Shown here: one piece after another, positions 1 through 64,000 of the stretch
Layout: the number at the start of each line of letters is the position of its first letter
Position numbering within the stretch: the first letter of the stretch is position 1
Assembly: GCA_947499935.1 (NCBI GenBank)
Contig: CANMQH010000016.1
Coordinates: forward strand, 1-64,000
Origin: an uncultured Algibacter sp.
GTDB taxonomy: Bacteria; Bacteroidota; Bacteroidia; Flavobacteriales; Flavobacteriaceae
Reading direction: 5' to 3'
DNA: 64,000 nt
Notes under the pieces: model-generated
The model's input: the letters and a program-made list of their open reading frames with translations, nothing else
What the model was told of the DNA's origin: nothing
The model's database searches: none
Position numbers and translations under genes: made by a program

Positions 1-130
1 TAATCTCCAAATAAGCTTTTTTTCCCATGCTTAAATATACAAAATATATACGGCGCTAAATAACTATATTGGTATTATTTGAGGTTTTAAAATTTTAATA
101 AGTCTTTTTACACCCAGATTATTAAAAAAT

Positions 131-170
131 AAAAAGCTGTATGAAAACTAAAGTTTTCATACAGCTTTTT
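131..170 (-). terminator. Rho-independent terminator of the 193-507 gene
   Basis: A perfect 18-bp stem (AAAAAGCTGTATGAAAAC at 131-148 with its complement at 153-170) closes on a 4-nt loop. T runs lie on both sides, so it could stop transcripts from either strand. It lies 23 bp past the stop codon of the minus-strand gene at 193-507. The 130 bases to its left show no gene. Confidence 0.85.
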
Positions 171-192
171 AACAATTAGCTTTGACTTCGTA

Positions 193-507
193 CTACTTAG
201 CTTCGATTAATTCTAAGTCTACGATTTTGTTACTTGCCCCTTCATTTGAGGTTTCGTCTGTGTCTGCTACAGACTCGTATGAAATGGAAAATGACTGACC
301 CTTAAATTCATCACCACTCAAGTCATACTTAGCCTTAGCTTCGTCGCTAATAAGCTCAAACGCCATAGCATTTGAATCTGTATCCATGAAGTTATAAACT
401 CCATTTTCGTAACCTGCATAAATGGCCACCACCGTTTCAGTGTTTTGATTGATGCTCGTTGTTGCTGTTGTTAACAATGCAAATAATGCAATACATAATG
501 TTTTCAT
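193..507 (-). CDS. Small secreted protein of unknown function
   Basis: The product has 104 residues. It opens with a typical signal peptide (MKTLCIALFALLTTATTS), so it should be exported to the periplasm or beyond. The mature part is acidic (many Asp and Glu, for example VADTDETSNEGAS) and has no Cys, no lipobox and no domain I recognise. The sequence YAGYENGVYNFMDTDSNAM suggests a short beta-rich fold. It is a single-gene unit that ends at the strong hairpin at 131-170. I cannot assign a role. The coding call is supported by the signal peptide, the terminator and typical codon use. Confidence 0.7.
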   Translation of the reverse strand: MKTLCIALFALLTTATTSINQNTETVVAIYAGYENGVYNFMDTDSNAMAFELISDEAKAKYDLSGDEFKGQSFSISYESVADTDETSNEGASNKIVDLELIEAK

Positions 508-960
508 GTTTTTTGATTTTAATGTTATGCCTTAGTTACGGGCTTATACTTTTTACGGATGCTTATATGTTACTTTTTAAGAAAACTTTAAGACAAAACG
601 TGTCATTCAACGTTTTTTTAACACTTATAGCGATAAAAAATGCTTTTTTATCAATTTAATTAACGAACACCAAACATGGCAAAGCTTTGTTTAAAACTTC
701 TAAAAAAACTGACATTAGCAAACTAAAGACACTATCTACATTGCAAGAGGCTTTCAATATACAAAAACAGAAAGTTTATTATTTTAATTATGTCAAATCA
801 ATCTTTTATCTACATCGTAAATTATACTATTTTTATTGCTAATCATAATTCTGAAATTAAATACTTATCGCACAAGATAATTAGCATACAAAAAATCACC
901 TTATTATTGGAATACTTTTAATTTTTCTGATATTCCAGAATCCCAAAATAAGAAAATATA
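508..960. other. AT-rich intergenic region
   Basis: About 450 bp lie between the divergent gene at 193-507 and the protease/regulator unit. It should hold the promoters of both. I found no exact TAnnTTTG element, no long inverted repeat and no credible ORF. The plus-strand frame open at 459-659 partly overlaps the secreted-protein gene and encodes a low-complexity hydrophobic peptide, so I do not call it. Confidence 0.5.
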
Positions 961-1032
961 ATGTTTTATATGCTTTTTGGGATGCTAATTGTTTCGATTA
1001 TTATATTTTTAAAGCCTAAACTAAAGTTATAA
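961..1032 (+). CDS. Possible 23-residue membrane peptide upstream of the protease gene
   Basis: An ATG at 961 opens a 24-codon frame ending in TAA at 1030-1032, four bases before the ATG of the protease gene. The peptide (MFYMLFGMLIVSIIIFLKP then KLKL) is one hydrophobic helix with a basic tail, the shape of a small single-pass membrane peptide. An in-frame stop at 949-951 limits extension upstream. The tight spacing to 1037 suggests translational coupling if it is real. Length alone gives little statistical support and the region is AT-rich, so this is only a candidate. Confidence 0.25.
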   Translation: MFYMLFGMLIVSIIIFLKPKLKL

Positions 1033-1036
1033 GACG

Positions 1037-1480
1037 ATGACTGAAACGCTTAGGGAGTTTTTAGAAAAAAAAGGTTATACAAAAGTTAAACTACACCTTA
1101 CTAAAACCAACCATTTTGAAATAAAAGCCAAAATAAATGGCCAACAAGGTCTATTTATTTTAGATACTGGAGCATCAAACTCATGTGTTGGCTTTGAAGC
1201 TATAGAAACTTTTAAATTAAAAGCAGAAGATTCTATGATTAAAGCTGCTGGGGCTGGAGCTATTGATATGGACACTAAAATGGCTAAAAAAAATAAGATT
1301 AAAATTGGAAAATGGTCTAACAACAAAGTCGTTTTAGTTTTATTTAATCTTACGCATGTTAATACAGCTCTTATAAACCATAATTCTAAACCTGTTGATG
1401 GTATTATTGGTGCCGATATATTAAAAAAAGGAAAAGGCATAATAGATTACCAAAAGAAATATCTATATTTAAAATTATAA
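1037..1480 (+). CDS. Retropepsin-like aspartic protease (clan AA)
   Basis: This 147-residue protein has the hallmark Asp-Thr-Gly-Ala-Ser motif at residues 43-47, preceded by a hydrophobic strand (GLFILDTGAS), and a second hydrophobic-Gly element near the end (VDGIIGADILKKGKGIIDY) that matches the ILG-type strand of retropepsins. One catalytic Asp per chain implies a homodimer. Family members are bacterial single-domain aspartyl proteases whose targets are mostly unknown. No signal peptide is seen, so it is probably cytoplasmic. The gene lies 30 bp upstream of a response regulator on the same strand, and the two probably share a transcript. A protease acting on the regulator or its partners is possible but is inference only. 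Confidence 0.8.
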   Translation: MTETLREFLEKKGYTKVKLHLTKTNHFEIKAKINGQQGLFILDTGASNSCVGFEAIETFKLKAEDSMIKAAGAGAIDMDTKMAKKNKIKIGKWSNNKVVLVLFNLTHVNTALINHNSKPVDGIIGADILKKGKGIIDYQKKYLYLKL

Positions 1481-1510
1481 ATTAATAGCTAACTATCCCT
1501 CTAGTCCTAA

Positions 1511-2143
1511 ATGAATACTTCTATTGTAATAGCAGATGACCATCCGCTTATGCTACGCGGTCTAACTGATTTTTTAACTTCAAAAGGTTTTAATATTATT
1601 GGAAGCGCCAAAGATGGAAACGCTGCCTATAACTTAATTGTAAAATTAAAGCCTGAAATTGCCATACTAGACATACGAATGCCACATAGAACCGGTTTGG
1701 AAATTGCCGAAGCATGTAAAAAAAATGATTTAGACACAAAAATAATACTGTTAACATTTGACAAGGAAGAAGATGTTTATGACCAAGCCATAGAGCATGG
1801 TGTATATGGTTATATTTTAAAAGAATTTGCTATTGAAGAAATTGAAACCTGTATCAGTAATGTTGCTAATGGTAAATCGTATTTTAGTGAAGAAATTGCA
1901 TCTTATCTTAATGCAAGTACATTAGAACAAAAACCTGATAAACTTGATTTACTCACAAAATCTGAATTAAGAATAGTTAAACTAATTTCTGAAAATAAAA
2001 CTAGCCAAGATATAGCAGATGAGTTGTCTATATCTGTAAGAACCGTAGATAAACACCGAAGTAATATTGTTTCTAAATTAGGGTTAGACAATAAGCCCAC
2101 ATCACTTTCTATCTGGGCAAACTTAAACAAAGCATTTTTATAA
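1511..2143 (+). CDS. NarL/FixJ-type response regulator (REC plus LuxR HTH), orphan
   Basis: The 210-residue protein has a receiver domain at about 4-122 with the acidic pair D9-D10, the phospho-acceptor D54 (AILDIRMP), a Thr in ILLTF and a Lys in YILKEF. A LuxR-type helix-turn-helix follows at about 145-205 (LTKSELRIVKLISENKTSQDIADELSISVRTVDKH). It should be a DNA-binding dimer controlled by phosphorylation. No histidine kinase gene lies within the window, so it is an orphan here. Its stop codon directly abuts the first of three identical-architecture palindromic promoters (2144, 2552, 2729). Those are the natural candidate targets, and the layout recalls GacA-controlled small RNA genes. That link is inferred from position, not shown. 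Confidence 0.93.
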   Translation: MNTSIVIADDHPLMLRGLTDFLTSKGFNIIGSAKDGNAAYNLIVKLKPEIAILDIRMPHRTGLEIAEACKKNDLDTKIILLTFDKEEDVYDQAIEHGVYGYILKEFAIEEIETCISNVANGKSYFSEEIASYLNASTLEQKPDKLDLLTKSELRIVKLISENKTSQDIADELSISVRTVDKHRSNIVSKLGLDNKPTSLSIWANLNKAFL

Positions 2144-2194
2144 AAATACGTAGAAGTGCGTATTTTTTAAACCGATGGCCTAACATATCTTTAC
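2144..2194 (+). promoter_or_regulatory. Activator-type palindrome and -7 element, promoter of sRNA copy 1
   Basis: The half-sites AAATACGTA (2144-2152) and TGCGTATTT (2157-2165) flank the spacer GAAG. Twenty-three bases after the CGTA of the right half comes TATCTTTAC (2186-2194), a close match to the Bacteroidota -7 element TAnnTTTG. This puts the palindrome centre near -42, where a class II activator would replace the -33 element. The same spacing recurs at 2552 and 2729. Confidence 0.75.
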
Positions 2195-2199
2195 AGTGC

Positions 2200-2268
2200 T
2201 ATTAATTAGTTCTTAGGGAGAATTAAAGAAAGCTCTAAATTGTAACGATTTAGAGCTTTCGCTTTTTT
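2200..2268 (+). ncRNA. Candidate small RNA, copy 1
   Basis: The predicted transcript starts a few bases after the -7 element at 2186-2194 and ends at a perfect 13-bp terminator stem (2228-2240 with 2248-2260, 7-nt loop) followed by a T-rich tail. About 28 unpaired nucleotides precede the stem, including TTAGTTCTTAGGGAGAATTA. It has no ATG, so it is unlikely to be translated. A near-identical copy, including promoter and terminator, lies at 2607-2676. Conservation is strongest in the unpaired arm, which suggests that arm is the functional part. I do not recognise an RNA family. Confidence 0.65.
2228..2268 (+). terminator. Terminator hairpin of sRNA copy 1
   Basis: GAAAGCTCTAAAT at 2228-2240 pairs fully with 2248-2260, followed by GCTTTTTTAT. 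This is a canonical intrinsic terminator and the 3' end of the candidate small RNA. Confidence 0.85.
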
Positions 2269-2551
2269 ATACTATTTATACTTTTCTAATTATTGCAAAC
2301 GCTTCTATACCTATGTTTAGATAACAACAATTTTACTCTAATTCTGTTTTTTAATATTTTAATTTCATTAGCAAAGCGTATACTATCAAAAATATAAGGC
2401 AATGGTTTTTATATTATGAATATTATAGACACTTGGCTTTAACTTTATTGATTTCTTCTAATAACTTTCATTATAAATCTAACTAAGTTATTATTACATA
2501 AGTGGACATTATTTAAAATCTTATTTAAACGTTTAACAATCATATTCTAAA

Positions 2552-2602
2552 AAATACGTAGAAGTACGTATTTGATAAATCGATTGTCTAGTATACCTTT
2601 AC
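2552..2602 (+). promoter_or_regulatory. Perfect palindrome and -7 element, promoter of sRNA copy 2
   Basis: AAATACGTA (2552-2560) and TACGTATTT (2565-2573) form a perfect inverted repeat around GAAG. A 23-bp gap separates the right CGTA from TACCTTTAC (2594-2602). The sequence between the two elements differs from copy 1, while the box, spacing and -7 element are kept, as expected under selection. Confidence 0.75.
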
Positions 2603-2606
2603 CATG

Positions 2607-2676
2607 CTATTAATTAGTTCTTAGGGAGAATTAAAGAAGGCTCTAAATTATAACGATTTAGAGCTTTCACTTTTTT
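2607..2676 (+). ncRNA. Candidate small RNA, copy 2
   Basis: This repeats copy 1 almost base for base from the predicted start to the terminator. The stem is 2636-2648 with 2656-2668 and has one G-T wobble. The unpaired 5' arm (TTAGTTCTTAGGGAGAATTA) is identical to that of copy 1. No start codon is present. The two copies are 408 bp apart and the DNA between them is unrelated, so a whole transcription unit was duplicated or both have been retained under selection. Confidence 0.65.
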
Positions 2677-2677
2677 A
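2636..2677 (+). terminator. Terminator hairpin of sRNA copy 2
   Basis: A 13-bp stem with a single wobble (2636-2648 with 2656-2668) and a 7-nt loop, followed by a T-rich tail. It has the same design as the terminator at 2228-2268. Confidence 0.85.
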
Positions 2678-2728
2678 TATCATTTCGTATTTTAATTAAG
2701 AAAATTACATGCTATACAGGTTATCACA

Positions 2729-2779
2729 AAATACGTAGAAGTGCGTATTTTTTTTTATTTGGGTGTAAACTACCTTTAC
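2729..2779 (+). promoter_or_regulatory. Third copy of the palindrome and -7 element
   Basis: AAATACGTA (2729-2737), GAAG, TGCGTATTT (2742-2750), then 23 bp from the right CGTA to TACCTTTAC (2771-2779). Downstream of the -7 element the sequence is unlike the two sRNA copies and leads into a short ORF at 2864-2980. The same regulator therefore probably controls two RNAs and one small membrane peptide. Confidence 0.75.
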
Positions 2780-2863
2780 AAAACAAGTTATTCATATAAT
2801 ATGATTTTTAAATACTTCATATTATTACAATAAATATTTAACTAAATAATACTGAATCCAACA

Positions 2864-2980
2864 ATGGTAAATCCAGCAATGAAAAAAGAAAGCTACATAC
2901 CTAATAAAATATGTCTCATAGGACTATTTGTATTGGTTATTTTAGTTATTTCTATAAATATTTTTATGTGTTTTAGTTAG
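2864..2980 (+). CDS. Small single-pass membrane peptide (38 codons)
   Basis: An ATG at 2864 (or the in-frame ATG at 2879) opens a frame ending in TAG at 2978-2980. The short form has 33 residues: a basic polar N-terminus (MKKESYIPNK), then one hydrophobic helix (ICLIGLFVLVILVISINIF) and a tail with a Cys. The gene has its own promoter with the palindromic box at 2729-2750, a leader of about 80 bases, and a terminator at 3011-3048. These boundaries make a real gene likely despite its size. The Bacteroidota -7 element and box tie it to the response regulator locus. Function unknown; a membrane-acting stress peptide is one possibility. Confidence 0.55.
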   Translation: MVNPAMKKESYIPNKICLIGLFVLVILVISINIFMCFS

Positions 2981-3010
2981 TAAAAGAGAAAGTAGTGTAA
3001 TCACTAACAA

Positions 3011-3048
3011 AAAAAAGGCATTACATATAATTATGCAATACCTTTTTT
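3011..3048. terminator. Bidirectional terminator between the small peptide gene and sucB
   Basis: A8-G-type stem: AAAAAAGG (3011-3018) pairs with CCTTTTTT (3041-3048) and the stem continues with two mismatches to a 4-nt loop near 3028-3031. T runs on both strands and convergent flanking genes support use in both directions. Confidence 0.75.
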
Positions 3049-3068
3049 ATTTCTCTTTTGCGTTATAA

Positions 3069-4280
3069 CTATAACTCTAATGCTTTTTTTACATCATTAT
3101 CCATCAATAACTCTATTGGATTCTCTAAAGCTTCTTTTACAGCTACCAAAAACCCAACACTTTCTTTACCATCAATAATTCTGTGATCATAAGATAAAGC
3201 GACATACATAATAGGTCGTATTTCAACTTTACCATCTATAGCTACAGGACGTTCTATGATATTGTGCATACCTAAAATACCACTTTGCGGCGGATTAATT
3301 ATTGGCGTTGACAACATGCTACCAAATACACCTCCGTTAGTGATTGTAAAAGTACCACCAGTCATCTCATCAACAGTAATTTGACCATCTCTAGCACGAA
3401 GTGCTAAACGTTTTACTTCAGACTCTACACCTCTAAAACCTAAATGCTCTGCGTTTCTTATAACAGGAACCATTAAACCTTTTGGTCCTGAAACTGCTAT
3501 ACTAATATCACAGAAATCATAAGAAAGCATTTCTTTACCATCAATCATAGAGTTCACGGCAGGATACATTTTTAAGGCTCTAACTACAGCTAGCGTGAAA
3601 AAACTCATAAAGCCTAAACTTACACCATGCTTACCTTTAAAGGTCTCTTTGTATGCTTTACGCAACTCAAAAATTGGAGACATGTCCACCTCATTAAAAG
3701 TGGTTAACATAGCTGTTGTATTTTTAACTTCTACCAAACGCTCTGCCACTTTTCTGCGTAGCATAGACATTTTGCTTCTAGATGAACCTCGACTACCACC
3801 AGCTGGCGTTCCCATAGATGGCACAGCCTTTACAGCATCTTCTTTGGTTATCCTACCGTCTTTTCCAGTTCCAGAAATTGAATGTGCATCCATTCCTTTT
3901 TCAGCTAAAATCTTTTTAGCTGCTGGACTAGCAGATCCAGTAGCGTAAGTTTTTGTTTCTGCTACAGGAGCTTTAGGCGCATCTGCTTTGGGTGCATCTT
4001 CTTTTTTTTCTGCTTTTGGAGTGTCACCACCTTCAGGTTTTGCAGCACTAGTATCAATTAAACATACTACAGCTCCAACCTCTACAGCGTCACCTTCTTC
4101 TGCTTTTAGCGTTATAATCCCACTCATTTCTGCAGGTAATTCAAGAGTCGCTTTATCACTATCTACCTCAGCAATAGCTTGGTCTTTTTCAACATAATCA
4201 CCATCTTCTACTAGCCATGCAGCTATTTCCACTTCTGTGATAGACTCCCCTGGCGAAGGTACTTTCATTTCTAAAATCAT
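3069..4280 (-). CDS. sucB: Dihydrolipoyllysine-residue succinyltransferase, E2 of 2-oxoglutarate dehydrogenase
   Basis: The 403-residue E2 transfers the succinyl group from the E1-formed intermediate to CoA in the TCA cycle. An N-terminal lipoyl domain (about 2-76) carries the lipoylated Lys at K43 ([14 protein letters not shown]). An Ala/Pro/Lys-rich linker follows, then an E3-binding domain (about 116-152, [14 protein letters not shown]) and the catalytic acyltransferase domain ending in HRIIDG, the active-site His motif. The length is normal for the family. It lies 34 bp downstream of sucA on the same strand and is cotranscribed. The E3 gene is not in the window. The alternative of a pyruvate E2 is excluded by the adjacent OdhA-type E1. 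Confidence 0.96.
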
Positions 4281-4314
4281 TCTTTATAATTTTAATTGTC
4301 TCTTAATTTCTTTA

Positions 4315-7059
4315 TTAGTTATTTTCTTGAAAAACAGCATCAATAACGTTTTGTTGCCTTCTTTTATCTCGTGTATTAGAGCCTGGTGCAGGCACCGAAC
4401 TATATGGTCTAGAACACACCTCTAACTTTACCAAATCCATACGTTGTAACATATGGCTCCAAGCCCCCATATTCTTAGGCTCTTCTTGTGCCCATACGTA
4501 ATTTTGAACATTTGGGTAGCGATCAATAATCGCTTGTATATTATCTAGATGCAGAGGAAATAATTGTTCTATCCTAACCAAAGCGACATCGTCTCTATCT
4601 AGAGATTCTCTATTAGCTAACAAATCATAATAAAACTTACCTGTGCAAAACACTAATTTTTTTACGTTTTTAGGGTTAATCGAATCGTCTATAACTTCTT
4701 GGAATGTGCCTTCTGAAAGCTCTTTTATTGATGATACGGCTTTTGGATGACGTAATAAACTTTTTGGAGTAAATACAATTAAAGGTTTTCTATAATTACG
4801 TTTCATTTGACGACGTAATAAATGAAACATATTGGCTGGTGTTGTACAATCTGCAACTATCATGTTATCGTTACCACAAAGTTGTAAATAGCGCTCTATT
4901 CTTGCAGACGAATGCTCTGATCCTTGGCCTTCGTATCCATGAGGTAATAATACAACTATGCCATTTTGAGATTTCCATTTATCTTCTGCGGCCGACAAAT
5001 ATTGATCAAAGATTATTTGAGCTCCGTTACTAAAATCTCCAAATTGAGCTTCCCAAATAGTTAAGGTATTAGGATTTGCCATAGCATAACCATAATCAAA
5101 GCCAAGTACACCATACTCTGATAAAAAGGAATTATAAATATCCATTTTACCTTTATTTTCAGAATTTGTATTTAGTAAGTTTATGCGTTCTTCAGATATT
5201 TCATCACGTAATATAGCATGTCTGTGGCTAAATGTACCACGTTCTACATCTTGTCCAGAAATACGAACGTTAAATCCTTCTTCCATCAAACTTCCGTATG
5301 CAAGTGTTTCTGCCATACCCCAATCTAGCGTATCGGTTTCAAAAACCATTTTTTCTCGCCCATTCAAAATTCGCTCTGCTTTACGCAAAAACTTCACCCC
5401 TTGTGGAACTGTAGAAACGACTTTAGAAATATTTTCTAAATTAGTTTTTGGATATGTCGTGTCTTCAGGCTCTAACATAGCATCAAGACCCTTACGCTCA
5501 AACGCAGACCAGCGCTCTTGCATAAACTCTCTAACCTTGGAAGACTCTGCTTTTTTAGACTTTTCATATTCACGTTCTAAAGTTTCTTTAAACTCTTTAA
5601 CAATCTGATCGGAATACGATTTATCTATAGTATTTTCTGCAACTAATTTCTCAGCATATATTTTAAATGGATTAGCATGTTTTGATATTTCCTTGTATAA
5701 TTTAGGTTGCGTAAAACGCGGCTCATCACCTTCATTATGACCATATTTTCTATAGCCTAGTAAATCTATATAAACATCTTTTTTATATCGCATTCTATAC
5801 TCCAAGGCCATTTCTACGGCGTGTACAACAGCTTCTGCATCATCTGCATTAACATGTAACACAGGAGACAGTGTTACTTTTGCAACATCAGTACAATATG
5901 TACTAGAACGCGCATCAAGATAATTGGTTGTAAAACCAATTTGATTGTTTACTACAATATGTATGGTACCGCCAGTTTTATAGCCACTTAATTGACTCAT
6001 TTGAGCCACTTCATAAACAACTCCTTGACCTGCAATAGCAGCATCTCCATGCACTATAATTGGTATGATTTTAGAATCATCTCCATTATAATCACTATCT
6101 ATTTTGGCTCTAGTAATTCCTTCTGCTACTGGTGCAACAGTCTCTAAATGTGATGGATTTGGCACAAGGTTCATCTTAATATTTTTACCATTTTGGTATG
6201 TTTTATTAAGTGTTAATCCTAAGTGGTATTTTACATCGCCATCAATATCTTCATCTTCAAAATCTTTACCATCAAACTCACTAAACAACTCGTTAACGGG
6301 TTTTCTGAAAATATTAACAAGCGTGCTTAAACGTCCGCGGTGAGCCATACCTAAAACACATTCTTTTACGCCATATTTTTCAACGGCATAAAAAAGCACA
6401 TTACTAAGAGCAGGAATTAAAGATTCTCCACCTTCTAGTGAAAACCTTTTTTGTCCTACGTATTTGGTTTGTAAAAAATTCTCAAACGTTACTGCTTGGT
6501 TTAACTTTGAAAGAATATATTTTTTGGTTTCATCTGAAAAATTGGGCTGATTCTTATTTTTATTTAATTGACCCTGCCACCATTTTATAACTTCAGGATT
6601 TCGTAAATACATATATTCTACACCAATAGAACTACAGTATACCTGTTCTAAATGTGCTATAATTTGACGTAATGTTTTAGCACCAATACCTAAAATTTCT
6701 CCTGCATTAAAAACGGTATCTAAATCAGATTCAGATAAATCAAAATTCTTAATATCTAAAGAAGGCTTATAACTTCTACGTTCTCGTACAGGGTTGGTTT
6801 TGGTAAATAAATGGCCACGTATTCTATATCCATCAATAAGTCTAACAACATGAAACTCTTTTTGTACATGCTCTGGAATTTGCGTAGATACGCCTTCTAT
6901 AATATCTCCAGTTAACCCATAATTTTCGCTTCCAAAATCGTAGCCTTGAAAAAAGGCCCTCCAACTTGGTTCTACAGTATCTGGATTCTCTAAATATTGA
7001 TCGTATAAATCAGCAAAATATGCTGTATGTGCTGTGTTTAAAAATGAAAATTTATCCAT
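4315..7059 (-). CDS. sucA: 2-oxoglutarate dehydrogenase E1 component
   Basis: This 914-residue TPP-dependent E1 decarboxylates 2-oxoglutarate. The N-terminus MDKFSFLNTAHTAYF and the early motif PSWRAFFQGYDFG are typical of OdhA-type E1 proteins. Central motifs include GMAHRGRLSTLVN, HGDAAIAGQGVVYE and a TPP-binding segment before NNQIGFTT. The C-terminal half has RHAILRDE and LLPHGYEGQGSEHSS. The reading frame is open 51 bp further upstream, but the ATG at 7057-7059 gives the family N-terminus and sits 41 bp after a -7 element at 7100-7107. Operon with sucB. Confidence 0.97.
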   Translation of the reverse strand: MDKFSFLNTAHTAYFADLYDQYLENPDTVEPSWRAFFQGYDFGSENYGLTGDIIEGVSTQIPEHVQKEFHVVRLIDGYRIRGHLFTKTNPVRERRSYKPSLDIKNFDLSESDLDTVFNAGEILGIGAKTLRQIIAHLEQVYCSSIGVEYMYLRNPEVIKWWQGQLNKNKNQPNFSDETKKYILSKLNQAVTFENFLQTKYVGQKRFSLEGGESLIPALSNVLFYAVEKYGVKECVLGMAHRGRLSTLVNIFRKPVNELFSEFDGKDFEDEDIDGDVKYHLGLTLNKTYQNGKNIKMNLVPNPSHLETVAPVAEGITRAKIDSDYNGDDSKIIPIIVHGDAAIAGQGVVYEVAQMSQLSGYKTGGTIHIVVNNQIGFTTNYLDARSSTYCTDVAKVTLSPVLHVNADDAEAVVHAVEMALEYRMRYKKDVYIDLLGYRKYGHNEGDEPRFTQPKLYKEISKHANPFKIYAEKLVAENTIDKSYSDQIVKEFKETLEREYEKSKKAESSKVREFMQERWSAFERKGLDAMLEPEDTTYPKTNLENISKVVSTVPQGVKFLRKAERILNGREKMVFETDTLDWGMAETLAYGSLMEEGFNVRISGQDVERGTFSHRHAILRDEISEERINLLNTNSENKGKMDIYNSFLSEYGVLGFDYGYAMANPNTLTIWEAQFGDFSNGAQIIFDQYLSAAEDKWKSQNGIVVLLPHGYEGQGSEHSSARIERYLQLCGNDNMIVADCTTPANMFHLLRRQMKRNYRKPLIVFTPKSLLRHPKAVSSIKELSEGTFQEVIDDSINPKNVKKLVFCTGKFYYDLLANRESLDRDDVALVRIEQLFPLHLDNIQAIIDRYPNVQNYVWAQEEPKNMGAWSHMLQRMDLVKLEVCSRPYSSVPAPGSNTRDKRRQQNVIDAVFQENN

Positions 7060-7099
7060 TTGTATTTTTAATATCCCTTGGGTTGGTCTAAATATTTGC

Positions 7100-7107
7100 C
7101 AAAAATA
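7100..7107 (-). promoter_or_regulatory. -7 element of the sucAB promoter
   Basis: The minus strand reads TATTTTTG, an exact TAnnTTTG match, about 40 bp upstream of the sucA ATG. Its position inside a longer open frame is why I choose the start at 7059. Confidence 0.55.
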
Positions 7108-7221
7108 CAACTTTTACTAAAATTAAGAGTTTCTTTAACTATATTTATAATCAAATAACACGCATTTAATCTGAATGCGTTATTTTAACATAAGACGTTA
7201 ATTTTTTGACAAATATTTATT

Positions 7222-7755
7222 ATGAGACGCATAACCCTATCAATAAACAAGATAACAATCTTAGTATTTACCATTATTTTCTTTTTTACTCAATTTGCAA
7301 ATGCGCAAGAGCCTAAAAGTGTTTTTTGGAGTCATGTAAGGTTTGGAGGTGGCGTTGGGCTTAACTTTGGAGATCAGTTTTTTAGTGGCACTTTAGCACC
7401 AAGCGCCATTTACCAGTTTAATGATACTTATGCTCTTGGAGTTGGGCTTAATGCAACGTATAGCAAGCAAAGAAAACTTTACAAATCTACTATTTTAGGT
7501 GGAAGTATTATTGGATTATATAATGTATTACCTCAAATACAATTGTCTGGTGAGTTTGAGCATTTAAATGTTAATAGACGTTATGATTCTAATGTAAATA
7601 TCCCCAATGACAACTACTGGATACCCGCATTATATTTTGGCGCCGGATACAGAAGCCAGAATATAGCTTTTGGTATAAGATATGACGTTATTTATGATGA
7701 TGAACGAAGTATTTATGCCGAACCATGGGCACCTTTTGTTCGGTTTTATTTTTAA
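7222..7755 (+). CDS. Small outer-membrane beta-barrel protein
   Basis: The 177-residue protein has an N-terminal membrane signal (ITILVFTIIFFFTQFANAQ, cut after ANAQ), and then alternating strands rich in Tyr, Phe and Gly (FGGGVGLNFGDQFFSG, YFGAGYRSQNIAFGIRYDV) ending in an aromatic residue (FVRFYF), the usual outer-membrane sorting end. It is divergent from sucA. Proteins of this type are sometimes labelled alpha-ketoglutarate decarboxylase in flavobacterial genomes because of this neighbourhood. Nothing in the sequence supports an enzyme. The likely role is a small porin-like or structural barrel. Confidence 0.8.
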   Translation: MRRITLSINKITILVFTIIFFFTQFANAQEPKSVFWSHVRFGGGVGLNFGDQFFSGTLAPSAIYQFNDTYALGVGLNATYSKQRKLYKSTILGGSIIGLYNVLPQIQLSGEFEHLNVNRRYDSNVNIPNDNYWIPALYFGAGYRSQNIAFGIRYDVIYDDERSIYAEPWAPFVRFYF

Positions 7756-7769
7756 CTCTTATAAAAAAT

Positions 7770-8123
7770 CTAGGACGAGTATTTATTTTTAAACCACACT
7801 TTTTGCCATTCACGTTTTAGTATTAAAAACGCTATATCATCTGATAATCTAAGTGTATCATCACCATCTAATGCTTTTACGTCGTTTTCTGGCACATCAA
7901 TAATATATAGTAAATTAAGATATTCTGTAAATTTTTCTTGAATAAGTTTAAATACCGTTTCGTGAAGCATAAGTTTTAAACTTGAAGGCAACACATCTTC
8001 ATGAAATCCTAAATCTATATTAGCCAGAAGAAAATCTTTATTTAATTGTTGAATTAACTTTTTATATAAAGCCAGGGTATTAGCCTCTTCTATTAAATCG
8101 TCAAACGTTTTAGGGAACTGCAT
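7770..8123 (-). CDS. Conserved small helical protein of unknown function
   Basis: The 117-residue protein has no signal peptide, membrane segment or Cys motif. It looks helical throughout (FDDLIEEANTLALYKKLIQQLNKDF) and acidic in the middle. Its start overlaps the stop of the polyprenyl synthase gene by one base, so the two are translationally coupled and probably cotranscribed. That suggests a link to isoprenoid synthesis or only shared transcription. I do not recognise a domain. Confidence 0.75.
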   Translation of the reverse strand: MQFPKTFDDLIEEANTLALYKKLIQQLNKDFLLANIDLGFHEDVLPSSLKLMLHETVFKLIQEKFTEYLNLLYIIDVPENDVKALDGDDTLRLSDDIAFLILKREWQKVWFKNKYSS

Positions 8124-9097
8124 TATACCGTTCTTTTCATTAAACTATCACCAAATGTTTTTAATATTTGTTTTTTCTCTTGCGAAATATTCAAAGTACC
8201 TAAAACCGCAAATGCTTTATTTGTGTAATCTTCAATAGCTTCTTTGGTTGCATCAGAAGATCCCGAATTAACAAAAAACTGCTTTGCTGTATCAACTTTA
8301 GCATTGGTATTATCGGGATTAGAATTAAATAATTGACGAAGCATAATTTTATCCGCTTCGCTAGAAAATTCTAAAGCTTTTAAATATAAATATGTTTTCT
8401 TGTTTTCAATGATATCGCCACCAACTTGTTTTCCAAATGTTTTTGGATCTCCAAAAGCATCTAAAAAATCGTCTTGTAACTGGAATGCTATACCTAGGTT
8501 TTTACCAAACTCGTATATATTATTTTGGTCTTCTAAAGAGGCGTTAGCAACTATAGCTCCCATTTTCATGGCTGCGCCAACCAAAACGGCTGTTTTATAT
8601 TCAATCATTTTTAAATACTCTGCAATAGTAACATCATCTCTGGTTTCAAAATCTACATCGTATTGTTGTCCTTCGCAAACCTCTAATGCTGTTTTACCAA
8701 ATAACTTGGCTAATGCTTGAAAAGTATTGGGGTCATAATTTTCAAAAAGTTGATATGCCATAATAAGCATAGCATCACCAGAAAGAATTCCTGTATTAAC
8801 ATCCCATTTTTCGTGTACTGTAGTTTGCCCACGCCTTAATGGCGCTGCATCCATAATGTCATCGTGCAACAGTGAAAAATTATGAAAAACCTCAATACTT
8901 AATGCTGCATTTAAAGACGTTTTGTAATCTGAATTAAAAATCTCTGAAGCCATTAAGGTTAGCACTGGTCGTAATCTTTTACCTCCCAAACTTAGTATAT
9001 ATCGAATGGGGTCATAAAGTCCTTTAGGCTCTTTGGCAATGGAATATTCATTTAAATACGTTATAAACGCATCTTGGTATTTTTCTATAGAAAGCAT
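8123..9097 (-). CDS. Polyprenyl (farnesyl/geranylgeranyl-type) diphosphate synthase
   Basis: This trans-prenyltransferase of about 324 residues condenses isopentenyl diphosphate with allylic diphosphates. The first Asp-rich motif is LLHDDIMDAAPLRRG and the second is FQLQDDFLDAFGD; both bind Mg-diphosphate. The N-terminal KPGGKRLRP-like element is LGGKRLRPVLTLMA. The frame could begin with TTG at 9100, but the adjacent ATG at 9095-9097 is better. A -7 element (TATTTTTG on the minus strand) lies only 4 bp upstream, so the mRNA is probably leaderless. Chain length cannot be set from the sequence alone. It feeds the pathway started by dxs at 23439. Confidence 0.9.
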   Translation of the reverse strand: MLSIEKYQDAFITYLNEYSIAKEPKGLYDPIRYILSLGGKRLRPVLTLMASEIFNSDYKTSLNAALSIEVFHNFSLLHDDIMDAAPLRRGQTTVHEKWDVNTGILSGDAMLIMAYQLFENYDPNTFQALAKLFGKTALEVCEGQQYDVDFETRDDVTIAEYLKMIEYKTAVLVGAAMKMGAIVANASLEDQNNIYEFGKNLGIAFQLQDDFLDAFGDPKTFGKQVGGDIIENKKTYLYLKALEFSSEADKIMLRQLFNSNPDNTNAKVDTAKQFFVNSGSSDATKEAIEDYTNKAFAVLGTLNISQEKKQILKTFGDSLMKRTV

Positions 9098-9101
9098 CAA
9101 G

Positions 9102-9109
9102 CAAAAATA
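9102..9109 (-). promoter_or_regulatory. -7 element of the polyprenyl synthase gene, nearly touching the start codon
   Basis: The minus strand reads TATTTTTG at 9109-9102, four bases before the ATG at 9097. With normal spacing, transcription would begin at or next to the A of the start codon, giving a leaderless message. Confidence 0.5.
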
Positions 9110-9239
9110 AAGTAATTCAACATATTAATACCTAATCAGATAAAATATTCGCACTTATAAAATTAAATGTGTGCTTTTTAAATAGCTTCCCTCGTATTAA
9201 ACATAAACAAAGCACAATGTTAAAAAACTGTAAAACTTT

Positions 9240-9267
9240 GGAAACTTTTATTGTTTTTAAAGTTTCC
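9240..9267 (+). promoter_or_regulatory. TetR operator
   Basis: GGAAACTTT (9240-9248) and AAAGTTTCC (9259-9267) form a perfect 9-bp inverted repeat with a 10-bp spacer. It covers the -33 region of the promoter at 9273-9280, 24 bp before the tetR start. It is the expected autoregulatory site for the TetR protein and would control the whole efflux operon. Confidence 0.75.
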
Positions 9268-9272
9268 TGTTG

Positions 9273-9280
9273 TAATTTTG
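9273..9280 (+). promoter_or_regulatory. -7 element of the efflux operon promoter
   Basis: TAATTTTG is an exact TAnnTTTG match, with a TTG at 9251-9253 lying 19 bp upstream as the -33 element. The TetR operator overlaps the -33 element. Confidence 0.7.
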
Positions 9281-9290
9281 CACTATTATT

Positions 9291-9896
9291 ATGAGAGAAA
9301 AAATTATACATAAAGCATCCGAATTATTTTTAACATTAGGATTTAAAAGTGTTACTATGGATGATATTGCTCAAGAAATGGGCATATCTAAAAAAACCAT
9401 TTACGTGCATTTTGCTAATAAAACAAAGCTAGTTGAAGCGGTAACATTCCATTTATTTGATACTATTTGCACAGGGATAGATCGTATTGGTGAAACATCT
9501 AACAACCCTATAGAAGAATTGTACGACACAAAAATGTTTGTCATGCACCATTTAAAAAACGAGCAATCTTCGCCTCAATTTCAACTTAAAAAATATTACC
9601 CTCCTATTTATGATACGCTTAAATCAAAGCAGTTTGAAAAAATGTTTGAAACCGTTAAAGAAAGTCTTAAAAAAGGTATAGATACAAAATTATTCAGATC
9701 TAATATTAATATCGATTTTATCTCTAGAATGTATTTTAATGGAATGTCTGGAATTAAGGATGACACCATTTTTCCAAAAGAAATCATGTCTATGGATTTC
9801 CTAATGGAAAGCTATTTAGAATATCATTTAAGAGCCATTGTTACAGATAATGGCCTTCAAATTTTAAATCAATTTATAACATCAAATCAATCATAA
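9291..9896 (+). CDS. TetR/AcrR-family repressor of the efflux operon
   Basis: The 201-residue protein has an N-terminal TetR helix-turn-helix (about 1-47: VTMDDIAQEMGISKKTIYVHFANKTKL) and a helical ligand-binding C-terminal part without known signature. It is the first gene of a four-gene efflux unit, one base before the TolC gene. A perfect inverted repeat at 9240-9267 overlaps its promoter, so negative autoregulation relieved by an efflux substrate is the simplest model. Confidence 0.93.
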   Translation: MREKIIHKASELFLTLGFKSVTMDDIAQEMGISKKTIYVHFANKTKLVEAVTFHLFDTICTGIDRIGETSNNPIEELYDTKMFVMHHLKNEQSSPQFQLKKYYPPIYDTLKSKQFEKMFETVKESLKKGIDTKLFRSNINIDFISRMYFNGMSGIKDDTIFPKEIMSMDFLMESYLEYHLRAIVTDNGLQILNQFITSNQS

Positions 9897-9897
9897 A

Positions 9898-11226
9898 ATG
9901 AAGAATAAATTAATTTTATTTTTTTGTTTACTAATATCTATCCATGGGTTTTCTCAAGAAAATACATTTAGTTTTAGTTTACAAGACGCTGTAAATTATG
10001 CTTTAGAGCATAATCGAACTATTAGTAATGCCGATTTAAATATTTTGGCAGCTAAACAAACGGTTTGGGAAACTACTGCTAATGGACTACCCCAAATTAA
10101 TGGTGCAATAGATTATCAAAATAATATTAAAACACCTTTTAATACTGATGATTTAGCACCAAACGACCCATTTCGTTTTCTATTCCCAAAACATAGTTTA
10201 ATACCCAGCTTATCCTTATCTCAACTTATTTTTGATGGCGGATACATTGTTGGTTTACAATCTAATAAAGTATTTTTAACAATTTCAGAATTAGCTAAAG
10301 ACAAAACAAATAACGACATAGAAACAGCCGTTGTAAGCGCATACAATAATGCATTACTCACTAAAGAGAGTATTGAAATTATGAAAAACAATATTGCTGT
10401 ATTAGAGGAAAACTTGAATGAAACTACAAAAATTTTTGAAAACGGCTTAACTGAAGAAGAGGATGTTGAGCAACTTCAATTAACACTATCTAATTTAGAA
10501 ATCAATTTAAAAAACCTAGAATCACTCTATGACATCTCAAAAGGATACCTAAAATTATTATTAGGCATAGACTTACAAAACACCATAAATCTAACAGATA
10601 CACTAGAGGCTTTAGTAAACGAAAATATTTCTTTAGAGTTATTAAACAGTGACCACTCTGTATTTAACAACATTGATTATAAAATTGCCGAAAACGATGT
10701 TGTTAGTAAAAATTTGCAATATAAATTAGAAAAATCTAAACTACTGCCAACCATTACAGGTTTTGTAAACGCTAATTACCTAGGTTACAGTGATCGTTTT
10801 TCTAACTATTTTAAAAAAGAACAAGAATGGCTATTTACTACGGTTGGAGGCGTAAGCTTAAACATTCCCGTTTTCACTTCTTTTAAAGGCAAAGCCCAAC
10901 GACAAAAAGCAAAAATTGAATGGAATATTGCCGAAAACAACTTAAAAGAGACCGAACAAAAATTAGCACTCGATTTTAAAACATCTAAAAGCGAATATAC
11001 CTTAGCGATAGACACCTATGGCAATAAAAAGAAAAACTTAACATTAGCTGAAAAAATAGAAACCAAAAACAACATTAAATATAAAGAAGGTATCGCTAGT
11101 AGTTTTGATTTAAGGCAAGCACAAACACAATTATATACAAGCCAACAAGAGTATTTGCAAGCCATAATAGATGTTATTAACAAAAAGGCTGAGCTAAAAA
11201 ACCTATTAAATATTCAAAAACAATAA
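9898..11226 (+). CDS. TolC-family outer-membrane efflux protein
   Basis: The 442-residue protein has a signal peptide (LILFFCLLISIHGFSQ) and two outer-membrane efflux repeats with long helices: the first runs from FSLQDAVNYALEHNRTI to the ISKGYLKLLLGI region, the second from YKLEKSKLLPTITGFV to the KAELKNLLNI end. It should form the trimeric outer-membrane duct of the RND pump encoded next. It starts one base after the tetR stop and ends 2 bp before the adaptor gene, so cotranscription is near certain. Confidence 0.94.
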   Translation: MKNKLILFFCLLISIHGFSQENTFSFSLQDAVNYALEHNRTISNADLNILAAKQTVWETTANGLPQINGAIDYQNNIKTPFNTDDLAPNDPFRFLFPKHSLIPSLSLSQLIFDGGYIVGLQSNKVFLTISELAKDKTNNDIETAVVSAYNNALLTKESIEIMKNNIAVLEENLNETTKIFENGLTEEEDVEQLQLTLSNLEINLKNLESLYDISKGYLKLLLGIDLQNTINLTDTLEALVNENISLELLNSDHSVFNNIDYKIAENDVVSKNLQYKLEKSKLLPTITGFVNANYLGYSDRFSNYFKKEQEWLFTTVGGVSLNIPVFTSFKGKAQRQKAKIEWNIAENNLKETEQKLALDFKTSKSEYTLAIDTYGNKKKNLTLAEKIETKNNIKYKEGIASSFDLRQAQTQLYTSQQEYLQAIIDVINKKAELKNLLNIQKQ

Positions 11227-11228
11227 CC

Positions 11229-12398
11229 ATGAAATATATCTATATCATTTTATTAAGCACGCTAATACTTAGCTCTTGTGATGGAGACAAAAATAAATCT
11301 GTTGAGGATATTATTGCAACCAAAGATTTAGACCTAATCAGAAAAAAGAAAGCCGAATTAGATGCTTCTGCTCAAAAAATAACAGCCCAATTAAAACAAT
11401 TAGAAAACGAAATTAAAACGTTAGATCCCCAAGAAAAAATACCTTTAATAACAACGTTTACGGCCAAAGAAACCACATTTAATCACTTTGTAGAGTTACA
11501 AGGTAATGTAAGCACAAAACAAAACTTGGTTGTTTTTCCAGAATATTCTGGTGTTTTAACTAAAGTATACGTTAAAGAAGGACAGAAAGTAAGTAAAGGA
11601 CAAATTTTAGCAAAAATTGATGATGGCGGACTAACTCAGCAATTGGCACAATTAAAAATTCAAGCCAATTTAGCCAAAACAACATACGAACGCCAAGAAC
11701 GTTTGTGGAATCAAAAAATAGGTAGTGAAATTCAGTTTTTACAAGCAAAAGCTGCCTACGAATCGCAACTTGAAGCTACCAACCAACTACAACAGCAAGT
11801 TGGAAAAACATTAGTTCGAGCACCATTTAGCGGCACTATTGATGATGTTATTACAGATCAAGGAAGTGTTGTATCTCCCGGGCAATCGCAATTATTCAGG
11901 ATTGTAAATCTAGATCATATGTACATCCAAACCGATGTTCCTGAGCGTTATGTTTCAGACATCATAAAAGGTAAAGACGTAAAAGTTAGTTTCCCTGTCT
12001 TAGGAAAAGTTATAGATGCTAAAGTCCGTCAAGCTGGTAATTTTATAAATCCGGCCAACAGAACATTTAAAGTAGAAGTTGGCATACCTGGTAAAGACAT
12101 GACCATAAAACCGAATCTTACAGCCAAGCTTAGAATTAACGATTATACCAATAATAAAGCCATTTTAATTAAGCAAAGTATCATTTCAGAAAATGCTAAA
12201 GGAGAACAATATGTGTATATAATTACAGATAAAGTTAAAAATAAAGCCAAAGTAAAACGGGTTATTATTGAAACTGGTAAAACACAAGGTGACGATATCG
12301 AAGTTTTATTAGGTCTAAAAAATGGTGATAAAATTATTGATGAAGGCGCTAGAAGTGTTAAAGATGGGCAAGATGTTAAAGTTATATCTAATAATTAG
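11229..12398 (+). CDS. RND efflux periplasmic adaptor (membrane fusion) lipoprotein
   Basis: The 389-residue adaptor has a lipoprotein signal (IILLSTLILSSCDGD, acylated Cys at 17), an unusual charged coiled coil right after it (about 28-75), a barrel-sandwich domain (VVFPEYSGVLTKVYVKEGQKV and the return strand TLVRAPFSGTIDDV), a helical hairpin, a beta-barrel and a membrane-proximal domain (VIIETGKTQGDDIEVLLGL). It links the permease to TolC in the periplasm. The N-terminal coiled coil before the first lipoyl half is longer than in AcrA. Confidence 0.93.
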   Translation: MKYIYIILLSTLILSSCDGDKNKSVEDIIATKDLDLIRKKKAELDASAQKITAQLKQLENEIKTLDPQEKIPLITTFTAKETTFNHFVELQGNVSTKQNLVVFPEYSGVLTKVYVKEGQKVSKGQILAKIDDGGLTQQLAQLKIQANLAKTTYERQERLWNQKIGSEIQFLQAKAAYESQLEATNQLQQQVGKTLVRAPFSGTIDDVITDQGSVVSPGQSQLFRIVNLDHMYIQTDVPERYVSDIIKGKDVKVSFPVLGKVIDAKVRQAGNFINPANRTFKVEVGIPGKDMTIKPNLTAKLRINDYTNNKAILIKQSIISENAKGEQYVYIITDKVKNKAKVKRVIIETGKTQGDDIEVLLGLKNGDKIIDEGARSVKDGQDVKVISNN

Positions 12399-12476
12399 CC
12401 TATAAAAGCTCTTAAAAAACATATAAGTCATAACAAAAAATCTTTGACTATGCTCAAGGATAAAAAATAATCAATC

Positions 12477-15400
12477 ATGACAAAAAAGAAGAAAAAACAA
12501 GTGGATAAAGAGTTTATATTATCCACCTGGGCCATAAATAACAAAACAACCATGTATGTGTTGATTGCGTTAATATTGTTTCTAGGCACAGGGGCTTATT
12601 TTAGTATGCCCAGAGAAAATTTCCCAGAAATTAAAGAAACTAAAATATACATAAGCTCTATTTATCCGGGCAATACAGCCGAAGATATAGAAAAACTGAT
12701 TACCGACCCTATAGAAGACAAGCTTAAAACGGTAAGTAATGTAGTAGAAATTACCTCAACATCGCAGGAAGATTATTCTATCGTAGTTATAGAATTTGAT
12801 GAAGCCATTACGGTAGAAGCTGCAAAACAAAAAGTTAAAGATGAAATAGATTCTGAAACTTCTGGAGAAGATTGGCCAACCTTTAATGGTGCCAAGGTAG
12901 AACCAAATATATTCGATTTGAGTATGTCTGAAGAAATACCAATTCTTAATATTAATATTTCTGGCGATTACCCTGTTAATAAACTCAAAGCATTTGGAGA
13001 ATATTTAGAAGATGAAATTGAAAGTTTACAAGAAATAAAACAAGTCGATATTAGAGGCGCTCAAGATAAAGAGGTAGAAGTTGCTGTAGATATTTATAAA
13101 ATGATGGCCGCTCAGGTAAGTTTTGATGATATTATAAGCACTATAAATAGAGAAAACATGACCATGTCTGCGGGTAATTTAATTACTAGCGGACAACGGC
13201 GTACCATTCGCATTATTGGAGAAATTGAAGACCCCAAAGAACTTGAAAGTTTTGTTGTAAAGTCTGAAATGAACAACCCTATTTATCTAAAAGATGTTGC
13301 CAAAGTAACATTTAAGGATGAAGACAAAACTACATATGCTAGAGAATTTGGACACCAAGTTGTCATGCTAGATGTAAAAAAACGTGCAGGGAAAAATATG
13401 GTAGCTGCTGCAGAGCAAATACAAACTATAGTAAAAAACGCTAAAGACCATGTATTCCCTCCAGATTTAACAGTAACTATAGCTAACGACCAATCTGCCA
13501 AAACTATCGGCCAAGTAGACGATTTGGTAAACAATATTATTTTCGGAATTATTCTCGTGGTTACCGTTTTAATGTTTTTTTTAGGCTTTAAAAATGCGCT
13601 TTTTGTTGGTTTTGCCATTCCCATGTCTATGTTTATGTCACTCATGATATTAGAACTTTTGGGATATACGTTAAATACCATGATTCTTTTCGGCTTAATC
13701 ATGGGGTTAGGCATGCTAGTAGATAATGGTATTGTAGTGGTTGAAAATGTATATCGCTTGATGTCCGAAGAAGGTATGAGCAGGATTGAAGCTGCAAAAA
13801 AAGGTATTGGCGAAATCGCATTTCCTATTATCATATCTACCTTAACAACTGTCGCTGCATTTGTACCTTTAGGCTTATGGCCAGGCGTTATGGGACAATT
13901 CATGATATATTTCCCAATTACCTTATCTGTTGTTTTAGGTTCATCACTTTTTGTTGCTATTTTCTTTAACTCTGTATTAGTCTCTCAGTTCATGACTGTT
14001 GAAGACAAAGAGATGCCTCTAAAAAACATTATAAAAATCTCAGCTATAGTAGGTGTTATAGGCCTTGTTATTTTAATCTTTGGAGGCAACTTTAGAGGCC
14101 TTGGCACACTTATGATTTTTACGGTTATATTATTGTGGGCATATCGTTTCTTTTTAAGACGTTGGGCTAACGGTTTTCAAAATAAAATTTTACCACGCTG
14201 GGAAAGTTTTTACGAAAACATGCTACGTAAAGCACTTAGCGGTAAAAAACCTGGAATGATAGCTATAGGAACCGTTATTCTGCTCGTTGTGGCTTTTATG
14301 GGGTTTGGAGCTTCTATTGGTAGTCAACGTACCAAAGTAGAATTCTTTCCAGACAATACACCCAATCAAATTATAGTTTATATTGAATATCCCGAAGGCA
14401 CAGATATTAAGAAAACCAATGCTATAACTAAAGATATAGAACAAAGGGTTTATAAGGTATTAAATAACTCAGAATATCTTAATGACGGTTATAACTTTTT
14501 AACAGAAAGCGCGGTATCTCAAGTAGGTGAAGGCGCAGGAAATCCCCAAACCGATGGCGGCTCGGCAGCAGAAATGCCACATCGTGGAAAAATTACCGCA
14601 ACCATGCGCGAATATAAATTTAGAGACGGTGCAGATAGTAATATACTTCTTAAAAAAGTACAAGAAAGTTTAAAAGACATTTATCCGGGTATTGCTATCT
14701 CTGTCGAAAAAGATGCTGTTGGACCTCCTGCAGGATATCCCATTAACCTAGAATTAGAAGGTAAAGATTATGCCGAACTCATTTCTACGGCGGAAAAAAT
14801 GAAAGATTTTATTAACTCTAAAAATATTCAGGGTATAGATGAATTAAAAATAGATGTTAACAAATCAAAACCATCTATGCAAGTTTTGGTAGACAGGAAG
14901 AAAGCTGGGGAATTAGGTATTAGTTCGGGGCAAGTTGGGCAACAATTACGTAATTCCATTTTTGGCGCTAAAGCTGGTATTTATAAAAACGATGGTGAAG
15001 ATTATGACATCTATGTCCGTTTTAATGAAGAGAACAGATACAATACCAGTGCCATTTTCAATCAAAAAATTACGTTTAGAGATATGGCTACTGGTCAAAT
15101 AAAAGCGATTCCCGTATCTACAGTTGCAAAACAGAATAACAATTCTAGTTTTAGCGCTATAAAACACAAAGAAGTAAAACGTGTTGTAACCTTATATTCT
15201 GCATTAGCACCAGGCTTTACAGACGCTAATGTTATTGTGTCTAAAATTAAAAATGAGATGCAGAGTTTTAATCAAAAACCAGATACTGTTAAAGTAGATT
15301 ACACAGGGCAAATTGAAGAGCAAACTAAACAAATGACGTTTTTAATGGGTGCTTTCTTTACTGGTTTAGGCTTAATCTTCTTTATTTTAATATTTCAATT

Positions 15401-15974
15401 TAATTCGGTATCTAAACCCGGCATTATCATGTTGGCTATTTTTTTAAGTTTAATTGGTGTGTTTGGAGGCCTTGTTATAACCGGGAGTCCATTTGTTATC
15501 ATGATGACCATGATGGGCATTATTTCCTTAGCTGGTATAGTAGTAAATAATGGTGTAGTGCTTTTAGACTATACGCAGCTCCTTATTGATAGAAAAAAGG
15601 TTGAACACGATTTAGATGATGATGCTTATATAGAAAACCATGATCTCTTAGAGGCTATTATTAAAGGTGGTAAAGCACGTTTACGTCCTGTACTATTAAC
15701 AGCCATAACTACTATTTTAGGGTTAATTCCATTAGCAACAGGCTTAAATATCAATTTTTTTACTTTATTTAGCGAATTCAATCCTCACATTTATATGGGT
15801 GGTGATAATGTTATTTTTTGGGGTCCCCTTGCATGGACTGTTATTTACGGATTATTTATAGCGACCTTTTTAACGCTTATAATTGTGCCAATTTTGTTTT
15901 ATCTTGCAACCAAATTTAAAATGTGGTTGTATAAAGACCGAATTTTAAAAAAACAAAAGACCATAACGTCTTAA
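12477..15974 (+). CDS. RND-family efflux permease (HAE1-like)
   Basis: The 1165-residue inner-membrane pump has twelve predicted helices, two large periplasmic loops and the internal duplication of RND transporters. The TM4 proton-relay segment reads GLGMLVDNGIVVVEN: it keeps the first Asp of the AcrB Asp-Asp pair but has Asn at the second. Extra length lies between TM6 and TM7 (IIKISAIVGVIGLVILIFGG, an added helix pair) and at the C-terminus. It is the last gene of the tetR operon and follows the adaptor by 78 bp. The substrate is unknown. Confidence 0.94.
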   Translation: MTKKKKKQVDKEFILSTWAINNKTTMYVLIALILFLGTGAYFSMPRENFPEIKETKIYISSIYPGNTAEDIEKLITDPIEDKLKTVSNVVEITSTSQEDYSIVVIEFDEAITVEAAKQKVKDEIDSETSGEDWPTFNGAKVEPNIFDLSMSEEIPILNINISGDYPVNKLKAFGEYLEDEIESLQEIKQVDIRGAQDKEVEVAVDIYKMMAAQVSFDDIISTINRENMTMSAGNLITSGQRRTIRIIGEIEDPKELESFVVKSEMNNPIYLKDVAKVTFKDEDKTTYAREFGHQVVMLDVKKRAGKNMVAAAEQIQTIVKNAKDHVFPPDLTVTIANDQSAKTIGQVDDLVNNIIFGIILVVTVLMFFLGFKNALFVGFAIPMSMFMSLMILELLGYTLNTMILFGLIMGLGMLVDNGIVVVENVYRLMSEEGMSRIEAAKKGIGEIAFPIIISTLTTVAAFVPLGLWPGVMGQFMIYFPITLSVVLGSSLFVAIFFNSVLVSQFMTVEDKEMPLKNIIKISAIVGVIGLVILIFGGNFRGLGTLMIFTVILLWAYRFFLRRWANGFQNKILPRWESFYENMLRKALSGKKPGMIAIGTVILLVVAFMGFGASIGSQRTKVEFFPDNTPNQIIVYIEYPEGTDIKKTNAITKDIEQRVYKVLNNSEYLNDGYNFLTESAVSQVGEGAGNPQTDGGSAAEMPHRGKITATMREYKFRDGADSNILLKKVQESLKDIYPGIAISVEKDAVGPPAGYPINLELEGKDYAELISTAEKMKDFINSKNIQGIDELKIDVNKSKPSMQVLVDRKKAGELGISSGQVGQQLRNSIFGAKAGIYKNDGEDYDIYVRFNEENRYNTSAIFNQKITFRDMATGQIKAIPVSTVAKQNNNSSFSAIKHKEVKRVVTLYSALAPGFTDANVIVSKIKNEMQSFNQKPDTVKVDYTGQIEEQTKQMTFLMGAFFTGLGLIFFILIFQFNSVSKPGIIMLAIFLSLIGVFGGLVITGSPFVIMMTMMGIISLAGIVVNNGVVLLDYTQLLIDRKKVEHDLDDDAYIENHDLLEAIIKGGKARLRPVLLTAITTILGLIPLATGLNINFFTLFSEFNPHIYMGGDNVIFWGPLAWTVIYGLFIATFLTLIIVPILFYLATKFKMWLYKDRILKKQKTITS

Positions 15975-16081
15975 ACATATAAAAAGATTAGATTAAAAGT
16001 TAATCTTTAACCATATACAACTTGAAATACAGTTGTAACGGCAATCCTTTAGCTCTCAATAAAGGGTTAGTTAATAGCTAG

Positions 16082-16110
16082 AAAAGCCTCAACAATTGTT
16101 GGGGCTTTTT
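16082..16110 (+). terminator. Terminator of the RND efflux operon
   Basis: AAAAGCCTCAACAATTGTTGGGGCTTTTT is a long palindrome with one mismatch and a T tail, 108 bp past the permease stop and just before the aspS promoter. Confidence 0.75.
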
Positions 16111-16133
16111 GATTAATAATCGCATAAGTTATG

Positions 16134-16141
16134 TAAATTTG
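16134..16141 (+). promoter_or_regulatory. -7 element of aspS
   Basis: TAAATTTG is an exact TAnnTTTG match 19 bp before the ATG at 16160. It lies inside the longer open frame and so supports the later start. Confidence 0.6.
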
Positions 16142-16159
16142 CACTTCAATTTTATAACA

Positions 16160-17914
16160 ATGTACAGAAGTCATAATTGTGGCGAATTAAGAGCTACACA
16201 TATTAATACAGAGGTCACTCTATCTGGTTGGGTACAAAGAGTTAAAGACTTAGGCGCTCTTAATTGGGTGGTTATTAGAGACCGATATGGTTTAACGCAA
16301 CTTGTTTTTGACGAAGAAAGATCACAAAAGGAACTTTTAGAGCAATCTCAAAAACTTGGAAGAGAATTTGTTATACAAATAAAAGGCACTGTAATTGAGC
16401 GTGAATCTAAAAACCCTAATATGCCAACTGGTGATATTGAAATTTTAGTTTCAGAATTAACGATTTTAAATAGAGCGTTAACACCTCCTTTTACTATTGA
16501 AGATAAAACAGATGGTGGTGAAGATATTAGAATGAAATATCGTTACTTAGATATTCGTCGTAACCCTGTAAAGGATAGCTTAATCTTTAGACATAAAGTC
16601 ACTCAAGAAGTTAGAAATTATTTATCAAAAGAAGGCTTTATTGAAGTTGAAACACCATATTTAATTAAATCTACACCAGAAGGCGCTCGTGATTTTGTTG
16701 TGCCTTCAAGAATGAACGAAGGTCAATTTTACGCCCTTCCGCAATCACCACAAACCTTTAAGCAGTTGCTTATGGTAGGTGGTATGGATAAATATTTCCA
16801 AATTGTAAAATGTTTTAGAGATGAAGATTTACGTGCCGATAGACAACCAGAATTCACACAAATAGATTGTGAAATGGCGTTTATTGAGCAAGAAGATATT
16901 TTAAATGCTTTTGAAGGATTAACACGTCATTTACTTAAAGAAATTAATGGTGTCGATGTTGAAAAATTTCCAAGAATGCTTTATGATGATGCCATGCGTC
17001 TATACGGAAACGATAAACCCGATATCCGTTTTGGGATGGAGTTTGGAGAATTAAATGACGTTGCTCAACATAAAGATTTCGGCGTTTTCAATAATGCAGA
17101 GCTCGTTGTTGGTATTGCTGTTCCGGGTGGAAATAGTTATACCAGAAAAGACATAGACAAACTAATTAATTGGGTTAAACGTCCACAAGTTGGTGCGCTA
17201 GGTATGGTATACTCTAGATGTAATGATGATGGAACATTTAAATCTTCAGTAGACAAATTTTACAACCAAGACGATTTAGCAAAATGGGCAGAGGTTACAG
17301 GTGCAAAACCAGGTGATTTAATTTGTGTGCTTTCTGGAGATAAAAATAAAGTACGCGCACAACTAAGTGCTTTACGTATGGAATTAGCAGAACGTTTAGG
17401 GTTACGTAAACCAGACGAATTTGCACCACTTTGGGTTATGGATTTTCCATTATTAGAATGGGATGAAGATACAGCGCGTTACCACGCCATGCACCACCCA
17501 TTTACATCACCTAAACCAGGACAGTTAGAATTGTTAAAAACAAATCCTGGAGACGTTAAAGCCAATGCTTACGATTTGGTTTTAAACGGCAACGAAATAG
17601 GTGGTGGTTCTATAAGAATTCATGATAAAGAAACCCAATCTTTAATGTTTGATTATTTAGGGTTTACCCCTGAAGAGGCTAAAGCACAATTTGGGTTTTT
17701 AATGGATGCGTTCCAATATGGCGCGCCACCTCACGGCGGTCTTGCTTTTGGATTAGATAGATTGGTTGCCATTTTAGGCGGACAAGAAACCATAAGGGAT
17801 TTTATTGCTTTCCCTAAAAATAATTCGGGACGCGATGTTATGATTGATGCACCTGCACCAATTGATAACGAACAGCTCACAGAGTTAAGCTTAAAACTTA
17901 ATTTAAAATCATAA
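16160..17914 (+). CDS. aspS: Aspartyl-tRNA synthetase
   Basis: The 584-residue class II synthetase charges tRNA-Asp. An N-terminal OB-fold anticodon-binding domain begins [15 protein letters not shown] and includes [22 protein letters not shown]. The catalytic core follows ([11 protein letters not shown] for motif 1, [18 protein letters not shown] for motif 2, [15 protein letters not shown] for motif 3), with the bacterial GAD insertion in the middle. The frame is open 51 bp further upstream, but the -7 element and family N-terminus favour the ATG at 16160. It is transcribed alone and ends in a hairpin. Confidence 0.97.
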
Positions 17915-17918
17915 AATT

Positions 17919-17945
17919 AAAATCCTGCACAATGCAGGATTTTTT
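17919..17945 (+). terminator. Terminator of aspS
   Basis: AAAATCCTGCA (17919-17929) pairs with TGCAGGATTTT, followed by Ts. It begins 5 bp after the aspS stop. The upstream ATG of the next frame (17932) is in this hairpin loop, which argues for the later ClC start. Confidence 0.85.
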
Positions 17946-17958
17946 ATTAATTTTAAGG

Positions 17959-19743
17959 ATGAATTTTACTGTTAAAGGCCTATTACGTAAATTCTTAATC
18001 TGGAAATACAAACATATTTCTGAGCGTCAATTTGTTTATTTACTAAGCATTTTGGTTGGTTTTTTAGCAGGTATGGGAACCGTACTGCTAAAAAACTTAG
18101 TGCATGCTATTAGGTTACTTTTTGAAATTAGCTTTTTTAAAAACTATCAAAATTCTTTATACTTTATATTCCCCATACTGGGTCTATTATTAATTTATAT
18201 CGTAAAACAAACGTGGCTAAAAAAACATATTGGACACGGTATTTCATCAACACTCTATGCCATATCTAAACTTAATGGTATTATACCAAGATATAATATT
18301 TATGCTGCTCTAATTACGGCGCCATTAACCGTTGGTTTTGGTGGTTCGGTTGGTTTACAAGGTCCAGCAGTAAGTATAGGGTCTGCCTTAGGCTCTAATG
18401 CTGCCAGACTCTTCCATATGAACACTAAAACGAGAATGCTTTTAATTGGTTGCGCTTCAGCTGGCGCTATGGCTTCTATGTTTAAAGCACCTATAGCCGC
18501 TATCATTTTTGCTATTGAGATTTTTAGTCTGGATATCGCTTTTGTATCATTAGTACCTCTTTTATTGGCATCGGTCTCTGCTGTTATTACTTCCTACTTT
18601 TTTTTAGGGACAGATGTACTCTTAAGATTTGAATTAACCGATACCTTTGAAATTAAAGACATCCCTTTTTATATGATTCTGGGCATAGCTACGGGTTTCG
18701 CTTCTGTATACTTTTCTAAAGTGTTTTTCGCTATTACCAATTTTTTTAAACAATTTAAAAGTAGAGCAAAACGGTTATTAATTGGAGGGTTGGCCATAGG
18801 TACATTACTCTATATTATCCCACCTCTTTATGGTGAAGGTTATGGTATTATGAACAACTTACTAAAAGGTGACCATTTAGCAGCTATTGGCACAACACCT
18901 TTTAATTTAGATTTATCTAATATTTGGATAGTTATCGCTTTATTACTAGGTATATCGGTATTTAAAGCTATTGCCATGACAACTACATTTGGTGCTGGTG
19001 GTGTTGGCGGTGTATTTATTCCAACATTAGTTATGGGCAGTACTTTAGGTAATGCTTTTGCTAAAATTATTAATAATATTGGTTTGGATTTTAATGTATC
19101 TGAATCTAACTTTACCTTAATTGGTATGACAGGATTAATGGCTGGCGTACTTCATGCACCATTAACCGCTATTTTCCTTATAGCAGAAATAACTGGTGGT
19201 TATGAATTATTTGTACCCTTAATGTTAGTCTCAGCCATTTCGTTTACCATTACAAAATACTATGTATCGCATTCTATTTACACGCTTAAACTAGCTGAAC
19301 GTGGTGAATTGATGACCCATGATAAAGACCAAAACGTACTCATGGTATTGGATATTGACAAGGTTATTGAAACCAATTTTATTATTTTAAAGCCCGACAT
19401 GAAACTTGGTAATATTTTAAAAGAAGCCGTAGCAAAATCTTCTCGAAATCATTTTCCTGTAGTTAATAAACATGACGAGTTTTTAGGCGTTATTCGTTTA
19501 GACGATATTAGACATATTATGTTTAATACCGATTTATATGACCAAGTAGATGTGGCTAGCCTAATGCGTGCAAGCGCTGGTATTATAGATTATGATGACG
19601 ATTCCATGAATGATATTATGGATAAATTTAAATCTAGTGGTGCTTGGAATTTACCTGTAATTAAATCTGGAAAATATTACGGTTATATTTCTAAATCCAA
19701 GCTATTAACCGCTTACAGACAACAATTAATAAATTTTACTTAA
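17959..19743 (+). CDS. ClC-family chloride channel/transporter with C-terminal CBS pair
   Basis: The protein of about 594 residues has the ClC fold: the first anion-site loop GHGISSTLYAI, the second GSVGLQGPAVSIGSA and the third GGVGGVFIPTLVMGS. The gating Glu of ClC exchangers (G-x-E-G-P) is Gln here, which in characterised proteins uncouples proton exchange and favours passive chloride flow. Two CBS domains follow (about residues 450-590), a likely nucleotide-sensing module. The start is set at ATG 17959 because the 17932 ATG lies in the aspS terminator. A small membrane protein gene follows after 3 bp. Confidence 0.9.
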   Translation: MNFTVKGLLRKFLIWKYKHISERQFVYLLSILVGFLAGMGTVLLKNLVHAIRLLFEISFFKNYQNSLYFIFPILGLLLIYIVKQTWLKKHIGHGISSTLYAISKLNGIIPRYNIYAALITAPLTVGFGGSVGLQGPAVSIGSALGSNAARLFHMNTKTRMLLIGCASAGAMASMFKAPIAAIIFAIEIFSLDIAFVSLVPLLLASVSAVITSYFFLGTDVLLRFELTDTFEIKDIPFYMILGIATGFASVYFSKVFFAITNFFKQFKSRAKRLLIGGLAIGTLLYIIPPLYGEGYGIMNNLLKGDHLAAIGTTPFNLDLSNIWIVIALLLGISVFKAIAMTTTFGAGGVGGVFIPTLVMGSTLGNAFAKIINNIGLDFNVSESNFTLIGMTGLMAGVLHAPLTAIFLIAEITGGYELFVPLMLVSAISFTITKYYVSHSIYTLKLAERGELMTHDKDQNVLMVLDIDKVIETNFIILKPDMKLGNILKEAVAKSSRNHFPVVNKHDEFLGVIRLDDIRHIMFNTDLYDQVDVASLMRASAGIIDYDDDSMNDIMDKFKSSGAWNLPVIKSGKYYGYISKSKLLTAYRQQLINFT

Positions 19744-19746
19744 GTC

Positions 19747-19983
19747 ATGAAATATATAATATTATTATTTGCTATAGCATTTTTTACAAGTATTATACTA
19801 GGCTCTATATTAGATTTAGACTATTCGGAAAAACTTATAGGGTTTGGGGTGATTGGTATTTTCTTTATTGTATTTCCATTATTTGCTTATCATCGTTGGA
19901 AAGATAAAGACCCAAAAGATTATATGCTCACAAAAGAAAATTTGGATAAAATGCGAGATAATCAACGAAGAAGAAAAAGTTGA
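19747..19983 (+). CDS. Small two-helix membrane protein
   Basis: The 78-residue protein has two hydrophobic segments (IILLFAIAFFTSIILGSIL and IGFGVIGIFFIVFPLFAYH) and a charged cytoplasmic tail (KDPKDYMLTKENLDKMRDNQRRRKS). It starts 3 bp after the ClC stop, so the two genes form an operon. It may be an accessory of the channel, but no family is recognised and the pairing is the only hint. Confidence 0.75.
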   Translation: MKYIILLFAIAFFTSIILGSILDLDYSEKLIGFGVIGIFFIVFPLFAYHRWKDKDPKDYMLTKENLDKMRDNQRRRKS

Positions 19984-20100
19984 TTTTAAGTAACATTCTG
20001 TTATTCGCTTTTTAAATTAGAATTAACAAGATATCCATTCAAATTCTACTTTTTCAGAAAAAACATTTCACTTATTTATATCGCTGAATTATTTTATATT

Positions 20101-20131
20101 AAACCCGTCCAAAAAAATTGAACGGGCTTTA
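20101..20131 (-). terminator. Terminator of the ELWxxDGT-repeat gene
   Basis: AAACCCGT and ACGGGCTTT form a short GC-rich stem around an A-rich loop, 6 bp past the stop of the minus-strand gene at 20137. Confidence 0.65.
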
Positions 20132-20136
20132 TAGTT

Positions 20137-21744
20137 TTATCTCTTGATAATTTTTTTCGTAATACTAGAAAAACCTGAGTTTAATTTAACAAAATAAATA
20201 CCTTGAGCTTTATCAGCAAACGAGATTTTCATTTTTGAATCTTCTATATTAGTGAAAGACTCAATCACTTTTCCAGTAATATCGGTTATTGAAATACTTT
20301 TTATAGATTTATTTTTATCATTAATAGAAATAAAATCACTTGTTGGATTAGGGTATATATCAATTAAAAGTTGAGAATCTAAACGACCTACACTTAAAGT
20401 ACCTTCTGATATAAAATGCGGTTCTCTTCCTCTAGCATTACTATTTAATGCAAAAAATACAACACCCCCATTATAGCTAAAAAAGTGTTTTGGTTTATTT
20501 TCATCATCATTAGTAATAATAATTTCTTTAGTGTCTTCTTCTGTGCCATCTGAGACCCATAAGTTTGTATTAAAGCCTCCACCAGCAGACATATAAATAT
20601 ACTTATCTGTAGCATAAATTTCTGAAGGCAAAGTAAAACCAGAAGAATTCCCTACTGCTATATCTTTTAACATAAAAGTTCCTGAAGGCGTTCCATCACT
20701 GGTCCAAAGTTCAATACCGTCTTGTCCGTTATTTCCTTTGTAGTATAATTTATCTTTAAAAACAGCTTTATTTTGTGGCGCATAACCATCAGTACCAGGA
20801 TCAGCATCTAATACTAATTGCGTGCCTGCCTCTGTACCATCACTAATCCATAATTCTGGTCCGTTTGTTGTATCACTACCTGCAAAAAGTGCTTTATCTC
20901 CAAGTATCGTAAAAGCTAACTCATTAGAATTATTAGTAGTAGGTCTGTTTAAAACCTTAATTTGTGTAGTACCAGCACTTGTGCCATCTGTAGTCCATAT
21001 GGAACTATTATTCCAAAATATAACCTTATTCCCTAATGTTACTAAATCACTAGGATCAAGACTTGAATCTACCTCAACAGTTCCCGCCTCTGTACCATCT
21101 GTTTTCCATAAACCATCCCTACAAGAGAATAAAAGTTCATCATTTAATATAGCATAATCTTCAGGGAAACTGCCTCTAACAAAAAATGAATCATCTACAA
21201 TATTTTTTACAATTTTAGTTCCTTCCGCTGTACCATCAGTAGACCATAATTCAAAATCACTCCTTCTATCAATTCCTGCAAAATAAACTTTATCATTAAA
21301 AACCGCAAAGCTTGTTAAACTAGAAAAGGATGAGAAAAACAAACCATCATCAGTACCACTAAAAATATCTTTTAATAATTCAGTATTACCAACAGTGCCA
21401 TCAGTAACCCACCATTCTGTTCCATGAGCACCATCATCTGCCGTAAAAATTAATTTATTATTAATTACAAAAAAATTATCACAATCGGATCCAGAAGCTC
21501 CGGGATTAATATCAAAAAAAAGCTCTGTAGTTGTACCATCGTACACCCATAATTCGCTACCGTTTGTTCCATTATTAGCTGTAAAGTAAAGTTTTCCATT
21601 AAATTCTATCATGGATTTTTCTGAAGCTAATGAAATATCCGAATTACCACTCGGATTAATATCTCTTAAAAGTGTTATGTCTTGTTGTGCTTTTATTGTA
21701 ATAGACATCAACAAAGCAAAAAATAAAATGTAGTTTTTTCTCAT
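20137..21744 (-). CDS. Secreted ELWxxDGT-repeat protein with T9SS sorting tail
   Basis: The 535-residue protein has a signal peptide (NYILFFALLMSITIKAQ) and then at least eight repeats with the core ELW-x-x-DGT (ELWVYDGT, ELWSTDGT, ELWISDGT, ELWTSDGT and variants), each with a strand such as KLYFTANNG before it, suggesting a beta-propeller. The C-terminal 75 residues form a type A type IX secretion sorting domain (IDIYPNPTSDFISI to ITKKIIKR), so it is exported and probably surface-attached. Ligand unknown. It has its own promoter (21775-21782) and terminator. Confidence 0.9.
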   Translation of the reverse strand: MRKNYILFFALLMSITIKAQQDITLLRDINPSGNSDISLASEKSMIEFNGKLYFTANNGTNGSELWVYDGTTTELFFDINPGASGSDCDNFFVINNKLIFTADDGAHGTEWWVTDGTVGNTELLKDIFSGTDDGLFFSSFSSLTSFAVFNDKVYFAGIDRRSDFELWSTDGTAEGTKIVKNIVDDSFFVRGSFPEDYAILNDELLFSCRDGLWKTDGTEAGTVEVDSSLDPSDLVTLGNKVIFWNNSSIWTTDGTSAGTTQIKVLNRPTTNNSNELAFTILGDKALFAGSDTTNGPELWISDGTEAGTQLVLDADPGTDGYAPQNKAVFKDKLYYKGNNGQDGIELWTSDGTPSGTFMLKDIAVGNSSGFTLPSEIYATDKYIYMSAGGGFNTNLWVSDGTEEDTKEIIITNDDENKPKHFFSYNGGVVFFALNSNARGREPHFISEGTLSVGRLDSQLLIDIYPNPTSDFISINDKNKSIKSISITDITGKVIESFTNIEDSKMKISFADKAQGIYFVKLNSGFSSITKKIIKR

Positions 21745-21774
21745 AAGAATTGGGATTGAATTTTAAATTATTTG

Positions 21775-21782
21775 CAAAGATA
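21775..21782 (-). promoter_or_regulatory. -7 element of the ELWxxDGT-repeat gene
   Basis: The minus strand reads TATCTTTG, an exact TAnnTTTG match, 30 bp upstream of the ATG at 21744. Confidence 0.6.
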
Positions 21783-21892
21783 TTTTTTTTAAAACTATTT
21801 CCCTAGGAAAATATTTAAAATATTGATAGTAATATTATTAACTACAATAGTATAGAAGATTAATAAATATGTAAATGAGAGAGAATGTACGG

Positions 21893-22342
21893 CTAATTCA
21901 AATTACGTTTTTCAACAAAAAATCGTTTCAAAAGACTTGAAGCTTCCTCTTCTAGCACACCTCCTATAATAGTTGTTTTTGGATGTAATTTAGTTTTCAT
22001 ATTAATACAACCACGCTCCATATCTCTAGCCCCATAAACAATTTTAGATATCTGACTCCAATACAAAGCTCCAGCACACATTTGGCAAGGCTCTAGCGTG
22101 ACGTATAATGTACATTTTTGAAGGTATTTACCGCCTAAAAAATTAGCTGCAGCGGTAATGGCTTGCATTTCGGCATGTGCTGTAACATCGGTTAAGGTTT
22201 CTGTTAAATTATGACCTCGAGCAATAATTTTATTATCAATAACAATTACAGCACCTACAGGAATTTCTCCTTTATCAAAAGCCGCCTCGGCTTCTTGGAG
22301 TGCTTTTTTCATAAAATAAATATCATCAAAAGGTTCTATCAT
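21893..22342 (-). CDS. tadA: tRNA-specific adenosine deaminase (or related nucleoside deaminase)
   Basis: The 149-residue zinc deaminase has the family motifs TAHAEMQAI (His ligand and catalytic Glu) and LEPCQMCAGAL (two Cys ligands). TadA edits A34 to inosine in tRNA-Arg(ACG). Length and motifs fit TadA; a guanine or cytosine deaminase paralogue is the main alternative. The -7 element at 22348-22355 sits 5 bp before the ATG, so the message is probably leaderless. Confidence 0.88.
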   Translation of the reverse strand: MIEPFDDIYFMKKALQEAEAAFDKGEIPVGAVIVIDNKIIARGHNLTETLTDVTAHAEMQAITAAANFLGGKYLQKCTLYVTLEPCQMCAGALYWSQISKIVYGARDMERGCINMKTKLHPKTTIIGGVLEEEASSLLKRFFVEKRNLN

Positions 22343-22347
22343 AAAAA

Positions 22348-22355
22348 CAAAAATA
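22348..22355 (-). promoter_or_regulatory. -7 element of tadA, abutting the start codon
   Basis: The minus strand reads TATTTTTG at 22355-22348 and the ATG begins at 22342. The predicted start of transcription coincides with the start codon. Confidence 0.5.
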
Positions 22356-22441
22356 CAATTTCAAATGGTTTTATACATCGCGGCAAGAAGTTTGATAATT
22401 ATTAGTAATCTATCACTTTCAAAAATTTAAAATCTAGCTGT

Positions 22442-23416
22442 ATGAAAAAATACTATTCAATTTCTATCCCTAAGCCCTGTCATGAAAATTGGAATAGCAT
22501 GACTTCAAAAGAAAAAGGTCGATTTTGTAATTCTTGTGCTAAAACCGTAATTGACTTTACGAAAATGAACAATACCGAGATTCAGGATTTTATTGTTGAA
22601 AATAAAAACAAACGCATTTGTGGGCATTTTAAGCAGTCGCAACTAGATAGTATTAACATTCAAATTCCTGCTCAAATTTTAAAACAACATCAAAATTTTC
22701 ATCGTGTATTTTTATTGGCTTTGTTAATCGCTATGGGAACCTCTTTAATGAATTGTACCAATAAACATGGAGAAAGGCAAAAAATTGATAGTATAGAAGT
22801 GATTGATACAGTTATTGAAAAAACAATAGATACCACTAAAACTACAGCACACAAAATAAGTAACGATACAATCGTAAAAAAGTCATGTTCTGCTAATACT
22901 ATACTAAAAAATAATATTATTACCTCAACATTAGGAGAACCAATAGTAGACTCTATTCTAGAAAAACCAGAAGTAAATACCATTGTCCTTCCAGAGCCAG
23001 TTCTTGAAGGTATGATTGATATTATGGGAGATATTGAAATAATTGATGATGATCATGTAATAAGCTGTAACCTTATGAATATAGATTCTCCTCCTCAATT
23101 TAAAAATACACCTTCTAAATTATCAAACCAAGAAAAAAAGGACTACTTCACAAAACAAATACATAATGTAGTTTCTAAAAATTTTAATGCTTCATTTAAC
23201 CTTGATTTAACAGGGCATCAAAGAATAGTTTCACAATTTATAATTGACGAACATGGTAATATCGCTGATATTAAAGTTAGAGCTCCTCATCCCGATTTAG
23301 AAAAAGAAGCAAGGCGAGTTATTAACTTACTCCCACAATTTGAACCAGCTAAACAACGCGATAGACCTGTAAAAATGACTTACGATTTACCCATAGTTTT
23401 TCAAATAGAAGAATAA
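22442..23416 (+). CDS. TonB-like energy transducer with N-terminal Cys-rich domain
   Basis: The 324-residue protein starts with a cytoplasmic Cys-rich segment (CHENWNSMTSKEKGRFCNSC and a later KRICGHF), like a small zinc ribbon found at the N-terminus of some Bacteroidota membrane proteins. One membrane helix follows (FHRVFLLALLIAMGTSLMNC, about 81-101), then a Thr/Ile/Asp-rich periplasmic linker and a TonB C-terminal domain (about 240-322: SQFIIDEHGNIADIKVRAPHPDLEKEA). The domain should contact TonB boxes of outer-membrane receptors. No ExbB/ExbD genes are adjacent. The N-terminal domain is unusual for TonB and might sense a metal or redox state. Confidence 0.8.
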   Translation: MKKYYSISIPKPCHENWNSMTSKEKGRFCNSCAKTVIDFTKMNNTEIQDFIVENKNKRICGHFKQSQLDSINIQIPAQILKQHQNFHRVFLLALLIAMGTSLMNCTNKHGERQKIDSIEVIDTVIEKTIDTTKTTAHKISNDTIVKKSCSANTILKNNIITSTLGEPIVDSILEKPEVNTIVLPEPVLEGMIDIMGDIEIIDDDHVISCNLMNIDSPPQFKNTPSKLSNQEKKDYFTKQIHNVVSKNFNASFNLDLTGHQRIVSQFIIDEHGNIADIKVRAPHPDLEKEARRVINLLPQFEPAKQRDRPVKMTYDLPIVFQIEE

Positions 23417-23426
23417 TAAAATCTTG

Positions 23427-23434
23427 TACTTTTG
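23427..23434 (+). promoter_or_regulatory. -7 element of dxs, abutting a GTG start
   Basis: TACTTTTG is an exact TAnnTTTG match. The GTG start codon follows after 4 bp (23439-23441), so the transcript should begin at or near the start codon. This argues against the TTG at 23424, which lies upstream of the -7 element. Confidence 0.6.
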
Positions 23435-23438
23435 TGTT

Positions 23439-25196
23439 GTGCAAGATGCTTTATTAAATCATATCAATTCTCCAAAAGAATTACGTCTTTTAAAACAAGA
23501 AGACCTAAAGCAACTTGCTATAGAGCTTCGCGAGTTTATTATTAATATCGTGGCAACTAAAGAGGGCCATTTAGGTGCTAGTCTAGGTGTTGTAGAGTTA
23601 ACCATTGCTTTACATTATGTTTTTAACACTCCTATTGACCAACTAATATGGGATGTTGGCCATCAAGCCTATGGACATAAAATTTTAACTGGCAGAAAAG
23701 ATAATTTTCATACCAACAGACAACTTGGAGGGTTAAGTGGTTTTCCTAAACGAGACGAAAGTGTTTATGACACCTTTGGAGTTGGGCATTCTTCTACCTC
23801 TATTTCGGCAGCATTAGGTATGGCTATTGCATCACAATTAAAAGGCGAAGACAAACATCACATTGCCGTTATTGGTGATGCCAGTATTGCTAGCGGTATG
23901 GCTTTTGAAGGTTTAAATCATGCAGGAGTTACCAATGCTAACTTACTTGTTATTTTAAATGACAATGCTATTGGTATAGACCCCAGTGTAGGTGCCTTAA
24001 AACAATATTTAACTAATGTAAAAAAAGGCACGCAAAAACAAGACAATATTTTTGAAGCTTTAAATTTTGATTATTCAGGCCCTATTGATGGGCATGATAT
24101 GAATACTATTATATTAGAATTAAAACGGTTAAAAACGGTTAAAGGCCCTAAATTTTTACACATTATTACTACAAAAGGTAAAGGTTTAAAACAAGCTGAA
24201 GAAAACCAAGTAAAATATCATGCTCCTGGAAAATTTAATGCTAACACAGGAGATTTGATTACTAAAAGTAATATTGAACAGCCTCCTAAATATCAAGATG
24301 TTTTTGGGCATACTATTGTAGAACTGGCTAAACAAAACCAGAATATTGTTGGTATTACACCAGCGATGCCAACGGGGAGTTCTCTAAAATATATGATGGA
24401 TGAAATTCCTGATCGTGCTTTTGATGTTGGCATTGCAGAACAGCATGCAGTAACCTTAGCCGCTGGTATGGCTACCCAAGGATTAATTCCATTTTGCAAT
24501 ATCTACTCCACCTTTTTACAACGTGCTTACGATCAAATTATTCATGATGTTGCTTTACAAAAATTACCTGTCATTTTTTGTTTAGACCGTGCTGGATTAG
24601 TAGGCGAAGATGGCGCCACACACCATGGTGTTTTTGATTTATCTTATTTAAGATGCATTCCAAATCTTATTATTTTTGCTCCTAGAAATGAAATTGAGCT
24701 ACGAAATATTATGTATACAGCACAACTTGGTTTAGATTTACCTATTGCTATTCGTTATCCTAGAGGCAGAGGTACCATTATAGATTGGAAACAACCTTTT
24801 TCAAAAATAGACATAGGTAAAGCCGTTACGCTACAAAACGGTGAGACCATAGCTGTTTTAAGTATTGGTACAATTGCTAAAAATGTCTCTAAAGCCATAA
24901 AGTATATGGAAGAAGTCTCGCATTACGATATGCGTTTTGTAAAACCTTTAGACGAAACCTTGCTTCATCATATTTTAAAAAAATACAATACCATTATTAC
25001 CATTGAAGACCACACGGTAGAAGGTGGTTTTGGCAGTGCCATTTTAGAATTTGCAGCAAACAATAACTACAAAAACAAAATAAACGTATTAGGAATACCT
25101 AATACGTTTATTGAGCATGGTCATGTAAATAAACTACAGCAATCTATTCATTTAGATGTAAATAGCTTAAGACATTACATTAACAGATTACTTTAA
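23439..25196 (+). CDS. dxs: 1-deoxy-D-xylulose-5-phosphate synthase
   Basis: The 585-residue TPP enzyme joins pyruvate and glyceraldehyde 3-phosphate, the first step of the MEP isoprenoid pathway. Motifs: KEGHLGASLGVVELTIALHYVF, WDVGHQAYGHKILTGR, the TPP/Mg motif GDASIASGMAFEGLNHAG continuing to LNDN, and the transketolase-type second half (DRAGLVGEDGATHHG). The length is short for Dxs but usual for Bacteroidota. I choose the GTG at 23439 because the promoter -7 element covers the upstream TTG. Its product feeds the polyprenyl synthase at 8123. Confidence 0.95.
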   Translation: MQDALLNHINSPKELRLLKQEDLKQLAIELREFIINIVATKEGHLGASLGVVELTIALHYVFNTPIDQLIWDVGHQAYGHKILTGRKDNFHTNRQLGGLSGFPKRDESVYDTFGVGHSSTSISAALGMAIASQLKGEDKHHIAVIGDASIASGMAFEGLNHAGVTNANLLVILNDNAIGIDPSVGALKQYLTNVKKGTQKQDNIFEALNFDYSGPIDGHDMNTIILELKRLKTVKGPKFLHIITTKGKGLKQAEENQVKYHAPGKFNANTGDLITKSNIEQPPKYQDVFGHTIVELAKQNQNIVGITPAMPTGSSLKYMMDEIPDRAFDVGIAEQHAVTLAAGMATQGLIPFCNIYSTFLQRAYDQIIHDVALQKLPVIFCLDRAGLVGEDGATHHGVFDLSYLRCIPNLIIFAPRNEIELRNIMYTAQLGLDLPIAIRYPRGRGTIIDWKQPFSKIDIGKAVTLQNGETIAVLSIGTIAKNVSKAIKYMEEVSHYDMRFVKPLDETLLHHILKKYNTIITIEDHTVEGGFGSAILEFAANNNYKNKINVLGIPNTFIEHGHVNKLQQSIHLDVNSLRHYINRLL

Positions 25197-25200
25197 TTTT

Positions 25201-28200
25201 TTATCTAATAATAATTCTATGAGTAGTTGCTACATTATCTTGAGAAACCACTCTAACAATATATAATCCACTAGATGTATTAAGCGATATCTCAGACGTA
25301 TTTGCATTATTAAAATCTAGTTTATCATTATAAACCGTTTTACCGCTAATATCAAAAATAGAAACAGTACTTCTTCCTACACCATTTGGCGCAGAAATTT
25401 GAAAATTTCCATTAGACAGTGTTGGGTAAACTTTAATTGCATCTTTTTGATTAAAACTTACAGTTTCATTAGATAATGTACTACCATCTTCTGTAAATAG
25501 CCCTGTAAACATACCTCTACCATAAGTAGATGCTAATACGGTATTATCACTTGTTCTTAAATCAAAACTAGTTACTTTAACATCTTTCATACCGTTTTGA
25601 GCTTGAGTCCAGTTTGGATTAGCATCATTAAAATTAGACGTTCCCCAAACACCAAGTTCTGTACCTACTATAACTTCATTTCTATTAAATGGATTAGACA
25701 GTATAGCTCTTACAGGAAAATCTGGTAAATTACCTTCTTTATTTTCCCAAGTTGTTCCTCCATCAGAGGTATAAAACACACTCTCTATACCATAATTAAA
25801 AAACGTTACATAAATATCATCTTCTGTGTCTCCTAAAGCTATATTAGAAACACTTCCAAAAAAATCACTTGAAGATATATCTGTAAATGTTGGCGTAGCA
25901 TCATCAGCATCTGTGATTTTTAAAACCCTTCCTGCTTCTAAACCAACAAACAATGTTCCCGAAGTAAATGTAGACACTTTAAATGCTGAAGGACGTCTGT
26001 TAATTAATGGATCTGTTAATACATCTTTAGTTGCAGATGTATTCCCTAAAGTATATCTATTAATCTGAAAACTACTACCTGCTGTACCGTTTGTAAATAA
26101 CAAATTAAGGTCACTATCTAAAGCTGCAGGATTTATAAAATCTCCAGAACCGTTATCATCATCTATAGTATATCTAAATCCTCCATTGTTAATATTTCTT
26201 AAAACATAATTGTTATTTGTAAATGAAGCAATAACGTATTGATTGTCTCTATCTATAAAAACAAAACCACCATCACCACCTCTATTAATATCGCTAAATC
26301 TATTAACTCCAGTGTTAGCTGAATTTGCGTATAGTGTACCATTATCTTGAGAGCCACCTAAAATTCTTTCGTTAGCTTGATCTTGTCCTATAGATCCATT
26401 ATAAAACTGAACCGTATTATAATTACGCTCTCTATTATTTATTGCTGGTGGAGTAGAAGATAAAGACGATGCATAATACACGCCGCCATCATTACCAATT
26501 ATAGCTTGACTAGGATTAGATGGATTAAAAACAAGTGCATGCTGATCGGCATGTACATCGGGTACATTTAAGTCATTTAAATCATTATTTCTAGACCATC
26601 TAGAAATCTGACTCCAACTACTACCTGAATTTGTAGACCTAAAGAAATCTATACCCCCAGCATATATAATATTATCATTAGTTGGATCAACTTCAATAAC
26701 TAGATTATAAAACGCTTGGCCTCTTGTAAAATCATCATCAAAAATACCTGTATCTGCATCACTTGGTAAACTCAATAAGGTTTCACTATTAAAAGCATCT
26801 GTTGTTTTAGACATATATAAAAATGGAGCTACAAAAGCATTACCACTAACCGTTCTTACACGACCTAAAACATAAACAGTTTCATCGTTAGTTTTAGATA
26901 CGGCTATTTCTGTACGAGCTCCATTAGGGATTACCTTCTTTTCAACAAAAGTTGTTCCGTTTGTTGATGAGAATATAACGCCACCACCAATACCATTAAA
27001 ATTACCTTTTGTTGCTAACCATATGGTGTTATTTACACTTAACTCTATATCATTAGGTTCATACTCAACGCCACCTGTAGTCGTTGGCAATGATACTCTA
27101 GACCAACTTGAACCTTCATTTGTAGATTTATATAATCCGTAGTCCTCGCCTCCTAAAATAGATCTTGGTGAAGATTCTACAAACTCTGAAGATCCTGCAG
27201 CAACATAAACTTCACTAGTAGTGCCTAAGTCTCTTACTTGTATATCATTTATATGTTGAACTCCAGGAGTAACAAATTGTCCTTCAAAGGCAACAGAAGT
27301 CGTTGATTGCATAGTTACATTAACTGTAGAGCCTGAGTTTAATTGATTAATTATAGCGAGTCCCTGAGCTCTAGAAATCATTGCAGAAGGAATGGTTATT
27401 GAACCATCGGCACCTCCCAAAGTTGTTGGAGGCCCAGCAATATTATTAACAATTAAAACACCAATAGCACCCTGATCCTGAGCATTTTTAACCTTTGTGG
27501 TAAAAGGACAAAGACCACGTTCAATAACAGCAATATTACCATTAATGCTAGCTCCATTAGTTATGGCACTACATGCTAAACTTGGATTTGCTGTACCATC
27601 GTCTGCCAATGCTAAATTTCCAGATAAGGTTCCTAAAACCGGACCAAAAGCGGCACCAACTAATTGATAATCTCCAGCTATGACACTAGGTGAATTTACA
27701 GTAAGTTGCGTAGATGTTGCAAACGTAGTTTCTCCAGAAACACCACCAAAAACTCGTGACCAAGTTGTACCAGCATTAGTGGATCTCCATACACCATTAC
27801 CATTTACATCGCCCTGAACATAACTCTCTCCTGTTCCTGCATAAAATATATTTGTGTTATTAGGATCAAAAGTAATACAGGTGATTGATAAATTTTGAGG
27901 AATATTGACTTCTGTCCATACAGAATTAACATCTGTAATATTATTATTTACCCATAAACCGCCACTTACAGCACCAGCAAAAACACGTCTGTTTGTTGGA
28001 TCGTTTGGATCATACATAAGTGCTCTTGTTCTACCTCCTACATTATTTGGTCCTCGTTCTACCCAGTCGTTAGTATTTTCACCAGGAACTCTTGCTGATA
28101 ATAAACGTTGACGTAATTCTTCTTGCAATTTATGTTTTTTCTCAGGTTCTGGCTTTCCTGTTAACGGGTTCATTGTAAGTTCCCAATCTCTCTCAAAATA

Positions 28201-28401
28201 TTTATTTGGAGAAATCCCTAAAGCTTTTCGTTCTTTCTTTGATAACTTTAATGTTTTACTAAAAGGACTGTTATCTAAAAAATTTTCGTGTTTTACCCTT
28301 AAATCATTTACGTTTAATTTAGGTGAAATATTTAAAAAACTAAAAACTAAAGCTGTAATAACCGCTATAGTTGAGATTGCATAGAAATATTTATTTTTCA
28401 T
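25201..28401 (-). CDS. Large secreted Asp-box (BNR) repeat protein with PA domain and T9SS sorting tail
   Basis: The 1066-residue protein has an N-terminal membrane signal (YFYAISTIAVITALVFSFL). Asp-box beta-propeller motifs (STNAGTTWSR, STNEGSSWSR, STNSGSSWSQ, TSDGGTTWEN) are spread over the length, as in sialidase-like or VPS10-like propellers. A protease-associated (PA) domain is inserted at about 230-370 (IAVIERGLCPFTTKVKNAQDQGAIGVLIVNN). The end is a type A sorting domain (IKVYPTLSNGNFQIS to HRIIIR). It is exported by type IX secretion and probably binds or processes polymers. No catalytic site is recognised. It converges on dxs with only 4 bp between stops. Confidence 0.88.
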   Translation of the reverse strand: MKNKYFYAISTIAVITALVFSFLNISPKLNVNDLRVKHENFLDNSPFSKTLKLSKKERKALGISPNKYFERDWELTMNPLTGKPEPEKKHKLQEELRQRLLSARVPGENTNDWVERGPNNVGGRTRALMYDPNDPTNRRVFAGAVSGGLWVNNNITDVNSVWTEVNIPQNLSITCITFDPNNTNIFYAGTGESYVQGDVNGNGVWRSTNAGTTWSRVFGGVSGETTFATSTQLTVNSPSVIAGDYQLVGAAFGPVLGTLSGNLALADDGTANPSLACSAITNGASINGNIAVIERGLCPFTTKVKNAQDQGAIGVLIVNNIAGPPTTLGGADGSITIPSAMISRAQGLAIINQLNSGSTVNVTMQSTTSVAFEGQFVTPGVQHINDIQVRDLGTTSEVYVAAGSSEFVESSPRSILGGEDYGLYKSTNEGSSWSRVSLPTTTGGVEYEPNDIELSVNNTIWLATKGNFNGIGGGVIFSSTNGTTFVEKKVIPNGARTEIAVSKTNDETVYVLGRVRTVSGNAFVAPFLYMSKTTDAFNSETLLSLPSDADTGIFDDDFTRGQAFYNLVIEVDPTNDNIIYAGGIDFFRSTNSGSSWSQISRWSRNNDLNDLNVPDVHADQHALVFNPSNPSQAIIGNDGGVYYASSLSSTPPAINNRERNYNTVQFYNGSIGQDQANERILGGSQDNGTLYANSANTGVNRFSDINRGGDGGFVFIDRDNQYVIASFTNNNYVLRNINNGGFRYTIDDDNGSGDFINPAALDSDLNLLFTNGTAGSSFQINRYTLGNTSATKDVLTDPLINRRPSAFKVSTFTSGTLFVGLEAGRVLKITDADDATPTFTDISSSDFFGSVSNIALGDTEDDIYVTFFNYGIESVFYTSDGGTTWENKEGNLPDFPVRAILSNPFNRNEVIVGTELGVWGTSNFNDANPNWTQAQNGMKDVKVTSFDLRTSDNTVLASTYGRGMFTGLFTEDGSTLSNETVSFNQKDAIKVYPTLSNGNFQISAPNGVGRSTVSIFDISGKTVYNDKLDFNNANTSEISLNTSSGLYIVRVVSQDNVATTHRIIIR

Positions 28402-28458
28402 AGTTAGGGGTTTGTTTTTTATTTTTTATGGTCGCGTTTTTATACAAGTTTTCTTAGT

Positions 28459-29802
28459 CTAATTAAATTGAAAACCTTTCATTTTTTTATAATTTAAAAT
28501 AGCTTTACTATCTGATAATAAGGATATATGGTGACACACACTAGCTAATCTAGTGTATAAATCTGAAGTATTTGTTTGAAGTGATTTTGGTAATGTTTTT
28601 AAAATAAGTTTATCATAATTTGATGAAACCTCATTAAAGCTATTGTTTATTGCTGTGGTATATACGCTTAAAAGTTTATTTAAGATTTGGTACCCCGAAA
28701 TTTCTTTATCCACAACTTCTTCGGACATATACACCTTATCAATACTTATTTTAATAATATCATTTATTTGAGCCTCGTATTTACTTTTGTCTAACAAAGC
28801 ACAGTCAAAACTACCATTTAAAATAGCGTCTTCATGTTCCATAAAAATATCCACAGCTTCGTTTATAAGTGTTCCTATAGCCAAAGCCCTTAGGTAACCT
28901 ACGCGGTCTTTTTTGGTTGAAAGCGCATAATAATTTTCGGGCTTAATCGTATTTCTAATAATTTTAGATAAATATTCAAGTGCAAATTCTTCTTGAATTA
29001 AACCAAGATTAATACCATCTTCAAAATCAATAATGGTATAGCAAATATCATCTGCTGCCTCAACTAAATACGCTAAAGGATGGCGTGCATAACTTATATC
29101 GTTATCACTTCGTTTTAATAACCCCAACTCAGTTGCAACATCTAGAAACGCTTCTTTTTCCGATTGAAAAACACCATATTTTTTGTCAGCAATATGCTTA
29201 GTGGGGCTTTTGGGCAGAGATTCTTTAGGGTATTTCATAAAGGCACCAAGGGTAGCATAACTTAATCTTAAACCGCCATCACGCCCTGCTCTACTTTCTG
29301 TTAAAATTTTAAATCCGTTGGCATTCCCTTCAAAATCACATAAATCTTGATATTCTTTATCGGTAAGCTTTTCTTTATATTGTTTCCCATCTCCAGTTTT
29401 AAAAAATTCGCCTATGGCCTTTTCTCCAGAATGTCCAAAAGGCGGGTTACCAATATCGTGTGCCAATGCTGCAGATGCTACTATAGCTCCAAAGTCGTTA
29501 GCTTGATAGCCATGAACATTTTGCAAATGCGGATATTTATCTAGTATCTTTTTACCAACAAGTCGACCTAAAGAACGCCCAACAACACTAACCTCTAAAC
29601 TATGTGTTAAGCGCGTGTGTACAAAATCGGTTTCAGATAAAGGTATAACCTGTGTTTTGTCTTGAAGACTTCTAAACTCTGATGAAAATATGATACGATC
29701 ATAATCTACTTCAAAGCCTAATCTGGTTTCATCTTGTTCTTTTCTAATACGTTTGTTGGTATCGCCAAAACGCTTTAAAGACAGTAATTGTTCCCAATTC
29801 AT
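28459..29802 (-). CDS. dgt: Deoxyguanosinetriphosphate triphosphohydrolase-like HD phosphohydrolase
   Basis: The 447-residue HD-domain enzyme hydrolyses dGTP (or other dNTPs) to the deoxynucleoside and triphosphate. HD residues are visible in FVHTRLTHSLEVSVVGRSLG and ALAHDIGNPPFGHSGEKAI, with the later Asp in LVEAADDICYTIIDFEDG. The N-terminal MNWEQLLSLKRFGDTNKRIRKEQDETR, followed by DYDRIIFSSEFRSLQDKTQV, is typical of the family. The length is normal. It is a single gene, divergent from the phosphate island. Confidence 0.92.
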   Translation of the reverse strand: MNWEQLLSLKRFGDTNKRIRKEQDETRLGFEVDYDRIIFSSEFRSLQDKTQVIPLSETDFVHTRLTHSLEVSVVGRSLGRLVGKKILDKYPHLQNVHGYQANDFGAIVASAALAHDIGNPPFGHSGEKAIGEFFKTGDGKQYKEKLTDKEYQDLCDFEGNANGFKILTESRAGRDGGLRLSYATLGAFMKYPKESLPKSPTKHIADKKYGVFQSEKEAFLDVATELGLLKRSDNDISYARHPLAYLVEAADDICYTIIDFEDGINLGLIQEEFALEYLSKIIRNTIKPENYYALSTKKDRVGYLRALAIGTLINEAVDIFMEHEDAILNGSFDCALLDKSKYEAQINDIIKISIDKVYMSEEVVDKEISGYQILNKLLSVYTTAINNSFNEVSSNYDKLILKTLPKSLQTNTSDLYTRLASVCHHISLLSDSKAILNYKKMKGFQFN

Positions 29803-29873
29803 GAGTGTATTTTAAGTTTGGCAAGATACTTAAATTCGATAAAAGTCATACTAAAACCCACTAACAACATAGT

Positions 29874-29950
29874 TAACATTTAGGTAACATTTTAATTACT
29901 GTTGTTTAATAATTACATAACAACTTAGTTACAAATTAATGCGTTATTTG
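29874..29950 (+). promoter_or_regulatory. Pho-box-like array and promoter of the receptor-like domain gene
   Basis: Six heptamers lie in an exact 11-bp phase: TAACATT (29874), TAACATT (29885), TTACTGT (29896), TAATAAT (29907), TAACAAC (29918), TTACAAA (29929). A 7-bp gap then leads to the octamer GTTATTTG (29943-29950) as the -7 element. Direct repeats with an 11-bp period are how PhoB-family regulators bind. The same design occurs at four other promoters in this region. Confidence 0.7.
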
Positions 29951-29969
29951 CCCTGTTAAAAGCATAAAA

Positions 29970-30347
29970 ATGAAGTATTTTACATTTATAGTTTGTTTAT
30001 TATTAGCCACGCTGTCTTATGGTCAAGACAACTTTTCTTTAAGTGGCAACGTGTTTGATTTAGAATCTAACAACACTCCTTTAGTATATGCTAAAGTTTC
30101 TATAAAAGAAAATGGGTTAGAAGTTTTATCTGATGAGCAAGGTGCTTTTAAATTCGAAAATTTAGCTAAAGGCACTTATACATTAATATATAGTTTTGTG
30201 GGTTACCAAACCGAGGAAACTACAACTACAGTTATTTCAAAAAACAATAATGTTGTAAAACTTTATTTGGGAGCAAGCACCATAAGTTTAGATGATTTAA
30301 TGACTACCTTAGATAGCGCTGATAAAAAAGAAAGTGCAGCAAAATAA
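29970..30347 (+). CDS. Free-standing carboxypeptidase-D-like regulatory domain protein
   Basis: The 125-residue secreted protein has a signal peptide (FTFIVCLLLATLSYGQ) and a single CarboxypepD_reg-like beta-sandwich (about 20-105: PLVYAKVSIKENGLEVLSDEQGAFKFENLAKGTYTLIYSFVGYQ). It resembles the N-terminal domain of the receptor encoded at 30631 (shared PLxxAxVxIK, FxxLxxGTYTLxxSFVGYxT and SLDxxxxT), but ends just after a TonB-box-like SLDDLM stretch, so plug and barrel are missing. It has its own Pho-type promoter and a terminator. It may be a truncated receptor copy kept for a purpose. Confidence 0.8.
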   Translation: MKYFTFIVCLLLATLSYGQDNFSLSGNVFDLESNNTPLVYAKVSIKENGLEVLSDEQGAFKFENLAKGTYTLIYSFVGYQTEETTTTVISKNNNVVKLYLGASTISLDDLMTTLDSADKKESAAK

Positions 30348-30394
30348 GATTTTCAAAATCTTGTGTATTAAAAAACACATCAAAGTATTATAAC

Positions 30395-30434
30395 AATAGC
30401 AACTTCCTAATTTTTTGGAAGTTGCTATTTTTTT
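30395..30434 (+). terminator. Terminator after the receptor-like domain gene
   Basis: AATAGCAACTTCC (30395-30407) pairs perfectly with 30417-30429, followed by a run of Ts. It separates this gene from the receptor gene, which has its own promoter. Confidence 0.85.
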
Positions 30435-30529
30435 TGATAAAAGTGTAAGCTCATTAGCAACGTTAACAACAATCTTATGTTTTAATGTTAATTTATTGTT
30501 ATGGCATTTCACTTAAAACCTCTTCAAGA

Positions 30530-30606
30530 TAACATTAACCTAACGCTTTTATTACGGTTCTTTAATTTTCTAGTAACACTTTATTTACAATCTGGTAGTT
30601 TCTTTG
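30530..30606 (+). promoter_or_regulatory. Pho-box-like array and promoter of the TonB-dependent receptor
   Basis: Six heptamers in 11-bp phase: TAACATT (30530), TAACGCT (30541), TTACGGT (30552), TAATTTT (30563), TAACACT (30574), TTACAAT (30585). After a 7-bp gap comes TTTCTTTG (30599-30606), one mismatch from TAnnTTTG. The geometry is identical to the array at 29874. Confidence 0.7.
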
Positions 30607-30630
30607 CGGCAAGAAATTTAAGATAAATCA

Positions 30631-33420
30631 ATGAGACATTTTACATTATTATTTATATTGTTTTTTACAACACTTTCATTTGCACAAAGCACAGGTTCTG
30701 TGAAAGGTTTATTAACAGATAAAGAATACAACAACGAACCACTAGCCTTTGCAAACGTTCTTATTAAAGGCACAACTACAGGAACAACATCAGATTTTGA
30801 TGGCATTTACAGGTTTGATAATTTAGATGCTGGCACCTACACATTACAATTTAGTTTTGTTGGATACGAAACACAAGAAAAAACAGTAACCATTGTTGCT
30901 GGACAAGAGATTGAAGTTAATGTGGCCATGAAAGCAAGTGCAGCTTCTCTAGATGAGATAGTAATTACTACAACCACTAAAAGAGAGAGTATAAGCGCCT
31001 TACTTACGGAGCAGAGAAAAGCTGTAACCACACAAACAAAAATTGGAGCTGGAGAACTTTCTAAAAAAGGCGTAAGCGATGTTGCTACAGGCTTAACTAA
31101 AGCAACAGGTATATCAAAAGAAAGCGATAAACTTTATGTTAGGGGTTTAGGAGACCGTTACAATACGGCTTATTTAAACGGATTACCAATACCGTCATTA
31201 AATCCTAAATTAAAATTATTAGATTTAGGCATTTTCCCAACTAAAATTGTAGAAAACCTTGGTATTTATAAAGTGTATTCTTCTAATCTATATGGTGATT
31301 TTGCAGGAGCAAGTGTTAACATTAATACTAAAGACAGGCCTGGAAAAAAATTATTAGAAATTGGTCTTGGAGCTGGTGTAAATACAACAGCTATTTCTAA
31401 CGATTTCTTTTTATTAGATGGTGGAAAATATGATTTTTATGGATTAGATGATGGGTCTAGATTTCCAACGCCATTACTTAATATTCCTAATTATACATAC
31501 AACAGTAATGATGTAGAGTTTTATCCATTCAATACGGGCTTTAATCCTGCTCAACGTTTAGATGGTCCTAATGTTAATGCCAATATTTTAGCTGGTCATA
31601 GTTTTAATACTAGTGACTCTAGCACATTAGATATCTTAGCATCGGCTTCATTTAGTAACGGTCATGAGGCTACAATAAATGGTTTTGAAACGGTTTATAA
31701 CTCTCAAGGCGAATTAGATCAAGGTTCGTTTTTATTTAACTACGACAGATATCGATATAAAACCAACACAACAGTCTTAGGAAGTGCTTCTTATAAATGG
31801 AATGCTAAAAATAACATTACTGCAACAACACTTTTTGTTAATGATACAGAAGATGATTTAAGAGAGTTTACAGGAGTTTCTGGCGAAAACACAGAGTTAA
31901 ATACATTTGTAAGGCGAGGTACTTTTCAGCAAAACAACCTGTTCACACAACAACTTACTGGTAACCACAAATTTAATGACAATAAATATGAACTTAATTA
32001 TGGTGGTGCTTACAACAAAGCATTAGGTTATGTACCAGACAGAAGGCAGTTATTCTTTTCCGAAAGACAAGATGGTTCAATTGTACTAGGAAACTTTAGA
32101 AATACAAATGATAGTGATAACCAACGTTTTTACCAAGAATTAAATGAAGATGACTTTTCTACTAACATATCTTTTGATATTAATTTTGCTAAAGACGAAG
32201 AAGATAATTTTAAGCATACAATAACATTAGGAATTAACTCAAGACAAAAGAATCGTGATTTTGAAGCAAAACAAATTAATTACATATTTGATGCTAACAA
32301 TACCGTAGTAGAACTTAACAATCCTGATGCTTTCTTAAACGAAGAAAACTTACTAAATGATGTCTATAGTGTTATTGAAGTAACACGCCCACAGAATTCT
32401 TACGAGGCTGACTTGACTAACTTTGCAAGTTTTGCAAGTTTAAAATTACAACTATCTCCAAATTTTGTATTGAACTCTGGTATTAGGGTTGAAGACTTTG
32501 AACAAAACGTATTCTTTAAAGACCCTGTAACCATTGAAGATACAGTTGGTAAAATTAATGATTATTTTGTTTTACCAAGTTTAGATATGAAGTATACACT
32601 TAATGACAAATCTAACTTACGCTTTGCAGCAAGTAAAACAGTAACATTACCATTATTTACTGAAACGGCTCCATTTTTAGATGAAGATGTAAACGAGTTT
32701 ACCATTGGTAATCCAGATTTAAAAAACTCGGACAACTTCAATTTTGACATTAAATACGAATTTTTTCCTAGAAACGGAGAGTTGTTTTCTGTAACTGGTT
32801 TTGCAAAATATTTAGACCAACCTATTGAAAAAATTAGAATTGCATCTGCAAATAACAACAACTCTTATGTAAACTCTGATAATGCTAAAATATTTGGTGG
32901 CGAAATAGAATACAGACAACAGTTAAATAATATTTTTTCGGATGAAGATGACGAAGGTTTATTAAGCAACTTAACACTTGGGTTAAATGCTACTATAATG
33001 TACACTAAAGTAGTTATCGATCCTACAGTAACGGTTTTAAATGCTTCTATTGCCCCAACAAACCTAGAGCGTAAATTACAAGGTGCTTCGCCTTATATCT
33101 TTAATGCGGATATAGGTTTCTCTAAAGACCTCGGGAAACATGACCTTTCATCTACATTAGATTTTAATTATTTCGGAGATAGAATATACTCTGCAGGTGG
33201 AAATGGTGTTGGCGATATTTTTGAAAAAGGGTTTGGAACTTTAAACTTCAACTTTAAAGACACATTTAACAAACATTGGGCTGTTAGTTTATCTGCCAAA
33301 AATATTTTAAATCCAACCATAGAGCGTTATCAAGATCAAGAAGATATTAATCAAGAACTTACGGTAAGTTCTTACCAACTAGGAGCAAACTTAAGCCTAG
33401 GTTTTACTTATAAATTTTAA
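30631..33420 (+). CDS. TonB-dependent outer-membrane receptor, probably phosphate-starvation induced
   Basis: The 929-residue receptor has a signal peptide (LLFILFFTTLSFAQ), a CarboxypepD_reg-like N-terminal domain (about 20-108), a TonB-box region (SLDEIVITTTT), a plug domain (about 130-235: KLYVRGLGDRYNTAYLNGLPIPS) and a 22-strand-type barrel ending in an aromatic residue (LGFTYKF). It imports a ligand across the outer membrane using TonB. The Pho-type promoter and the porin and PiT genes nearby suggest phosphate or a phosphorylated compound. The next gene, a beta-helix lipoprotein, is 30 bp downstream and likely a partner. There is no SusD-type lipoprotein. Confidence 0.93.
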   Translation: MRHFTLLFILFFTTLSFAQSTGSVKGLLTDKEYNNEPLAFANVLIKGTTTGTTSDFDGIYRFDNLDAGTYTLQFSFVGYETQEKTVTIVAGQEIEVNVAMKASAASLDEIVITTTTKRESISALLTEQRKAVTTQTKIGAGELSKKGVSDVATGLTKATGISKESDKLYVRGLGDRYNTAYLNGLPIPSLNPKLKLLDLGIFPTKIVENLGIYKVYSSNLYGDFAGASVNINTKDRPGKKLLEIGLGAGVNTTAISNDFFLLDGGKYDFYGLDDGSRFPTPLLNIPNYTYNSNDVEFYPFNTGFNPAQRLDGPNVNANILAGHSFNTSDSSTLDILASASFSNGHEATINGFETVYNSQGELDQGSFLFNYDRYRYKTNTTVLGSASYKWNAKNNITATTLFVNDTEDDLREFTGVSGENTELNTFVRRGTFQQNNLFTQQLTGNHKFNDNKYELNYGGAYNKALGYVPDRRQLFFSERQDGSIVLGNFRNTNDSDNQRFYQELNEDDFSTNISFDINFAKDEEDNFKHTITLGINSRQKNRDFEAKQINYIFDANNTVVELNNPDAFLNEENLLNDVYSVIEVTRPQNSYEADLTNFASFASLKLQLSPNFVLNSGIRVEDFEQNVFFKDPVTIEDTVGKINDYFVLPSLDMKYTLNDKSNLRFAASKTVTLPLFTETAPFLDEDVNEFTIGNPDLKNSDNFNFDIKYEFFPRNGELFSVTGFAKYLDQPIEKIRIASANNNNSYVNSDNAKIFGGEIEYRQQLNNIFSDEDDEGLLSNLTLGLNATIMYTKVVIDPTVTVLNASIAPTNLERKLQGASPYIFNADIGFSKDLGKHDLSSTLDFNYFGDRIYSAGGNGVGDIFEKGFGTLNFNFKDTFNKHWAVSLSAKNILNPTIERYQDQEDINQELTVSSYQLGANLSLGFTYKF

Positions 33421-33450
33421 ATTTCAAAAAAAACAATCAAAATTAAAATT

Positions 33451-34764
33451 ATGAAAACTACTAAAAACGTTATTAAAGGACTTTTTATAGCCTTGGTTAT
33501 AGTATGCCAATCCTGCACTATTAATGAAGAAAGTATTGGTGACGTAACTATTAATCCTAATGGAGGAGGCAATGGGCCGTCGGATTGTATTCAATTATCT
33601 GGTGAGATAACATCAGACATAACACTAACATCTAATAATTGCTACGAACTAGTAGGTGGTGTTTCTGTAGTGGATGGCGTTACTATGACAATACAAGCTG
33701 GTACTCAAATTATTGCAGGACAAACTTCAGATGGTATTTTCTCTTACCTACTTATTAATCAAGGCGCCAAAATAATGGCACAAGGTACTGCCGATCAGCC
33801 AATAATATTAACATCTAACAAATCTACACCAAACCCAGGAGATTGGGGCGGATTAATTATAGCAGGTAGAGCACCAATTAATAGAGGTACAACGGCAACT
33901 GCAGAAGTAGCAAATATTAGTTATGGTGGTACTGTAGCAGATGACAATTCTGGTATTATACGTTATATGCGTTTAGAATATACTGGTGGTAGAATTAATG
34001 CTGACTCAGAATATAATGGTTTATCACTTTATGGTGTTGGTAGCGGAACAACATTAGAATATATACAAACCTATTTAGGTAATGACGATGGTATTGAGTT
34101 TTATGGTGGTACTGTAGATTTAAAGTATGCCGTTGCAACTGGAGCTCAAGATGATAGTTTTGACTGGACTGATGGTTGGGTTGGAAGAGGTCAGTTTTGG
34201 GTTGTACAACAAACAACTTTAGAAGGAGATAAAGGTATTGAAGCTGATAATTTATCTTCGACGCCAGACGCCATTCCATTTTCTTTTCCAACCATTTCAA
34301 ATATCACACTATTAGGTGCAGAAGATGGTGATGGAGAAAATAAAGGTATAGAGTTTAGAGCCGGAACAAAAGTAGCTGCTTATAATATGATTATTAAAGG
34401 CTTTCCAGGAAAAGGTATTGAAGTAGATGATGACCAAACTTTAATTAATTTAAACAATGGTGATGTGGAAGTAAGAAACTCTATAATTGATAATGTAAAT
34501 TCATTTGATTTAGATCATGGTGGCGCAACTGTAGATTTTGCAGATTTTGCAACATATTCTAATTATTCTTTAGATGGTTCTGGAGCTCCTTTTAACAATG
34601 CAGGCTCTGCAATTCCTGATGATTTTGAGTTAGAAGGTTTTAGAGGTACTTACGAAGGTAATGCTATTGACCCATCAACAATCAACGCTTGGTTTACATC
34701 AGTAAATTACGTTGGTGCTGTAGATTCTAATGATGACTGGACACAAGGCTGGGTTAGATTTTAA
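33451..34764 (+). CDS. Beta-helix-type surface lipoprotein, partner of the receptor
   Basis: The 437-residue protein has a lipoprotein signal (FIALVIVCQSCTINEES, acylated Cys near 22). The mature part is built from short parallel strands with ladders of Gly, Asp and Asn (MTIQAGTQIIAG, IIRYMRLEYTGGRINADSEYNGL, LEYIQTYLGNDDGIEFYGGTVDLKYAVATG), consistent with a right-handed beta-helix. The repeated NDDGIE and QDDSFD acidic motifs could bind Ca2+. It follows the receptor gene by 30 bp and ends in a terminator, so the two form an operon. A capture or hydrolysis role for the receptor's ligand is plausible but not shown. Confidence 0.82.
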   Translation: MKTTKNVIKGLFIALVIVCQSCTINEESIGDVTINPNGGGNGPSDCIQLSGEITSDITLTSNNCYELVGGVSVVDGVTMTIQAGTQIIAGQTSDGIFSYLLINQGAKIMAQGTADQPIILTSNKSTPNPGDWGGLIIAGRAPINRGTTATAEVANISYGGTVADDNSGIIRYMRLEYTGGRINADSEYNGLSLYGVGSGTTLEYIQTYLGNDDGIEFYGGTVDLKYAVATGAQDDSFDWTDGWVGRGQFWVVQQTTLEGDKGIEADNLSSTPDAIPFSFPTISNITLLGAEDGDGENKGIEFRAGTKVAAYNMIIKGFPGKGIEVDDDQTLINLNNGDVEVRNSIIDNVNSFDLDHGGATVDFADFATYSNYSLDGSGAPFNNAGSAIPDDFELEGFRGTYEGNAIDPSTINAWFTSVNYVGAVDSNDDWTQGWVRF

Positions 34765-34785
34765 ATCAAAAATATTTTTAATACT

Positions 34786-34815
34786 AAAAAAGCATCCTAT
34801 ACAGGATGCTTTTTT
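34786..34815 (+). terminator. Terminator of the receptor-lipoprotein operon
   Basis: AAAAAAGCATCCT (34786-34798) pairs with AGGATGCTTTTTT (34803-34815) around a 4-nt loop. It lies 22 bp after the lipoprotein stop and also faces the convergent gene at 34837. Confidence 0.85.
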
Positions 34816-34836
34816 AGTTTAGTTGGTTTTTTGCTT

Positions 34837-35151
34837 CTAAAGTGAAGCCACTTTTTTACTATAATCTATTTCTTTTGGAACACCATCAATCCAATGTATC
34901 CATTTGCCGACTTTTTTACCATTATCATAATTTGCTGAAACCGTTTTTTTGCCTTCTGCATTAAAGCTTAACCAAACACCTTGAAGTTTACCATCTGTTG
35001 TGTAAGACCCTGTTTGGCTTACAACACCATTGTCATGATAATAAACAACATCAATTAAGTTTGTGTCTTTATTAAGTTTTAAATCTCTCTTTTGTTGAGC
35101 AAAAGAGACCACAGTAATTAAAAAGGCAAAAACAAAAAATAATTTCTTCAT
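34837..35151 (-). CDS. Secreted MORN-like repeat protein
   Basis: The 104-residue protein has a signal peptide (KKLFFVFAFLITVVSFAQ). The mature part has MORN-type repeats (YYHDNGVVSQTGSYTTDGKLQGVWLSF, ANYDNGKKVGKWIHW), as in short Bacteroidota proteins sometimes named toxin-antitoxin MORN repeat. The frame is open to 35199, but the ATG at 35149-35151 gives a clean signal peptide. An exact -7 element on the minus strand is at 35177-35184. Four 11-bp repeats lie just upstream (35194-35233). Function unknown. Confidence 0.8.
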   Translation of the reverse strand: MKKLFFVFAFLITVVSFAQQKRDLKLNKDTNLIDVVYYHDNGVVSQTGSYTTDGKLQGVWLSFNAEGKKTVSANYDNGKKVGKWIHWIDGVPKEIDYSKKVASL

Positions 35152-35176
35152 AATTATGGGTTTTATCATTATACCC

Positions 35177-35184
35177 CAAATATA
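35177..35184 (-). promoter_or_regulatory. -7 element of the MORN-like gene
   Basis: The minus strand reads TATATTTG, an exact TAnnTTTG match, 26 bp upstream of the ATG at 35151. Confidence 0.55.
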
Positions 35185-35193
35185 ATAATTACA

Positions 35194-35233
35194 TAACATT
35201 AAAGCAACTTTTAGGTAACATTAAATTAACATT
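35194..35233 (+). repeat. Four in-phase TAACATT-type 11-bp repeats
   Basis: TAACATT (35194), CAACTTT (35205), TAACATT (35216), TAACATT (35227) follow an 11-bp period. They are oriented to the right, yet no -7 octamer follows at the 7-bp spacing seen in the other arrays; the nearest promoter is the leftward one at 35177-35184. They could be a site for the same regulator acting on the MORN-like gene from the opposite orientation. Confidence 0.55.
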
Positions 35234-35341
35234 GGGGTTTTAAAAATTTCATTTTCAATTATTTAAGTATTACATATTATAATATATTAATTTTTAGACA
35301 ACGCCATGATTATGTTTACTTGTACCTAAAGGCTCTTATAT

Positions 35342-35396
35342 TAATAATTACTTAATATTAGGTTTACATTTAGATTAACTTAAACGATGATATTTG
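35342..35396 (+). promoter_or_regulatory. Pho-box-like array and promoter of the candidate sRNA
   Basis: TAATAAT (35342), TAATATT (35353), TTACATT (35364) and TTAACTT (35375) are in 11-bp phase. A 7-bp gap then leads to GATATTTG (35389-35396), the same octamer as in the PiT promoter. No ORF follows, but a terminator does at 35475. Confidence 0.65.
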
Positions 35397-35401
35397 TAAT
35401 G

Positions 35402-35506
35402 TCTTAAGGCAAAACAATTAGTATTTCATATAATCTATTAGTTTTTGTCGACTACATTATCATGATTTCTAATTAGACTACTCTTGGCCAGAGTAGTCTT
35501 TTTTTT
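35402..35506 (+). ncRNA. Candidate phosphate-responsive small RNA
   Basis: The predicted transcript of about 105 nt runs from just after the -7 octamer at 35389-35396 to the T run of a perfect 10-bp terminator stem (35475-35484 with 35490-35499). The interior has no ORF longer than four codons. Its promoter has the same repeat array and spacing as the porin, receptor and PiT promoters, so it should rise in phosphate starvation with them. The porin gene begins 80 bp later with its own promoter, so this is a separate transcript and not its leader. I do not recognise an RNA family. Confidence 0.6.
35475..35506 (+). terminator. Terminator of the candidate phosphate-responsive sRNA
   Basis: AGACTACTCT pairs perfectly with AGAGTAGTCT around the loop TGGCC, followed by eight Ts. 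No protein gene ends nearby, so the hairpin itself implies a non-coding transcript. Confidence 0.85.
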
Positions 35507-35516
35507 ATCAAAAAGT

Positions 35517-35560
35517 TAATCATTTGGAAACATTAAGCTAACATTCATTTTAGTTATTTG
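35517..35560 (+). promoter_or_regulatory. Pho-box-like array and promoter of the porin
   Basis: TAATCAT (35517), AAACATT (35528) and TAACATT (35539) are in 11-bp phase, then a 7-bp gap to GTTATTTG (35553-35560), the same octamer as at 29943. The ATG is 26 bp further on. Confidence 0.7.
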
Positions 35561-35585
35561 CAGCGACAAAAATTAATAGTATAAA

Positions 35586-36776
35586 ATGAAACTTAAAATT
35601 ACTCTAGTAGTGGTTGCATTATTTGCTTTATCCACTTTAAAAGCACAGGAAGTTAAAACGCCAAAATTTGGTAAAGGTCTATTTAATCTTGTTGGCCAAG
35701 ATAGTTCTTGGACCATGAAAGTAGGATTAAGAATGCAACTTCTAGGATCTTCTATCTGGGAAGAAAACAACAAAAATGAAACTAGCTTCTTAGCTAGAAG
35801 AGCACGATTAAAATTTGATGGTTATGCGTACAGCCCAAAATTAAAGTATAAGATTGAGCTAGGCTTATCAAACAGAGACCTTTCTGGGGCGTCACAGTTT
35901 ACGAGTAACGCACCAAGATATATTTTAGACGCTCAATTAAAATGGAATTTCTATAAAAACTTTGAAATATGGTTTGGACAAGGAAAACTTCCAGGAAACA
36001 GAGAACGTGTTATATCTTCTGCAAACTTACAACAGGTAGATCGCTCGTTATTAAATAGTCGATTTACCATCGATCGTGATTTTGGTTTTCAATTAAGGCA
36101 CCATTTTAACCTTACAGATACATTTGTTGTAAAAGAAATTTTCTCTTTAGCTCAAGGTGAAGGTAGAAATGTTACCACAGGAAACTTAGGTGGACATGAA
36201 TACACTGGTCGTATTGAGTTATTGCCTTTCGGAAACTTTTCTAGTAAAGGTGATTACAAAGGTTCTGATCTTAAAAGAGAACAAACGCCTAAATTTGCTT
36301 TAGGAGTTAGTTACGACCATAACAATAATGCTGTAAAAAACAGAAGCAACCAAGGATCCTATATGGTTACAGATACTGGTTTTTATGAAACTAACATAAA
36401 TACACTTTTTATAGATGCCATGTTTAAGTACAAAGGATTCTCTTTAATGGCAGAATATGCAGATAGAGATGCTAAAGATCCTATCGCCAAAGATTCGAAT
36501 GGAGATGAAACAGGAGATATCGTTCAAGTAGGTAAAGGTTTAAATCTCCAAACAGGATATTTATTAAATAATGATTGGGAGGTTTCTGGTCGTTACACAA
36601 ATATAAAGTTAGACAAAAGTATTACTGGAAAAAATCCAGAAAACCAATACACTTTAGGGCTTTCAAAATATATAGCTGGTCATAGTTTAAAAGTACAAAC
36701 AGACATTAGCCATCTAGAAGTTAGTGGTGGTAATAATGAGTTAATGTATAGGCTACAATTCGATATCCATTTTTAA
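35586..36776 (+). CDS. Phosphate-selective porin (OprP/OprO-like)
   Basis: The 396-residue protein has a signal peptide (LKITLVVVALFALSTLKAQ). The barrel has strands such as WTMKVGLRMQLLGSSIW, FLARRARLKFDGYAYSPKLKYKIELGL and a final YRLQFDIHF ending in Phe. The FLARRARLKF and LKWNFYKNFEIWFGQGKLP segments are typical of the OprP/OprO family, which forms anion or polyphosphate-selective trimers in the outer membrane. A Pho-type promoter and the PiT transporter gene 71 bp downstream support a phosphate uptake role. Confidence 0.9.
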   Translation: MKLKITLVVVALFALSTLKAQEVKTPKFGKGLFNLVGQDSSWTMKVGLRMQLLGSSIWEENNKNETSFLARRARLKFDGYAYSPKLKYKIELGLSNRDLSGASQFTSNAPRYILDAQLKWNFYKNFEIWFGQGKLPGNRERVISSANLQQVDRSLLNSRFTIDRDFGFQLRHHFNLTDTFVVKEIFSLAQGEGRNVTTGNLGGHEYTGRIELLPFGNFSSKGDYKGSDLKREQTPKFALGVSYDHNNNAVKNRSNQGSYMVTDTGFYETNINTLFIDAMFKYKGFSLMAEYADRDAKDPIAKDSNGDETGDIVQVGKGLNLQTGYLLNNDWEVSGRYTNIKLDKSITGKNPENQYTLGLSKYIAGHSLKVQTDISHLEVSGGNNELMYRLQFDIHF

Positions 36777-36780
36777 AAAA

Positions 36781-36824
36781 TAACATTTAGATAACACTTT
36801 ATACACCAATAGTTATGATATTTG
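36781..36824 (+). promoter_or_regulatory. Pho-box-like repeats and promoter of the PiT gene
   Basis: TAACATT (36781), TAACACT (36792) and a weak third unit ACACCAA (36803) are in 11-bp phase, followed by 7 bp and the octamer GATATTTG (36817-36824). The site lies inside the frame open from 36815 and so supports the ATG at 36848. Confidence 0.6.
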
Positions 36825-36847
36825 CAAACTTTTTACAATTAAATACT

Positions 36848-39130
36848 ATGGATAATATTTACTTATACATGCTTATTGCTATTACAATTTTAGCTGTTGC
36901 TGATATTGTTGTAGGGGTTAGTAATGATGCTATCAATTTTTTAAACTCTGCCATTGGTTCTAAGGCCATATCCATGAAAACCATCATGATAGTAGCCAGC
37001 TTAGGTATTTTTATAGGAGCAGTATATTCTAGTGGTTTAATGGAGGTTGCAAGAAAAGGAATTTTTGTTCCTGCGCAATTTAGTTTTCATGAAATCATGC
37101 TCATATTCATGGCTGTTATGATAACGGATATTCTGTTATTAGATTTCTTTAATACTATTGGGTTACCAACATCTACAACCGTTTCTATTGTATTTAACTT
37201 ATTAGGAGCCGCTGTGGTTATGGCTTTAATAAAAATAAGTGCTTCAGATACAGAGACTTTTGCAAATCTTGGAAATTATATTAACACAAAAAAAGCCATA
37301 GAAATTATTAGAGGCATTCTACTTTCTGTACTCATAGCATTTAGTGTTGGTGCTATAGTACAATGGATTTCTCGTTTAATTTTTACATTTCATTACGAAA
37401 ATAAAATTAAAAATTTTGGAGCTATTTTTGGAGGTGTTGCATTAACAGCCATTCTTTATTTTATATTTATGAAAGGCCTTAAAGGTACCCCATATTATAA
37501 AGACTTAAAAGGCATTATTGGTGGCAATGAGTTATTTATTATTATTGGTGGCTTCATATTATTCACGCTTTTATCGTATGCCTTTCAAAAAATAGCTAAA
37601 AAAAGTATCCTTATTGTTGTTATCATTGTTGGAACATTTGGATTAGCACTAGCCTTTTCTGGAAATGATTTAGTAAATTTCATAGGTGTTCCTATGGCCG
37701 CTTATCATTCCTATGAAGCATGGTCTGGTTCAGGAATAAGCCCTACTGATTTTACCATGGGTGTTTTAAGCAAAAAAATGCCTGCTGAACCCTTTTTACT
37801 TTTCATTGCAGGTGCCATCATGGTTATTACACTTTGGTTTTCTAAAAAAGCTAAAACAGTTGCAGAAACTGAGCTTAGTTTATCTAGACAAGGCGATACG
37901 CACGAAAAATTTGAACCAAATTTACTATCTAGACTTATCGTAAAAGTATCAACTTGGTTATCTACTGGGTTTGAAGACATTTTTCCAAAATCTATACAAA
38001 CAAAAATAGACGCTAGTTTTCAAAAACCAAATACAATAGCATTAACAAAAGATCAAAGTATTGATGCTCCTGCTTTTGATATGATTAGAGCTTCTGTTAA
38101 CCTAATGGTGGCTGGTGTATTAATTTCTATTGCAACAGCCATGAAATTACCTTTATCAACAACATATGTAACCTTTATGGTGGCCATGGGTACCTCTTTA
38201 GCAGATAGAGCTTGGGGAGCAGAAAGTGCCGTTTATAGAGTTGCAGGCGTATTAAATGTTATTGGAGGATGGTTTGGTACTGCGTTAGGTGCCTTTACCG
38301 CAGCTGGTATTGTTGTATTTTTAGTTAACTGGCATCCTGCAGTAATGACACCTGTGTTATTATTACTTACTGTTATTTTATTAGTAAGAAATTATCTTTC
38401 TCACAAAAAGAAGTCTACCGCAACTAAAGATGAAGACAGTTTAACTAAAGCAGAAAGCAGTTCTGTACAAGGGGTTATTTATGAAAGCGCAAGTAATATT
38501 GTAAATGTTGTAAAACGAGGAAACAAAATCTATTCTAGTACAATAACTGGTCTAGCTAAACAGGATTTAGCCTTATTAAAAAAGAATAAAAAGAATATTG
38601 TAAAACTATCTGACGAAGTTGAAGACTTACGTGATAACATTTTTTACTTTATTAAAAACTTAGATGAATCTAGTGTTGGAGCAAGTAATTTCTACATCAA
38701 CATATTAGGCTATTTACAAGATATGACGCAGTCTTTAGAGTATATATCTAAAGTGAGTCATAAGCATGTAAACAATAATCATAAAAAGCTTAAATTCAAT
38801 CAAATTAAAGAACTTAAAGAAATAGAAGGTGCTATAGATACATTATTTACTGCAACTAAAGCAGCTTTCGATTCTAAATCTTTTGAAGAAATTGGTGCTG
38901 TCTTAAGTAAAAAACAAGCTATTTTTAATTTGTTAACCGAAAAAATACAAAAACAAGTTGAACGCACTAGAACAGAAGAATCTAGTCCTAAAAACACAAC
39001 ATTATACTTTGGTATTTTATTAGAAACAAAAGATTTACTAACAGCAACTATGAATCTTTTAGAAGAATATTACAATGCTCATGATAGTTCTGTAGAGCCT
39101 GCAACAATTGTACCTACTGAAGAAGGGTAA
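36848..39130 (+). CDS. PiT-family inorganic phosphate transporter with PhoU-like C-terminus
   Basis: The protein of about 760 residues has the PiT repeats with signature sequences VGVSNDAINFLNSAIGSKAIS and the second copy MVAMGTSLADRAWG, about twelve membrane helices, and a soluble helical C-terminal part of roughly 240 residues (SVQGVIYESASNIVNVVKRG to the end) that looks like a PhoU-type regulator fused to the transporter. It imports phosphate across the inner membrane. The start is set at ATG 36848 because the promoter octamer overlaps the upstream frame. The gene completes an outer-to-inner membrane phosphate route with the porin. Confidence 0.93.
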   Translation: MDNIYLYMLIAITILAVADIVVGVSNDAINFLNSAIGSKAISMKTIMIVASLGIFIGAVYSSGLMEVARKGIFVPAQFSFHEIMLIFMAVMITDILLLDFFNTIGLPTSTTVSIVFNLLGAAVVMALIKISASDTETFANLGNYINTKKAIEIIRGILLSVLIAFSVGAIVQWISRLIFTFHYENKIKNFGAIFGGVALTAILYFIFMKGLKGTPYYKDLKGIIGGNELFIIIGGFILFTLLSYAFQKIAKKSILIVVIIVGTFGLALAFSGNDLVNFIGVPMAAYHSYEAWSGSGISPTDFTMGVLSKKMPAEPFLLFIAGAIMVITLWFSKKAKTVAETELSLSRQGDTHEKFEPNLLSRLIVKVSTWLSTGFEDIFPKSIQTKIDASFQKPNTIALTKDQSIDAPAFDMIRASVNLMVAGVLISIATAMKLPLSTTYVTFMVAMGTSLADRAWGAESAVYRVAGVLNVIGGWFGTALGAFTAAGIVVFLVNWHPAVMTPVLLLLTVILLVRNYLSHKKKSTATKDEDSLTKAESSSVQGVIYESASNIVNVVKRGNKIYSSTITGLAKQDLALLKKNKKNIVKLSDEVEDLRDNIFYFIKNLDESSVGASNFYINILGYLQDMTQSLEYISKVSHKHVNNNHKKLKFNQIKELKEIEGAIDTLFTATKAAFDSKSFEEIGAVLSKKQAIFNLLTEKIQKQVERTRTEESSPKNTTLYFGILLETKDLLTATMNLLEEYYNAHDSSVEPATIVPTEEG

Positions 39131-39159
39131 TATTAGTTTAAATCTCAAACTTTAATTTA

Positions 39160-39197
39160 GACCTCACAGATTTTAAAAACCTGTGAGGTCTTTTTTT
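39160..39197 (+). terminator. Terminator of the PiT gene
   Basis: AGACCTCACAG (39160-39170 region) pairs with CTGTGAGGTCT (39181-39191) and is followed by a T run, 30 bp past the PiT stop. It also faces the convergent RDD gene. Confidence 0.85.
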
Positions 39198-39207
39198 ATT
39201 GTTTAGA

Positions 39208-39726
39208 TTAAGATTGAATTTGACCTATTTGATCTAATTCTGTATGCGACATTTTTTTAGCTTCAAATTTAGCAATATCCACAACATATGTTTTAGAAAT
39301 AGTATCATGCCACCCCCTACCTTCTGCACCTAAATAAGAAAATGCATCAAAAGGAATCATTCTTGAAAAACTACGCTTTAAAAAATTTACTACTGTAGGG
39401 ATAGAGCCATCTTCTAAAACAACTCTTGTTTTCGTAATATACTTACCTACACTTCGACCTTTAGTCAATGTTTCTAAAGCAAAATATATTATTGCAAGTA
39501 TTATAGCGGTTATTAATCTATCTAGAATAGGATTTGTGTTTTCCATATCATTTAAAAGACTATCAACACTTGATGTGTTTTCGGCAAATGAATAGAACAA
39601 GAGCACAAATCCAATAATAACTCCAAAAAATACAAATAAAATAATTATAAGATCAACTATATAATTAACGAATCGATTACCTTTAGTTGCGTATAAATCT
39701 GGAGTTACTTTAAATGTATTTGTCAT
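39208..39726 (-). CDS. RDD-family membrane protein
   Basis: The protein of 172 residues has the RDD domain: a short soluble start (TNTFKVTPDLYATKGNRFVNYIVDLIIIL), two or three helices, then ALETLTKGRSVGKYITKTRVV and the conserved FLKRSFSRMIPFDAFSYL. The longer open frame runs through the nrdA terminator hairpin at 39761-39787, so I take the ATG at 39724-39726 (39744 is an alternative). Function of RDD proteins is mostly unknown; some act in ion or small-molecule transport. Confidence 0.85.
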   Translation of the reverse strand: MTNTFKVTPDLYATKGNRFVNYIVDLIIILFVFFGVIIGFVLLFYSFAENTSSVDSLLNDMENTNPILDRLITAIILAIIYFALETLTKGRSVGKYITKTRVVLEDGSIPTVVNFLKRSFSRMIPFDAFSYLGAEGRGWHDTISKTYVVDIAKFEAKKMSHTELDQIGQIQS

Positions 39727-39760
39727 AATTTTATTTTTTTTCATGCTAATATATGAATAA

Positions 39761-39787
39761 AAAAAGCATCCAAATTGGATGCTTTTT
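39761..39787 (-). terminator. Terminator of nrdBA
   Basis: AAAAAGCATCCAA and TTGGATGCTTTTT form an almost uninterrupted palindrome 75 bp past the nrdA stop, with T runs on both strands. Confidence 0.85.
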
Positions 39788-39861
39788 CGTTTAAATTTAA
39801 CGTTTCTCTTTTCGAGGAAACTTACCAATAATTATGTTATAATTTACGTATTAAACGTTAA

Positions 39862-41664
39862 TTACCCTTCACAACTAGCACATTCTTTCTTTTGCTTAAA
39901 TTTCTGTGCTGCATTCATGCTGTGTTGGTAATACAATGATTTAACTCCTAATTTCCAAGCTGTAACATAAAGTTTATTTATCTCTTTAACGGGCATATCT
40001 GGATGCACCATAATATTTAAAGATTGTGCTTGATCTATATGGTTTTGCCTATTGGCTGCCTGATAAATAATAGTCATTTGATCAATTTCAGAATACGTTT
40101 TAAACACGTCTTTTTCATGATCTGTAAGACCTTCTATATGCTGGACAGAGCCATCATAATCACGAATACTTCTCCAAATTTCAGGGGTGTTTAATCCTTT
40201 TTCTTCTAAAAGTTCTAATAAATATGGATTTTTAATCGTTGTCTTTATTTTCGCAATATCTTTTACGTAACTGTTAGACCAAATGGGCTCAATACCTTGA
40301 GATACTTGTCCTAAAATAAAAGCCGACGATGTTGTTGGTGCCACAGCATTTAAAGTGGTGTTACGTCTTCCGTAGCCTTTTAATACTTCTGGCTCACCAA
40401 ATAAAACAGCTAATTCTTTTGAAGCTTTTTGTGACTTCTCTTCAATAGTTTTAAATATTTCGCTATTTAAATTAAAGGCTTCTTGACTATCAAAACCTAG
40501 CATTTTAGATTGTAATAAAGAGTGCCATCCTAAAGCTCCCATGCCTAAAGCTCTATTTTCTTTTGCGAACGTATAAGCTTTTTCCATAAACATGAAGGTC
40601 TGTCTATCATCACGGTCTGCAGAATCTCTGTAAGCTTCCAATTTAGTAATAAACTCTTCTAGAACGGCATCTAAAAAGTATACCATGGTTTCAACAGCAT
40701 CCGTATCTTTCCATTTATCATAATGTAATAAGTTTATTGAAGAAAGCACGCATACAAAAGACCATTTCTCGTTTGTAGGCAACATGATTTCAGAACACAA
40801 ATTACTTGCGTAAATTTCATGATTTTTATCTTTATAAACGTCTGGTGCATTATTATTAGCATTATCCCTAAAGAATATATAAGGATATCCTATTTCGCCT
40901 CTACGTTGTAAAACTTTTGCCCAAATGGCTCTTTTATCGGCATCACCAGCAATCATGTCTTCCATCCATTCATTACCAACAGTAACACCATGTGTTAACT
41001 CTTGTATTGGGTTTCCTTCTGTTCCTATTTCTAAAAACTCATGAATATCATTATGTTCTATTGGTAAATAAGGAGAAAAACGACCACGTCTTACAGAACC
41101 TTGACTTACAACATCTACCATTTTTTCAAAAAGTTGCATAATATGTACAGCTCCTGAAGATTCTCCGTTGTTTTTTACTGGAGCACCTCTATGACGTAAT
41201 TTACCAAAGTAACCCGAAGTACCACCTCCTAATTTAGACATCATACCAACTTCTGATTGTGTATAAAGGATATCTCCCATATCATCAGAAATGTGCGACC
41301 CAAAACAACTAATTGGTAAGCCACGCCTTTTACCAAAATTAGACCATACTGGAGATGCTAAAGAATAATAGCCTTCTGCCATATAACCATAAAACTTATC
41401 TGCAAAACCATCGATTTTTAAAATCTTCTCAGCATTTTCTGCAATTTCTCTAATGCGTTCTTCAGGATTGGTCCCTTCAGTAAGATAACCAGATGCTAAA
41501 AATTGACGACTGTGTTCTGTTAACCATTTTATTTCTGGCTGCGTATTTGTTTTAGCTTCTCTTATAGCTTTTTTTCTAGCTTTTAACAATTCATCTTGGT
41601 TAGAGGTTTTTGTTGTTTCTAAATTTACGTGTTGATCAGTTTTTAAATTCGTGTCGTTGCTCAT
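39862..41664 (-). CDS. nrdA: Class I ribonucleoside-diphosphate reductase, large (alpha) subunit, no ATP-cone
   Basis: The 600-residue catalytic subunit is much shorter than E. coli NrdA (about 760) because it lacks the N-terminal ATP-cone. Catalytic Cys residues are visible: PISCFGSHISD, NLCSEIMLP (active-site Cys with Glu) and FVCVLSSINLL, plus the C-terminal thioredoxin-accepting pair KKECASCEG. It reduces ribonucleotides with the radical made by NrdB. It begins 3 bp after the nrdB stop, so the two are one operon. The missing cone is found on NrdB instead, so activity control has moved to the other subunit. Confidence 0.94.
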   Translation of the reverse strand: MSNDTNLKTDQHVNLETTKTSNQDELLKARKKAIREAKTNTQPEIKWLTEHSRQFLASGYLTEGTNPEERIREIAENAEKILKIDGFADKFYGYMAEGYYSLASPVWSNFGKRRGLPISCFGSHISDDMGDILYTQSEVGMMSKLGGGTSGYFGKLRHRGAPVKNNGESSGAVHIMQLFEKMVDVVSQGSVRRGRFSPYLPIEHNDIHEFLEIGTEGNPIQELTHGVTVGNEWMEDMIAGDADKRAIWAKVLQRRGEIGYPYIFFRDNANNNAPDVYKDKNHEIYASNLCSEIMLPTNEKWSFVCVLSSINLLHYDKWKDTDAVETMVYFLDAVLEEFITKLEAYRDSADRDDRQTFMFMEKAYTFAKENRALGMGALGWHSLLQSKMLGFDSQEAFNLNSEIFKTIEEKSQKASKELAVLFGEPEVLKGYGRRNTTLNAVAPTTSSAFILGQVSQGIEPIWSNSYVKDIAKIKTTIKNPYLLELLEEKGLNTPEIWRSIRDYDGSVQHIEGLTDHEKDVFKTYSEIDQMTIIYQAANRQNHIDQAQSLNIMVHPDMPVKEINKLYVTAWKLGVKSLYYQHSMNAAQKFKQKKECASCEG

Positions 41665-41667
41665 GGT

Positions 41668-42942
41668 TTAAAATAGGTCGTCGCTAGTTATACTTTTTGT
41701 TCTTTTGCTATAGTTTACAGAACGCTTCACGAAGAAATCTCCATGTTTTGTTCCTATTATTTCATCGTCAAACCATTCGGTTTGCACTAATAATGTTTCA
41801 TTGACATCGAATACTTTTTCGATACCAATACTTTCTAATGATTTATTAAATCTATTTTTTATAAACTCATTAATAACATCCTTTGGAAGAAATTCTAATT
41901 CGCCAGCTTCAAAAATCCAATCGATAAGTTTACTTTCAGATATAAATGCTTCCTTACATAACTCCCTTACAATATCACTATGTTCTTCATCAAACCATGT
42001 TGGGTTTTCACTCTTTATTATTTTAATAATATCAATTCCAAAATCACCATGAATTTGCTCTTCTTTTGACGTTGCTTCTACAACATTAGAAACACCTTTA
42101 AGCATGTTTTTATGCTTATTAAAAGCCATAATTATTAAAAATTGAGAAAATAAAGACACATGCTCTATAAAAAGAGAAAATAATAAAATAGACTCTGCGT
42201 ATTCTTTGTTATCCTCACTTTTTGCATTCTTTAAAGCCGTTTCTAAATAATGAACACGTCTCATTATTACGGGTTTCTTCTTTAGGTGTTTAAATTCATT
42301 ATTAAGTCCTAAAATCTCTAATAAATGTGAGTAAGCATCGTGATGGCGCACTTCACTTTCTGCAAATGTTGCTCCAACCGACCCTATTTCTGGTTTTGGC
42401 ATTTTGCTATAAATATCACCCCAAAAAGATTTTACGGCAACTTCAATTTGCGAAATAGCAAGCATTGTATTTTTAATAGCGTTTTGCTCTACAATGGTTA
42501 ATCTTGTTTTAAAATCTTGAATATCACTTGTAAAATTAAACTCTGAATGAATCCAGTATGAATGTCTTATAGCATCTACATATTCATTAAGCGCAGGGTA
42601 TTCGTAAGGTTTTAAATTAATACGCTTTTCAAAAATATTTGTTTTTCTACTTCTAGCTTGTTCATCTCTGTATAATATATAGGCCTTTGCAACACCCGGA
42701 AAAGAGCTTAACATTAATTTCTCCTCTACTAAATCTTGTACTTCTTCTACAGTTGGCAAATAATTGTGATCTTTCGCCTTTCTGTCTAATAACGTTTGTA
42801 AAACATTTACAGAAATTGAGTTTGCGTCTTCTTTCTTGCCATTTCCAACAGAAAGCATTGCTTTTTCAATGGCATTAGAGATTTTATTTAAAACAAAAGG
42901 GCTTGTTTCATAATCTCTTTTTATTATCTGAGTGATTTCCAT
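41668..42942 (-). CDS. nrdB: Class I ribonucleotide reductase small subunit with N-terminal ATP-cone
   Basis: The 424-residue subunit starts with an ATP-cone of about 95 residues (ITQIIKRDYETSPFVLNKISNAIEKAM to VEEKLMLSSFPGVAKAYILYRDEQ), followed by the ferritin-like radical domain. Metal ligands include E and H in SEVRHHDAYSHLLE and E and H in EEQIHGDFG. A Tyr is present at the position of the E. coli radical Tyr122. The arrangement matches the Leeuwenhoekiella blandensis NrdB, shown in published work to be allosterically controlled through its own ATP-cone and to use a dimanganese cofactor; the cofactor here is inferred by homology. It is the first gene of nrdBA. Confidence 0.93.
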   Translation of the reverse strand: MEITQIIKRDYETSPFVLNKISNAIEKAMLSVGNGKKEDANSISVNVLQTLLDRKAKDHNYLPTVEEVQDLVEEKLMLSSFPGVAKAYILYRDEQARSRKTNIFEKRINLKPYEYPALNEYVDAIRHSYWIHSEFNFTSDIQDFKTRLTIVEQNAIKNTMLAISQIEVAVKSFWGDIYSKMPKPEIGSVGATFAESEVRHHDAYSHLLEILGLNNEFKHLKKKPVIMRRVHYLETALKNAKSEDNKEYAESILLFSLFIEHVSLFSQFLIIMAFNKHKNMLKGVSNVVEATSKEEQIHGDFGIDIIKIIKSENPTWFDEEHSDIVRELCKEAFISESKLIDWIFEAGELEFLPKDVINEFIKNRFNKSLESIGIEKVFDVNETLLVQTEWFDDEIIGTKHGDFFVKRSVNYSKRTKSITSDDLF

Positions 42943-43524
42943 AAAAAAATTTTAATTTAAAGGATTAATTAAATAGTCAATAGCGTAATTAAAAGGGCTT
43001 TCTAAATTTATTCAACAGTCTAAATACTAATTTTTACTTTCAACACCATTTCTAAAAATCATTATGCTAAACAGACAAAACGATTTTTATTTTTCTTTTA
43101 AAATGGATTAAATAGCTTGAGGCATTAGTTTTTAATTCTTTTTGAATAATTGGACTGAAAATTACTTTACTTTCAGGATAACAAAGATTGCAAAATGATT
43201 GACACGTTTTATGAAGTTTAGCGAAACCTTTTCAACAAGTTTTTAACAATTAAAAAAAAGCATTAAAATAATAACTTTTGAAAAAATATTTTTCAAATTA
43301 CTGATTATCAAATTATTAAAAACAAAACACTGGGGTTTCAAAAGGAAGTTAAATAAAAGATTTACAAGTTCCTAAAGCCCTATTTTTACAGTGCTTGAGG
43401 TTGTTTTTTTAAAAGTTTTTAGCAACTTTTTCCAACTCTATACACTAGTGTTCACCAAATTTTCGTATCGGCGCTTTTTTGCGAATTTTCTTTTACAAAT
43501 ATATAGTTACTACCCATTAAAAAA
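42943..43524 (-). other. Long leader/intergenic region upstream of nrdB
   Basis: These 580 bp hold no credible ORF. The only exact TAnnTTTG element reading toward nrdB is TATATTTG at 43496-43503, which would give a leader of about 545 nt. The region has a short palindrome ACACTAGTGT near 43444 and many A and T runs, but no riboswitch or RNA family that I recognise. A closer promoter that does not match the consensus is possible. Confidence 0.45.
43496..43503 (-). promoter_or_regulatory. Exact -7 element far upstream of nrdB
   Basis: The minus strand reads TATATTTG. It lies just past the stop of the membrane-operon gene at 43525 and points toward nrdB. Confidence 0.45.
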
Positions 43525-44025
43525 TTAATTAATACCTCCCAAAACTGGCACATAACTTATGGCAAGTGTTTCAATAAATTGATAGCTTATAATAACCAAC
43601 CCTAAAAAAATAGCAGATGTCATAAAAATAAGTATCGTTTCTGCTTCTTGATCTGTTGTATTAGAATTTAAAGCCTTGGTGACTTTTAAAGTTTGTTTTG
43701 CAAAAAAGCGAGACAAAAATGTAAATAAAAGTAATGTACCTGCTATGGTTAATAAAATTTTACCATAAACAGGCGCTAACTCTAACCAAAAACCAAAAAA
43801 AGAATTTGGATAACTATTAAGTATTAACGCCGTACTATTTAAAGATTCGTGTGTGCTATGAAATAGAACCGCAATGGCTATAACATGGATGGCTGTAGCA
43901 AAATAAAAAAGAACAGTATCCGATTCATCCTCTTGTGTTAACACCTCTTTTGTATTATTTATCCTTAAATAAGAAACAACAAAAAACAAAAAGAAAAAAA
44001 GGAAAGTAAGTTGTAATAAAAGCAT
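43525..44025 (-). CDS. Four-helix membrane protein, last gene of the DUF4407 operon
   Basis: The 166-residue protein has four predicted helices (LLLQLTFLFFFLFFVVSYL; FYFATAIHVIAIAVLFH; ILLTIAGTLLLFTFLSRFF; LIFMTSAIFLGLVIISYQF) and no recognised domain. The frame is open to 44058 and would overlap the upstream gene by 22 bp; the ATG at 44023-44025 gives an 11-bp gap and a clean first helix. It is probably a small partner in a membrane complex with the four upstream genes. Confidence 0.7.
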   Translation of the reverse strand: MLLLQLTFLFFFLFFVVSYLRINNTKEVLTQEDESDTVLFYFATAIHVIAIAVLFHSTHESLNSTALILNSYPNSFFGFWLELAPVYGKILLTIAGTLLLFTFLSRFFAKQTLKVTKALNSNTTDQEAETILIFMTSAIFLGLVIISYQFIETLAISYVPVLGGIN

Positions 44026-44036
44026 AGTCTTTATTT

Positions 44037-45620
44037 TTAATGGGTTACAATGTTCCACAATTTGACATTATTTAAATTAACACCAAGCGTGCCTGGATAA
44101 TAGCCAATATTTGTGGTTTCTATAAAATAATATTTTTTAAGTTTATGTGTTATGTGCGCACCAGAATAATAGCTAGAGCTAATACCTAGCATACTATGTG
44201 CATATTGATTACTATTAATAATCACGACATCGTAATGATAATGTTTTAAGATGGTATAAAGCAATACCGTTCGAGTATCGCAATCTCCATAAAGATTACC
44301 TATAAACTCTGTAGGCGCCTGAAAACCAAACTTTATATTACCTAAACAGCAATCTGACTTACAAGTGTTTAAAAAATTAAGCGTTGCACCAGTAAGCTTA
44401 GCCTTTTCGCAATCTTGAGAAAGCACAAGCCTGTATGGTATATCTTGAACCATGGTAATTATAGCTTCTAAAAAGCCTTTATCATCAAAACTATGCTCCT
44501 GTTTTAAAGTATCTAAAGCTTTGTATACATGTACTAACATACTATCGTTTAATTTAGACACTTCTTTATATACTGGCCCTAGATTAGGCGCATATATCTT
44601 GCTGTTTTCTCTAGCTAGATAGGCTTTGCTTACATCAGATTTTTTAACCGAAAGCTCAATATGTAATTTCTCTCTTTTAAAATTATACCAAATCCTTTTT
44701 TGGGTTATTAAGGTATCTATTTTTGATGCATCTAATACCGAATCGTTTCCTACAAATCGTATGTGTCCTTCCGATTTATAAATAGCGCTTTTTAGGGTTT
44801 CTTCAACATCATCTTCAACAGCTATTGGAGGCGTGTAACTTGGTTCGTATTGGGAATCGCATTGTTTTACTAAAATTGAAAACAACCCCATTAAAATAAT
44901 ACCTACACTAAATATTTTGAATATTCCCGATAAGCAACCTATACCCAAGCTTGCTATTTTTTTAGGCCATTCCCAATTTTTAATCAAGTAAATACCTAAT
45001 ACAAAAATTAAAACTGCTAGCGAAACCTTCCAACCAATACTAAAAGCAATAAATAACATGTAAAGCACGGCTAAAACACTAAAAACAGAACCAAATGCAG
45101 CAGCACAACCATCTAATAATGGTGATGTATCATTGATTCTCCCACCAGTGTATGGCGCGTTGTCCTTTCTTTTTTTTGTATAGCCTCTAGTAACGTTACT
45201 TTGCCTAGACTTTATCACTTTTGGAGGTACAACTTTTATCACTTTTGGTTTTTCACCAGCTATAAATCCATAAAAATCACAGGTAATATCGCCAACAGAA
45301 TCTCCATTAATTGTAGATTTAACTTGACTCAGTACAATATTATTTACTTTAACCTTATCAAAATTTAGATGATACCCCGTAAAACCTTCTCGTGATGTTT
45401 TAGGCTTACATTTTATCTTTTTTAAAAATGATTGATTTGATAATCCCTCAGGAATAATTTGCTCCCAAGCCTCAGCTTTAATAATTACAAAATCTGTAAC
45501 TAAGCCACTATCTATAAAAATGTTATAATAATCTTCGGAAGAAAAAGACAATGTAGCATCTTTTTGAGCCGTGTACTGACCCGAAAATACACCTTTAATA
45601 AAAATGTCTTTTTTACTCAT
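44037..45620 (-). CDS. Membrane protein with C-terminal transglutaminase-like Cys-His domain
   Basis: The 527-residue protein has a soluble N-terminal beta-rich part (about 1-165), two or three helices (about 175-265: AAAFGSVFSVLAVLYMLFIAF, LAVLIFVLGIYLI, IFKIFSVGIILMGLFSIL), and a C-terminal extracytoplasmic domain. There GDCDTRTVLLYTILKHY (Cys447) and NQYAHSMLGI (His475) have the look of the transglutaminase/cysteine-peptidase core, in which a Cys-containing helix is followed by a His strand. The catalytic Asp is not certain. No signature of the N-terminal part is recognised. It could cross-link or cleave peptides at the envelope. It lies 4 bp downstream of the next gene in the operon. Confidence 0.7.
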   Translation of the reverse strand: MSKKDIFIKGVFSGQYTAQKDATLSFSSEDYYNIFIDSGLVTDFVIIKAEAWEQIIPEGLSNQSFLKKIKCKPKTSREGFTGYHLNFDKVKVNNIVLSQVKSTINGDSVGDITCDFYGFIAGEKPKVIKVVPPKVIKSRQSNVTRGYTKKRKDNAPYTGGRINDTSPLLDGCAAAFGSVFSVLAVLYMLFIAFSIGWKVSLAVLIFVLGIYLIKNWEWPKKIASLGIGCLSGIFKIFSVGIILMGLFSILVKQCDSQYEPSYTPPIAVEDDVEETLKSAIYKSEGHIRFVGNDSVLDASKIDTLITQKRIWYNFKREKLHIELSVKKSDVSKAYLARENSKIYAPNLGPVYKEVSKLNDSMLVHVYKALDTLKQEHSFDDKGFLEAIITMVQDIPYRLVLSQDCEKAKLTGATLNFLNTCKSDCCLGNIKFGFQAPTEFIGNLYGDCDTRTVLLYTILKHYHYDVVIINSNQYAHSMLGISSSYYSGAHITHKLKKYYFIETTNIGYYPGTLGVNLNNVKLWNIVTH

Positions 45621-45624
45621 AGAT

Positions 45625-46347
45625 TTACAAGTACTGTCTTAAATCTTCAATATTACCATAATGCTCTTCGGGCGTTTCTGGCTTAGAGGTATTGAATGGC
45701 GGGTCTAAATAATCTGTTTTAAGATGCACTTTTGTATTATACTTTAGTTGAAAAATTGATACATATTCTTTTTTCAAGGCTTCATATTCATTCAAAACTA
45801 TATTTTTAGAAATTATATCTGTTTCGGTTGAAAACTTACAACGTTTACCAATGGCATATTTTATAAGGAAGGGCAATACAAAAAGAAAAATTAACAGCGG
45901 CTCTACGACTTTAATTAAAAAAGCTTTATTTAATGTCTGACTTACTAATTCTATAATACTAGCTTCTTTAAAATCTATAGATACAATAGCCATATCGTAA
46001 ATTGCTATTAAACAGCCTTGAGCAACAAGCAGACCTATAAAACCAATAAATAAAATGCGGAATAAAAAAGAAAAAACATAACCTAATGTTTTTTTTGATG
46101 AGGACGTAATGATACTAATTAAACAAAGTTTATAAATATTATAAACAATGAGTGTACTAAAAATGGCTAGAAAAACAGGAAATGACATAGAATGAAATAT
46201 CGTCGCATATATATAAGTAAACCCTATTAATGAGACTAGCATATTAAAAACAAGAACCATCGCACTTATTTTAAACAATTTTCGCTCCTTAACACCAGAT
46301 ATATTAAGAATAAATTGATCTTCACCTATGAGTCTATACAACCACAT
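45625..46347 (-). CDS. Multi-pass membrane protein of unknown family
   Basis: The 240-residue protein has about four helices (ISAMVLVFNMLVSLIGFTYIYATIF, FPVFLAIFSTLIVYNIYKLCLI, IGFIGLLVAQGCLIAIYDMA, LIFLFVLPFLIKYAI) and a soluble C-terminal tail with a Pro-rich end (DPPFNTSKPETPEEHYG). Its start overlaps the stop of the DUF4407 gene by one base, a strong sign of coupled translation. No family recognised. Confidence 0.7.
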   Translation of the reverse strand: MWLYRLIGEDQFILNISGVKERKLFKISAMVLVFNMLVSLIGFTYIYATIFHSMSFPVFLAIFSTLIVYNIYKLCLISIITSSSKKTLGYVFSFLFRILFIGFIGLLVAQGCLIAIYDMAIVSIDFKEASIIELVSQTLNKAFLIKVVEPLLIFLFVLPFLIKYAIGKRCKFSTETDIISKNIVLNEYEALKKEYVSIFQLKYNTKVHLKTDYLDPPFNTSKPETPEEHYGNIEDLRQYL

Positions 46348-47576
46348 TAAACCTCCTTTTTAACTGTAATATAATCATCAATATTATCGTTAATGGTAGC
46401 CATTTCTTGAGCGACCCATTTATCTATTATAGCTTCATTTAACTTGTCTTGCGCAAGTATTACACTTTTTTTCTTATTGAGTTGCTCTTGAGCGGCATGA
46501 TAAATAATTTTATGTCGGTCTTGTCCCTTTTTATTTTCATAGTAATTTTTATCTACCTCTATACCAGCATCGGCTAACATTAACTCCTTAACATTATCAC
46601 TCATATAATTGTATGGACTTTTAGTAAGCATCATTTTAAAGAAAATAGGTGTTAACTCTATAGCCATAAATAACAATGTTATAAAAAGACTAATCCAAAA
46701 GCCAGCAATTTCATGAGCTAATTTTAAGCGCTCTAACAAACCATTTAATCCCGCTGCAACCTTTTTATTTTGCCCAAGTAATACTTTTAGTTCAGATTCT
46801 AAAGTAATACGATCTTCTTCAAGCGTTTTAAATTTAGACGCATTGACACGATCAAACTCTTTTATTTTAGTCTCGTATTTTGTTATAGTAGCTTGAAAAG
46901 CTCTAGCGTTTGGACCAATACCTCTACCAGCGGCATTACGACCGCCTATTTCGTTCGCAAATTCTGTTTCTGCTTTATTCAATGCCGCTAATAAAACATC
47001 TCGCTTTTCTTCAAGTTCGGTCTTCCGTTTTTCTAAACCAGAAAAACTTTCCTCAAATGTGGCTCTTGTAGCATTTTCAAACTCTTTTTGCTTGACAATT
47101 TGTTTTTCATACAAGGCCGTATCAATTTCGGTTTTAAACATTCTAATCTCTACGGGTTTAGAAATGGTTACGGCAATAATAACTCCCATAATAATTCTTG
47201 GTAGAGCACCAGAAAACTCACTCCATTTAACAGCTTCGGTTCCATCTCCAACACCACTTGATGCTACAATAAACCGATCTAAATTAAAAATAATTAATCC
47301 CCAAATAATACCAAAAATAACAGCAACTATGGCTGTTGGCATATGCGTTTCATCTACCAAAGCACTATCTCCAGGCGCAAAAATAGTATACATAGCGTAG
47401 CCACCCGCAAGTGCAGCCATAAAACCTGTAGCAACTACAACACCGCCTAAGCAAGCATATTTTACTTGATCATTATAGGTGGATTTTGAAAGCAAGTAGG
47501 CATCAGAGCCCGCTGCTTGCCAAAGTAATTGCATTATTTTTCCTGGCTTGGGAGATTCATAAAATGATCTTTTCAT
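46347..47576 (-). CDS. DUF4407-type membrane protein with long coiled coil
   Basis: The 409-residue protein resembles DUF4407 members: two pairs of helices near the N-terminus (CLGGVVVATGFMAALAGGYAMYTIF; IVAVIFGIIWGLIIFNLDRFIVASS; IIMGVIIAVTISKPVEIRMF), then a coiled coil of about 150 residues (KQKEFENATRATFEESFSGL to VAAGLNGLLERL), a further helix (FWISLFITLLFMAIELTPIFF) and a cytoplasmic tail. Function unknown. The coiled coil should project into the periplasm and could scaffold the complex. It is the second gene of a five-gene operon. Confidence 0.78.
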   Translation of the reverse strand: MKRSFYESPKPGKIMQLLWQAAGSDAYLLSKSTYNDQVKYACLGGVVVATGFMAALAGGYAMYTIFAPGDSALVDETHMPTAIVAVIFGIIWGLIIFNLDRFIVASSGVGDGTEAVKWSEFSGALPRIIMGVIIAVTISKPVEIRMFKTEIDTALYEKQIVKQKEFENATRATFEESFSGLEKRKTELEEKRDVLLAALNKAETEFANEIGGRNAAGRGIGPNARAFQATITKYETKIKEFDRVNASKFKTLEEDRITLESELKVLLGQNKKVAAGLNGLLERLKLAHEIAGFWISLFITLLFMAIELTPIFFKMMLTKSPYNYMSDNVKELMLADAGIEVDKNYYENKKGQDRHKIIYHAAQEQLNKKKSVILAQDKLNEAIIDKWVAQEMATINDNIDDYITVKKEV

Positions 47577-47581
47577 TATAA

Positions 47582-48124
47582 TTATATTTTATAAGATTGA
47601 TTGGTGAATGTTTCGTTCAAATTATTTGGAAGCAATTCTATAGATTCTAAAGCTAGTATTTTAGATTCTGATAAAGTATTATCATTTAAAACTAACGTGG
47701 GCAATGCCAATTTTTTAAAGTTATTAACCTTAATCTGTATATTTTTAATGGTCTTTACATTTGGTATAATCTCTGGTTTGGATAGCTGTTTTTTGTTAAT
47801 TGAAAGATACTTTAGCTTATATGTATGTGTTTTAATAGTATTATAACCCTTAAGTAACAAAGTAACTTCCTGATGTTCTGCATCATTATAAAAATAATAC
47901 CTAGACCCTGACACCAAATTATTTTTGGTGCGGGTTTTTACATAACAATGGGACATATTTTTAACCTGCCATTCTATATAGTTTAAACTATTAGCAATAG
48001 CAACAGGTGCGTGAATGTGAACATTAATAATTTGAAGCTTTTTTTTAAACAAAGCAAACCACATCTTTTTAATAGATGCCTTTGCCGATATGTAGAGATG
48101 TTGAAGTTTTGATTTTAAATTCAT
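47582..48124 (-). CDS. Unrecognised basic protein, first gene of the DUF4407 operon
   Basis: The 180-residue protein is basic (many Lys) with a strand-rich middle (LQIINVHIHAPVAIANSLNYIEWQVKNMSHCYVKTRTK, HQEVTLLLKGYNTIKTHTYKLKYLSI), suggesting a beta-sandwich. There is no signal peptide or transmembrane helix beyond a short hydrophobic patch. It is followed by the DUF4407 gene after 5 bp. It could be a cytoplasmic partner or regulator. No domain recognised. Confidence 0.65.
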   Translation of the reverse strand: MNLKSKLQHLYISAKASIKKMWFALFKKKLQIINVHIHAPVAIANSLNYIEWQVKNMSHCYVKTRTKNNLVSGSRYYFYNDAEHQEVTLLLKGYNTIKTHTYKLKYLSINKKQLSKPEIIPNVKTIKNIQIKVNNFKKLALPTLVLNDNTLSESKILALESIELLPNNLNETFTNQSYKI

Positions 48125-48245
48125 GTTAGCTTGTAATATATAAAGCTAGATACGTCATGTAAAAACTTAATTGACTACGCTAAATATATAAAAAGCACTC
48201 CATAAAACAGATGGGTATTACAGAAATAATAGAATTACAAATACA

Positions 48246-48812
48246 TTACTTAATAGTTGCCGCAACTTTTTCTAATTCCATATACCAATCTTCTCCAAAT
48301 TTTCTGATTAAAGCCTCTTTTACAAACTTATAGACGGGCACTCCAAATTCTTTGCCTAACTCGCAAGCATCATCACAAATTTGCCATTTATGGTAATTCA
48401 CTGCCGAAAACTCGGTGTAATCCTGTACACGAATAGGGTATAAATGGCATGACACTGGTTTTTTCCACGTAATTTCACCTTGATTATAAGCCTCTTCAAT
48501 GGCGCAAAGTGCTACATTTTTTTCATCAAATATCACATAGGCACAATCTGCATTATTAATTAATGGTGTTTCTAGTTCGCCATCATCTGTAGTTATATAA
48601 GTCCCTTGCTTTTCGATAGCACTAATGCCTTCTTTACGCAAAAACGGTTTTACTTTTGGGTAAATCTCTTTTAAAATATCAGCTTCGTCTGACTCTAAAG
48701 GTGCTCCAGCATCACCATCAATACAACAAGCTCCCTTGCAAGCAGATAGGTTACACACAAAATCTTTGCTTATTATATCTTCTGAAACTATAGTTTTTCC
48801 TAATTGGAACAT
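48246..48812 (-). CDS. DUF3109-family Cys-rich protein
   Basis: The 188-residue protein has the Cys clusters of DUF3109 (FVCNLSACKGACCIDGDAGAPLE, VSCHLYPIRV, WQICDDACELGKEFGVPVYKF), typical of proteins thought to bind a metal or Fe-S cluster. The frame is open to 48890, but the ATG at 48810-48812 gives the common start MFQLGKTIVSEDI and sits 24 bp after an exact -7 element. No enzymatic role is known. Confidence 0.88.
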   Translation of the reverse strand: MFQLGKTIVSEDIISKDFVCNLSACKGACCIDGDAGAPLESDEADILKEIYPKVKPFLRKEGISAIEKQGTYITTDDGELETPLINNADCAYVIFDEKNVALCAIEEAYNQGEITWKKPVSCHLYPIRVQDYTEFSAVNYHKWQICDDACELGKEFGVPVYKFVKEALIRKFGEDWYMELEKVAATIK

Positions 48813-48835
48813 AACACACCTTTTTAATAAGTTTA

Positions 48836-48843
48836 CAAAAATA
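48836..48843 (-). promoter_or_regulatory. -7 element of the DUF3109 gene
   Basis: The minus strand reads TATTTTTG, 23 bp upstream of the chosen ATG at 48812, and lies inside the longer open frame. This supports the shorter start. Confidence 0.55.
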
Positions 48844-48889
48844 GATAAACTTTGCGTTATTTTTTTAAGATAATTAAACCATAATGCCA

Positions 48890-48897
48890 TATTTTTG
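48890..48897 (+). promoter_or_regulatory. -7 element of the MarC gene
   Basis: TATTTTTG, 24 bp before the ATG at 48921. It is divergent from the DUF3109 promoter at 48836, so the two genes share a 100-bp control region. Confidence 0.55.
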
Positions 48898-48920
48898 CGG
48901 AAAATTTAAATCTCACTGTA

Positions 48921-49508
48921 ATGGAATTCAATTTTAAAGAAATCTTTACTGCCTTTATGATATTATTTGCCGTTATAGATATTATTGGCAACATCCCTAT
49001 TGTTATAGATTTACGTAAAAAAGCAGGCCATATACAGAGCGAAAAGGCATCAATTATTGCCGGAGCCATCCTTATTTTGTTTTTATTTTTAGGAAAAAGC
49101 ATATTAAATCTTATTGGTATTGATGTAAACTCTTTTGCCGTTGCGGGTTCTTTTATTCTCTTTTTTATTGCTTTAGAAATGATTTTAGGGATTACGCTTT
49201 ATAAACAAGAAGAGCATGATGCTATGACTACAGCTGTATTTCCATTAGCATTCCCCCTTATTGCAGGTCCAGGTAGTTTAACAACATTACTTTCGTTAAG
49301 AGCCGAATTTAGAATAGAAAATATTATTGTTGCGGTTTTAATGAATGTTATCATTATTTTTGTAGTATTAAAAACCTCTGCTAGAATTGAACGCTTAATA
49401 GGGCAAAATGGCATTAATATTATCCGAAAAGTATTTGGGGTGATTTTATTAGCCATAGCTGTAAAATTATTTGCCTATAATATTAAAGCACTTTTTGACA
49501 TAGTTTAA
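48921..49508 (+). CDS. MarC-family integral membrane protein
   Basis: The 195-residue protein has six hydrophobic helices and the MarC pattern: NFKEIFTAFMILFAVIDIIGNIPIVIDL at the start and MTTAVFPLAFPLIAGPGSLTTLLSL in the middle. MarC proteins were once linked to multiple antibiotic resistance, but that has not held up and their substrate is unknown. The next gene, a two-helix membrane protein, follows after 12 bp and is likely cotranscribed. Confidence 0.9.
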   Translation: MEFNFKEIFTAFMILFAVIDIIGNIPIVIDLRKKAGHIQSEKASIIAGAILILFLFLGKSILNLIGIDVNSFAVAGSFILFFIALEMILGITLYKQEEHDAMTTAVFPLAFPLIAGPGSLTTLLSLRAEFRIENIIVAVLMNVIIIFVVLKTSARIERLIGQNGINIIRKVFGVILLAIAVKLFAYNIKALFDIV

Positions 49509-49520
49509 AACTTTAAAATC

Positions 49521-49724
49521 ATGAAAATATTAACCCCATTATTTAGCCTTATTGCTTTAGGACTCATTATTTTCAACGCTACCAAAGTAGATTTTGATGC
49601 TCCATTTAAAGGAGAAAGTACCATAGCATTAATTACCATTATGGCCTCGCTCTGTGTTATTCTTATGATGCTTATTCTAAGCGTTTCTAAACGTATTGAA
49701 CAAAAAACAAAAGAGCGCAATTAG
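49521..49724 (+). CDS. Small two-helix membrane protein
   Basis: The 67-residue protein has two helices (KILTPLFSLIALGLIIFNATK and STIALITIMASLCVILMMLIL) separated by a short acidic loop and ends in a basic tail (SKRIEQKTKERN). It follows the MarC gene by 12 bp. Similar short proteins often sit in this position, but no function is known. Confidence 0.75.
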   Translation: MKILTPLFSLIALGLIIFNATKVDFDAPFKGESTIALITIMASLCVILMMLILSVSKRIEQKTKERN

Positions 49725-49803
49725 AGCACAATAGCTATTAGTAGCAAAAAAAATTGTTTTTATAAATTAACCATTAAATATATAAGACTTTGTATATTTA
49801 ACT

Positions 49804-50481
49804 GTGTTTAAGTCTATTGTAAATTTATTTTTTCCTAAAGTATGTTATGCATGTCATCATTTATTAAATGATAATGAAGATGCTATTTGCACGACATGCA
49901 GACATAGTTTACCTGTAACCAACTTCCATTTTAACACCAATAATACTATTAAACACGTATTGTATGGTCGAGCTAAAATAGAGAATGGTACCGCTTTATT
50001 TAGATTTGAAAAAAAGAGCATTGTACAACAGCTTATCCACAATCTTAAATATAGAGGCCATGAGCATATTGGTTTTGTTCTAGGAAATTGGTTAGGTAGT
50101 GAATTACAAACTATCCCACATTATAAAAATATTGATATTGTTATACCAGTGCCTTTACACAAAAAGAAACTCAAAACTAGAGGGTACAATCAAGTTACCA
50201 AATTTGGAGAACAAATTGCCAGGGCTTTAGATGCTAAATATATAGATGATGTTCTGATAAAAATAACCAATACAACATCTCAAGTAAATAAAAAAAGATT
50301 AGGAAGGTGGTATGATAACAAAACACTCTTTACTACCCAAAACACGGCATCTGTTAACAATAAACACATTCTTTTAGTAGATGATATTATAACCACTGGT
50401 GCCACTATAGAAGCCTGTATTAGTGCTTTAAATACTTCGCAAAATATAACAATAAGTGTTGCTGTAATGGCAATAGCATAA
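49804..50481 (+). CDS. ComF-family phosphoribosyltransferase-like protein
   Basis: The 225-residue protein has an N-terminal four-Cys zinc finger (CYACHHLLNDNEDAICTTCR) and a type I phosphoribosyltransferase domain with the PRPP loop ILLVDDIITTGATIEACI. In naturally competent bacteria ComF is needed for DNA uptake; in many others its role is open. The start is GTG at 49804 with a TATATTTA element only 3 bp upstream, so it is likely leaderless. Confidence 0.9.
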   Translation: MFKSIVNLFFPKVCYACHHLLNDNEDAICTTCRHSLPVTNFHFNTNNTIKHVLYGRAKIENGTALFRFEKKSIVQQLIHNLKYRGHEHIGFVLGNWLGSELQTIPHYKNIDIVIPVPLHKKKLKTRGYNQVTKFGEQIARALDAKYIDDVLIKITNTTSQVNKKRLGRWYDNKTLFTTQNTASVNNKHILLVDDIITTGATIEACISALNTSQNITISVAVMAIA

Positions 50482-50516
50482 GCACTGCAGCGTTATATAT
50501 TTTAATATAAATTATG

Positions 50517-50524
50517 TAGGTTTG
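50517..50524 (+). promoter_or_regulatory. -7 element of the Ig-like lipoprotein gene
   Basis: TAGGTTTG is an exact TAnnTTTG match 19 bp before the ATG at 50544. Confidence 0.55.
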
Positions 50525-50543
50525 TAAAAATTTAAAATTGGCG

Positions 50544-52148
50544 ATGAACAAAACCCTATCAAGTTTTATTTTGGCATGTATTATTGGTTTGGTTTCAATA
50601 AACTGTGCAAATCGAGGTACTCCAGATGGTGGTCCTAAAGATGTAACACCGCCTACCATTGTTAAATCTGAACCAGAAAATTATTCTACAAATTTTAATG
50701 GCAAGGAGATAAAGATTTATTTTGATGAGTATATCAAAATAAAAGATTTACAAAAGCAGCTTATCATTTCGCCTCCCATGAAAACACAACCCGATATAAC
50801 ACCACTTGGGAGCGCTAGTAAATATATTACCATTAAAATTTACGATACCCTACAACCCAATACTACTTATGCTTTTAATTTTGGCAATAGTATAACCGAC
50901 AATAACGAAGGAAACCCATATCCTTATTACCGCTACGTACTTTCTACAGGTAATTATATCGATTCATTAAACGTTAAAGGCAATATTGTTGATGCACTAA
51001 AAAAGCAGCCAGAAACCTTTGTAAATGTTGCACTTTACGAGGTAGATTCTACATTTACAGACTCCATTATTTATAAAGATGTGCCTAAGTATATAACAAA
51101 TACTTTAGACAGCGTTACTACATTTTCTATAGAAAATATTAAATCCGGAAAATACATGCTCATGGCATTAAAGGATGGTAATGGAGATAATAAATTTCAG
51201 CAAAAGACAGATCAAGTAGCCTTTCATAAAAATTATATTGAAGTCCCAACAGATTCTACATATACCTTAAGATTATTTTCTGAAAATCTTGATTTTAAAG
51301 CAACAAGACCTAAATTATTATCTGGCGAAAAAATAGCATTTGGCTACGAAGGTGATTATAAAGACATGGCTATTAAAATGCGTTCTGAAACACCTGCTGA
51401 GTTTGAATATCGCATTACAAAAGACCCAAAAACAGATTCTTTAAATTATTGGTACAAACCTAGGCTAAAAGTTGACTCATTGCTTTTTAAAGTCGTATCG
51501 CAGCCAACTTTCGAGAAAGATTATACGGTAAGAATTAGTGAACAAAAAAGAGACTCTCTTGTTGTTAGTGCTTTACCATCTGGCACCATTGGTAACAACG
51601 AGCCTTTAAAAATTTCTGGAAGTACCCCGTTAGTTGGATTTGATGTTTCAAAAATATCAATAGTAGACAAAGACACTTTAAATATTAGTTTTACTACTGA
51701 TTTTGATAGTTTAAATAATACATATGCATTTAAATTTGATAAAACAGAGGACAATAGGTATAATATGCAAGTTTTACCCGAAGCCTTTACTGATTTTTTT
51801 GATGATAAAAACGACACATTAAACTTCTCGATTAACACCAGAAAAGCTTCGGATTATGGTTATGCACGATTTACTTTAATTAATGCAAAATATCCACTTA
51901 TTATACAATTAACAGATGCCAAAGGCGATGTACAAGTTGAGCAGTCTGTTACTAAAGAAGGTAATATAGATTTTCTGGATTTACTACCAGGAACATATTT
52001 TATAAGAGTTATTCATGATGAAAATGGTAATAAAAAATATGATACGGGCAATTATTTAAAAAAACTACAACCCGAAAAAGTTAGCCATTTTAAAGAGGTA
52101 GATATTAGAGCTAATTGGGGGCATCCTGAAACGTTAACCTTCAAATAA
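50544..52148 (+). CDS. Ig-like (Big_5) domain lipoprotein
   Basis: The 534-residue protein has a lipoprotein signal (FILACIIGLVSINCANRGTPDGGPKD, acylated Cys near 20), an N-terminal Ig-like domain (DVTPPTIVKSEPENYSTNFNGKEIKIYFDEYI) of Big_5 type and further beta-rich domains with a C-terminal TYFIRVIHDENGNKKYDTGNYLKK segment. GTPDGGPKDVTPP is a pattern typical of Bacteroidota proteins of this group. The frame is open from a TTG at 50538, but ATG 50544 is preferred. It is anchored in the outer membrane or periplasm with unknown partners. Confidence 0.85.
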   Translation: MNKTLSSFILACIIGLVSINCANRGTPDGGPKDVTPPTIVKSEPENYSTNFNGKEIKIYFDEYIKIKDLQKQLIISPPMKTQPDITPLGSASKYITIKIYDTLQPNTTYAFNFGNSITDNNEGNPYPYYRYVLSTGNYIDSLNVKGNIVDALKKQPETFVNVALYEVDSTFTDSIIYKDVPKYITNTLDSVTTFSIENIKSGKYMLMALKDGNGDNKFQQKTDQVAFHKNYIEVPTDSTYTLRLFSENLDFKATRPKLLSGEKIAFGYEGDYKDMAIKMRSETPAEFEYRITKDPKTDSLNYWYKPRLKVDSLLFKVVSQPTFEKDYTVRISEQKRDSLVVSALPSGTIGNNEPLKISGSTPLVGFDVSKISIVDKDTLNISFTTDFDSLNNTYAFKFDKTEDNRYNMQVLPEAFTDFFDDKNDTLNFSINTRKASDYGYARFTLINAKYPLIIQLTDAKGDVQVEQSVTKEGNIDFLDLLPGTYFIRVIHDENGNKKYDTGNYLKKLQPEKVSHFKEVDIRANWGHPETLTFK

Positions 52149-52153
52149 TGAAC

Positions 52154-52933
52154 TTAATTAATAGTAAAAATATCTCGATCATTTAAAAACTTAAGTTTAT
52201 TTCTATAAGCCTCAATATGTTTTTTTTCTAAAGTCACTATTTGGGTTCCTTCCTTGTTAGGCTCAAAAGTAGTCAGTTGTTCTCCAAGTACGTTATATGC
52301 TGCGGAGTGCCCGCAATAATGACTATTTACACCATCTACACCTACACGATTAACACCAACACAATAACTCATATTCTCAATAGCTCGTGCTTTTAAAAGC
52401 GCATCCCAAGCCGATATCCTGGGTTTTGGCCAATTGGCTACATAGACTAAAACATCGTAATCCTCAGTATTTCTAGCCCAAACAGGAAACCGTAAATCAT
52501 AACAAATTAAAGGGCATATTTTCCAGCCTTTATAATCTATTATAATCTTATCTGTACCAGATGTATAGGTGTTATGTTCGCCAACCAATGTAAAGGCATG
52601 ACGCTTATTATAAAATGTTATATGCCCTGAGGGTTCTACAAAAAGTAATCGGTTATAGTAATTTCCATTTTCTACAATAATAAGACTGCCTACTAATGCT
52701 GCATTCTTTTTTTTAGCTAAGTTTTGCATCCACACAACCGTATCGCCTTGCATGGTCTCTGCCTTTGTTTTGGCATTCATCGTAAAACCCGTGGTAAACA
52801 TTTCGGGTAATATAATAACATCTACATCATCAAAAATAGCTTCAATTTTTTGCTTAAAATTATCTCTATTAGATGCTGCGTCTTCCCAAGTTAAATCGGC
52901 TTGAATAATAGCTATATGTAACTGTTTTTGCAT
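52154..52933 (-). CDS. Nitrilase-superfamily amidohydrolase (omega-amidase-like)
   Basis: The 259-residue enzyme has the Glu-Lys-Cys catalytic set: LPEMFTTGF (Glu), NKRHAFTLVGEHNTY (Lys) and PLICYDLRFPVWARN (Cys). The last motif and MNAKTKAE suit the YafV/omega-amidase subgroup, which hydrolyses alpha-ketoglutaramate and related amides. Length is normal. It converges on the lipoprotein gene with 5 bp between the stops and shares its strand with the next gene upstream. Confidence 0.9.
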   Translation of the reverse strand: MQKQLHIAIIQADLTWEDAASNRDNFKQKIEAIFDDVDVIILPEMFTTGFTMNAKTKAETMQGDTVVWMQNLAKKKNAALVGSLIIVENGNYYNRLLFVEPSGHITFYNKRHAFTLVGEHNTYTSGTDKIIIDYKGWKICPLICYDLRFPVWARNTEDYDVLVYVANWPKPRISAWDALLKARAIENMSYCVGVNRVGVDGVNSHYCGHSAAYNVLGEQLTTFEPNKEGTQIVTLEKKHIEAYRNKLKFLNDRDIFTIN

Positions 52934-52940
52934 GTAATGC

Positions 52941-53438
52941 TTAAGAACGGTCTAGTTTTATTTTTGCTTTTTCTTCTTTTTCTTTTAGTTTTTCAATTTT
53001 TTCTAACCATTTTTCTTCATCTACCGGAGAGAGTTTTCTTTTATGCTTTAGTTTTTCGTATTTTTTAATAGCGTCTTTATGTTTTTGTCCAGCCTTATCG
53101 TAATTAGATTGTGCTTTTTGTTTTTGTTTTAATAGTTTTTCAGTCTTTTTTTGTTGCTTTTCGGCTTTTCTCTGTTCTTTTTCTGCCTTTTTTTGCTCGT
53201 CTTCAGCTTTTTTGATTTGCTCTGCTACTTTTTCAGCCTCCTCAATATCTTTCATTTTTTTTGTAAAAATAGACATGATTGCAGCTTTATCTTCTGGAGC
53301 CAATGTATCAGTAACATCAACTTTACCCATGTAAATTTGTTCTTTTTTAATGTTATACGTTTCGTTATTATAACTTACTTCTTGAGCGTTTACGAGATAA
53401 CCAAAACCAAGACAAATTAAGAGTATTAAAAATTTCAT
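52941..53438 (-). CDS. Secreted coiled-coil protein rich in Lys, Glu and Gln
   Basis: The 165-residue protein has a signal peptide (KFLILLICLGFGYLVNAQ) and, after a short start (YNNETYNIKKEQIYMGKVDV), a long helical stretch of EQKKAEKEQRKAEKQQKKTEK type that should form a coiled coil. It would be periplasmic. It lies 7 bp upstream of the amidase gene on the same strand and may share its transcript. No domain beyond low complexity, so no role is assigned. Confidence 0.75.
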   Translation of the reverse strand: MKFLILLICLGFGYLVNAQEVSYNNETYNIKKEQIYMGKVDVTDTLAPEDKAAIMSIFTKKMKDIEEAEKVAEQIKKAEDEQKKAEKEQRKAEKQQKKTEKLLKQKQKAQSNYDKAGQKHKDAIKKYEKLKHKRKLSPVDEEKWLEKIEKLKEKEEKAKIKLDRS

Positions 53439-53608
53439 AGTATGTTAAGATATATTAATAGTTATTACAAATGTATTTAAAAAAAGTAAGATGATTAAAG
53501 TATTGCTTTTCAATACCATTGTATATATGCTTCGCATAGACACGTAAGGTAGTAAGACATGTTCTAATGTATTAAACAAAAATTGGTCCAAAAATTCTAT
53601 GTATTGAC

Positions 53609-55381
53609 CTAAACTATTTCCATTTTTTTCAACAAAAATGAAGCGTTCATGTTTTGGCAAACCCCCGATTTTAATAGGTAATCAAAATGAAGTTCATCAT
53701 CAATAATTTCTGCATCAAAATAGTAATTTTTAACATCGTCTAACTCGTGTTCAATCTCACATAAACTTAAATCGTGTGTAGCGATAATACCTGTAGCGTT
53801 GGAAGCCACTAATTTCTCTACAAATTTTCTAGACCCTATAGCTTTATCAGTACTATTTGTTCCTTTTAAAATTTCATCTAGAATAATAAAATATGGCTCG
53901 TTTTGGATGGTATCTACAATATATTTTAGACGCGTTAATTCTGAAAAGAAATACGAACTATCATCCGTTAGAGAATCCGTAGTTCGCATGCTCGTAATCA
54001 ATTTTACAGGAGCGTATTTACTAGACGCTGCACAAACTGGAAGCCCTACATTGGCCATAACAATATGCAAGGATACGGTTCTTAAAAACGTGCTTTTTCC
54101 TGCCATATTAGCTCCAGTAACTATAAAAAACTGTTCGTTTTGAATAATCAAATCACTATCAACACGCTTTTCTTTATTTAACAATGGGTGACCTAAACTT
54201 TTAGAATCTATCACGGCTTCTTTTGGGAGTATCTCTGGAAAAACAAATTCTGGATGATTATAGGCATAGTTTCCTAACGTATTATAAGCATCAAAAAACG
54301 AAACAACCTCAAACCAATCTGCCACCTTGGTACCGTATTGAGAAATCCAATGTTCAATATTATAGCTATGTCTAATATCGGTTAGCAATAATCCGTTTCC
54401 AAAAATAGCTCCAATAATATTGTTTCTATTATCTAATGCATCTAAGGATTTAGAAAACGATTTAAAAATAACTGACGCTTTTTTATCGCCAAACTCAATG
54501 AGTTTTTGCTTTTCCAGTAACAATGCTGATGAAAAAGTTTCATTTTCAATCAAATTTAATAACGATGCATATTGTCTAAAAGTTTCTCTTACTTTATCGG
54601 TATTTGATGATAGTGCGTTTATTTTTTTAAGATATAAACCCGTAATTCCTAAACCAACAAACAACCAATACCCCAATAAAGCTTGGTAAGTAATGACATT
54701 AAGATATGTAAGCACAAAAATTAAAACAGATATAATACTAAACCCCAATGGTATCCAAGACATCATTTTAGGCAAAAATGATTTATAGTTTTTTAACCAT
54801 TCCGTAATGTGTGTTGCAGGCGTTTCTATCTCTACCAAAGCAGATGTAGCCATGTAATGTTGTCGCCATTCTGGTTTAGAACACAACTCTTTTATGGCAC
54901 CTTGCCTAGAAGCAATAGCGTCTATGTTATTAGCTTTTAACGCATCAGCTAATTTTTGAGCACCTTCATTAGTTTTTGTTCTATTTATAAACTGATAAAA
55001 AGATCCTTTACCAAATAAATCGATATCCAAACTATAAAAATGATTTGGATCTTGAAATTGCAGACCTTCATCTCTATTATAAAAATCTCCCGAGGCTATT
55101 TTAATTTCTTCTTCATTAATTTTAGCTAAGGCTTTATTAAAATTTCTTTTAGCTTTTACATCGGTATATTTTGATATTAGAAACCCAAATAAAACTATAC
55201 CACCAACAGCAATCGCCACGGCCACTTGCCAATTTGTATATGTTAAATAAACACCAAGACCAAGCAATAAAAACACAGCTAACCTTAATACACTTATAGA
55301 AGCCATCTCTTTATTTAATTTTTTAACCTTTGCTTGATACGTTTTTAAGCACTGTTTATAGTATTCTAAATAGTTTTCCAT
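53609..55381 (-). CDS. MutS-like ATPase with membrane helices
   Basis: The 590-residue protein has an N-terminal hydrophobic part (SVLRLAVFLLLGLGVYLTYTNW, VAIAVGGIVLFGFLI, later IPLGFSIISVLIFVLTYLNVI and YWLFVGLGITGLYL) and a MutS domain V ATPase: Walker A GANMAGKSTFLRTV, Walker B YFIILDEILKGTNSTDKA and the His switch ATHDLSL. The mismatch-binding and connector domains of MutS1 and the Smr domain of MutS2 are absent. Such proteins are common in Bacteroidota, but their role is not established. The start is at ATG 55379-55381. Confidence 0.88.
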   Translation of the reverse strand: MENYLEYYKQCLKTYQAKVKKLNKEMASISVLRLAVFLLLGLGVYLTYTNWQVAVAIAVGGIVLFGFLISKYTDVKAKRNFNKALAKINEEEIKIASGDFYNRDEGLQFQDPNHFYSLDIDLFGKGSFYQFINRTKTNEGAQKLADALKANNIDAIASRQGAIKELCSKPEWRQHYMATSALVEIETPATHITEWLKNYKSFLPKMMSWIPLGFSIISVLIFVLTYLNVITYQALLGYWLFVGLGITGLYLKKINALSSNTDKVRETFRQYASLLNLIENETFSSALLLEKQKLIEFGDKKASVIFKSFSKSLDALDNRNNIIGAIFGNGLLLTDIRHSYNIEHWISQYGTKVADWFEVVSFFDAYNTLGNYAYNHPEFVFPEILPKEAVIDSKSLGHPLLNKEKRVDSDLIIQNEQFFIVTGANMAGKSTFLRTVSLHIVMANVGLPVCAASSKYAPVKLITSMRTTDSLTDDSSYFFSELTRLKYIVDTIQNEPYFIILDEILKGTNSTDKAIGSRKFVEKLVASNATGIIATHDLSLCEIEHELDDVKNYYFDAEIIDDELHFDYLLKSGVCQNMNASFLLKKMEIV

Positions 55382-55410
55382 GTTTGATTTTGATGAAGTG
55401 TAAAGAAACA

Positions 55411-55440
55411 AAAAAGCTCTGAAAAATTTCAGAGCTTTTT
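55411..55440 (-). terminator. Terminator of the zinc metallopeptidase gene
   Basis: AAAAAGCTCTGAAA and TTTCAGAGCTTTTT form a 14-bp perfect stem with a 2-nt gap, between the metallopeptidase stop (55466) and the MutS-like start. Confidence 0.85.
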
Positions 55441-55465
55441 GAATTCTATTTGTATTATATATAAC

Positions 55466-56164
55466 CTAATCTCTCCCTCCAAATACTTGAAGCGCCCAAT
55501 ATAATAATGAGGCAATAGCACCCAAAGCCGCTACCAAATATGTTCTAGCTGCCCATTTTAAGGCATCTTCGGACCCTGCATACTCCTCTTGAGAAACTAT
55601 GTTTTTATTTTTTAACCATGCTAATGCACGGTTACTAGCATCGTATTCCACAGGTAAAGTAACCACACTAAATAGTGCCGCAAATGCCATCATAACCAAT
55701 CCAGCAACAGCGACATAAAACCCTATGCCTCCAATTAAATTTGTAGCCATAAGTGCAATACCACCAAAAACAACCCATTGAGACATACTAGATGTTATAC
55801 TAACTACTGGTACTAAGGCAGAACGCATTTTTAACCAATCATAAGCTTGAGCATGCTGTACAGCATGGCCGCATTCGTGTGCTGCAACAGCCGCTGCTGC
55901 CGCATTACGTTGATTGTATACAGACTCACTCAAATTAACTGTTTTATTTTTTGGATTATAATGATCTGTTAATTGTCCTGGAGTAGAAATTACCTCAACA
56001 TCTCTAATACCATGATCAGCCAACATCTTTTCTGCAATTTCGGCACCACTCATGCCATTTCGTAATTGTATTTTTGAGTACTTAGCAAATTTACGCTTTA
56101 ACGTACTGCTCACTAACCAACTGGCTAAAGCTATAACACCTATTAATATATAATATCCGAACAT
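55466..56164 (-). CDS. YugP-type membrane zinc metallopeptidase
   Basis: The 232-residue protein begins with a membrane helix (YYILIGVIALASWLVSSTL), carries the zinc motif HECGHAVQHA, and has two further hydrophobic segments (TSSMSQWVVFGGIALMATNLIG, VAVAGLVMMAFAALFSVV) followed by the conserved LPVEYDASNRALAWL. This matches the neutral zinc metallopeptidase family typified by B. subtilis YugP. Substrates are unknown; membrane-protein quality control is a reasonable guess. A -7 element is at 56200. Confidence 0.9.
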   Translation of the reverse strand: MFGYYILIGVIALASWLVSSTLKRKFAKYSKIQLRNGMSGAEIAEKMLADHGIRDVEVISTPGQLTDHYNPKNKTVNLSESVYNQRNAAAAAVAAHECGHAVQHAQAYDWLKMRSALVPVVSITSSMSQWVVFGGIALMATNLIGGIGFYVAVAGLVMMAFAALFSVVTLPVEYDASNRALAWLKNKNIVSQEEYAGSEDALKWAARTYLVAALGAIASLLYWALQVFGGRD

Positions 56165-56199
56165 AATTGTTTATTATTAAAATTATGAAATAAAGATAG

Positions 56200-56207
56200 C
56201 AAAAATA
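56200..56207 (-). promoter_or_regulatory. -7 element of the zinc metallopeptidase gene
   Basis: The minus strand reads TATTTTTG, about 35 bp upstream of the ATG at 56164. Confidence 0.5.
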
Positions 56208-56288
56208 ACGCCAATAAATAAAAATGAAATTTTGTCATACCGCATCCTATTTAAAATTAAAGTAAAATAGAATTTTGATTTTTCTTCC

Positions 56289-56341
56289 TATAAAATAAAA
56301 AACGTCTAGAAATATTAATCACTTAATATCTCTAAACGTTT
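56289..56341 (-). terminator. Terminator of the alanine dehydrogenase gene
   Basis: On the minus strand AAACGTTTAGAGATATT pairs with AATATTTCTAGACGTTT with one mismatched pair, and a T run follows. It lies about 50 bp past the ald stop. Confidence 0.7.
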
Positions 56342-56389
56342 GATAACCTCAGACCTCACGAATGAGTTAATTATTATTAAATCTTATAT

Positions 56390-57484
56390 TTAATTCATTT
56401 CCAAATCAAAAGCTTCAGCTATTTCTTTGTAAACTATTTTACCTTTAACAATATTTAGTCCTTTAGATAAAGACGCATTATTTTCGCATGCTTTTTCCCA
56501 ACCGTCATTTGCTAATTTAATAACATAAGGCAATGTCACATTGGTTAATCCAACAGTAGATGTATAAGGTACAGCTCCAGGCATATTAGCCACAGAATAA
56601 TGAACCACATCATCTATAATATACGTAGGCTCTTCATGTGTTGTTGGCTTAGTAGTTTCAAAACAACCACCTTGATCTACAGCAACATCAACAATAACTG
56701 TTCCTGGACGCATATCTTTAAGCATATCTTTCCTAATTAATTTAGGTGCTTTTGCGCCTTTAATTAATACGCCTCCAATAATTAAATCTGTTTTTGGCAA
56801 ATGCCTTCTTATATTATACTCACTAGAAAACTCGGTATTAACATTAGCAGGCATAATATCAGCAATATATCGTAGTTGTTTCATGTTAATATCCATAATA
56901 GTCACGTTAGCTCCTAAACCAGCAGCCATTTTAGCAGCTTGAATACCTACAACACCGCCACCTAAAACCATAACATGCGCTGGTGGCACACCTGGGATAC
57001 CGCCCAATAAAATACCACGGCCTTTAATTGGTTTTTCTAAATACTTAGCACCTTGCTGAATAGACATTCTACCAGCTACCTCAGACATTGGTATTAATAA
57101 CGGTAAAGAACCATCGGCATCTTCAACAGTTTCGTAAGCAATACAAATAGCATTGCTTTCAATCATAGCGTTAGTTAAAACCTCACTAGACGCAAAGTGA
57201 AAATATGTAAACACCACTTGGTTTGGCTTAATTAACTTATATTCTGGCTCAATAGGTTCTTTAACCTTTACTATCATTTCAGCAACATCATAAATGGCTT
57301 CAATAGTATCTAAAATAGTTGCTCCAGCATTAACATAATCCGCATCCAAAAAACCACTATTAAAACCTGCATTTTTTTGCACGTAAACCACATGATTTCT
57401 TTTAGTAAGTTCAAAAACACCCGATGGTGTCATACCTACTCTATTTTCGTTATTTTTAATTTCAATGGGCACTCCAATTTTCAT
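56390..57484 (-). CDS. ald: Alanine dehydrogenase
   Basis: The 364-residue NAD-dependent enzyme interconverts L-alanine and pyruvate plus ammonia. The N-terminus MKIGVPIEIKNNENRVGMTPSGV, the substrate-site Lys in VKVKEPIEPEY, the catalytic His in TYFHFASSEVL and the Rossmann motif VLGGGVVGIQAAKMAAGLGANV are all visible. The AVDQGGCFETTKPTTHEEPTY segment is the conserved Ald signature. Length is normal. Transcribed alone, with a -7 element at 57516. Confidence 0.95.
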   Translation of the reverse strand: MKIGVPIEIKNNENRVGMTPSGVFELTKRNHVVYVQKNAGFNSGFLDADYVNAGATILDTIEAIYDVAEMIVKVKEPIEPEYKLIKPNQVVFTYFHFASSEVLTNAMIESNAICIAYETVEDADGSLPLLIPMSEVAGRMSIQQGAKYLEKPIKGRGILLGGIPGVPPAHVMVLGGGVVGIQAAKMAAGLGANVTIMDINMKQLRYIADIMPANVNTEFSSEYNIRRHLPKTDLIIGGVLIKGAKAPKLIRKDMLKDMRPGTVIVDVAVDQGGCFETTKPTTHEEPTYIIDDVVHYSVANMPGAVPYTSTVGLTNVTLPYVIKLANDGWEKACENNASLSKGLNIVKGKIVYKEIAEAFDLEMN

Positions 57485-57515
57485 AAATATGATATTTTAA
57501 GTATGAATACTGGGG

Positions 57516-57523
57516 CAAAATTA
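57516..57523 (-). promoter_or_regulatory. -7 element of ald
   Basis: The minus strand reads TAATTTTG, an exact TAnnTTTG match, 31 bp upstream of the ATG at 57484. Confidence 0.55.
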
Positions 57524-57662
57524 TAACAATAAATTCAATATTATGAGTAAAATTAAGTTTTTGTTAAATTTTTTTCATCTAAAAACCTATAATAATGATT
57601 AATATATAATTCACATCAATTTAGTAGGAATTTAAAAAACAAGTAAAAAAATGAGAGATATA

Positions 57663-57923
57663 CTATTTTTTGGAGTATCTCAATTTGAAATAAATCAATA
57701 AGAATGACGATATTATGGTAATACTATTAGCAAAAATCATAGGAGGACTCCCTTTTAAAAACCCATAAATTAACCATAGCGCTATGCCTATAAAAAACAG
57801 GTAAAGCATAGGTAACGATAAACTAGAAACATCTTTTGTTTTCCAAGTTTTATAAACCTGTGGAAGAAATGCTGCCGTTGTTAAAAATGCAGCAACAAAA
57901 CCTATAATTTCTTCGTAATCCAT
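57663..57923 (-). CDS. SemiSWEET-type sugar transporter
   Basis: The 86-residue protein has three helices and the PQ-loop motif (IIGFVAAFLTTAAFLPQVYKTWKTKDVSSLSLPM). SemiSWEETs work as dimers that let sugars pass down their gradient across the inner membrane. Length and motif match the family. Substrate not inferable. Confidence 0.92.
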   Translation of the reverse strand: MDYEEIIGFVAAFLTTAAFLPQVYKTWKTKDVSSLSLPMLYLFFIGIALWLIYGFLKGSPPMIFANSITIISSFLLIYFKLRYSKK

Positions 57924-57950
57924 AATATGCCTTTAAACAGAAAATCATTA

Positions 57951-58048
57951 TTTGGGCGTTACCCGAAAAGGGTCAGGCTATCCGTTACAAGTCCTCACAA
58001 CCCAAAAAAGGGTTGTTGTGGGCTTTCCTCTACTATCCTTAACGCAAA
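57951..58048. repeat. Palindromic interspersed element between SemiSWEET and leuS
   Basis: The segment starts TTTGGGCGTTACCC, has internal hairpins (ACCC-GAAAA-GGGT and CAACCC-AAAAAA-GGGTTG) and ends CTATCCTTAACGCAAA, so the outer ends form an imperfect inverted repeat (GCGTTA with TAACGC). Elements of this look are, to my memory, common between genes in Flavobacteriaceae, but I cannot confirm copy number here. No ORF is inside. Confidence 0.5.
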
Positions 58049-58109
58049 AAGAGCAAAGAATAACAAACTTTTTATCATTCTGATGATAAAATTTAAATAC
58101 CGCATAAAT

Positions 58110-58150
58110 TTATGAGATGTCTCAATCGTCCCTCATTTCGACATGACAAA
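58110..58150. repeat. Degenerate short interspersed repeat
   Basis: The sequence GAGATGTCTCAATCG followed by CTCATTTCGACATGACA is a variant of a short repeat that I recall as frequent in Bacteroidota genomes (reverse form TGTCATTTCGA...GAGAAATCTC). Only one copy lies in the window. Confidence 0.4.
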
Positions 58151-58228
58151 AACCTTATGCTAAACTTGTTTTAGTATCTAACACAATAATCATGAGACAC
58201 TAAAACAAAATCAAGGTGACGCTCTAGT

Positions 58229-61200
58229 TTACCCAACAATATTTACAATTTTACCAGGCACAATAATTATTTTTTTAGGTTCTCGACCCTGTAATTGATC
58301 TTTAGTTTTTTCGTGCGCCATAACCGTTTTCTCAATATCCTCTTTACTCATATCCATGGGTAATTCTAAGGTAAAACGCATTTTACCGTTAAACGATATT
58401 GGGTAATTTTTACTACTTTCTACCAAATGGCTGGCATCAAACTCAGGAAAAGGTATGGTTGAAATGGAACCACTATGCCCTAATTTACTCCATAACTCCT
58501 CAGCAATGTGTGGTGCATAAGGCGATATTAAAATCAATAAAGGCTTTAAAATATCTTTTGATGTACACTTTTGAGCCGTTAACTCATTTACAGCAATCAT
58601 AAACGTAGATACTGATGTATTAAACGAAAAGTTCTCAATATCGTCTTGAACTTTTTTAATGGTTTTATGTAGTGTTTTTAATTCCTCCCCTAGCCCCTCC
58701 GAAGGAGGGGAACTCGATACGCAAAAAGTTCCATTTTCGCCTTGGTGGTATAATTTCCAGAGTTTTTTTAGGAAATTGTGTACACCTGTAATACCTGCGG
58801 TATTCCATGGTTTGTATTGCTCTAAAGGCCCGAGGAACATTTCGTAAAGACGTAGGCTGTCAGCGCCATAATTTTTTACAATACTGTCTGGGTTTACAAC
58901 GTTGTATTTGGATTTGGACATTTTTTCAACTTCGCGACCTACTTTGTAAATACCATCAACCTTTCCATTTTCACCAATAAAAATAGCATTATCAAATTCT
59001 GGACGCCATTTTTTAAACCCTAAAACATCTAGCTCATCTGAAGAATTAACTAAAGATACGTCAGCATGCCTGTCTATAAAACCAAAACCGATTTTTCCTT
59101 GATCTATTAAATCTCTAATTTTTAGTTTTTCAGCATTAGAATAAAACGAAAACATCTTATCAAATGTTGTTGTAAAAAATTCACCATCTAAAACTAATTC
59201 ATTTTTATGTTGCTCATAAATTGAATGAGAAACTAGTACAGTATTATATTTGTATTTAGAATCAATATGAAAATTTGGCATAAACTCATAAGTAAAAGCA
59301 CTAGTCCCCAAAATCATCCCTTGGTTAATCAGTTTTTTAGCAAATTCATCAACAGGTACAACACCTTTATCAAATAAGAATTTTTGCCAAAAACGTGCGT
59401 ATAACAAATGCCCTGTGGCATGCTCGCTTCCACCGATGTACAAATCTACATCTTGCCAATAGTCAAGCGCTTCTTTACTAGCAAACTCGTTAGTATTATT
59501 AGCATCCATATAACGGTTAAAATACCACGAACTTCCTGCCCAACCTGGCATGGTGTTTAACTCTAAAGGATGGATTGTTTTATTATCAATCAAATCATTT
59601 GAAACGACTTCATTTTTTGTAGTATCCCAAGCCCAAACGATGGCGTTCCCCAATGGCGGCTCACCCGTTTCGGTAGGTAAATATTTTTCAACTTCTGGAA
59701 GCTTAATTGGTAAATGTTCCGCTTCTATCATTTGTGGCATCCCGTTTACATAATACACAGGAAATGGCTCGCCCCAATACCGCTGACGGCTAAATACCGC
59801 ATCACGCAAACGGTAATTGGTTTTCCCTTGGCCTTGACCAATTTGCTCCAACTCGTAAATGGCACGTTTGGTGGCTTTTTTATAATTCATACCGTTTAGA
59901 AAATCACTATTTCCAATAACGGTTTTAGCTTTATCTGAAAAGGCTTCTTCAGAAATATCTACACCATCAAAAATATTAGGTATCGGAATATTAAAATGTT
60001 TCGCAAAAGCATAATCACGTTCATCACCACATGGCACGGACATTACAGCACCTGTGCCGTAACCTGCCAATACATAATCGCCAATCCAAACCGGGATAGG
60101 TTGTTTTGTAAACGGATGTTCTGCATAAGCGCCCGTAAACGCACCAGAAATGGTTTTTACATCGGCCATTCTATCACGCTCGCTACGTTTTGCTGTTGCC
60201 AATATATAGGCTTCTACATCTGCTTTTTGTTCTGGGGTTGTTATTTGAGATACCAATTCGTGTTCTGGTGCAAGCGTCATAAAACTAACACCAAAAATAG
60301 TATCTGGTCTTGTAGTGAATACTTCTATCCCCCTAACCCCCGAAGGGGAAACTTGCTCACTGTTGTTTGACTTACTCGATTCTTGGATTTTTATTGATTG
60401 TCTTTGAGATAATTCTTTACTTATTTTCTCTAGAACAACATTGATATTATCCAGAACTTCTTCGTTTTTAAAACGTATGACTTTAAAATAATCATTTTCT
60501 AAAATTTCAGTACGCTTAGCATCAGCTTCAACTTGAGAGTCATGAATTTTTCCATCAACCTCAATAATTAATTTTTTATCTAAGCAAACAAAATCAACTA
60601 TATAATCGCCTATTAAATGCTGTTGCCTAAATTTAGCATTCAACTTTTTATTTCTAAGTGCTTCCCACAAAACAGCTTCAGCTTTTGTTGGATTTGCTCT
60701 CATTTCCTTAGCCCTATCTAACAATAAATGCGAATTACTTCCACCTGTCATATAACCAGCTTGAGTAGACGAATCTGCTTTCACTTCCCCTTTGGGGAAG
60801 GATAGGATGGGGAAATTAACCAGAGCCCCAACAGATTTCCCAATCCAGTTACGCTGACTTTCTTTTAAAGAATCTGTCCAATCGATGGTATTTAATCCTT
60901 GAAGTAAACGCTCTGCATAAGCAGAAATACGCATACTCCATTGGGTCATTTTTTTTCTAATTACTGGATGTCCGCCACGTTCGGAAACACCGTTAACAAT
61001 TTCGTCGTTTGCTAAAACTGTACCCAATGCAGGACACCAGTTTACTTCGGTTTCAGCTAAATACGTTAATCTATATTGTAATACTATTTGTTGTTGTTTT
61101 ACAACATCAAAAGCGTTCCATTGTTCGGCAGAAAAAAGTTCTATATTATCATCACAAACAGCATTTACATTAGTATTACCTTCTGAGGCAAATACCTTTT

Positions 61201-61681
61201 CTAGTACTGATATATCTTCTGCTTTATCACTTTCATTATTATACCAAGAATTAAACAATTGAATAAAAATCCATTGCGTCCATTTATAATAACTTGAGTC
61301 GGATGTACGAACTTCGCGAGACCAATCAAAAGAAAATCCTATTTGATCTAATTGACGGCGGTATGTTTTAATATTTTCGGCCGTAGTTACTGCTGGATGT
61401 TGTCCTGTTTGTATGGCATATTGCTCTGCTGGCAATCCAAAAGAATCATACCCTTGTGGATGCAATACATTAAAGCCTTGATGACGCTTGTAACGCGCAT
61501 AAATATCGGATGCAATATACCCTAACGGATGCCCAACATGCAAACCTGCACCACTTGGGTAAGGGAACATGTCTAGCACATAATACTTTGGTTTATCGCT
61601 TTGGTTTTCGGCTTTAAATGTTTGGTTTTCTGCCCAATATTTTTGCCAATCTTTCTCGATTTTATTGAAATCGTATGTCAT
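58229..61681 (-). CDS. leuS: Leucyl-tRNA synthetase with in-frame DUF559 nuclease-domain insertion
   Basis: The 1150-residue class I synthetase charges tRNA-Leu. HIGH-type motif: YPSGAGLHVGHPLGY (near 40-54); KMSKS: VEKMSKSKYN (near 921); the editing domain starts IEVFTTRPDTIFGV. About 163 extra residues (about 290-452) lie between VGALVNFPIL and IEVFTTRPDT. They contain a DUF559 domain (RAKEMRANPTKAEAVLWEAL, KFRQQHLIGDYIVDFVC, IIEVDGKIH with E374 and D376), a Vsr-like endonuclease fold. GC-rich palindromes flank it (60327-60353 and 60784-60816). A second palindrome adds SPPSEGLGE at about 991-1000. The frame is intact throughout, so the synthetase should still be made. Promoter at 61742-61749. 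Confidence 0.94.
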   Translation of the reverse strand: MTYDFNKIEKDWQKYWAENQTFKAENQSDKPKYYVLDMFPYPSGAGLHVGHPLGYIASDIYARYKRHQGFNVLHPQGYDSFGLPAEQYAIQTGQHPAVTTAENIKTYRRQLDQIGFSFDWSREVRTSDSSYYKWTQWIFIQLFNSWYNNESDKAEDISVLEKVFASEGNTNVNAVCDDNIELFSAEQWNAFDVVKQQQIVLQYRLTYLAETEVNWCPALGTVLANDEIVNGVSERGGHPVIRKKMTQWSMRISAYAERLLQGLNTIDWTDSLKESQRNWIGKSVGALVNFPILSFPKGEVKADSSTQAGYMTGGSNSHLLLDRAKEMRANPTKAEAVLWEALRNKKLNAKFRQQHLIGDYIVDFVCLDKKLIIEVDGKIHDSQVEADAKRTEILENDYFKVIRFKNEEVLDNINVVLEKISKELSQRQSIKIQESSKSNNSEQVSPSGVRGIEVFTTRPDTIFGVSFMTLAPEHELVSQITTPEQKADVEAYILATAKRSERDRMADVKTISGAFTGAYAEHPFTKQPIPVWIGDYVLAGYGTGAVMSVPCGDERDYAFAKHFNIPIPNIFDGVDISEEAFSDKAKTVIGNSDFLNGMNYKKATKRAIYELEQIGQGQGKTNYRLRDAVFSRQRYWGEPFPVYYVNGMPQMIEAEHLPIKLPEVEKYLPTETGEPPLGNAIVWAWDTTKNEVVSNDLIDNKTIHPLELNTMPGWAGSSWYFNRYMDANNTNEFASKEALDYWQDVDLYIGGSEHATGHLLYARFWQKFLFDKGVVPVDEFAKKLINQGMILGTSAFTYEFMPNFHIDSKYKYNTVLVSHSIYEQHKNELVLDGEFFTTTFDKMFSFYSNAEKLKIRDLIDQGKIGFGFIDRHADVSLVNSSDELDVLGFKKWRPEFDNAIFIGENGKVDGIYKVGREVEKMSKSKYNVVNPDSIVKNYGADSLRLYEMFLGPLEQYKPWNTAGITGVHNFLKKLWKLYHQGENGTFCVSSSPPSEGLGEELKTLHKTIKKVQDDIENFSFNTSVSTFMIAVNELTAQKCTSKDILKPLLILISPYAPHIAEELWSKLGHSGSISTIPFPEFDASHLVESSKNYPISFNGKMRFTLELPMDMSKEDIEKTVMAHEKTKDQLQGREPKKIIIVPGKIVNIVG
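58682..58712. repeat. GC-rich palindrome inserted in frame in leuS
   Basis: CTCCCC-TAG-CCCCTCC-GAA-GGAGGGG is a strong hairpin of the kind common between genes in Flavobacteriaceae. Here it lies inside leuS and is translated as SPPSEGLGE, near where other LeuRS proteins have a short acidic loop before ELKTLHKTIKK. Confidence 0.75.
60327..60353. repeat. GC-rich palindrome at the right (C-terminal) edge of the DUF559 insertion
   Basis: CCCCCTAACCCCCGAAGGGG, read on the minus strand as SPSGVRG just before the editing domain. It belongs to the same palindrome type as 58682-58712. Confidence 0.7.
60354..60783 (-). mobile_element. DUF559 nuclease cassette inside leuS
   Basis: About 430 bp encode a DUF559 domain with its predicted catalytic Glu and Asp residues present, bounded on both sides by palindromes of a repeat family. 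I read it as a mobile or formerly mobile cassette that entered an essential gene without breaking the frame. It has no separate start that is clearly used, so the nuclease would be made as part of LeuRS. Confidence 0.6.
60784..60816. repeat. GC-rich palindrome at the left (N-terminal) edge of the DUF559 insertion
   Basis: CTTCCCCTTTGGGGAAG followed by GATAGGATGGGG, read on the minus strand as FPILSFPKGEV. It pairs in type with the palindrome at 60327-60353. Confidence 0.7.
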
Positions 61682-61741
61682 CCTAATTTTGTTTTAGCAT
61701 TCCTAAATAACAAAATGCTTATTTACTACCTAATCAAGCGG

Positions 61742-61749
61742 CAAATTTA
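61742..61749 (-). promoter_or_regulatory. -7 element of leuS
   Basis: The minus strand reads TAAATTTG, an exact TAnnTTTG match, about 60 bp upstream of the leuS ATG. Confidence 0.5.
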
Positions 61750-61841
61750 AACTTATTATAACAATGTTGAAAGTTTAAACGTTGTAATCCTAAATGAAAC
61801 ACTTTTCTTTATTATTTTTACAGCACTAATCCAATATTTGT

Positions 61842-62720
61842 ATGAGTTCATCCTTTGAAAAGCATCAAAAACGCAGACTAATTTCTTCTTATTTTTCGGT
61901 CGTGCTAAGTATTGCATTAGTCTTATTTTTATTAGGTCTATTGGGTTTATTGGTACTAAATGCTAAAAAAGTATCCGACCATTTTAAAGAACAGGTTGTT
62001 GTAACCATTTTTTTAAAAGAGTCTGCAAAAACGGTAGAGACCAAACAGCTTGAAAAAAGCTTATCTATGGCCGAATATGTAAAATCTACCGAATATGTCT
62101 CTAAAGAGCAGGCGGCCGAATTTATGAAAGCAGAAAACGGTGAAGATTTTATGGATTTTGTGGGTTATAATCCATTACAAAACTCTATTGATGTACACCT
62201 TAAAGCAGATTTTGTGACTTCTGAACATCTTGAAAAAATTTCTACTGAAGCTTTAAGCAAAAGCTTTGTAGACGAAGTTACTTATGATAATGATTTGGTA
62301 AACTTAATGAATGATAATGTTAAAAAAATTAGTTTTTGGGTATTAATCATCAGTAGTATTTTTACATTAATTGCTGTTTTATTAATTAACAGTTCTATCC
62401 GATTGGCTGTATATTCTAAACGATTTACTATAAAAACTATGCAAATGGTTGGTGCAACTAAACAATTTATTCGTCGTCCATTTGTTTGGAAAAGTGTACG
62501 ACTTGGTATTATTGGCGGCCTTATAGCATTAATAGGTATGGGTATTGTTTTATACTATTTAAACCGAACATTTATTGACTTAAATTTATTAGGCAACCCT
62601 GTTTTAGTAGGGCTACTGTTCACGCTTATTTTTACACTAGGCATTGTTATTACATGGATTAGTACGCATTTTGCAACCCAGCGTTTTTTAAATTTAAGGA
62701 CTGATGAATTATATTATTAA
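61842..62720 (+). CDS. ftsX: Cell-division protein FtsX
   Basis: The 292-residue protein has the FtsX layout: a cytoplasmic N-terminus (SSFEKHQKRRLISSYFSVV), a first helix (LSIALVLFLLGLLGLLVLN), an extracytoplasmic loop of about 120 residues, and three helices in the C-terminal half (ISFWVLIISSIFTLIAVLLI, LGIIGGLIALIGMGIVLYYL, VLVGLLFTLIFTLGIVITWI). FtsX works with the ATPase FtsE to control peptidoglycan hydrolases at the septum. ftsE is not adjacent. It is divergent from leuS. Confidence 0.92.
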   Translation: MSSSFEKHQKRRLISSYFSVVLSIALVLFLLGLLGLLVLNAKKVSDHFKEQVVVTIFLKESAKTVETKQLEKSLSMAEYVKSTEYVSKEQAAEFMKAENGEDFMDFVGYNPLQNSIDVHLKADFVTSEHLEKISTEALSKSFVDEVTYDNDLVNLMNDNVKKISFWVLIISSIFTLIAVLLINSSIRLAVYSKRFTIKTMQMVGATKQFIRRPFVWKSVRLGIIGGLIALIGMGIVLYYLNRTFIDLNLLGNPVLVGLLFTLIFTLGIVITWISTHFATQRFLNLRTDELYY

Positions 62721-62748
62721 CCATTAGTGAAAATCTAAATCATCATAA

Positions 62749-63114
62749 ATGGAAATTAAAACCGTAAATCTTGAAGATAAATTCAATGCGTTTAACGATT
62801 ATTGGAATCCTAAAATTGTTGCTGAATTAAACGGACAATTTGTAAAAGTTGCTAAATTTAAAGATGAATTTATCATGCATCAACACGAGCATGAAGACGA
62901 GATGTTTCTTGTTATTGAAGGCAAACTACTCATGGAATTAGACCATAAAACTTTGGAAATAAATTCTGGAGAATTTATAGTTATTCCTAGAAAGACTAAC
63001 CACAGACCTAAGGCTATTGGAGAAGCTAAAGTGCTTCTTTTTGAACCTAAAACCACCCTTAATACAGGAAATACCGAAAATAAGTTTACAATTAAAAAAC
63101 TAGATACTATTTAA
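62749..63114 (+). CDS. Cupin-domain protein
   Basis: The 121-residue protein is a single cupin barrel: motif 1 HQHEHEDEMFLVIEGKLLMEL gives the His, His and Glu metal ligands, and motif 2 includes GEFIVIPRKTNHRPKAIGE with the final His. It should bind one divalent metal. Such small cupins range from isomerases to sugar-binding proteins; none can be chosen here. It follows ftsX by 28 bp. Confidence 0.88.
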   Translation: MEIKTVNLEDKFNAFNDYWNPKIVAELNGQFVKVAKFKDEFIMHQHEHEDEMFLVIEGKLLMELDHKTLEINSGEFIVIPRKTNHRPKAIGEAKVLLFEPKTTLNTGNTENKFTIKKLDTI

Positions 63115-63253
63115 TAAAAGCAAAAGCTATTTACTAATACTGTGTCACCTTAATTATCAATATTAGTTTACATTATACATACCTTAATTATCAAGAATTT
63201 AAAATAATTTTAATATTACTGTTTCAAATAAATCCGTTAATTTGCAACTCAAT

Positions 63254-63520
63254 ATGACATCCATTATGGGAGAAAAAAAACGAAAAGAAGCGACTAAGAG
63301 TAGATTTATATTTGGAAAGAAAAACTATAAATTCATGTTTATTGGTTTAGCTATTATTGCACTTGGCTTTATTTTAATGGCTGGAGGCGGTAGCGACGAC
63401 CCTAATATTTTTAATCCAGATATTTTTAGTTTTCGTCGTATACGATTGGCCCCTATGCTTGTTCTTATTGGCTTTGGCATAGAGATTTATGCTATTTTAT
63501 TAAACCCAGATAAAGCATAA
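63254..63520 (+). CDS. DUF3098-family small membrane protein
   Basis: The 88-residue protein (start at ATG 63254 or 63266) has a basic start, FGKKNYKFMFIGLAIIALGFILMAGGGSDDPNIFNPDIFSFRRIRLAPMLVLIGF and two helices, matching DUF3098. In many Flavobacteriia this gene sits between ftsX and uppP, as here, which suggests a link to cell-wall synthesis. Its stop overlaps the uppP start (TAATG). Confidence 0.88.
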   Translation: MTSIMGEKKRKEATKSRFIFGKKNYKFMFIGLAIIALGFILMAGGGSDDPNIFNPDIFSFRRIRLAPMLVLIGFGIEIYAILLNPDKA

Positions 63521-64000
63521 TGGACATCATAAATGCTATTATTTTAGGTATCATACAAGGGCTTACAGAATTTTTACCGGTCTCTTCTAGTGGTCATTTA
63601 GAATTGGGTAAAGCCATACTAGGTGATGATTCTATACCAGAAGAAAGCCTTCTTTTTACTGTTGTGCTACATTTTGCAACAGCCTTAAGCACCATCGTTA
63701 TATTTAGAAAAGATATTATAGAACTCATAAAAGGGGCATTACAATTTAAATGGAATGACGATTTAAAGTTTATTTCTAAAATAGCCATATCTATGATTCC
63801 TGCCGTTATAGTTGGACTGTTTTTTGAAGAACAACTTGAGGCACTTTTTGGTGGAAACATATTATTGGTAGGTTGTATGCTGATTATAACAGCCGTATTA
63901 TTATTTATGGCCGACAAAGCCAAAGACACAAATAAACCTGTAACTTTTAAAAACGCATTTGTAATAGGTATTTCTCAAGCTATTGCAATGCTTCCGGGTA
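63520..64000 (+). CDS. uppP: Undecaprenyl-diphosphatase, 5' part
   Basis: The first 160 codons are in the window and the gene runs past the right edge. The N-terminus DIINAIILGIIQGLTEFLPVSSSGHLELG is the hallmark of the UppP/BacA family, with the catalytic Glu and the Ser-rich loop. The enzyme recycles undecaprenyl pyrophosphate to the lipid carrier for peptidoglycan. It is coupled to the DUF3098 gene by a one-base overlap. Confidence 0.95.
   Translation, partial: MDIINAIILGIIQGLTEFLPVSSSGHLELGKAILGDDSIPEESLLFTVVLHFATALSTIVIFRKDIIELIKGALQFKWNDDLKFISKIAISMIPAVIVGLFFEEQLEALFGGNILLVGCMLIITAVLLFMADKAKDTNKPVTFKNAFVIGISQAIAMLPG

Follow-up and report, generated by a model that had tools for sequence, protein, structure and literature searches.

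A LuxR-type response regulator locus of Flavobacteriaceae with repeated palindromic boxes, two predicted small RNAs and a micropeptide gene

The window, a 64,000-nucleotide stretch of DNA from an uncultured Algibacter sp., contains towards its left end a compact locus centred on the gene for a response regulator of the NarL/FixJ type (1511-2143, forward strand). Assignment to this type follows from the combination of an N-terminal receiver domain (Pfam PF00072, E 5e-25) with a C-terminal GerE helix-turn-helix (PF00196, 9e-13). On the same strand, directly upstream, lies the gene for a clan AA (retropepsin-like) aspartyl protease (1037-1480; PF13650, 8e-12), a conserved neighbour. The right boundary of the locus is set, here and in many relatives, by a convergent gene for an odhB/sucB-like 2-oxoacid dehydrogenase E2 component (3069-4280, reverse strand; PF00198). 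No kinase gene stands beside the regulator in the window.

Between these boundaries the forward strand bears three putative palindromic operators: box 1 at 2144-2165 (AAATACGTAGAAGTGCGTATTT), box 2 at 2552-2573 (AAATACGTAGAAGTACGTATTT) and box 3 at 2729-2750 (AAATACGTAGAAGTGCGTATTT), all three exact and, in box 2, with perfectly complementary half-sites (AAATACGTA and TACGTATTT). Their positions and letters are precisely those of the preliminary description, which had also correctly placed the end of the regulator gene one base before the first box (2143 and 2144, respectively). The -7 elements of the corresponding promoters are found at 2186-2193 (TATCTTTA), 2594-2601 and 2771-2778 (both TACCTTTA). 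A separation of exactly 23 bp between box and TAYCTTTAC, as earlier reported, is seen three times in the window and not once in 100 dinucleotide shuffles. The significance of the boxes lies in this spacing, since the box alone (up to three mismatches) is not rare in the genome of origin, with 18 and 17 occurrences on the two strands compared to 10 and 12 for the reversed pattern; the exact box is present there at the window locus only.

The sequence between box and -7 element had been considered free filler. Among 57 related promoters this holds for the greater part, which varies, but not for a T-rich stretch immediately following the box, which is conserved. The promoter alignment, like the check on the neighbours of rarer boxes described below, drew on 80 of 115 loci from the RNA scan (88 RNAs). 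According to the accessible text of PMC9723704, the sigma-A -7 element of Flavobacterium psychrophilum spans -12 to -5, and the predicted transcription start is therefore the G of GCTATTAAT (2198 and 2606). Measured from this inferred +1 the box is centred at about -43.5, close to the -42 originally proposed. Promoters of the E. coli sigma-70 type were rejected as candidates, four being found in 2100-3070 where 7.1 are expected.

Behind boxes 1 and 2 lie two predicted small RNAs, homologous to one another, about 70 nt long, beginning GCUAUUAAUUAGUUCUUAGGGAG and equipped with terminators. RNA 1 (2198-2268, forward) has a single-stranded GCUAUUAAU, a small hairpin with GGGAG and a terminator hairpin (2228-2260, from the terminator scan), while its paralogue RNA 2 (2606-2676, forward) has a terminator hairpin at 2636-2668. 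Fold z-scores are -4.6 for 2196-2268 and -5.4 for 2604-2676, and the two strands of 2100-3070 contain five terminator-like sites, against 0.1 in shuffles, two of which are the ends of the RNAs. Boxes 1 and 2 are both included in a 159-nt direct repeat (two copies, 84% identity); no such RNA is present behind box 3. A search of positions 1-6000 with Rfam 15 gave no match in the RNAs above the gathering score. The five matches at E<=5 were all to miRNA models, all below gathering and all at 129-173, where a strong hairpin between two genes is probably a bidirectional terminator and the source of these spurious matches. The RNAs with their terminators, the micropeptide and the antisense element of the regulator leader, the latter two treated below, do not figure in the preliminary description.

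Box 3 precedes the gene for a micropeptide of 33 residues (MKKESYIPNKICLIGLFVLVILVISINIFMCFS; 2879-2980, forward strand), or of 38 if translation starts at 2864, with one hydrophobic stretch as judged by eye rather than by a transmembrane predictor. The window peptide has no Pfam or NCBIfam match at E<=0.05. A profile built with 18 peptide seeds detected homologues at 82 of the 102 regulator loci, these seeds included and a few of the 102 being one contig reached twice (e.g. L009 and L198); all 82 fall among the 95 loci with regulator identity of at least 45%. In 47 close pairs the mean pN was 0.09 compared to a pS of 0.51; by codon position, the differences counted were 229 (first), 88 (second) and 540 (third). 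By these measures the micropeptide behaves as a real gene under purifying selection.

The preliminary description would have been refuted by a lack of conservation of box and spacing near orthologues of the regulator, and such conservation was indeed found, strongly in its favour. Fetching by regulator similarity alone gave 54 loci, 51 of them aligned to the regulator end, and the pattern scored was box, 23 bp and nAnnTTTR within 700 nt downstream of the regulator gene. It is present in 43 of 44 loci with regulator identity of at least 45%, a set that includes the window's own locus, L051 being the exception and L043 too short to judge, and in one of six loci below 45%. Upstream and reversed-pattern controls were both 0. 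Genome counts here and below are inflated by the relatedness of the genomes. The initial observation is thus real, and stronger than stated.

Among 91 loci with regulator identity of at least 45% the aspartyl protease gene is directly upstream of the regulator in 87, while in the other four that place is taken by a histidine kinase gene, with the protease ahead of the kinase. The kinase domains (TPR/HisKA_3/HATPase_c) were confirmed by Pfam in two of these four, and the TPR histidine kinase that there lies between protease and regulator (L311:2564-4324, L314:2047-4065) is the best candidate for a lost or moved partner of the regulator. The RNA core occurs in 78 of the 87 protease-linked loci, a figure biased upward by the many loci picked by box or RNA, compared to none of the four kinase-linked loci, of which three have a box and two a weak peptide match. 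In a tree of 57 of 99 rows the four kinase-linked loci group together (99/97), nested with weak support (87/57) in the protease-linked set. In one genome (G071, L143:1346) the last box and a type-II RNA lie some 8 kb from the others, beside odhB, as if the locus had been split by insertion.

The distribution of the RNA was followed with a model, R1, built from 23 type-I RNAs (alignment A1) whose seeds were picked behind TACGTA boxes; RNA 1, itself a seed, scores 91.8 bits by construction. R1 matched 64 of 199 family genomes, at one to five copies per locus, and in 56 of the 64 there is a match downstream of the regulator. No fewer than 97 of 139 matches follow a same-strand regulator match at a distance of at most 1.5 kb, up to 23 of them R1's own seeds, where about 0.03 would be expected. 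Regulator and RNA are found together in 59 genomes and the RNA only in five, and in 33 of the 92 genomes with the regulator (E<=1e-45) no RNA was found by R1 (Fisher p 1e-20, not corrected for kinship). Over 395 genomes of the phylum R1 matched eight, with the 5' module in four (G000, G124, G153 and G156), all Flavobacteriaceae. Matches in G379, G481, G530 and G557, of 39 bits or less, were taken as terminator-only chance matches; that in G379 starts CTATTAATTAATT but is, by eye, the end of a GroEL-like reading frame.

Behind TACGTA boxes 54 distinct RNAs were collected, the start GCTATTA being a condition of the search, and these comprise 27 of type I (UUCUUAGGGAG), six of type II (CUUUUGAGAGAGAA) and 21 of neither. 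Among type I RNAs, double changes affect 11 of the 21 base pairs predicted, every one of these 11 belonging to the terminator stem and none to the 5' hairpin. The stem thus shows covariation, and conservation of the 5' half is at the level of sequence.

A scan of named genomes by RNA sequence alone yielded at least 115 stretches with at least 131 distinct RNAs. Among the matches listed (131 RNAs), 82 combine a TACGTA-N4-TRCGTA box with the upstream gene of this response regulator and 27 a TACTCA-N3-TGAGTA box with an upstream PAS-LuxR gene, with no crossed regulator/box pair in the 109. In the same set one RNA has a TACCCA box together with a further LuxR-type gene of 36% identity, and one (L166) follows this response regulator but lacks a clear box. 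For the other 20 no gene of this kind was found, although in 10 cases less than 800 nt of upstream sequence was available. Again among the matches listed, boxes begin at -51 in 87 of the 88 RNAs with the TACGTA type and in all six with a TACC type, and at -50 in 28 of 29 with the TACTCA type, the remaining one being at -33; eight RNAs have no box. A change of LuxR-type regulator is thus accompanied by a change of palindrome, while the place in the promoter and the RNA behind it stay the same, which supports the notion that each regulator reads the adjoining box.

Most of the off-locus RNA matches that were fetched adjoin a LuxR-type gene with GerE and a PAS-like N-terminus (PF08447, just under the cut-off in L119) and have the TACTCA-N3-TGAGTA palindrome in front of them. 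The TACTCA type is probably absent from the genome of origin, since there R1 at E<=0.001 finds only the two window RNAs. A LuxR-type HTH gene is present in three of nine loci with another box or none, and at L182 and L163 it directly adjoins the unusual box; two further cases are L131 and L124, where a LuxR-type gene is the divergent neighbour. Any pairing of the rarer boxes with further regulators is suggestive only. Copies of the RNA module with no recognised box were seen at L229, L180, L196, L248, L251 and L259, the first of these having a different palindrome-like stretch, TACGG-AATC-CCGTA.

The leader of the regulator gene itself contains a putative pairing site, AATTAATAGC (1480-1489, forward, 22-31 nt before the ATG), which is complementary without a mismatch, over 10 nt, to the RNA 5' end GCUAUUAAUU, with a duplex energy of -10.6 kcal/mol. 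The 60 nt ahead of regulator start codons were accordingly compared with reverse-complement 9-mers of the RNA module. At regulator identity of at least 60%, 29 of 73 distinct leaders carry such an antisense 9-mer, where the forward, reverse and complement controls gave 1, 0 and 2 and shuffling gave 2.6 on average and 8 at most; between 45 and 60% identity the figure is nine of 30 (controls 0-2). PAS-LuxR leaders gave one of 24 at k=9 (controls 0-1), that is, no enrichment. The match is not universal, the exact 9-mer being present in 31 of 113 regulator upstream regions. A wider target search with a composite antisense pattern of both motifs hit 26 of 199 genomes, compared to 14 for the reversed pattern. 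Among 31 of its 34 rows the regulator recurs (G000, G071 and G060), five other matches are at the starts of frames longer than 100 residues, none recurring, and no wider target set is apparent. Since regulator leaders often contain this antisense element, feedback on them by base-pairing is likely.

Boxes away from the locus precede, in three genomes, one orthologous gene of about 80 codons, itself found in six of 30 genomes, with G019 reaching no better than E 7e-4. All six have a box of up to two mismatches positioned 49-65 nt before the start of the gene, and in five of the six exactly 23 bp separate it from TAnnTTTR, so that this protein family is likely a member of the regulon. It is an orphan family with weak resemblance to KTSC (E 0.02), represented at L139:1461-1767, L144, L146 and L274-L279. 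In the genome of origin a one-mismatch box at C3:238914-238963 (L140:2915-2965), with the exact 23-bp spacing to TATATTTA, immediately precedes a cas9-like gene, whose match to Cas9_a is weak (E 0.0014). This palindrome also faces TAnnTTTG on the opposite strand, and the cas9-like frame looks interrupted (592 residues, a gap, then 468).

From the layout, from the way in which the operator changes along with the regulator, and from the conservation of the products, we favour, with good confidence, a set of regulator-activated small RNAs plus a micropeptide as the best explanation of the locus, the RNAs acting by base-pairing with the leader as one target in a feedback loop. The boxes with their spacing, the conserved RNA and peptide, the linkage and the antisense match can be read directly from the DNA; upon them the following scheme may be built. 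A kinase encoded elsewhere would phosphorylate the regulator, a dimer of which would bind the TACGTA-N4-TRCGTA box, whose centre lies near -43.5, and so activate sigma-A promoters beside its own gene; that the regulator switches on the adjoining repeated promoters is, judged from sequence, very probable. Boxes 1 and 2 would then drive the two paralogous RNAs of about 70 nt with their strongly conserved 5' module, and box 3 the peptide of 33 residues, probably located in the inner membrane. The RNAs most likely act by base-pairing, using the 5' end against mRNA, and the regulator's own leader would be a first target, closing a putative feedback loop. For the micropeptide a feedback role in membrane signalling is probable.

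Other readings of the same features must be weighed against this scheme. The RNAs might, like those under GacA, titrate an RNA-binding protein through a repeated hairpin with UUAGGGAG, the number of copies (one to five R1 copies per locus) giving the dose; UUAGGG is indeed invariant within the hairpin of 23 of 23 type-I RNAs in A1 and the GGGAG hairpin is present in 22 of 23. Other subtypes differ, however: 27 of the 54 box-driven RNAs lack the TTCTTAGGGAG-type hairpin, yet keep GCUAUUA, which selection required, and mostly GCUAUUAAU. Moreover, the genome of origin yielded no CsrA/RsmA (PF02599), Hfq (PF17209) or RRM_1 (PF00076) match, where the same profiles match 3, 5 and 2 of 14 control genomes, respectively, one of the last two a Bacteroides, and the antisense match in regulator leaders would be left unexplained. 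We therefore regard a protein sponge as unlikely. Slightly less likely again is that the micropeptide is the primary output and the RNAs mere by-products of promoter duplication, or leaders of the peptide mRNA. Two loci with kinase-linked regulators (L042 and L052) do have a box and a weak peptide match (E 2e-4 and 2e-3) with no RNA core, and at L009, L012, L017 and L030 the peptide gene comes after the last RNA with no further box in between; but the 5' module of the RNA is far more constrained than a leader needs, each window RNA ends in a terminator of its own, and the module is also seen outside this locus, next to a different regulator.

That some regulator other than the adjacent one reads the boxes seems improbable. 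The pairing of regulator and box is, admittedly, a correlation only, and boxes of the TACGTA type are also seen away from the locus; against this, box type tracks the type of the adjacent regulator with no exception in the 109 pairs among the matches listed, and box, spacing and promoter stay together in 43 of 44 loci. The 159-nt repeat in two copies might, finally, suggest a mobile or selfish element of promoter-like composition, an idea that we find scarcely credible given terminator covariation and the fixed syntenic place of the copies behind the regulator.

The locus is consequently best read, on sequence grounds, as a new regulator/sRNA/micropeptide circuit of Flavobacteriaceae. The openly accessible main texts searched contain no description of RNA, box or circuit that we could find, and in marine relatives of Flavobacterium the locus appears to yield a pair of small RNAs, together with a very small membrane protein, that have gone without a description in that literature. 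More generally, we incline, by a narrow measure, to the view that Flavobacteriaceae possess a portable small RNA output module, in which a near-invariant 5' RNA element follows three or more kinds of LuxR-type regulator. These would be the response regulator, the PAS-LuxR type and other LuxR-type genes, every kind having a palindrome of its own, always at one and the same place in the promoter. Different signals would thereby converge on one RNA regulator working without CsrA, Hfq or RRM_1, and the module would belong to two-component loci from which the kinase gene has moved away or been lost. If true, unlike regulators converge on one RNA module without known RNA chaperones, in a phylum where post-transcriptional regulation beyond Bacteroides is little charted. 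Regulator, operator, RNAs, peptide and probable first RNA target are all given here with coordinates, so that the whole circuit is testable in one cultivated marine flavobacterium.

Several known systems invite comparison. In the GacS/GacA-RsmY/Z (CsrB) system of gammaproteobacteria a response regulator of the LuxR/NarL type activates redundant small RNAs via a palindrome upstream of the promoter. The parallel drawn in the preliminary description stands as regards this layout from regulator to small RNA, but not as regards membership: CsrA, Hfq and RRM_1 were not found in the genome of origin, the RNAs have no Rfam match, and the window regulator scores 103.3 bits against NCBIfam NF007018 (the GacA/UvrY/SirA equivalog), the cut-off being 280. 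The window locus differs further in that its RNAs adjoin the regulator, a third promoter precedes the gene for a small hydrophobic peptide, the box is unlike the Gac box, and the RNA probably pairs with the regulator leader. Of the several GGA motifs in loops that mark Gac/Rsm small RNAs, the type-I RNAs show one GGGAG hairpin in 22 of 23, and other subtypes differ. The Qrr small RNAs of Vibrio need Hfq and a sigma-54 activator, whereas the circuit proposed here has a -7 element of the sigma-A type in a genome in which no Hfq was found. The likeness lies in sibling small RNAs placed in a feedback loop with a regulator (PMC2680268). Within the same phylum FopS and GibS of Bacteroides, by their description in the accessible text of PMC11697453, are likewise paralogous RNAs of about 65-70 nt whose conserved 5' seed pairs near start codons; there the activator of FopS was unknown to the authors and the RRM-1 protein RbpB is involved, a class of protein of which no member was found in the genome of origin. 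Rfp18 of F. psychrophilum, also compared by description, is a conserved flavobacterial small RNA predicted to pair via its third stem-loop and affecting protease mRNAs, in a paper whose main text includes neither 'LuxR' nor 'response regulator' (PMC9723704). For the peptide the nearest likeness, again by description from the accessible text (PMC2789325), is PhoP-MgrB, where expression of a tiny membrane protein is turned on by a response regulator; the micropeptide, whose membrane location is judged by eye, would be a comparable case if it is switched on from the box-3 promoter upstream of its gene.
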